Source of the DNA: a virus
IMG/VR virus record: IMGVR_UViG_3300022591_000075
Location: 1 to 22,352 of that record
Strand: one strand, 5' to 3'
DNA: 22,352 nucleotides
Positions 1-22,352 of this stretch are shown here, in pieces. A program made the position numbers and the translations under genes. Each line of letters begins with the position of its first letter. Position 1 is the first letter of the stretch. A model generated the notes under the pieces. It was not told where the DNA came from and ran no database searches. It worked only from the letters and a program-made list of their open reading frames with translations.

Positions 1-120
1 CTCTTCCCGCGACAGAAGATTAGAGTTTCGTTGATGCCGGAGCGCGGCTAGGATGGCGCGGATTTCGTCCTGGCTGAGGGTGAGGGTTGCTTTGCGATCG
101 CTGTGGATCTTCGCGGGCAC
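1..120 (-). CDS. Small hypothetical protein, 3' end outside window
   Basis: Leftward ORF with a GTG start at 120, open for 40 codons to the window edge, so the C-terminus is missing. The start is fixed by AGGAG seven bases upstream, inside a 15-nt leader repeated exactly before the gene at 331-537. The visible N-terminus begins MPAKIHSDRKATLTLSQDE and continues into a helical stretch with many Leu, Ala and Arg. No family is recognised. It begins 17 nt after the stop of the HTH gene and is probably the third gene of the same leftward operon. Function unknown; the shared leader suggests co-regulated translation. Confidence 0.55.
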   Translation of the reverse strand, partial: MPAKIHSDRKATLTLSQDEIRAILAALRHQRNSNLLSREE

Positions 121-132
121 TGTGTTACTCCT
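118..132 (-). promoter_or_regulatory. Repeated ribosome-binding leader, copy 1
   Basis: On the minus strand this reads AGGAGTAACACAGTG, a Shine-Dalgarno core, a 7-nt spacer and the GTG start of the leftmost gene. The same 15 bases occur at 535-549 before another small gene, while the flanking bases differ. It decides the start of the gene ending off the left edge. Confidence 0.6.
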
Positions 133-136
133 GAGG

Positions 137-334
137 CTATCGAGCGGATTCGGCTGTTTCCCACCGGAGGTTTATAACGATGCCGGCGAGTGAGTAGGGG
201 ACCATCTGCGGGATAGGCCATTCTCCGCGCTCCCAGCGGCCCACCGTGTTTCGTGTTACGCCGAGGGTGGATGCAAGCGCCGCCTGGGAGAATTTGTATC
301 GTGCGCGCCATTCTGCGAGTTCTGAGGGCGTCAT
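137..334 (-). CDS. Small Xre/Cro-like helix-turn-helix regulator
   Basis: A 65-aa protein that is almost only a helix-turn-helix. Residues about 4-40 read as the Xre/Cro fold: SELAEWRARYKFSQAALAS, then LGVTRNTVGRWERGE, with the typical recognition-helix pattern and W-E-R-G-E ending. It should bind DNA as a dimer. ATG at 334 overlaps the upstream gene stop by 4 nt (ATGA), so the two are translationally coupled. A G-rich stretch (GGGGAAGAGGA) lies just upstream. The inverted repeats at 654-755, upstream of this operon, are the natural candidate target, making it a possible autoregulator. An antitoxin-like role cannot be excluded, but the partner gene does not look like a known toxin. Confidence 0.8.
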   Translation of the reverse strand: MTPSELAEWRARYKFSQAALASTLGVTRNTVGRWERGEWPIPQMVPYSLAGIVINLRWETAESAR

Positions 335-537
335 TCCTCTTCCCCTGCCATTTCGTAGAGCCAGTCCGTATCGAGCGCTTCTAGGTAGTCATCCAATGCA
401 CTGTTGTTGACGGGGTGCGGGAAGTCGGCGCGCTGCCAGATGGCATCTGCGAGGCGCTTCGCCTGTTCGTCGTCAATGTTGAGGCAGTTAGCTGCCCAAC
501 CTTCGATGTCACGGATGGATGATATGAGGGTAGTCAC
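331..537 (-). CDS. Small acidic hypothetical protein
   Basis: A 68-aa leftward ORF. A longer reading from ATG 612 is possible, but GTG at 537 is chosen because AGGAG sits seven bases upstream in the same 15-nt leader that precedes the gene at 1-120. The product begins VTTLISSIRDIEGWAANC and ends in an acidic tail, DTDWLYEMAGEEE. It looks alpha-helical and soluble with no membrane segment. It is the first gene of the leftward cluster and overlaps the HTH gene by 4 nt. No family is recognised; by position it may be a small early regulator or a partner of the HTH protein. Confidence 0.65.
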   Translation of the reverse strand: MTTLISSIRDIEGWAANCLNIDDEQAKRLADAIWQRADFPHPVNNSALDDYLEALDTDWLYEMAGEEE

Positions 538-549
538 TGTGTTACTCCT
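535..549 (-). promoter_or_regulatory. Repeated ribosome-binding leader, copy 2
   Basis: Minus-strand AGGAGTAACACAGTG, identical over 15 nt to 118-132, including the GTG start codon. It sets the start of the 68-aa gene at 537 rather than the longer reading from 612. Confidence 0.6.
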
Positions 550-637
550 TCGGTGTTCGGCTTTCTCCGCCGACACAGGTATCTTGCCACACCATGATAC
601 GCATTGCAACACCCTGCTGCTATCTCGTTGGATATTC

Positions 638-646
638 TTTGTAGCA
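638..646 (-). promoter_or_regulatory. Candidate leftward extended -10 promoter element
   Basis: On the minus strand TGCTACAAA fits an extended -10 (TGn followed by a TATAAT-like hexamer, 4 of 6 matches). TTGACT lies 19 nt upstream, inside the CAATTGAGT repeat block, so a repressor on those repeats would cover the -35 region. The transcript would have an untranslated leader of roughly 90 nt before the gene at 537. The match is weak and the start is unmapped. Confidence 0.3.
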
Positions 647-653
647 TGGTGAT

Positions 654-681
654 ACTCAATTGAGTCAATTGAGTACTCAAT
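654..681. promoter_or_regulatory. Candidate operator: two adjacent palindromes built from CAATTGAGT
   Basis: ACTCAATTGAGT (654-665) is a perfect 12-bp palindrome and ATTGAGTACTCAAT (668-681) a perfect 14-bp palindrome. Together they also form a tandem direct repeat of CAATTGAGT (657-665 and 666-674). This AT-rich block stands out against its surroundings. It lies over the putative -35 region of the leftward operon that encodes an Xre-like HTH protein, as expected for a repressor operator. The binding protein is inferred. Confidence 0.5.
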
Positions 682-733
682 CGTCCACAGAGGCCAGTAG
701 GCCTAAAACACGGATTGTCCGTATGTCGGACGA

Positions 734-755
734 TTGACATCAATTGAGTTGTCAA
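734..755. promoter_or_regulatory. Candidate operator: third CAATTGAGT copy between inverted TTGACA arms
   Basis: TTGACA (734-739) and TGTCAA (750-755) are perfect 6-bp inverted arms flanking a third exact CAATTGAGT (741-749). Each arm is also a consensus -35 hexamer, one per strand, but no convincing -10 follows either one. Two further small inverted repeats lie between this site and 681: AGGCC-agta-GGCCT (691-704) and GTCCG-tatgt-CGGAC (717-731). Confidence 0.4.
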
Positions 756-775
756 ACGTTGGGACTTGTAGTGAC

Positions 776-1249
776 TTAGGCCATACGTTTTTGTGATTGA
801 GTGAGGCGTCCACCCTTGGCCACATTGCACCGGAGGTGAGCCGCCTGGCAGTTAGCCATTGAGTGCACGCCGCCCTTAGAGATGGGCACGATATGGTCGA
901 GTGAGACTGACATCGGGTGCGGGTTCTTCAGGGTCCCGTCAATGGGTTTCCCACAGAGCCCGCACATCCAGCCATCGCGCTCGTAGACTGCCGTAGAATC
1001 GAATCTGTCGCCCGCTATCATGGCGTCTCGCCGGCGCGCTTGTCTGGCCTCTGAGAGCTGCTGTTCGCGCGTCGGTCTCTCATACCAGTGAGCGTATAGA
1101 GCAGTCAGTTTTCTCTGGTTTCGAAGCGTTTTGGCCAAGCAGTAAACGCAATACTCGACTAGCTCAGTCTCGCGCATCCATGCATCCAGAGCCTCTATAC
1201 ACTGCTCTGATGCTCGCTTCCTTCGACAGCTTTTACAACGTTGCGTCAT
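776..1249 (-). CDS. HNH endonuclease with zinc-binding cysteine motifs
   Basis: 157 aa. The N-terminus carries two CxxC pairs (C5/C8 and C34/C37), probably one zinc site. The C-terminal HNH domain has C96-x2-C99, then SLDHIVPISKGG with D118-H119, N133 and the closing HLRCN (H138, C141, N142), the usual beta-beta-alpha-metal order of HNH nucleases. It should nick or cut double-stranded DNA. HNH proteins near terminase genes are known to help packaging in some long-tailed phages; here the gene is divergent from the methyltransferase and terminase, so a free-standing homing-type or early nuclease is equally possible. No Shine-Dalgarno is seen at ATG 1249; this start is kept because it preserves the first CxxC. 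The domain call is firm, the role inferred. Confidence 0.85.
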   Translation of the reverse strand: MTQRCKSCRRKRASEQCIEALDAWMRETELVEYCVYCLAKTLRNQRKLTALYAHWYERPTREQQLSEARQARRRDAMIAGDRFDSTAVYERDGWMCGLCGKPIDGTLKNPHPMSVSLDHIVPISKGGVHSMANCQAAHLRCNVAKGGRLTQSQKRMA

Positions 1250-1268
1250 CTGAAGGAGGGCAGCGAAA

Positions 1269-1287
1269 AGCCCGCGTGATGCGGGCT
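1269..1287 (-). terminator. Hairpin with T tail, leftward orientation
   Basis: AGCCCGC-loop-GCGGGCT is a perfect 7-bp stem with a 5-nt loop. Read leftward it is followed by TTT and then CGCTG; read rightward there is no T tract. It therefore looks like a short rho-independent terminator or attenuator on the minus strand, about 20 nt before the HNH start. It could stop antisense transcription from the right or form a 5' leader structure. Confidence 0.4.
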
Positions 1288-1329
1288 GGACGCGCGCGCA
1301 CTCCGTGGTGGACGCTATAGCGAGTAGAA

Positions 1330-2613
1330 ATGGCGAAAAAGACAGCAGTTAGATCCACGCAATGGCGCTCGCGCATCATCGGGCATGGCGAAGAGGCTCC
1401 GGACCAGCTGCTCGCAAACCCGCAGAACTGGCGCGTCCATCCGAAGGCGCAACAGGACGCGCTCGGGGCCGTCCTCGACGAGGTCGGCTGGGTGCAGGAT
1501 GTCGTCGTGAATCGCACGACCGGGCATGTCGTCGATGGACACCTCCGCGTGTCGCTGGCCATCAGCAGGCAGGAAGCGACCGTGCCCGTCGTGTATGTGG
1601 AGCTGACGCCGGACGAAGAGCGGCTTGTGCTCGCGACGCTAGACCCGCTGGCGGCAATGGCGACGACGGACCGCGACATGCTGGCCGAACTCATGGCAGG
1701 CATCGAATCGCAGGGCGCGGGTATCGCGGATCTGCTCGCCGGCGTCGCTGAGGCGAACCGCCTGCCTATTCCCGCGGGTGCGGGATTGACCGACCCGGAT
1801 TACGTCCCAGAACCACCGGCCGAACCAAGGGCGAAGCGCGGCGATCTGTGGCTGCTGGGTGATCACCGTGTGCTTTGCGGCGATTCGACGGATGCTGCCG
1901 ACGTGGCGCGGCTCATGGGCGGGGAGCGGGCGATCCTCATGAACACCGACCCGCCGTATGGAGTCGCCTATACGGACGCCACGCGGGTCGCGGCCGAACG
2001 TGCGCACGGTCGGCCGGCCCGGATGCCAAAATGGGAAGATGGTATCGAGAATGATGAACGGCTGAATGAGGACATCGAGCCGTTCCTTGAGGCCTGCTTT
2101 CGTACAGCCTCGGCCGAAGCGTTACTTCCCGACGCGGCCTGGTATCTCTGGCACGCACAGCTCACACAGGCGTTCTTTGCTGCTGCTGCTGCTGCTGCTG
2201 CTGCCCTCCTCATTCATAGACAGATAATCTGGGTGAAACCGTCCCTCCTCTTCGGATTCGGCGACTACCACTGGCGGCATGAACTGTGTTTCTATGGCTG
2301 GGTGCAGGGCAACCGCCCTCCGTTCTATGGCGAACGGAATCAAACATCGGTATGGGAACTGCGCAATGAGACGAGCAACGGCGAGCGCGTTCATCCGACT
2401 CAGAAGCCCGTCGAGCTCTTTCTCATCCCCCTGAGAAACCACACGAGGGAAGGGGATATCTGCTATGAGCCATTCGCCGGTAGCGGCAGCCAAATCATCG
2501 CCGCCGAGCAGCTCGGGCGCCGCTGCTACGGCCTGGAGATTGAGCCAAAGTACGTCGACGTGATCGTCGCGCGCTGGGAGGCATTCACCGGACGCACGGC
2601 GGTGCTGGCGTGA
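1330..2613 (+). CDS. ParB-like domain fused to DNA methyltransferase (N4/N6, beta-class order)
   Basis: 427 aa. Residues about 20-125 resemble the ParB/Srx-type N-terminal domain often fused to phage methyltransferases (LLANPQNWRVHP, then VVDGHLRVSLA). The catalytic part follows: the DPPY motif is D207-Y210 and the S-adenosylmethionine-binding motif FAGSGS starts at F382. DPPY before FxGxG is the beta-class order of amino-methyltransferases acting on adenine N6 or cytosine N4. A run of nine alanines (A284-A292) encoded by a GCT repeat interrupts the middle region. TATAGC eight bases before the ATG may be a -10 box; the Shine-Dalgarno is weak. The next gene's GTG overlaps the stop. Likely role: modifying phage DNA against host restriction. 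Target sequence unknown. Confidence 0.9.
   Translation: MAKKTAVRSTQWRSRIIGHGEEAPDQLLANPQNWRVHPKAQQDALGAVLDEVGWVQDVVVNRTTGHVVDGHLRVSLAISRQEATVPVVYVELTPDEERLVLATLDPLAAMATTDRDMLAELMAGIESQGAGIADLLAGVAEANRLPIPAGAGLTDPDYVPEPPAEPRAKRGDLWLLGDHRVLCGDSTDAADVARLMGGERAILMNTDPPYGVAYTDATRVAAERAHGRPARMPKWEDGIENDERLNEDIEPFLEACFRTASAEALLPDAAWYLWHAQLTQAFFAAAAAAAAALLIHRQIIWVKPSLLFGFGDYHWRHELCFYGWVQGNRPPFYGERNQTSVWELRNETSNGERVHPTQKPVELFLIPLRNHTREGDICYEPFAGSGSQIIAAEQLGRRCYGLEIEPKYVDVIVARWEAFTGRTAVLA
2179..2202 (+). repeat. (GCT)8 trinucleotide repeat within the methyltransferase
   Basis: Eight perfect GCT units followed by GCC encode nine alanines. Slippage here would change protein length by whole residues without breaking the frame. 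The tract lies between the DPPY and FAGSGS motifs. Confidence 0.9.
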
Positions 2614-3098
2614 GCTTCCCGCGCGGAAATGCGGCGCCGAACTCGCCGCAGAAGATCAACGCGGCCGTCCGGCGCGGACAGATCGTGAAGCTGCGAATCG
2701 CCGGAGCCTCGATGGAGCAGATCCGTCAGCAACTCGGCATGTCGCGGGCGGGTGTTTACAAGGCGCTTCATACCGCCCTCGATGAGCAGCGCGAGACGAC
2801 GGCGGTTGACCTCGATGAGATGCGCCAGCTGCATTCGCTCCGCATCGACTCGATGCTCATGGCGCTGTGGCCGCAGATTGAGAAGGGGAACTCCACTGCT
2901 ATCGAAAAGGGCGTCCAGCTACTCGCACGCCAGGCCCGGCTCTACGGTCTCGATGCGCCTGCGAGAATGGAGATGGCAGGTAAGGACGGCGGCCCGATAG
3001 GAGTGGAAGTTGCCCGCACTCGCATCGCTGAAAAGCTCGCTCGCTTCTCTGGCCCCGCGGGACCGGGCGAAGTTCCTGGCGAGCCTGACCGAGACTGA
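2610..3098 (+). CDS. Probable terminase small subunit
   Basis: 162 aa. GTG at 2610 overlaps the methyltransferase stop (GTGA). An HTH-like segment lies at about residues 19-52 (RRGQIVKLRIAGASMEQIRQ, then LGMSRAGVYKALHTAL), the DNA-recognition fold expected of small terminases. A helical middle part follows (residues about 60-115) that could oligomerise, and the C-terminal tail is Gly/Pro-rich. The gene directly precedes and overlaps the large terminase, the canonical place. It should form a ring that recognises the packaging site and hands DNA to the large subunit. The assignment rests on HTH plus position. Confidence 0.72.
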   Translation: MSFPRGNAAPNSPQKINAAVRRGQIVKLRIAGASMEQIRQQLGMSRAGVYKALHTALDEQRETTAVDLDEMRQLHSLRIDSMLMALWPQIEKGNSTAIEKGVQLLARQARLYGLDAPARMEMAGKDGGPIGVEVARTRIAEKLARFSGPAGPGEVPGEPDRD

Positions 3099-4614
3099 GC
3101 TACTTTCCCTGGAGTCCGATTGGGAACTCTGGGAGGGTGACCGGGTGTGGGCTGAACCCGGCTGGTTCCTCGAAGAGATTCTCGGCGCGAAGGCTTACCG
3201 CAAACAGGTCGAAATCATCGAGAGCGTCCGCGACCATGCCCAGACCTCAGTCAACGGCGCGAACGGCGTGGGCAAAGACTGGTTAATCGGCCGCCTCGTG
3301 TGCTGGTGGATGGCCGCCCACGCTGCGGAGTCGTCGTGCAAGGTCATCGTCACGGGTCCCACCTATCGCCAGGTCGCCGACATCGTCTGGCGCGAGGCGC
3401 GCGATGCGTTCAACAGCGCGCGGAAGCCACTCACCGGACGGATGCTGCCAACGGCCGCGAAATGGGAGGTGGGAGACCAGTTCTTCGCCCTCGGCTTCTC
3501 GACCGACAAGCCCTGGAACATCACCGGCTTTCACTCGCCGAACCTGCTGGTGGTGATCAGTGAGGCCCACAACTTCGACGACAACGCCGTTGTGGCCATC
3601 AAGCGCCTACACCCGTCACGGCTGGTACTCAGCGGAAACCCGTTCTCGCAGAGCGGCGAGTTCTTCGACTCGCACCACGGCAAACGCCATCTCTGGAACG
3701 CCATCACCATCACCGCAACGGATACCCCCAACATCACACGGCTCGAATACGAACAGGACCCGGCGGGCGGAGGCCAGCGCATCAAGGCGATCGAGGGTAG
3801 GGAGATCGTTCCGGGCGTGGTCACTGCCGATGATGTGCGGAGGATGGCGGAGGACTGGGGCGCCGACTCTCCGTTCTACCGCGCCACCGTCCACGCCGAA
3901 TTCGCCGAGACCATCGACGGCCTCATCCCCCTCTCGCGCCTCATGGCAGCATCGATGGAGGAGCCGGATGACGGCGATACAGTGGCATTCGGGCTCGACG
4001 TAGCCGGCGGCGGCCAGGATGAGACGGTGCTGGTGTGCCGGCAAAAGCACCGCGTGCTCTGGTGGCGCTCATGGCGGCTGGCGCATCCCGAGGGGGAGAT
4101 ACTTGCCGCGCTCAAGCCGTACCGCGGTCGCATCGAGCGGCTGAACTACGACTCGGTCGGCATCGGGCACAACATTTTCGGCGACGGATCCCAGCTCGAT
4201 TTTCCCGCGGTGCCCATCAACGTCGGTGTGGCCGCGCGCGACAGCGACCGCTTCGCCAACCTCAAGGCGGAGCTGTACTGGGGCTTGCGGATGCGCTTCG
4301 AAGCTGGCCAGGTCGTGGGGCTGGTGGACGAAGCCACCATCTCGCAGCTGGCGTCCATCCGCTATGCCCATAACCCGCGCGGCCAGGTCATGATCGAGTC
4401 GAAGGACGAGATGAAACGCCGCGGACTGAAGAGTCCGGACCGGGCGGAGGCGTGGATGCTCGCGTTCGCCTACGACGGCGACGGGCTGTCCTCCACGCTG
4501 GCGCTGATGCAGGCGTTCGAGGGCCGGACGCCGATGGGTGCCGTCACGGTCCAGGAGCGGGACAGGCGCGCGGACATGGAGAGCAGCGATAATGTGTGGA
4601 GTAAGGAGTTCTGA
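3010..4614 (+). CDS. terL: Terminase large subunit (ATPase-nuclease)
   Basis: 534 aa. Walker A is GANGVGKD (G83-D90). The Walker B-like strand is LLVVISEAHNF with E185 as the probable catalytic glutamate; the usual aspartate before it is replaced by serine. A coupling motif VLSGNP follows at 206-211. The C-terminal RNase H-like nuclease shows D330 in FGLDVAGGG, D381 in NYDSVGIGHN and D477 in SPDRAEAW. It would drive genome packaging into the procapsid and cut concatemers. The start is TTG 3010, supported by AGGAG at 2999-3003 with a 6-nt spacer, giving an 89-nt overlap with the small subunit; the next alternative is GTG 3145. The neighbours (small subunit before, portal after) agree. Confidence 0.93.
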   Translation: MPALASLKSSLASLAPRDRAKFLASLTETELLSLESDWELWEGDRVWAEPGWFLEEILGAKAYRKQVEIIESVRDHAQTSVNGANGVGKDWLIGRLVCWWMAAHAAESSCKVIVTGPTYRQVADIVWREARDAFNSARKPLTGRMLPTAAKWEVGDQFFALGFSTDKPWNITGFHSPNLLVVISEAHNFDDNAVVAIKRLHPSRLVLSGNPFSQSGEFFDSHHGKRHLWNAITITATDTPNITRLEYEQDPAGGGQRIKAIEGREIVPGVVTADDVRRMAEDWGADSPFYRATVHAEFAETIDGLIPLSRLMAASMEEPDDGDTVAFGLDVAGGGQDETVLVCRQKHRVLWWRSWRLAHPEGEILAALKPYRGRIERLNYDSVGIGHNIFGDGSQLDFPAVPINVGVAARDSDRFANLKAELYWGLRMRFEAGQVVGLVDEATISQLASIRYAHNPRGQVMIESKDEMKRRGLKSPDRAEAWMLAFAYDGDGLSSTLALMQAFEGRTPMGAVTVQERDRRADMESSDNVWSKEF

Positions 4615-5064
4615 TTGGCTGACCACCTCCACGTAAACCCGATGGGCATTGGCGTCCTCGGCCGGCCCCGGCGCGTTGCGGATATGCCCTACTGGCCTGG
4701 CGCGCGGAAGGCTCTCGACGCGGCGCTATTCGCGGCCCGTGCGCAAACGGCATGGCGCGCGGTGTTCATCGGTGGGTCGGCGCTGTTCGTGAGCGTGGAG
4801 ATGGAGCTGCCTAGCGGCATCAAGCCGGAGGACAGGACGAAGCTCGAAGGCGTGTTGCGCAAGCCGCCGTACCTCGTGGTGACGGCCGAGGATCACGGCG
4901 CCGGCATCTCCGTCGTGCATGGCGTGCCGCAGCGGGTGGCGCCGAACGAGACCGAGGTGAAGCTGCGCGAATTCGCGAAGCTGCTCGGCGAACCGTGGGC
5001 GGTGATAGGTAGTTCGATGGACGAACGCGACACGCGCCGGTGGTATTTCTGGGGGCAGATCTGA
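4615..5064 (+). CDS. Hypothetical protein between terminase and portal
   Basis: 149 aa, start TTG 4615 with AAGGAG at 4603-4608 and a 6-nt spacer, immediately after the terminase stop. The sequence is mixed alpha/beta, with a segment PYWPGARKALDAALFAARAQ, then a beta-rich part, and a charged C-terminus ending RRWYFWGQI. No signal peptide or membrane helix. No family is recognised. Its place in the packaging cluster suggests a packaging accessory or head factor, but nothing in the sequence proves this. Confidence 0.7.
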   Translation: MADHLHVNPMGIGVLGRPRRVADMPYWPGARKALDAALFAARAQTAWRAVFIGGSALFVSVEMELPSGIKPEDRTKLEGVLRKPPYLVVTAEDHGAGISVVHGVPQRVAPNETEVKLREFAKLLGEPWAVIGSSMDERDTRRWYFWGQI

Positions 5065-5080
5065 TCCCCTCGCCACACAT

Positions 5081-5091
5081 GTTAGGCTAAC
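5081..5091 (+). promoter_or_regulatory. Palindrome and possible leaderless -10 box before the portal gene
   Basis: GTTAGGCTAAC is an 11-bp inverted repeat (5-bp arms, central G) three bases before the portal ATG. Within it TAGGCT (5083-5088) has the TAnnnT form and ends six bases before the ATG, the usual spacing of a leaderless promoter. No Shine-Dalgarno precedes this gene, and no good -35 is seen. Confidence 0.3.
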
Positions 5092-5094
5092 GGT

Positions 5095-7536
5095 ATGGTG
5101 CAGCTTCCCTTCGGAATAACCATCGGACGTGAGAAGGCGCCCCTCTCCCAGGCCAACACCGTCCCACCTGGCCCATTCGACCAGCGCCGCGGCGACCCCG
5201 AGGTAGGCGCACCCGGCACCGTCTACTATTCGGGCTTCCTCGACAGCGAGGAGTACAACCACGACCTCCGCGGCGAAAAGGCGATCAGCACCTACACGAA
5301 GATGCTGGCCGACGGCACCGTGCAGGCGATGGTCCGCGCCATCGTGCTCCCCATCCGCTCGGCAACGCCCCGCTTTGAACCGGCCAGCGCGGATGCGCAG
5401 GACGTGGCCATTGCCGACGCATGCGAGGAAGTGCTGCTCAACATGGAGGGGCAGCGTTGGGACGACTTCATCCGGCAGGCGTTCACCGGCGCGCTGGTGT
5501 TCGGGCACGCGGCGTTCGAGCAGGTATGGACGAAGCCGGGCGAACTGGATGAGAACGGCAAACCGACGTATCAACCGAACTTCGTCGCGCACGAAGGCAA
5601 GCAGCTCATTGCGCCATACAAGCTGGCGCCGCGGCTCCAGAAAACGCTCTACCGCTGGCTGATCGACCGCGACGGCGAACTCCTCGGCGTCCAGCAGCGC
5701 GTATGGTCCGGCACCGTCCCTCCGGGCACGCAGGTTGACCCAGGCGAGCATTGGCCCGTGACGCCGAGCGGCACCTACCGCTACATCACCATCCCGGCGG
5801 ACCGCCTCTTCCTCTTCGTGCTGGAACAGGAAGGCGCGAACTTCCTCGGCCGCTCCATCCTCCGCGCCGCCTACAAGCACTGGTATTACAAGGAGGCCCA
5901 CCTCCGCATCGCGGCCCTCGCGGCCGAACGGCAGGGTGTGGGCGTGCCCTACGCCATCACGAAGCAGGGCATCCAGCCGAGCGAGACCGCGGCGCTAGTG
6001 AACGCACTCCGCGCCCTCCATGCGCACGAGAAGGCCTACCTCATCGCGAACGAGGCGCAGCTCGCCGACGCGGGCAAAACTGGCATGGACTCCATCGGCA
6101 TCATGAACATGGCCGCTTCGGGTACGGAGAAGGTCGACGTGATGATCCTCTACCACGACCGGCAGATGGCCGTATCCGTGCTGGCGGACTTCCTCACCCT
6201 TGGCAGCGGCCAGGGCGGGAACGCGAACGTCATGCACCGCGACAAGACGAGCATGTTCTATGAGTCGCTCCTCGGCATCAAGAAGCCGTTTGAGGACAAC
6301 TTCCAGAAGACGGTCGTCGAGCCGTTCGTGCGCCTCAACTGGGGCGAGAACGCGAAGGCTCCGCATTTCCACCTCACCGGCATGGAGGCGAAGGATCTCG
6401 AATCGCGCGGCCGCGGGCTTGCGGCGCTGTTCCTCGCGAAGGCACTCACGCCGACGCCGGAGACGGAGAACCAGCTCCGTGAGGAGATGGACCTGCCACT
6501 GCTTGACGAGGGCCCAGACGGCGAGCCGGTCTACCCCGATGTGACGCCCCCAGGCACGCCGGGCCCGACAACGCCGATGGACGTCGGCAGGATACCGCCA
6601 GCCGGGTCTCCACTGCCGCAGGAGCCGCCGGAGGTAACGCACCGGGACCCCGCCAACCTCGCCGAGGAGATCGCGGCCATCGTGCTAGCCAAGCTAGGGG
6701 AACTCCCAAACCCAAAAGCGCCGGCCGCTAAGCGCCTCGCATCACCTCCTCAGATAGCGGCGGCAGCGGTAGCGGTGGCACTCCTCGCGGCGCGGAAGCT
6801 GCACGCCCAGGTCGTGGACGAGATGGGCTCCAACGCCGACAGGCTCGTCGATGGCCAGGATGACTACGGCGTGGACGACTACAGCCGCGACGGCACGCAC
6901 CTCATCCGCAACGCAGCCGCATCTATGTTCGCGGCGGGATTCCTCGCCCAGGGCAAACGCAGCGAGGGCGACCGCATCACTGCAGCGGCAACGCCCGGGC
7001 GCGCGACGCCGGAACCCGTAGCGCTGGATGCGGCCCGCGATGCGTGGGCAACGTCCGTAGCGGCCGAGGCGGCGCCATTCGTGCTGAAAACGGCCCAGGA
7101 GCTGACAGCGGGCGAAATCACGCGAGACGAAGCAGACACGAACGCAGCCGCGCAAGCCGGCGTCATATGGACGAGTGTGTTCCGCGGAGAAGCTGCCGCG
7201 CTCGGCGACCAGTTCCGCGTTGTGTGGCATGCGGAGAGCGACGGCGAGGTATGCGCGCTCTGTGACCCGCGCGACGGCCAGGAATACGACCAGGACACAC
7301 TACCGGGCTATCCCGGCGAGGGCGGGTTCGGCGACATCTGCGAAGGCGGCCCAAACTGCCGATGCGAATTGGAGTTCCTCGAAGATGACCCGGCTGATGC
7401 GGAAATGAGCGAGCCGCGCATCCTCGCGGAGGCGCGCTGCCCGAAGGGGCACTGGTGCGGCCGCAACGTCAACGCGGGCGCGGTGCTGTACTGCAAGAGC
7501 CCGCAGTGTCGGAAGGAATGGGTGGTCACGCTATGA
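5095..7536 (+). CDS. Portal fused to gpF-like head morphogenesis domain and C-terminal zinc ribbon
   Basis: 813 aa, far longer than a usual portal. Residues about 55-480 resemble Mu gp29-type (DUF935) portals: GALVFGHAAFEQVW, then FLGRSILRAAYKHWYYKEAH and QMAVSVLADFLTLGSGQGG. A Pro-rich linker (about 482-520) leads to a domain like Mu gpF/SPP1 gp7, recognised by CALCDPRDGQEY (C720, C723) and GPNCRCELEF near residue 755. The end (781-809) is a four-cysteine ribbon: CPKGHWC, later CKSPQC. The portal part should form the dodecameric DNA channel; the gpF-like part a few copies of an internal head protein. Such fusions occur in some phages, but every portal subunit would then carry the minor protein. 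The start ATG lacks a Shine-Dalgarno. Confidence 0.85.
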   Translation: MVQLPFGITIGREKAPLSQANTVPPGPFDQRRGDPEVGAPGTVYYSGFLDSEEYNHDLRGEKAISTYTKMLADGTVQAMVRAIVLPIRSATPRFEPASADAQDVAIADACEEVLLNMEGQRWDDFIRQAFTGALVFGHAAFEQVWTKPGELDENGKPTYQPNFVAHEGKQLIAPYKLAPRLQKTLYRWLIDRDGELLGVQQRVWSGTVPPGTQVDPGEHWPVTPSGTYRYITIPADRLFLFVLEQEGANFLGRSILRAAYKHWYYKEAHLRIAALAAERQGVGVPYAITKQGIQPSETAALVNALRALHAHEKAYLIANEAQLADAGKTGMDSIGIMNMAASGTEKVDVMILYHDRQMAVSVLADFLTLGSGQGGNANVMHRDKTSMFYESLLGIKKPFEDNFQKTVVEPFVRLNWGENAKAPHFHLTGMEAKDLESRGRGLAALFLAKALTPTPETENQLREEMDLPLLDEGPDGEPVYPDVTPPGTPGPTTPMDVGRIPPAGSPLPQEPPEVTHRDPANLAEEIAAIVLAKLGELPNPKAPAAKRLASPPQIAAAAVAVALLAARKLHAQVVDEMGSNADRLVDGQDDYGVDDYSRDGTHLIRNAAASMFAAGFLAQGKRSEGDRITAAATPGRATPEPVALDAARDAWATSVAAEAAPFVLKTAQELTAGEITRDEADTNAAAQAGVIWTSVFRGEAAALGDQFRVVWHAESDGEVCALCDPRDGQEYDQDTLPGYPGEGGFGDICEGGPNCRCELEFLEDDPADAEMSEPRILAEARCPKGHWCGRNVNAGAVLYCKSPQCRKEWVVTL

Positions 7537-7565
7537 TCACTAGGGACATGTGAGGGGTGCCGCAA

Positions 7566-7745
7566 TTGACTACGGAAGTGCAATCTATCCACAAAGCCGC
7601 AGCCGATGTCGTACTCGAAAGGTTCGCCCACGAGATCGTGGAGATGTGCTCGGGCGACTTCGAGGAAGCGGAGAATCAACTCCGCTATAGGCTGCGCCGC
7701 GAACGCGAGAAGTGGTTCGACGTGACCGTGGGCTGCGCTCGCTGA
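7566..7745 (+). CDS. Small helical hypothetical protein
   Basis: 59 aa. TTG 7566 is preferred because GAGGGG at 7552-7557 lies eight bases upstream; GTG 7557 would overlap that site. The product (TTEVQSIHKAAADVVLERFA and onwards) is predicted to be helical and charged, ending REREKWFDVTVGCAR. Its last 34 bases overlap another ORF in a different frame that also looks coding (7712-7888). No family is recognised. It lies between the head-portal gene and the promoter at 7904. Confidence 0.5.
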   Translation: MTTEVQSIHKAAADVVLERFAHEIVEMCSGDFEEAENQLRYRLRREREKWFDVTVGCAR

Positions 7746-7888
7746 AGCAGGAGTTCGACTCGCATTACCAGCGCTTCGCCAACTGGCCAGCCCTATACGC
7801 AGATGATCCCGAAAGTGTCCGCCCTAACACGCAGAATGTTGACGAAATTCCTGGCCAGGAATTGGATTGGACCGATTTCGCCGCCTAG
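7712..7888 (+). CDS. Short overlapping ORF, possibly a frameshifted continuation of the upstream ORF
   Basis: The frame is open from 7691; GTG 7712 is the first start, with no good Shine-Dalgarno. From 7742 the translation reads like a real protein (LKQEFDSHYQRFANWPALYA, then an acidic Asp/Glu/Trp tail) and stops at TAG 7886. It could be a separate 58-aa gene or the true C-terminus of the 7566-7745 ORF after a frameshift or a sequencing error near 7700-7745. No family is recognised. Confidence 0.35.
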   Translation: MVRRDRGLRSLKQEFDSHYQRFANWPALYADDPESVRPNTQNVDEIPGQELDWTDFAA

Positions 7889-7903
7889 CTATCGAATCGA
7901 TAG
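7889..7903. promoter_or_regulatory. Perfect palindrome abutting the -35 box (candidate operator)
   Basis: CTATCGA-A-TCGATAG is a perfect 7-bp inverted repeat around one base. It ends exactly where the TTGACA at 7904 begins, the typical position for a repressor or activator site. The binding protein is unknown and the sequence differs from the CAATTGAGT sites at 654-755. Confidence 0.5.
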
Positions 7904-7934
7904 TTGACAAAGATCCGCTAATCCGTGCTAGCCT
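7904..7934 (+). promoter_or_regulatory. Probable promoter for the protease-capsid operon
   Basis: A consensus -35, TTGACA (7904-7909), is followed after 17 nt by GCTAGC (7927-7932) or after 19 nt by TAGCCT (7929-7934), which has the TAnnnT form of high-GC -10 boxes and is preceded by TGC. It lies in one of the few real intergenic gaps and drives towards the protease and capsid genes. The -10 choice is uncertain. Confidence 0.6.
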
Positions 7935-7942
7935 TTAGCTAA

Positions 7943-7972
7943 TTGGCCAGATGCGCCCAAGTGCGCGGCCAA
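7943..7972 (+). other. Structured 5' leader hairpin
   Basis: TTGGCC (7943-7948) pairs with GGCCAA (7967-7972), and GCGC (7953-7956) with GCGC (7963-7966), giving a 10-bp stem with a 4-nt bulge and a CCAAGT loop. It would sit at the start of the transcript from the 7904 promoter, where it could stabilise the message. CTCTC just before the Shine-Dalgarno can also pair with GGAGAG near 8015-8022. Confidence 0.45.
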
Positions 7973-8025
7973 CCTTCTCAGTGCGACTCGTGCGCCTTGC
8001 CCGCTTTTCTCTCTGAGGAGAGGCA

Positions 8026-9234
8026 ATGGCCGCACCCACCGCATCCCTAGAAACCCGCAACCTCACTGGCGTCGAGATACTCGCGCCCGGAACGTGGAAC
8101 GGGGACCCCTACACTTCGGCCGACCTCGACCAGATCGTTTCGGCGTTCTATGCGCTGCAGGGCAAGGTCTCGCCTCCGGGCAAGCTCGGCCACGACCGCG
8201 GGCAGGCGCTCGCGCAGCGTGACGGCTACCCCGCGATTGGGTGGGTCTCGAAGGTCTACCGCGTTGGGCAGAAGCTCGTCGCCGACTTCGAGAAGGTGCC
8301 CGCGAAGGTCGCCGCGCTTATCCAGGCAGGCGCCTACAACAAGGTCAGTTCCGAGATCTACTTCGACCTGCCGATGGACGGCACGGTCTATCCCCGCGTA
8401 CTCCGCGCAGTCTCGTTCCTCGGCGCCGATTCACCTGCCGTCAAGGACATCCAGTCGATCAGCGACGTGGCCGCGCTCTACGGCGAGTTTGCCGCCGCGG
8501 CCCACCACTATGCGGATATGGACGTCGCCGAACTCGATGACGACGGCGAGGAGCTGGACGAAGACTCTGCCGACCTGATCGCGCAGTTCGAGAAGCACTG
8601 CGCAGCCCTTGAGGCTTCAATCGCTGGCAAGCCCGGCGTTAAGCGCGTCCGCACGTTCCTCGGCCAGGCCCGCAAGGACCTCGCTGCGATGCGGCCGAAG
8701 AAACCCCCATTCGCCAACAACTCACAACAGGAGACAGGCATGGATATCAAAGTCCTGGCCGAGGCCCTCGGGCTCGCGGCTGACGCAGACGAGGCGGCCA
8801 TCCTGGCTGCTGTGAAGGACGCTCGCGCGCCCAAGATGTCGCAGTACACCGATGACGACTTCCGCCGCCTGAATGACCAGCTCGGTGCCGTCACGAGCCA
8901 GCTCGCCGAGCGCACCGCCTCCGAGGCCGTCGACGCTGCGCTTCGTGCCGGCAAGATCGCCCCCGCCCAGGTGGAATGGGCGAAGAACTACGCACTCAAG
9001 GACGCGGACGGTTTCAAGGCCTACGCCGAAGCGGCACCGAAGCTCGCCATCCTCTCGGCCCCCATCGGTCACGACCGCGAACCCGGCGCCGGCGACTCGA
9101 AGGAGCTGACCGAAGCCGAACTGGCGATCGCCCGCCAGATGGGCACGCCGAAGGCTTCGCTCGAACGCGCGAAGAGCGGCGTCCCCTCCGCTGAACTCGC
9201 CCGCGAAGCGCGGCAGACGGCTGGTGTCCGCTAA
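8026..9234 (+). CDS. Head maturation protease with C-terminal scaffold (Mu gpI-like)
   Basis: 402 aa, ATG 8026 with GAGGAGAG just upstream. Residues about 10-150 match the Mu-like protease: PPGKLGHDRG with H56, GYPAIGWVSKVY, and YNKVSSEIYFD with S108/S109. A His followed by a Ser is the expected catalytic arrangement of prohead proteases, but the exact residues are inferred. An acidic, helical middle (about 170-235) follows, then a scaffold-like part from M239 (LGLAADADEAAILAAVKD, later KIAPAQVEWAKNYALKD). The enzyme would act inside the procapsid, processing scaffold and possibly other head proteins. The next gene's ATG overlaps its stop (TAATG). In-frame translation from 8740 probably also makes the scaffold alone. 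Confidence 0.85.
   Translation: MAAPTASLETRNLTGVEILAPGTWNGDPYTSADLDQIVSAFYALQGKVSPPGKLGHDRGQALAQRDGYPAIGWVSKVYRVGQKLVADFEKVPAKVAALIQAGAYNKVSSEIYFDLPMDGTVYPRVLRAVSFLGADSPAVKDIQSISDVAALYGEFAAAAHHYADMDVAELDDDGEELDEDSADLIAQFEKHCAALEASIAGKPGVKRVRTFLGQARKDLAAMRPKKPPFANNSQQETGMDIKVLAEALGLAADADEAAILAAVKDARAPKMSQYTDDDFRRLNDQLGAVTSQLAERTASEAVDAALRAGKIAPAQVEWAKNYALKDADGFKAYAEAAPKLAILSAPIGHDREPGAGDSKELTEAELAIARQMGTPKASLERAKSGVPSAELAREARQTAGVR
8740..9234 (+). CDS. Internal in-frame start: scaffold protein alone
   Basis: ATG 8740 is codon 239 of the protease gene and is preceded by AGGAG (8729-8733) with a 6-nt spacer, a strong ribosome site within a coding region. The 164-aa product begins MDIKVLAEALGLAADADE and covers the helical domain that serves as scaffold in Mu-like and lambda-like heads, where a nested gene (Mu Z, lambda Nu3) is known. 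It would supply excess scaffold over protease. Seen: ribosome site and frame; inferred: expression. Confidence 0.7.
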   Translation: MDIKVLAEALGLAADADEAAILAAVKDARAPKMSQYTDDDFRRLNDQLGAVTSQLAERTASEAVDAALRAGKIAPAQVEWAKNYALKDADGFKAYAEAAPKLAILSAPIGHDREPGAGDSKELTEAELAIARQMGTPKASLERAKSGVPSAELAREARQTAGVR

Positions 9235-10013
9235 TGACCGCGCTCACTGCTGACACGCCAATCACGATGCGCAATGCGGGACTCCGGTCCTACAAAGTCG
9301 CGGACAACGTCAAGATCTACAAGGGCTCGATCGTCTGCCGCGACACGTCCGGCTACGCGAACATCGGCGCCGATACCTCCGGCTTCGAAGTTCTGGGCAT
9401 CGCCCATGAGCAGGTGGACAACACCCTCAGCGGCCACACCGCTGGCGGCAAGCGCATCCGGGTCCAGTCCGGCGCGCACTTCCTGCTCGTAGCTGCATCG
9501 CTTGCGCAGACTTCCGTCGGGAAGATTGCTTACGTCACCGACTCGGCCACGGTCGGCCTGACCAGCACGAACAGCGTCCCGGTGGGAATGATCACCGAGT
9601 ACATCTCGGCGACCAGCGCATGGGTGCTCATCCCCGATCCAGGTCTCGGCCAAGGTGCGGTGATCACCGGCCAGCCGCTCGGCTATCAGACCGGCTCCGG
9701 CGGCGCGGTCACGCAGGCGACCAATAAGTCGACCGGCGTCACGCTCAACACGCCGACCGGCGCGATCACGATGAACGCCGCCAACCTCGCCGCGACGACC
9801 AGCGTTGCGTTCACCCTGACGAACTCCTGCATCCAGGCGGGCGACCTCGTCATCGTCAACTTCAAGAGCGGCAACACGGCGAATTCGTATCAGGTGGCCG
9901 TCGATGCGGTCGCCGCGGGCTCGTGTTCCATCTCCCTCCGCAACTACACCGCCGGCGGCCTCGCCGAAGCCGTCGTGCTGAGCTACGCCGTCATCAAGGG
10001 CGCCATCGCCTAA
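9234..10013 (+). CDS. Head decoration (capsid cement) protein with C-terminal beta domain
   Basis: 259 aa, ATG 9234 overlapping the previous stop by one base, no clear Shine-Dalgarno, so probably coupled. Residues about 10-140 look like a beta-barrel decoration protein of the DUF2190 type (LRSYKVADNVKIYKGSIVCR, FEVLGIAHEQVDN). Residues about 155-259 form a second beta-rich module (VTQATNKSTGVTLNTPTGAI, then NAANLAATTSVAFTLTNSCI) that recurs in many phage structural proteins. Its place between scaffold and major capsid protein matches a decoration protein. It should bind the outside of the expanded capsid. The family fit is by pattern and order. Confidence 0.7.
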   Translation: MTALTADTPITMRNAGLRSYKVADNVKIYKGSIVCRDTSGYANIGADTSGFEVLGIAHEQVDNTLSGHTAGGKRIRVQSGAHFLLVAASLAQTSVGKIAYVTDSATVGLTSTNSVPVGMITEYISATSAWVLIPDPGLGQGAVITGQPLGYQTGSGGAVTQATNKSTGVTLNTPTGAITMNAANLAATTSVAFTLTNSCIQAGDLVIVNFKSGNTANSYQVAVDAVAAGSCSISLRNYTAGGLAEAVVLSYAVIKGAIA

Positions 10014-10031
10014 CCAACGACACACGCTGGA

Positions 10032-10067
10032 GGCGAGGGGCGGCTTCTACCTCTCCCCGCCCCCGCC
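10032..10067 (+). other. Strong GC hairpin between decoration and capsid genes
   Basis: GGCG-a-GGGGCGG (10032-10043) pairs with CCGCCCCCGCC (10057-10067): 11 base pairs with one bulged A and a 13-nt loop. No T tract follows, so it is not a classic terminator. It could be a processing or pausing site in the capsid leader. The rest of 10014-10154 shows no ORF, and AAAGG ten bases before ATG 10155 is the only ribosome-site candidate. Confidence 0.5.
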
Positions 10068-10154
10068 TACCGGCACCAGCCACCTCGCTTTTCCCTTGGC
10101 CTGAAGATGCAGTAAGGCGACACAACCGGGAGCCAAACCGAAAGGTCGATCCCA

Positions 10155-11078
10155 ATGGCTGTAGTAACCGCCGATTTCCTCTCGGGCGTTTTCACGAACT
10201 TCCGGGCCCTCTGGCAGGATGCTTTCATCGCTGCCCAGACGCAGCTCTTCTACCCGCGCGTATGCATGGAGACCACCTCCACCACGCTCACCGAGACCTA
10301 CAACTGGCTCGGCACCGTGCCCCAGATGAAGCTCTGGATTGACCAGCGCCAGCATCAGGGGCAGTACCCGTTCAACTACTCGCTAACGAACAATCACTAC
10401 GAGGTCACCATCGACGTCGACCGGGACACCTTCCTGGACGACAGGCTCGGCATGATCTCGCCCCGCATCGCGCAGCTCGGCGCCGAGGTGCCGCGTTTCA
10501 TCGAAGCAACCGCCATCGGCGCGCTCGACACGGGCGCAACGGCCGGCAACAACAGCTATGACGGCGTGAGCTTCTACAACTCCTCGCACCTGACCGGCGG
10601 CAACGCGGCGCAGACCAACCTCTTCACCGCGACCGGCACGACCCTCTCGACGATCCAAACGGACTTCGGAGGTGCGAAGTCCCAAATGCGTCTCGTGAAG
10701 GATGACCAGGGACGCCCGATGAACCTCGTCGCGGATATGGTCATGGCTCCCCCGCAGCTTGAGCAGGTGTTCGCACAAATGCTCAACGCTAGCTTCCTCC
10801 CGCTCGCGGGTATCGGCTCCGGCGACAACACGTTCAAGGGCCAGGCCGACCTCGGCGTGTCGCCGTACCTCACCTCGGCGACGGCGTGGCACCTGCTGGC
10901 GACGAAGTTCGCCGCCGCCAAGCCGCTCATCTACCAGAACCGGCAGCCCGCCGAGTTCGTGGGCATCGATAACCCGGACCATGAGCGTGTGTTTGAGCGG
11001 CGCATGTTCAGCTACGGCGCGGACACGCGTTTCAACATCGGCTACGGCTGGTGGGAAACGGCCATCAAAGTCTCCTAG
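10155..11078 (+). CDS. Major capsid protein (Mu gpT-like, HK97 fold expected)
   Basis: 307 aa, close to the roughly 305 aa of Mu gpT. Hallmarks of that family: YNWLGTVPQMKLWIDQRQ near residues 49-66, FNYSLTNNHYEVTIDVDRD at about 73-91, LGMISPRIAQLG, and YDGVSFYNSSHL at about 135-146. The C-terminus reads ERRMFSYGADTRFNIGYGWW. There is no N-terminal delta domain, consistent with the separate scaffold encoded upstream. It builds the icosahedral shell. It lies between two strong hairpins, which may allow its message level to differ from its neighbours. Confidence 0.9.
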   Translation: MAVVTADFLSGVFTNFRALWQDAFIAAQTQLFYPRVCMETTSTTLTETYNWLGTVPQMKLWIDQRQHQGQYPFNYSLTNNHYEVTIDVDRDTFLDDRLGMISPRIAQLGAEVPRFIEATAIGALDTGATAGNNSYDGVSFYNSSHLTGGNAAQTNLFTATGTTLSTIQTDFGGAKSQMRLVKDDQGRPMNLVADMVMAPPQLEQVFAQMLNASFLPLAGIGSGDNTFKGQADLGVSPYLTSATAWHLLATKFAAAKPLIYQNRQPAEFVGIDNPDHERVFERRMFSYGADTRFNIGYGWWETAIKVS

Positions 11079-11090
11079 TCATTCGCCCCA

Positions 11091-11133
11091 AACGGTTAGG
11101 GCCAGTCCAGGGGCGCTGGCTGGCCCTTCCGTT
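11091..11133 (+). terminator. Long hairpin after the capsid gene (terminator, attenuator or processing site)
   Basis: A 17-bp interrupted stem: AACGG/CCGTT, AGGGCCAG/CTGGCCCT and CCAG/CTGG around a GGGCG loop, with only a TT-by-T internal loop and one bulged T. The tail is TTGTGAACTGG, weakly T-rich, so a partial terminator is more likely than a full stop. The connector genes downstream follow closely and have no other visible promoter. Confidence 0.5.
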
Positions 11134-11151
11134 GTGAACTGGAGGTTCCAT

Positions 11152-11367
11152 ATGGCAAAGACACCAGATATTCAGATACTCACTGTCGGGCAGGTCGTCA
11201 CCTACCGCGACGCCGGGCGCATCACGACCGGGCACATCGTCGCGCTGAACGAGGACGGCACCGTCGATCTCGTCTACCCGCACCCAGCGAACGAGAGCAT
11301 TGAAGCCAGCGCATACCGCGTCGCAGAGGGCACCGGCGGCTTCCAGTTCGAGCGGGCGACGGCCTAA
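11152..11367 (+). CDS. Small beta-rich protein after capsid
   Basis: 71 aa. The frame is open further upstream inside the capsid gene, but ATG 11152 is the real start: GGAGG at 11141-11145 with a 6-nt spacer. The sequence (VGQVVTYRDAGRITTGHIVA, NEDGTVDLVYPHP) suggests a small SH3-like beta barrel. No named family is recognised. The next gene's ATG overlaps its TAA. By position it may be a head-completion or capsid accessory protein. Confidence 0.7.
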   Translation: MAKTPDIQILTVGQVVTYRDAGRITTGHIVALNEDGTVDLVYPHPANESIEASAYRVAEGTGGFQFERATA

Positions 11368-11855
11368 TGAGCTACTGCGTGCTCGCGGATGTCTCGGCCC
11401 ACAATGTGGCCCGGACGGTGTATTCCGCCAGCACCAAGCCTACGGATACCCAAGTCCAGAGCTTCATTGATCAGATCGCTGGCCAGATTGACGCCGCGCT
11501 CGCGGCCACGCACATCCTCACGCCCTGCACGGGCCCCGCGGGCTTTGTCGCCTTCCTGAAGCTGGCGAATTCCATCGGTGCAGCCGCGCTGGCTGAGGCG
11601 GCGCAGTTCCCGGAATTCAATCCCGCCTCACCTGGGAACACCCCTCAGTCAGCGCGTTACTGGAAGATGTTCCAAGGGTTCATCGCGGGCATCATCGATA
11701 ACTCGCTCGTGGACCCCGGAGCTGCCGTCAGCGGTAACGACCCGCTCGCGCAAACGTATCTCACCGACAATCCAGGATGGCCGACCGACGACGACGGCAT
11801 GACGGACGGGCAACAGCCGGTGTTCTCCATGTCGCCCTTCGTGAGGCAATTCTGA
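11367..11855 (+). CDS. Head-tail connector (adaptor) protein
   Basis: 162 aa, ATG overlapping the previous stop (TAATG). The N-terminal half looks like the helical adaptor proteins of the Mu gp36 / HK97 gp6 kind: TDTQVQSFIDQIAGQIDAAL followed by a second long helix FLKLANSIGAAALAEAAQF. The C-terminal part is loop-rich and acidic. It should dock on the portal after packaging and extend the neck. The order connector, gpG-like, tail terminator, tail tube supports this. Assignment by pattern and position. Confidence 0.65.
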   Translation: MSYCVLADVSAHNVARTVYSASTKPTDTQVQSFIDQIAGQIDAALAATHILTPCTGPAGFVAFLKLANSIGAAALAEAAQFPEFNPASPGNTPQSARYWKMFQGFIAGIIDNSLVDPGAAVSGNDPLAQTYLTDNPGWPTDDDGMTDGQQPVFSMSPFVRQF

Positions 11856-12319
11856 TGAACCTGACCATCGCTGTCACCGGCGCCGAACAGCTGCGCTCGC
11901 AGCTCGACCAGGCGGCAATCGCCTTCTCTGACCTTACGCCGCTGTGGCCGGAAATCCGCGATGAGTTCTTTGCCGTCGAGCAGGAGCTGTTCGCGACCGA
12001 GGGGGGCAGCGGTGCGGGCGGCGGCTGGGAGCCATTGTCGCCGGCCTATGCAGCGTGGAAGGCGGCGGCATTCGGCACGCCGATCGAGGTTCGCACGGGG
12101 GCGCTGATGGCGTCGCTGGCTGGATCGGGTGCTGACGTGTCGATGGGGCCCGACTCCATGACCATCGGCACGCTACTGTCCTATGCCGGATATCAGCAGT
12201 TCGGCACGAGCCGTATGCCCGCCCGCCCAGTCATCGACATTACCGAGTCCGACCGGGACCGCTTCATCGAGACGGCGCGCCAGTGGGCAGAGGGCCGCAT
12301 CTCGGAGATCTTCGCATGA
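11855..12319 (+). CDS. Mu gpG-like virion morphogenesis (head-tail joining) protein
   Basis: 154 aa. A longer reading from 11777 exists, but ATG 11855 overlaps the upstream TGA (TGATG), the arrangement used across this operon. The typical gpG/HK97 gp10 features are present: an N-terminal helix (EQLRSQLDQAAIAF), WEPLSPAYAAWK, VRTGALMASL, then YAGYQQFGTSRMPARPVIDI and a closing helix. Family members complete the tail or join it to the head. It is followed by the probable tail terminator with a 4-nt overlap. Confidence 0.82.
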   Translation: MNLTIAVTGAEQLRSQLDQAAIAFSDLTPLWPEIRDEFFAVEQELFATEGGSGAGGGWEPLSPAYAAWKAAAFGTPIEVRTGALMASLAGSGADVSMGPDSMTIGTLLSYAGYQQFGTSRMPARPVIDITESDRDRFIETARQWAEGRISEIFA

Positions 12320-12804
12320 CGCTGCAACTCGCCGAGGGAGTAGTCTCCGCATATGCGAACTACTTTGCCCTGAACCAGGGAGCGAAATTCGCGGCGCTCA
12401 ACGCCGAGTTCGGCGATGGGATCACGCTTGCGCAGTGGACGACGGTCAGTCTCTACGAAAAGGTCGAGATTGAACCGTCGCAGTTTCCCTGGCTGGAGGT
12501 CCTCGCGGCCGGCGGCAGCGTTGACACCGAGAACGCGATGCTCACCACGACGAAGCACACGATGGCGCTTGTCTGCTGGCTCATGGACGACACCAGCGTC
12601 GAGGTGCTCCGGCGCCGCGTCATGCGCACTCACCGGGCGCTGTTCGAGATGGTGAAGGATAGCCGCACCGACGCCAGCATGACCGGCTACAACGTCAGCC
12701 GGGTCGGCCAGTGGCAATTCAACACCTGGAAGCGGCCGGAGAGCCGAGTCGTCGCCAACCTGATCATGCAACTCGACGTCACCATTAACGAGGCCTATCC
12801 GTGA
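12316..12804 (+). CDS. Probable tail terminator / tail completion protein
   Basis: 162 aa from ATG 12316, overlapping the previous gene by ATGA; the longer reading from 12283 is not supported. Alternating helices and strands (LAEGVVSAYANYFALNQGAK, WTTVSLYEKVEIEP, TTTKHTMALVCWLMDD, LIMQLDVTINEAYP) fit the alpha/beta fold of tail terminators, with a C-terminal strand that could add to a ring. It lies just before the tail tube gene, the usual position. No signature motif proves it. Confidence 0.55.
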   Translation: MTLQLAEGVVSAYANYFALNQGAKFAALNAEFGDGITLAQWTTVSLYEKVEIEPSQFPWLEVLAAGGSVDTENAMLTTTKHTMALVCWLMDDTSVEVLRRRVMRTHRALFEMVKDSRTDASMTGYNVSRVGQWQFNTWKRPESRVVANLIMQLDVTINEAYP

Positions 12805-12917
12805 CTGATGTAGATCCTCGGATTGTTGAACAGATGCGACGGGCGCTCCTGAGCGTCATCGCGCAATTTGAAGCGCTACACGGTCCGCTGCGGCCCCCCA
12901 AAGGGCCGCGCGACTAA
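12801..12917 (+). CDS. Very small ORF (38 aa) coupled to the tail terminator
   Basis: GTG 12801 overlaps the upstream stop by four bases (GTGA). The product, starting MTDVDPRIVEQMRRALLSV, is one amphipathic helix with a basic Pro-rich tail ending PPKGPRD. The coupling is the main argument that it is translated. A 7-bp hairpin (12890-12909) overlaps its last codons. Function unknown. The gap 12918-13010 holds only a GC-rich leader. Confidence 0.5.
   Translation: MTDVDPRIVEQMRRALLSVIAQFEALHGPLRPPKGPRD
12890..12909 (+). other. GC hairpin at the end of the 38-aa ORF
   Basis: GCGGCCC-cccaaa-GGGCCGC, a perfect 7-bp stem with a 6-nt loop, upstream of the tail tube gene. No T run follows. Possibly a pause or message-stabilising element. 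Confidence 0.4.
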
Positions 12918-13010
12918 TTCGGCAAACCGGGCGCCCCGCTTCGGCGGCATCCCCCACCACGCGTAGGCCATCCCCGGCAACGGGCGCCGCCTCCGAAAGG
13001 AGACAGCGTC

Positions 13011-14387
13011 ATGCCGCTTCCCTCTTCGGTTCGGGCACTGCATCAGTACCAGTGGGGCGCCGAGGTTGCCAATGCGACCGGCACCTACACGCTCGCCGTG
13101 CTTCCAACCGCAGGCGACACCTACACGATCGGCGGCACGGTCTACACATGGAGGGCTGCCGCTTCGGTAGCTGGCGATGTGACCATCGGCGGCGCCGTCG
13201 CCACCTCGAAGACGAACATCGTCGCGGCCATCAACGGCACGGACGGGCTGAACTCTCCCAATCCGTGCGTACTTGCCGCGAACTTCGTCGCGAACGTGAT
13301 GACGCTGACCTCGCGCGTAGCAGGCGTGGGCGCTTCTGGGCCGCCTCAGACCGGTAACAGCATCACCACGACCCAGACCATGACCAGCGGCTCGAACACC
13401 GTGCAGCAGGCGACCCTCGCAGGCGGCAGCGGCACGCGCGGGACGCTGGTAGCGGCCACCTCGAAGATGGCGATCGAAGGGATCATCGACTTCGAGCCGA
13501 CGGACAGCGTCTACCGTCCGAACATGGCCCGCGGCCTCGCCCTCGCCAACCGCGGCAACGAGCAGGTCATCGCTCGCGGTACGAAGTGGACGCTCGCCGA
13601 CATGGCCGCGAACTTCGAGCAGTTCCACATGTGGATGACGATGCTCACGTCGAACTACGTGCTCAACACGGGTGCGCCCAACGTCTGGACGTTCACCTGG
13701 GCGCCGACGAATGATCCCAGCCCGTACAGCTGGACAGTACAGCGGCGCATCTCCGATGGTACGAACGTTGACGATAACCGTTTCGGCTACTTCATGATGG
13801 AACAGTTCTCCATCAAGACGGCCCAGGACAAGCCGGTCATGTTCGGTGCCAAGGGCTTTGCGCGGCGCATCCAGACGGGCACCATCACCGGCAGCCTCTC
13901 GATGCCCAACCCGAACATCCCCGCATCAGCGCAAGTAACCGTCTCGTTCGACTCGACCTGGGCGAACCTCGGGGTAACTCCCATCAACGCCCAGATCTAC
14001 GCCAGCGACATCACCATCACCACGGGGCTGATGCCGCTCGTGACGAGTCCTGGCCGCTCGGACCTCGACTTCGGTACGCACATGCTGAACACCGAGAAGG
14101 TCGGCATCTCGGCCAAATTCACGATGCTCGTCTCGCCCGGTGCTCAGTACGACACGGAGAAAACGGCCGCGGAGGCGCAGACGCTGCGGGCGGTCCGGGT
14201 GAAAATCGCGGGCCCCACCACGCAGGAAATCGATATCGACATGATGCTGAAGCACAACCAGGGCTCGCTCTTCAAGCTGGGCGAGTACAACGGTGCAGAC
14301 ATCGTCACGCTCGACCTCGTCGGCTCGACCGATCTGACGAACTTCCTGGCGATCACCGTGAAGAACGGTGTAACGACGCTGGCCTAA
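13011..14387 (+). CDS. Major tail tube protein with inserted beta domain
   Basis: 458 aa, ATG 13011 with AAGGAG about ten bases upstream. Residues about 23-145 form a domain seen inserted in many phage virion proteins: GDTYTIGGTVYTW, VATSKTNIVAAINGT, VGASGPPQTGNSITTTQ and finally TLAGGSG. The tube core follows: AIEGIIDFEPTDSVYRPNMA, KWTLADMAANFEQFHMWMTM, RRISDGTNVDDNRFGYFMME, and a beta-rich C-terminus (FTMLVSPGAQYDTEKTAAEA, EIDIDMMLKHNQGSLFKLGE). It should polymerise into the tail tube, with the inserted domain facing outward. The place before chaperone and tape measure agrees. There is no sheath gene, so the tail is long and non-contractile. Confidence 0.8.
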   Translation: MPLPSSVRALHQYQWGAEVANATGTYTLAVLPTAGDTYTIGGTVYTWRAAASVAGDVTIGGAVATSKTNIVAAINGTDGLNSPNPCVLAANFVANVMTLTSRVAGVGASGPPQTGNSITTTQTMTSGSNTVQQATLAGGSGTRGTLVAATSKMAIEGIIDFEPTDSVYRPNMARGLALANRGNEQVIARGTKWTLADMAANFEQFHMWMTMLTSNYVLNTGAPNVWTFTWAPTNDPSPYSWTVQRRISDGTNVDDNRFGYFMMEQFSIKTAQDKPVMFGAKGFARRIQTGTITGSLSMPNPNIPASAQVTVSFDSTWANLGVTPINAQIYASDITITTGLMPLVTSPGRSDLDFGTHMLNTEKVGISAKFTMLVSPGAQYDTEKTAAEAQTLRAVRVKIAGPTTQEIDIDMMLKHNQGSLFKLGEYNGADIVTLDLVGSTDLTNFLAITVKNGVTTLA

Positions 14388-14388
14388 C

Positions 14389-14601
14389 GTGGCCGAAAGG
14401 CCGCTGCTCTGTCCCGGATGCAAGGTCGCCATCGGCATCACTGTCGATGGCGACCATATCCACATCACGCATCCGCTCCCGTGGCAGCGTTCATCCCTCG
14501 CCTGTTCAACCATCCGGTATTTCCGGTTCTGGCCGCCGGACCAGGTCGCCGACGCGATGCGCCAGTGGGCGCTTGCGCGGCATGATGAGTGCGGCCCATG
14601 A
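14389..14601 (+). CDS. Small protein with one CxxC motif
   Basis: 70 aa, GTG 14389 one base after the tail tube stop, no Shine-Dalgarno, probably read by reinitiation. C8-P-G-C11 near the N-terminus, His-rich DGDHIHITH, then a helix ending MRQWALARHDECGP with another Cys. The single CxxC plus His could bind a metal, but the pattern is incomplete. ATGA overlap with the Com-like gene suggests they work together. No family is recognised. Confidence 0.6.
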   Translation: MAERPLLCPGCKVAIGITVDGDHIHITHPLPWQRSSLACSTIRYFRFWPPDQVADAMRQWALARHDECGP

Positions 14602-14795
14602 GCGACCCGCTACCGTTCGCCGTCGTCCGCTGCAACTGCGGGAGCATGCTCCTCGACGGGCATTTTACCGGCATCGTTCGCGCGAAATGTCACGGCTGCG
14701 GCCAGCGCGTCTGGGTGGGTTCGGACGGCACCGAAACGAAGATAGTTGCCAGCGACCCCCCGAACCGTCGTATTATGAGCGGGAAGGACTTGTGA
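14598..14795 (+). CDS. Com-like zinc-finger protein
   Basis: 65 aa from ATG 14598, overlapping the previous stop (ATGA). Cysteines C12, C14, C31 and C34 in RCNCGSMLL and RAKCHGCGQRVW form a compact zinc finger with the spacing and RC-CG-LL pattern of the Mu Com family, although the first pair is C-x-C rather than CxxC. In Mu, Com binds mom mRNA and switches on its translation. No mom-like gene is seen nearby, so here it could act on another message or be a small structural or regulatory finger. The fold is likely, the function inferred. Confidence 0.6.
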   Translation: MSDPLPFAVVRCNCGSMLLDGHFTGIVRAKCHGCGQRVWVGSDGTETKIVASDPPNRRIMSGKDL

Positions 14796-14846
14796 GCCTG
14801 CCTTGAGCTGGGCCGCCTATCGCGGCGGTAGCTTGAGGTTCACAAA

Positions 14847-15272
14847 GTGCCATTCCAAACGGTACGCGCGACGACAGCGCGGGTATTCCCCCCCTCCACA
14901 CTCCCCGGCATCGTTGAAGGCGACTGGATCGAAATCAGCGTCGGTTGGAACGCCGGGCGTCGTCAGCGCGTGGAAAGCGCCGGGAACAAGAGCATCTACG
15001 ACCCTGCGGTTGGCCGCTTCGTCATTACCGGCGACGTGTTCGCGCGCCGACTAGCGCTTGCCCAGGATGTGGTCGTCGCATGGTCTGACCCCACGCCCGT
15101 CACGCCGGAGGTATTGCGCGACAACCTCGACCCAGCCGTCCATGACTGGATCTGTAACGAGTTCGACCGGCTGAGCGCGGGCCGCTCAGAGGACGCCGAA
15201 AAAAACTCGGGAACCGCCTCGTCGCCTGGGCCGTCGGCGGCTCAGACTTCCCCCGCGAACTCGGGTACATAA
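14847..15272 (+). CDS. Tail assembly chaperone, short form (lambda gpG analogue)
   Basis: 141 aa, GTG 14847 with GAGG eight bases upstream. A beta-rich N-terminal half (PGIVEGDWIEISVGWNAGRR) and a helical segment VHDWICNEFDRLSAGRSED precede the slippery site at codon 118-120. Beyond it the zero frame encodes only a low-complexity Ser/Pro/Ala/Gly tail, while the -1 frame encodes a well-formed protein. The gene lies between tail tube and tape measure, the canonical chaperone position. It would coat the tape measure during tail assembly. A possible CCGCC-tatcgc-GGCGG hairpin lies just upstream at 14813-14828. Confidence 0.75.
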   Translation: MPFQTVRATTARVFPPSTLPGIVEGDWIEISVGWNAGRRQRVESAGNKSIYDPAVGRFVITGDVFARRLALAQDVVVAWSDPTPVTPEVLRDNLDPAVHDWICNEFDRLSAGRSEDAEKNSGTASSPGPSAAQTSPANSGT

Positions 15273-15415
15273 CCGAGATGCAATGGCTGCGGGACCGCGG
15301 CATCTGTTCCTCGCTCGCTGAGCGCGACGAGCTGGACGAACGCGTCCTCGCGGATTGCCGCCTGCTGATGGAAGCGGAGGCGCTGCGGCGCGCCAAGGTG
15401 GCCTCCGGTGGCTGA
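14847..15415 (+). CDS. Tail assembly chaperone, frameshifted long form (lambda gpGT analogue)
   Basis: A -1 shift on A_AAA_AAC at 15200-15206 (base 15206 read twice) joins 120 residues of the short form to 69 more, 189 aa in all, ending at TGA 15413. The junction reads DAEKN then LGNRLVAWAVGG. The added part is helical and charged (ITEMQWLRDRGICSSLAERD, DCRLLMEAEALRRAKV), as in T domains that bind the tape measure and recruit tube subunits. The -1 frame stop overlaps the GTG of the tape measure gene. Seen: slippery heptamer and clean coding continuation; known: the same design in most long-tailed phages. Confidence 0.8.
15200..15206 (+). promoter_or_regulatory. Programmed -1 ribosomal frameshift site A_AAA_AAC
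   Basis: Seven adenines (15199-15205) followed by C give the heptamer A AAA AAC in phase with the chaperone frame. AGAGGA (15188-15193) upstream could act as an internal ribosome-stalling Shine-Dalgarno. A small stem, CCGCC (15214-15218) with GGCGG (15236-15240), begins seven bases after the heptamer. Confidence 0.8.
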
Positions 15416-18263
15416 TGTCCAAATCACCTTCACTGGGACGAGCAACGTTGACCAGGCGGCCAATGAGGCCAAGTCCGCGCTCGACGAGCTGCTGGCTACC
15501 GTCGCGGGCCTCCAAACTCAGCTGGACGCGCTCACACCCTCCACGGCCGCGGCCGAGGCATCGCTGAACCAAACCGGCACCGCTGCGGCTGAGGCGAACA
15601 CCCATCTCGCCGAAACGACCAACCACGCCAATGAGACGGGCGGCGCGCTGAACGGCATGGGCAGGCAGGCCTCGGCGGCGGCGCAGAACGTCATCGGGCT
15701 CGCCGGCGAGGGCCTTGGCCCGCTGAGCGAGGCGTTCTCCGGCGCAACAGAGGCCGCCGTAGCGTTCAGCGAAACGGGGCTGCTCGGAATTGCGGCTGCG
15801 GCTACTGCCGCTATTGCCGTCATGGGCGAGCTGGGGACTGAGGCCGGAAACCTCGAAACCCAAATGATGCAGATCTCCGCAACGCTCGGGATCACGGCGG
15901 AAGAGGCGGACAAACTCGCGCTGCGGTTCGAGGATGTTGGCTCGAACGCCGGAATCCTGATCCGGCTCGGCGCGCAGCTCTCCACGGTGATGAGTCAATA
16001 TGCCGACTCGGTGGCGAAGGGCACGGCCGAGAGCCTCAAGGCGCGGACAATCATCGAAGAACTCGGTGTATCGCTAACGACCGAAAACGGGCTGCTCCGC
16101 AATCAGGGAGAAGTGCTCGACGAGGTCCTAACGAAGCTGGGGACGATGTTCGACCGCACTGAGGCCGCGCGTATCGCCGCTGAGCTGTTCGGGTCGCGTA
16201 TGGCCGGACAAGTCATCCCCGCTCTCAACAACTGGTCGGCAGGAAGCGCCACGGTAGCGGACCAATCGGAGCGGCTCGGGCTAGGCACCCAGAACGTTAC
16301 TGAGAACTCGATCGCCTATCACACGGCGCTAACCAATCTCAACATCGAGATGGAGCGGCTCGGCGTACAGATCCTGCCGCCGCTCATCGAGGCCCTCGAC
16401 CGCATGGCCACCGGCCTCCAGCGCACCGAGAACGGCGTGCATTCGCTCTGGGGCGCAACGACCGACCTGATCGGCAGCGTCCCAGGGCTGAGCAAGACGT
16501 TAGAGGTGATGGTTGGGATTGAGGCGGTAGCGTTTGCCCCAATTACCGCCAGTGCCCTCGGACTGGCCTATGCGGTAGACCAGCTGACCAGCTCGGCGGA
16601 CCGCAACGCGAATTCGATGTTCCACGACATCACCGCCATCTACAACTGGGGCGAAGCTGCCGCGGCGGCCATCGCCAAGGCGTCCGCGCCGAAGAAGAGC
16701 GATGGCCCGCTCAGCGGCTTTTTCGATGGCGTGCAGGCGTTCGTGGACGAGGGCACCCGCGCTATCAATGGCATCCCCTGGGATGTGTTCGGGCGGATAG
16801 AGGGCAGCGTCCACGGCGGTAGCGGAGCGGGAGCAGCCGCGAAGGCGCAGGTCGAGTCGTTCGCGCAAGCCATGATCGATGCACTCCAGAACAGCGAGCT
16901 CGAAAAGGAGTTCGGCGCCGCCGGCGGCAAGGTCCTCGAAGCGTTCGGCGCAGCCCTGGAAGATCCCACGAAAGCCGCATCCATCGCCCCGGCCATCACG
17001 AAGCTCATCGACGACGCAGAGAAGGCAGGCGTTCCCAACGCTGCCGAGCTGGGCGCGAACCTCATCAACGCCATCGGTGACGGCCTGCAGACGGGCGACT
17101 GGAACACCATCTACGACGACATGCACGCGCTCACGGACATGCTCGGACCGGTCGCCGTGGAGCACGCAAAGGCCGCCAAGGAGATCGCCAAGGATCAGGA
17201 AACGCTCGCCACCGACTTCGCCACGACCGCAGAAGCCATCCAGACGGCGACCACGGCTGAAGCGGACGCGATGAACAAGCTGGCCGTTGACCACCAGAAC
17301 GCCATCCTGAAGATCCTGGCCCAGGAACGGCAGGCACAGCAGGACTTCGCCGACCTCGAATCGCAGCGCACCGCCGACGCGGCCGACGCGCAGTCCACGC
17401 GCCACCAGAACGCGCAGGACGCCTATGACCAGCGCCATGCCGATGAAGCGGACGCGCTCGATACCCTCGCGCAGACGCACCAGGACAACCTCGACAAGAT
17501 CGCCGAGAAGGAACTCACGGCCAAGACCTATGCCGAGTATCTGAAGTTCGAGGCCGAGAAAACCGCCGAGAACAAGCGCTACGCCGAAGCGGTCGCGGCC
17601 GAAGAGAAGAAGGTCGCCAAGGCCGACGAGGCCGCTGCGAAGGCGCTGGCGAAGCAGGATGCCGATGCGGCGAAGGCGCTCGCCAAGCAGGAAGAGCACG
17701 ACCGCGCCGCACTCGCGAAGCAGATTCAGCATCTCCACGACCAGGAGGACGCGGAGAACACCGCCTATCTCCAGCGCGTGAGTGAGCAGCAGAGGCGCTA
17801 TGCGGACGAACTGAAGCGCCTTGAGGAAAGCTACGCGAAGCAGGAGGCTGCGCTAGCGAAGCACATGGCGGAAATGGCGGCTATCGCTGCGACGGCTGGG
17901 CCCGGCCAGATCCCCGCGGGCGGCATGCGGCCGATCACCATCGATTGGAGCGTTCCCCCGGACCCGGCGAGCGGCGATTACTGGGACAGCGCCAACCAGC
18001 GCTGGGTGGACATGCGCCATCCTCCGCTTCCGGGCTACGCCAGCGGCACGCCGTACGTACCGAACGACGGCCCCGCGATGTTGCACCGCGGCGAGCGAGT
18101 CGTGCCGGCCGCGCTCAACCGTCCCGGCGCCGGCGGCAACAACGGCATGGAGATCAACTTCAATGGCCCGGTCACCCTCGGCGGCATCTCCACGCAGGAT
18201 CAGATCCCGCAGGTGATGCTTTCGGTGCGGACGGCCCTCGCACGGACGGGAGTCATGCGATGA
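15408..18263 (+). CDS. Tape measure protein
   Basis: 951 aa, GTG 15408 with AAGGTGG upstream; the start overlaps the end of the frameshifted chaperone. Two hydrophobic stretches lie at about residues 125-143 (LLGIAAAATAAIAVMGELG) and 367-390. A long Ala/Lys/Glu/Gln-rich coiled coil spans about 580-825, with repeated units such as AAKALAKQDADAAKALAKQ. The C-terminus is typical of tape measures: GTPYVPNDGPAMLHRGERVV. At about 0.15 nm per residue, the known ratio, the tail would be near 140 nm. No lysozyme or peptidase motif was noticed. The protein sets tail length and probably helps DNA entry. Confidence 0.92.
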   Translation: MADVQITFTGTSNVDQAANEAKSALDELLATVAGLQTQLDALTPSTAAAEASLNQTGTAAAEANTHLAETTNHANETGGALNGMGRQASAAAQNVIGLAGEGLGPLSEAFSGATEAAVAFSETGLLGIAAAATAAIAVMGELGTEAGNLETQMMQISATLGITAEEADKLALRFEDVGSNAGILIRLGAQLSTVMSQYADSVAKGTAESLKARTIIEELGVSLTTENGLLRNQGEVLDEVLTKLGTMFDRTEAARIAAELFGSRMAGQVIPALNNWSAGSATVADQSERLGLGTQNVTENSIAYHTALTNLNIEMERLGVQILPPLIEALDRMATGLQRTENGVHSLWGATTDLIGSVPGLSKTLEVMVGIEAVAFAPITASALGLAYAVDQLTSSADRNANSMFHDITAIYNWGEAAAAAIAKASAPKKSDGPLSGFFDGVQAFVDEGTRAINGIPWDVFGRIEGSVHGGSGAGAAAKAQVESFAQAMIDALQNSELEKEFGAAGGKVLEAFGAALEDPTKAASIAPAITKLIDDAEKAGVPNAAELGANLINAIGDGLQTGDWNTIYDDMHALTDMLGPVAVEHAKAAKEIAKDQETLATDFATTAEAIQTATTAEADAMNKLAVDHQNAILKILAQERQAQQDFADLESQRTADAADAQSTRHQNAQDAYDQRHADEADALDTLAQTHQDNLDKIAEKELTAKTYAEYLKFEAEKTAENKRYAEAVAAEEKKVAKADEAAAKALAKQDADAAKALAKQEEHDRAALAKQIQHLHDQEDAENTAYLQRVSEQQRRYADELKRLEESYAKQEAALAKHMAEMAAIAATAGPGQIPAGGMRPITIDWSVPPDPASGDYWDSANQRWVDMRHPPLPGYASGTPYVPNDGPAMLHRGERVVPAALNRPGAGGNNGMEINFNGPVTLGGISTQDQIPQVMLSVRTALARTGVMR

Positions 18264-19120
18264 GCCACTACCAGCCGCGCAACCCCACGACGTTCGAAAG
18301 CACGGACGGCCTGACCGTGGTGACCTTCGGACTCGCCGAACAGCAATGGAAGGAGCAGCACCCTCTCGTTACGCCCTCGGCCGCCGTCATCGGGGCGAAC
18401 TACCCGCACGACTACCTCGGACTGAGCCCGGCTTACAAAGGCCCGGCGGATGAGCAGCTGAACTACGTCGTCCTGGAAAGCACGCCGACGCAGGTCGATA
18501 GCGATCTGGACACGCTTGAGGCCAACATCTTCAACATCGGGCTTGGGCGCCTCTATACCACGGGCGCAGACGGTACGCGGCGTTGGGCCTGGGCGCGGCC
18601 GGTGGCGATGCCCGCGGTGACCTGGAACAGCGGCGACATCTTCATGAAAACGGTGTTCGTCGATTTCCGGCGCCAGAGCGACTGGTATGCGACATCGACG
18701 TCCTCCTATACCACCACGGTCACGGCCGGACAATCCCCCAAATCGGTGACTTGGAACAATCCGGGCACCGCAAAGATGAAGCTCACCATCACGGCGGTAG
18801 CGCTCGGCTCCTCGGGCTACTCCGCCGGTTTCACCATCAATAACACCACTGTATGGACATCGCCCCTCGGGCAGATGACGACCAGCCGCGTCAGCGTCAG
18901 CACGAACAGCCGAGTCGAGTTCGACAGCACCCGCCAGCGGGTCCGCTACTCGACCGATGCCGGTGTGACGTGGGCGGACGACTACGCCAGCGTGACGCTT
19001 CCCGATGTCCAGCCGGACTTCGTGATCGAACTCGCGCCCGGCGACAACACCATCGTATTCACGGTCGGCGGCACTCCGAACGTGACCTTCAACGCCACCG
19101 GCACAGCCGCCTACCACTAG
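18260..19120 (+). CDS. Probable distal tail (Dit-like) protein
   Basis: 286 aa from ATG 18260, overlapping the tape measure stop by ATGA; the frame is open upstream but only as an overlap with that gene. N-terminal part beta-rich (GLTVVTFGLAEQQWKEQHPL, DTLEANIFNIGLGRLY), C-terminal part a beta sandwich with short repeats of the kind seen in Dit galectin-like domains (NPGTAKMKLTITAVALGSSG, then LAPGDNTIVFTVGGTPNVTF). The gene after the tape measure is normally Dit, which forms the hub joining tube to tip. Assignment by position and fold pattern. Confidence 0.62.
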   Translation: MSHYQPRNPTTFESTDGLTVVTFGLAEQQWKEQHPLVTPSAAVIGANYPHDYLGLSPAYKGPADEQLNYVVLESTPTQVDSDLDTLEANIFNIGLGRLYTTGADGTRRWAWARPVAMPAVTWNSGDIFMKTVFVDFRRQSDWYATSTSSYTTTVTAGQSPKSVTWNNPGTAKMKLTITAVALGSSGYSAGFTINNTTVWTSPLGQMTTSRVSVSTNSRVEFDSTRQRVRYSTDAGVTWADDYASVTLPDVQPDFVIELAPGDNTIVFTVGGTPNVTFNATGTAAYH

Positions 19121-19131
19121 GAGGGAGACGA

Positions 19132-19371
19132 ATGGACGCCCCGAATTTCGACACCGCAACCGAGGACGAACTCGAAGCCTACAAAGAGGGGCTGATTGCG
19201 CAAATCGACGAGGTGCGCAGCCAAGCGCAAGCCGTCGAGGCCGCCATTGCCGCCAAGCGCACGATGGCCCTCGCGACCGCTGCGCTCGAAGCCGCCGGCG
19301 TCTCTGGCGCGGTCACCCTCTCGCCAGCGCCCGCGACGCTCGAATCCATCATGAGCACCCCAGGAGAGTAA
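19132..19371 (+). CDS. Small coiled-coil protein
   Basis: 79 aa, ATG 19132 with GGAGGGAG just upstream. Residues about 7-55 are a continuous charged helix (TEDELEAYKEGLIAQIDEV, then QAQAVEAAIAAKRTMALAT) likely to form a coiled coil; the tail is short and Pro-rich. No family recognised. It lies in the tail-tip cluster, two bases before the next gene, and may be a structural or assembly helper. Confidence 0.7.
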   Translation: MDAPNFDTATEDELEAYKEGLIAQIDEVRSQAQAVEAAIAAKRTMALATAALEAAGVSGAVTLSPAPATLESIMSTPGE

Positions 19372-19373
19372 AG

Positions 19374-20036
19374 ATGACGCTGATTCTTCTCGACCGACCG
19401 ACCGAAAAGCCCGCGCCGTCTCGCCTCTGGCGGCCCGGCGACGACGCGCCATCGATGCTCAAGCGCCCTGGCGATCCCGGCTATTCCCCTGTCGTCGTTT
19501 CGCCGAAGCCAGGCTCGCTCTTCAAGCAACCCGGGGAGATCGACGTCTTCGGCGAGGATTGGGACTTCAAGCGGCGTCGATGGTTCGAGGAAACCGGACT
19601 GCTCGGCCCCATCGGTGGAGCCGCGGCTGGCGCATGGACGTTCACGAACGAACTGCGGACAAAGATCTTGCAGGGCTCGTTCGCCATCGGCACCGACACG
19701 TTCAAGATGGCGCTGCTGCTCGGGACCTCGAACATCGGCTCGGGCTCCACCACCTATGCCGGTGTGACGAACGAAGTTGCCAACGCGAACGGCTATACGA
19801 CGGGCGGCGTGACGGTCACCCTCTCCCTTTCCGGAACCACCTCCGTGCCGATCGCGTTTACCCAGGCGCAGTGGACGGCCTCGGGCGGCTCCATCACGGC
19901 GCGGTTCGTGCTCCTCTACAAATCCGGCGCGAACGTCTACGCCTACGCCCTCTGTGATAGCGGCGCGGCCGACGTGACCGCCACCTCCGGGAACACGTTC
20001 ACCGTCACCGCGGGCAACGTCGCGACGCTGGCCTAG
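19374..20036 (+). CDS. Probable virion surface protein with recurring phage beta domain
   Basis: 220 aa, ATG 19374 with AGGAG seven bases upstream. The first 75 residues are Pro-rich and basic. Residues about 85-220 form a beta domain common in phage structural proteins: FTNELRTKILQGSFAIGTDT, FKMALLLGTSNI, TNEVANANGYTTGGVTVTL, WTASGGSITARFVLLYKSG. Such domains often occur in tail or baseplate proteins that contact the host. There is no signal peptide. The exact role is unknown. Confidence 0.65.
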   Translation: MTLILLDRPTEKPAPSRLWRPGDDAPSMLKRPGDPGYSPVVVSPKPGSLFKQPGEIDVFGEDWDFKRRRWFEETGLLGPIGGAAAGAWTFTNELRTKILQGSFAIGTDTFKMALLLGTSNIGSGSTTYAGVTNEVANANGYTTGGVTVTLSLSGTTSVPIAFTQAQWTASGGSITARFVLLYKSGANVYAYALCDSGAADVTATSGNTFTVTAGNVATLA

Positions 20037-20039
20037 CCG

Positions 20040-21671
20040 ATGAATCGCCGCGGACGTATCCCCTTCGTCCTCGGCGCCGCGGGCCTGTTGCTAGCTTTGG
20101 GAGCGCTAGCAACGGGCCTGGTCGGCGCCCCCGCACCCGGCAGCGCCTCTGCCACCAACTGCGGTCTGCAGCTCGGCGGGACGGTCGCGTTCTGCGACAC
20201 GTTCGACGCACCCGCGGGCACCGGCAACCGCGCCGGTGACCTGAACGGGCAGGTCTGGGGAGTCTCGCGCGCGACTGGTAACGAGAACATCGGCGGCCTC
20301 TACAACGCATGGACCTCGGCCCAGCTCGACCTTTGCGGGACAACCGTGGCGGCACCCGCGCCGAGCGACGTGCGCATCTGCAACGGCCAGCTCCGCGATG
20401 CGATGAACGACGGCGGCACGGTCGCGGTCGTGGCCATGTACCCGAAGCAGCCTTTTGATTTCGCGGGCCGCACCGGGACGATCGCATTCGATGTCACCGA
20501 CGACAGCAACGGCACGCATCAGGCGTGGCCCGAGCTTTGGGTGACGGACAAGCCTGTCCCCGCACCATTCGCCCACTTCGGGGAGTGGAACTCGCCCCAG
20601 AACGGGTTTGGGATACGCTTCGGCGGGAGCTTCGCACCCGGCACCGGCGACGCGCTCTGCCCCATCGCCAACACACACCGTATCGGCGTGGATTCGGCCA
20701 TCGTCGTCACGAATCTCATCTCGGCGGACAGCGCCTGGACGGGTGGGCCCATCACCGTAACGGAAAAGGGCTGCGTGCTGGCGTCATCCGGCCCGAACGG
20801 CGGGATGAACCACGTCGAGGTGCGCCCGTCGGCGACCGGCATCGACATATGGATGAGCGACGCGGGCAGCACCACGCTCAAGCTTGTCAGCACCATCACC
20901 GCACCGATTCCGCTTAGTCGTGGACTAGTCTGGCTGGAGGATGTCCACTACAACGCGGGCAAGGATGGGGGCACCCAGCGCATCCATACCTTCGCCTGGG
21001 ACAATCTGGCGTTCGATGGCCCCTTCACCTACCACGACCTCTCGTATGACGTCCTCGACGGCACGAACGTCAACGCCGATGGAACCGTAAACCTCGGCTA
21101 CCGCGCCACCTCGCCCAGCGACCGGGTCAACGTCAGCACGCTGCCGATGGCGGCTGCGGACATCGCTGCGGCGGCCGACCAGCGGCTGATGTTCAACTTC
21201 TATGAGTACAACGCCCCGCTGACGCTCAGCTACACCATCAACGGGCACGCATATTCTGCTCCCTGGCCGGACTCGAACAACAACGGGTTTACGTCGCGGT
21301 CCATCTCAATCCCGCTGAACAAGGCCGACTTGGTCGCTGGGGCGCAGTCGGTCAGCATCTGGGCTGACCAGGCGATCATCGTCTCCAACATCAACATCGT
21401 CCTCGTGAACGTACCGAGCGGAGGGGTGCCGACATCGACTCCAACATCCACGGCCACGGCGACGTCCACCTCTACGTCTACCCCTACCCCTACCCCTACG
21501 GCGTCTCCGACAGCTACCGCAACACCTACCGTCGCTGCAACCAGCACGCCAACTGCTACACCAACGCCAACCCCGATCTGCCGCCAGGTGTGGCAGCGGA
21601 GCACCGACGGCGGGACGACCTGGGGTAACTGGTACCTCGACGCGGCCTGTCCGGCGGGCGGCCACAGCTAA
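20040..21671 (+). CDS. Large protein with signal peptide, concanavalin A-like domain and Thr/Pro linker
   Basis: 543 aa. N-terminus MNRRGRIPFVLGAAGLLLAL with a hydrophobic core to about residue 30 and a likely cleavage after SASA near residue 38: a Sec signal peptide, unusual for a virion protein. Residues about 45-330 look like a beta-sandwich of the concanavalin A/laminarinase type (TVAFCDTFDAPAGTGN near the start, later AWPELWVTDK), but no clear catalytic Glu pair is seen. A second beta domain (335-458) precedes a Thr/Ser/Pro linker (460-512) and a short C-terminal segment with C514 and C537. No Shine-Dalgarno; it starts three bases after the previous stop. It may be a secreted or cell-surface lysogenic factor or a receptor-binding protein acquired from a host. 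Confidence 0.7.
   Translation: MNRRGRIPFVLGAAGLLLALGALATGLVGAPAPGSASATNCGLQLGGTVAFCDTFDAPAGTGNRAGDLNGQVWGVSRATGNENIGGLYNAWTSAQLDLCGTTVAAPAPSDVRICNGQLRDAMNDGGTVAVVAMYPKQPFDFAGRTGTIAFDVTDDSNGTHQAWPELWVTDKPVPAPFAHFGEWNSPQNGFGIRFGGSFAPGTGDALCPIANTHRIGVDSAIVVTNLISADSAWTGGPITVTEKGCVLASSGPNGGMNHVEVRPSATGIDIWMSDAGSTTLKLVSTITAPIPLSRGLVWLEDVHYNAGKDGGTQRIHTFAWDNLAFDGPFTYHDLSYDVLDGTNVNADGTVNLGYRATSPSDRVNVSTLPMAAADIAAAADQRLMFNFYEYNAPLTLSYTINGHAYSAPWPDSNNNGFTSRSISIPLNKADLVAGAQSVSIWADQAIIVSNINIVLVNVPSGGVPTSTPTSTATATSTSTSTPTPTPTASPTATATPTVAATSTPTATPTPTPICRQVWQRSTDGGTTWGNWYLDAACPAGGHS
21479..21499 (+). repeat. TACCCC tandem repeat in the Thr/Pro linker
   Basis: Three perfect TACCCC units plus TAC, within a longer run of Thr and Pro/Ser/Ala codons (about 21425-21575). 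Unequal slippage by six bases would add or remove one Thr-Pro pair. Confidence 0.85.
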
Positions 21672-21682
21672 GGAGTATCCCG

Positions 21683-22252
21683 ATGGCCAACAATACCTTT
21701 GTTGAACAGCTTCTCGCGAACTTGGGCGTGGGTCCCACCACGTTTAGCAGCTTCACGACGGCCAAGTCCGTCATCCCGGCCACGAGCCTGCGGACAATCG
21801 GCGCAAACGAGATGTACATCGGCAAGATGTACCGGCTCAACGTGTGGGGCGCTGTTTCGAACATCGTCACCACGCCTGGGACGCTCACGTTTCAGCTGAT
21901 GATCGGCTCGGCGATCGCATGGTCATCCGGCGCGCTCCAGATGGACAACGTAGCGGGAACGCTGCTGCCGTTTCACCTTGAGGTGTTTCTCGTTTGCCGT
22001 GCGATTGGCACGGGTACGAATGCGAACCTCATTGGTATGGGCGACATCACGTCGGAGACGTTCGTCACGACTGCCGGTGGCGTGGCCACCGCGACGCAGG
22101 AAGTGCTGCAAACACCTGTCACCACTCCTGCTGTTGGTGGTGGGTTCGACTCGACCATCGCCAACGTCGCCGACTTCTGGGCCGGATTCTCGATCTCGAA
22201 TGCGGCGAACTCGATACGCGTTGAGATGATCTCGCTTGAGGCGCTGAACTAG
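21683..22252 (+). CDS. Beta-rich tail or virion protein of unknown family
   Basis: 189 aa, ATG 21683 with AAGGAG seven bases upstream. It begins MANNTFVEQLLANLGVGPTT and continues with alternating strands (IGKMYRLNVWGAVSN, GTLTFQLMIGSAIAWSSGA) and a helix-poor C-terminus ending IRVEMISLEALN. The composition resembles jelly-roll-like phage surface or fibre proteins. No signal peptide. It follows the secreted-type protein and precedes another gene of the same operon. No family recognised. Confidence 0.65.
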   Translation: MANNTFVEQLLANLGVGPTTFSSFTTAKSVIPATSLRTIGANEMYIGKMYRLNVWGAVSNIVTTPGTLTFQLMIGSAIAWSSGALQMDNVAGTLLPFHLEVFLVCRAIGTGTNANLIGMGDITSETFVTTAGGVATATQEVLQTPVTTPAVGGGFDSTIANVADFWAGFSISNAANSIRVEMISLEALN

Positions 22253-22277
22253 GGCTACCCAGACCGGAGGCTCCTAG

Positions 22278-22352
22278 ATGACGATCGCGCTTGTCGGGCA
22301 TGTCTCCGCAGGCTCCGCGCGGCGCGTGTGGCCGACGGCCAACGGCCGCAAC
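22278..22352 (+). CDS. Partial ORF at right edge
   Basis: ATG 22278 with GGAGG eight bases upstream, open for 25 codons to the window end. It begins MTIALVGHVSAGSARRVWPT. The start resembles those of some phage tail proteins with an early GHVSAGS-like turn, but too little is visible to assign it. Same strand and spacing as the tail-tip operon. Confidence 0.6.
   Translation, partial: MTIALVGHVSAGSARRVWPTANGRN

Follow-up and report, generated by a model that had tools for sequence, protein, structure and literature searches.

A putatively exported, lectin-fold protein encoded in a late viral operon and its homologues in phages and bacteria

Why would the late structural operon of a soil phage carry a gene whose product begins like a secreted protein of cellular type? 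The question is raised by an IMG/VR virus record of 22,352 bases, analysed here as a whole and referred to as the window, in which a plus-strand gene at 20040..21671, with an ATG start in the open reading frame listing, encodes a predicted exported two-domain protein of 543 aa.

Operon setting and N-terminal signal

The window also encodes a Mu-type portal, a Mu-type protease and a major head protein. Since a tape-measure-like gene (15408..18263, plus strand; PHROGs tape measure families) is located 1.8 kb upstream, the region of 20040-21671 was assigned to a late structural operon or tail module. A preliminary description of this DNA had placed the gene between two tail genes; the late structural operon is supported, but neither neighbour carries a tail annotation. 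The upstream gene of the same operon (19374..20036, plus strand), preceded by a good Shine-Dalgarno sequence, corresponds in its C-terminal half to phrog_644, a family of unknown function, while the downstream gene (21683..22252, plus strand, 189 aa), endowed with a good Shine-Dalgarno sequence (AAGGAG), showed no family match. The ATG of 20040-21671 occurs 3 nt past the stop codon of the preceding gene with no Shine-Dalgarno sequence found before it, and no promoter-like site was detected within 18200-22352, in agreement with the initial reading that the gene shows no sign of a promoter of its own. The 3-nt gap suggests late synthesis of the protein, with its translation probably coupled to that of the preceding gene.

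Searches with the major capsid protein returned no close relatives of the window phage, and a DNA search of named phages found none. The best relatives of the terminase showed merely 25-27% identity, and the portal displayed remote similarity to actinobacteriophages, among others. The phrog_644 domain of 19374-20036 occurs in 19 viral contigs, with no other detected gene in common with the window. The Mu-type portal (5095-7536) bears an extra C-terminal part resembling a head maturation protease or the Mu F protein, and a gene upstream of the terminase (1330-2613) fuses a ParB-like domain to a DNA methyltransferase.

The N-terminus of the 543-aa protein consists of MNRRGRIPFVLGAAGLLLALGALATGLVGAPAPGSASA followed by TNCG. 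Sequence reading and a strict-rule test assigned residues 1-38 (20040..20153, plus strand) to a Sec-type signal peptide with a predicted cut after SASA. The n-region MNRRGRIP, with three positive charges, precedes a long, uncharged hydrophobic h-region of 22 residues and the segment PAPGSASA, whose AxA site (A36-S37-A38) is positioned three residues ahead of the first conserved cysteine (C41). The strict rule was home-made and, like the gene caller, simple; it returns the first acceptable site, which in this protein is residue 21 and not the AxA at 38. Applied to shuffles of the 543-aa protein, the rule accepted 0.42%; of 289 other genes in the viral loci it passed 15, and of the 23 family starts tested it passed 14, including that of the 543-aa protein. 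Both the signal peptide claimed in the preliminary description and a cleavage site were thus recovered, and we infer from the sequence and from the relatives described below that the protein is exported by the Sec route.

Domain architecture and likeness to carbohydrate-acting proteins

Residues 41-330 (20160..21029, plus strand) were modelled as a concanavalin A-like (jelly-roll) domain, and the fold pattern originally read from the sequence was borne out by both AlphaFold2 and Foldseek. AlphaFold2 returned a pLDDT of 86.4 and a pTM of 0.88 for the two domains together, and a pLDDT of 82 for domain 1 alone. Foldseek ranked L-type lectins first, followed by GH16 enzymes and PL7 alginate lyases, these two groups being seen with domain 1 modelled alone. 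No sequence match to this domain was found in PDB, Pfam, NCBIfam or PHROGs. The likeness to L-type lectins (ERGIC-53, VIP36, legume lectins) concerns the overall jelly-roll fold, with a Foldseek TM to target of up to 0.62, whereas identity amounts to 10-15% with no match at the sequence level; the conserved D151, D/N154-155 and H160 may recall the legume-lectin metal loop. The main clade of the family shows almost no variation at about 30 positions occupied by polar residues, cysteines or aromatic residues, including D151, H160, E300-D301, H303-Y304-N305 and K308, and this suggests a conserved functional site.

The second beta domain reported earlier (residues 333-458; 21036..21413, plus strand) was also retrieved and appeared CBM35-like in a profile search of solved structures. 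Its only matches were 2w3j (3.7e-5), 2w87 and 2w46, all CBM35-type entries, with weak E values ranging from 3.7e-5 to 1e-2. For the CBM35-like assignment, E was 3.7e-5 in one profile run and 1.5e-4 to 5e-4 in another. CBM35 modules resemble the second domain in profile over its length, adopt a beta-sandwich and are attached to secreted carbohydrate proteins; however, the similarity is weak (E about 1e-4) and no Pfam CBM model matched. The remaining part of the protein agrees with the mucin-like linker and Cys-bounded end described initially, as sequence reading identified a low-complexity linker rich in Thr and Pro at about residues 462-512 (21423..21575, plus strand) and a short C-terminal segment between Cys514 and Cys537 (21579..21650, plus strand). 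Analogous short Cys-bounded ends occur in the relatives on contigs L003 and L011. A match to AaBgIC (residues 428-513) was set aside as it covered mostly the linker.

On contig L011, a protein of 1,295 aa (9911-13798) combines tandem representatives of the two family clades with a GH5 cellulase domain, linkers rich in Thr and Pro, and a Cys-bounded end. This cellulase-like fusion (E=2.3e-37), together with the GH16 and PL7 fold neighbours, could be explained if the 543-aa protein were a carbon-acquiring auxiliary metabolic enzyme, i.e., a secreted polysaccharide hydrolase or lyase feeding the host in the course of infection, like other soil-virus CAZymes. GH16 and PL7 enzymes have the concanavalin A-like fold in common with the 543-aa protein, but their catalytic motifs, ExDx(x)E for GH16 and RxE(L/V)R, Q(I/V)H and YxKxGxY for PL7 in the form given here, are missing from its sequence, in which no catalytic signature was found. 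A precedent exists in the soil viral GH75 chitosanase V-Csn, which was shown to be active (PMC9485262). This and similar soil-virus CAZymes are likewise phage-borne, carbohydrate-directed genes of environmental viruses, but V-Csn has another fold, while the 543-aa protein possesses its own export signal and only a putative catalysis. Moreover, the late operon position would leave little time to feed the host, and no CAZyme was matched by the sequence of domain 1. An auxiliary enzyme is therefore unlikely, albeit first among the alternatives.

A family found in phages and bacteria

Sequence scans identified family members in 15 viral contigs besides the window and in 8 bacterial genomes, the latter comprising seven MAGs and the Bradyrhizobium-type genome G1024. 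The homologues whose origin the preliminary description had left to be established therefore come from both sides and, as chromosomal copies exist, are not all virion proteins. The family is absent from Pfam, PHROGs and NCBIfam, no member was found in plasmids, and tblastn against named phages gave one chance-level match only, in the region of a small hypothetical gene. No description of the family was found in the open-licence literature; auxiliary proteins directed at carbohydrates and carried by phages are a known kind, and none of the libraries searched contains this family. Members are mostly 36-50% identical to the window core, and 25-30% in a more distant sister clade, which is often located beside the main type or fused to it (L009, L011, L015, L030, G1024). 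Among related bacterial genomes, a homologue occurred in 1 of 149, 1 of 296 and 1 of 385, in each case the starting genome, and in 3 of the 196 genomes sampled from the Bradyrhizobium-type genus.

Nearly all members with a readable 5' end, a set that leaves out L016 and L018:11189 (unclear starts) and L014 (truncated at the contig edge), have a signal peptide at the N-terminus or else a lipobox, the latter being seen in L021, in L023 and in the second L009 copy. These N-termini are mutually unrelated, and so are the linkers. Purifying selection was detected in relatives, with dN/dS values of 0.07 for L006/L007 and 0.0 for L010/L013, a pair with few changes.

Three Bradyrhizobium-type genomes (L015, L016 and G1024) encode the homologue immediately downstream of gspG within an operon for a type II secretion system (T2SS); Pfam matches to T2SSE and T2SSG were obtained in all three and to the secretin in L016 and G1024. 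T2SS cargo requires a Sec or Tat signal, and the homologues of these three genomes combine a signal peptide with T2SS-adjacent coding; their position after gspG suggests a dedicated T2SS cargo. No T2SS genes were seen near the window gene. An Acidimicrobiaceae MAG (L018) carries three paralogues amid glycosyltransferases. In the family tree, viral and bacterial copies interleave, the supported branches force at least four label changes and L016 pairs with L010 at 99/99. The interleaving indicates repeated passage of the gene between phages and bacteria, in one or both directions. Among the options initially put forward, a captured host exoprotein is the best supported, owing to the signal-bearing chromosomal homologues, three of them after gspG, and the interleaved tree.

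Phage genes on the viral contigs include terminases (L002, L009, L011, L012), a head protein (L006), an integrase (L013), a UvsX-like recombinase (L004), a baseplate gene (L012), and a spanin with a tail fibre (L005). Apart from the sister pairs L004/L008 and L010/L013, these contigs have essentially just the family gene in common. L006 and L007 share a single DNA block of 3,740 bp at 95% identity, which starts within a tailspike-like gene and stops about 30 bp short of the end of the family gene; nothing else was found in common across the full 41-kb record, L007 being a short contig. This block, made up of a tailspike body and the family gene, would fit a secreted surface-altering factor and is suggestive, as a single case.

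Several genes on these contigs encode signal-bearing proteins of their own. Tailspike-like proteins with Sec signals and a GGGTVQFPAGTF or LTGTE motif are encoded beside the family gene at L006:7358-9655, L006:11393-13717 and L007:2352-4586. Between L006:7358 and L007:2352, the bodies show 98% identity and the signal-bearing N-termini differ; among the viral contigs, the L007 tailspike has relatives only in itself and L006. L012:3050-4513 is a tail fibre with a Gp53-like C-terminal domain, an N-terminal domain homologous to annotated tail fibres and an added Sec signal, and its homologues in MW202796 and BcepIL02 begin at the fold, without a signal; a search of viral contigs returned no relative of this fibre beyond L012 itself. 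The product of L011:16220-18265 has a signal peptide, a right-handed beta-helix domain and a Laminin_G_3 domain. Tail fibres with signal peptides were not found described in the open-licence literature.

Since tailspike- and tail-fibre-like proteins with signals occur in L006, L007 and L012, a signal alone does not rule out a virion role. The 543-aa protein might accordingly be a receptor-binding protein of the virion whose hydrophobic N-terminus is used, or lost, en route to the tail, as its location in a late structural operon after the tape measure and the annotated minor tail proteins among structurally similar viral proteins would allow. However, lipoproteins and chromosomal proteins linked to the T2SS are among its close relatives, the gene is present in unrelated phages, and the N-termini are unrelated across phages, unlike a lineage-shared tail-docking domain. 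With signals and linkers varying freely, some lipoprotein relatives and one cellulase-like fusion, the receptor-binding protein with a hydrophobic anchor proposed earlier comes next in order and is improbable too. A bolder and still more doubtful possibility is that in some environmental phages the adsorption module is partly exported, with fibre- or tailspike-like proteins and lectin-like partners bearing cleavable Sec signals, moving jointly as a specificity cassette and acting outside the cell as decoys or receptor-trimming factors, or in an extracytoplasmic assembly step. A passenger gene acquired by recombination and devoid of phage function would suit its rarity in named phages and sampled bacteria, but is very improbable in view of the purifying selection and of the repeated capture by unrelated phages.

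A proposed role outside the infected cell

The explanation that we favour, with a probability of roughly 0.6, is that the gene encodes an exported, cell-derived, glycan-binding and possibly glycan-cleaving accessory protein that acts extracellularly at a late stage of infection. Export is suggested by the signal peptide and by the signal or lipobox present on nearly all relatives despite their unrelated N-termini. A glycan target is suggested by the carbohydrate-acting fold neighbours (L-type lectin, GH16, PL7 and CBM35) and by the GH5 fusion. Also in favour of this explanation are the interleaved tree, the gspG neighbours, the glycosyltransferase locus of L018, the lack of any other gene in common between most of the viral contigs, the block common to L006 and L007 and the purifying selection. 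Since some bacterial homologues adjoin a protein-secretion machine, the protein probably acts on sugars outside the cell and not as a part of the virion.

According to this proposal, an accessory gene of cellular exoprotein type would be carried in the late virion operon; once the signal is cut off, the protein would leave the cytoplasm, and its concanavalin A-like and CBM35-like domains would attach to, and might also cleave, polysaccharides that coat or surround the infected cell. The phage would most probably gain from this by masking or trimming the glycan recognised by its own tail, so that progeny might escape and competitors fail to adsorb.

These results delineate an as yet unnamed family of proteins that phages and bacteria have exchanged and that is tied to type II secretion in Bradyrhizobium-type bacteria. 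They also make it possible to ask, in concrete and testable terms, whether tailed phages make use of exported glycan-binding proteins whose specificity corresponds to that of their own receptor recognition.
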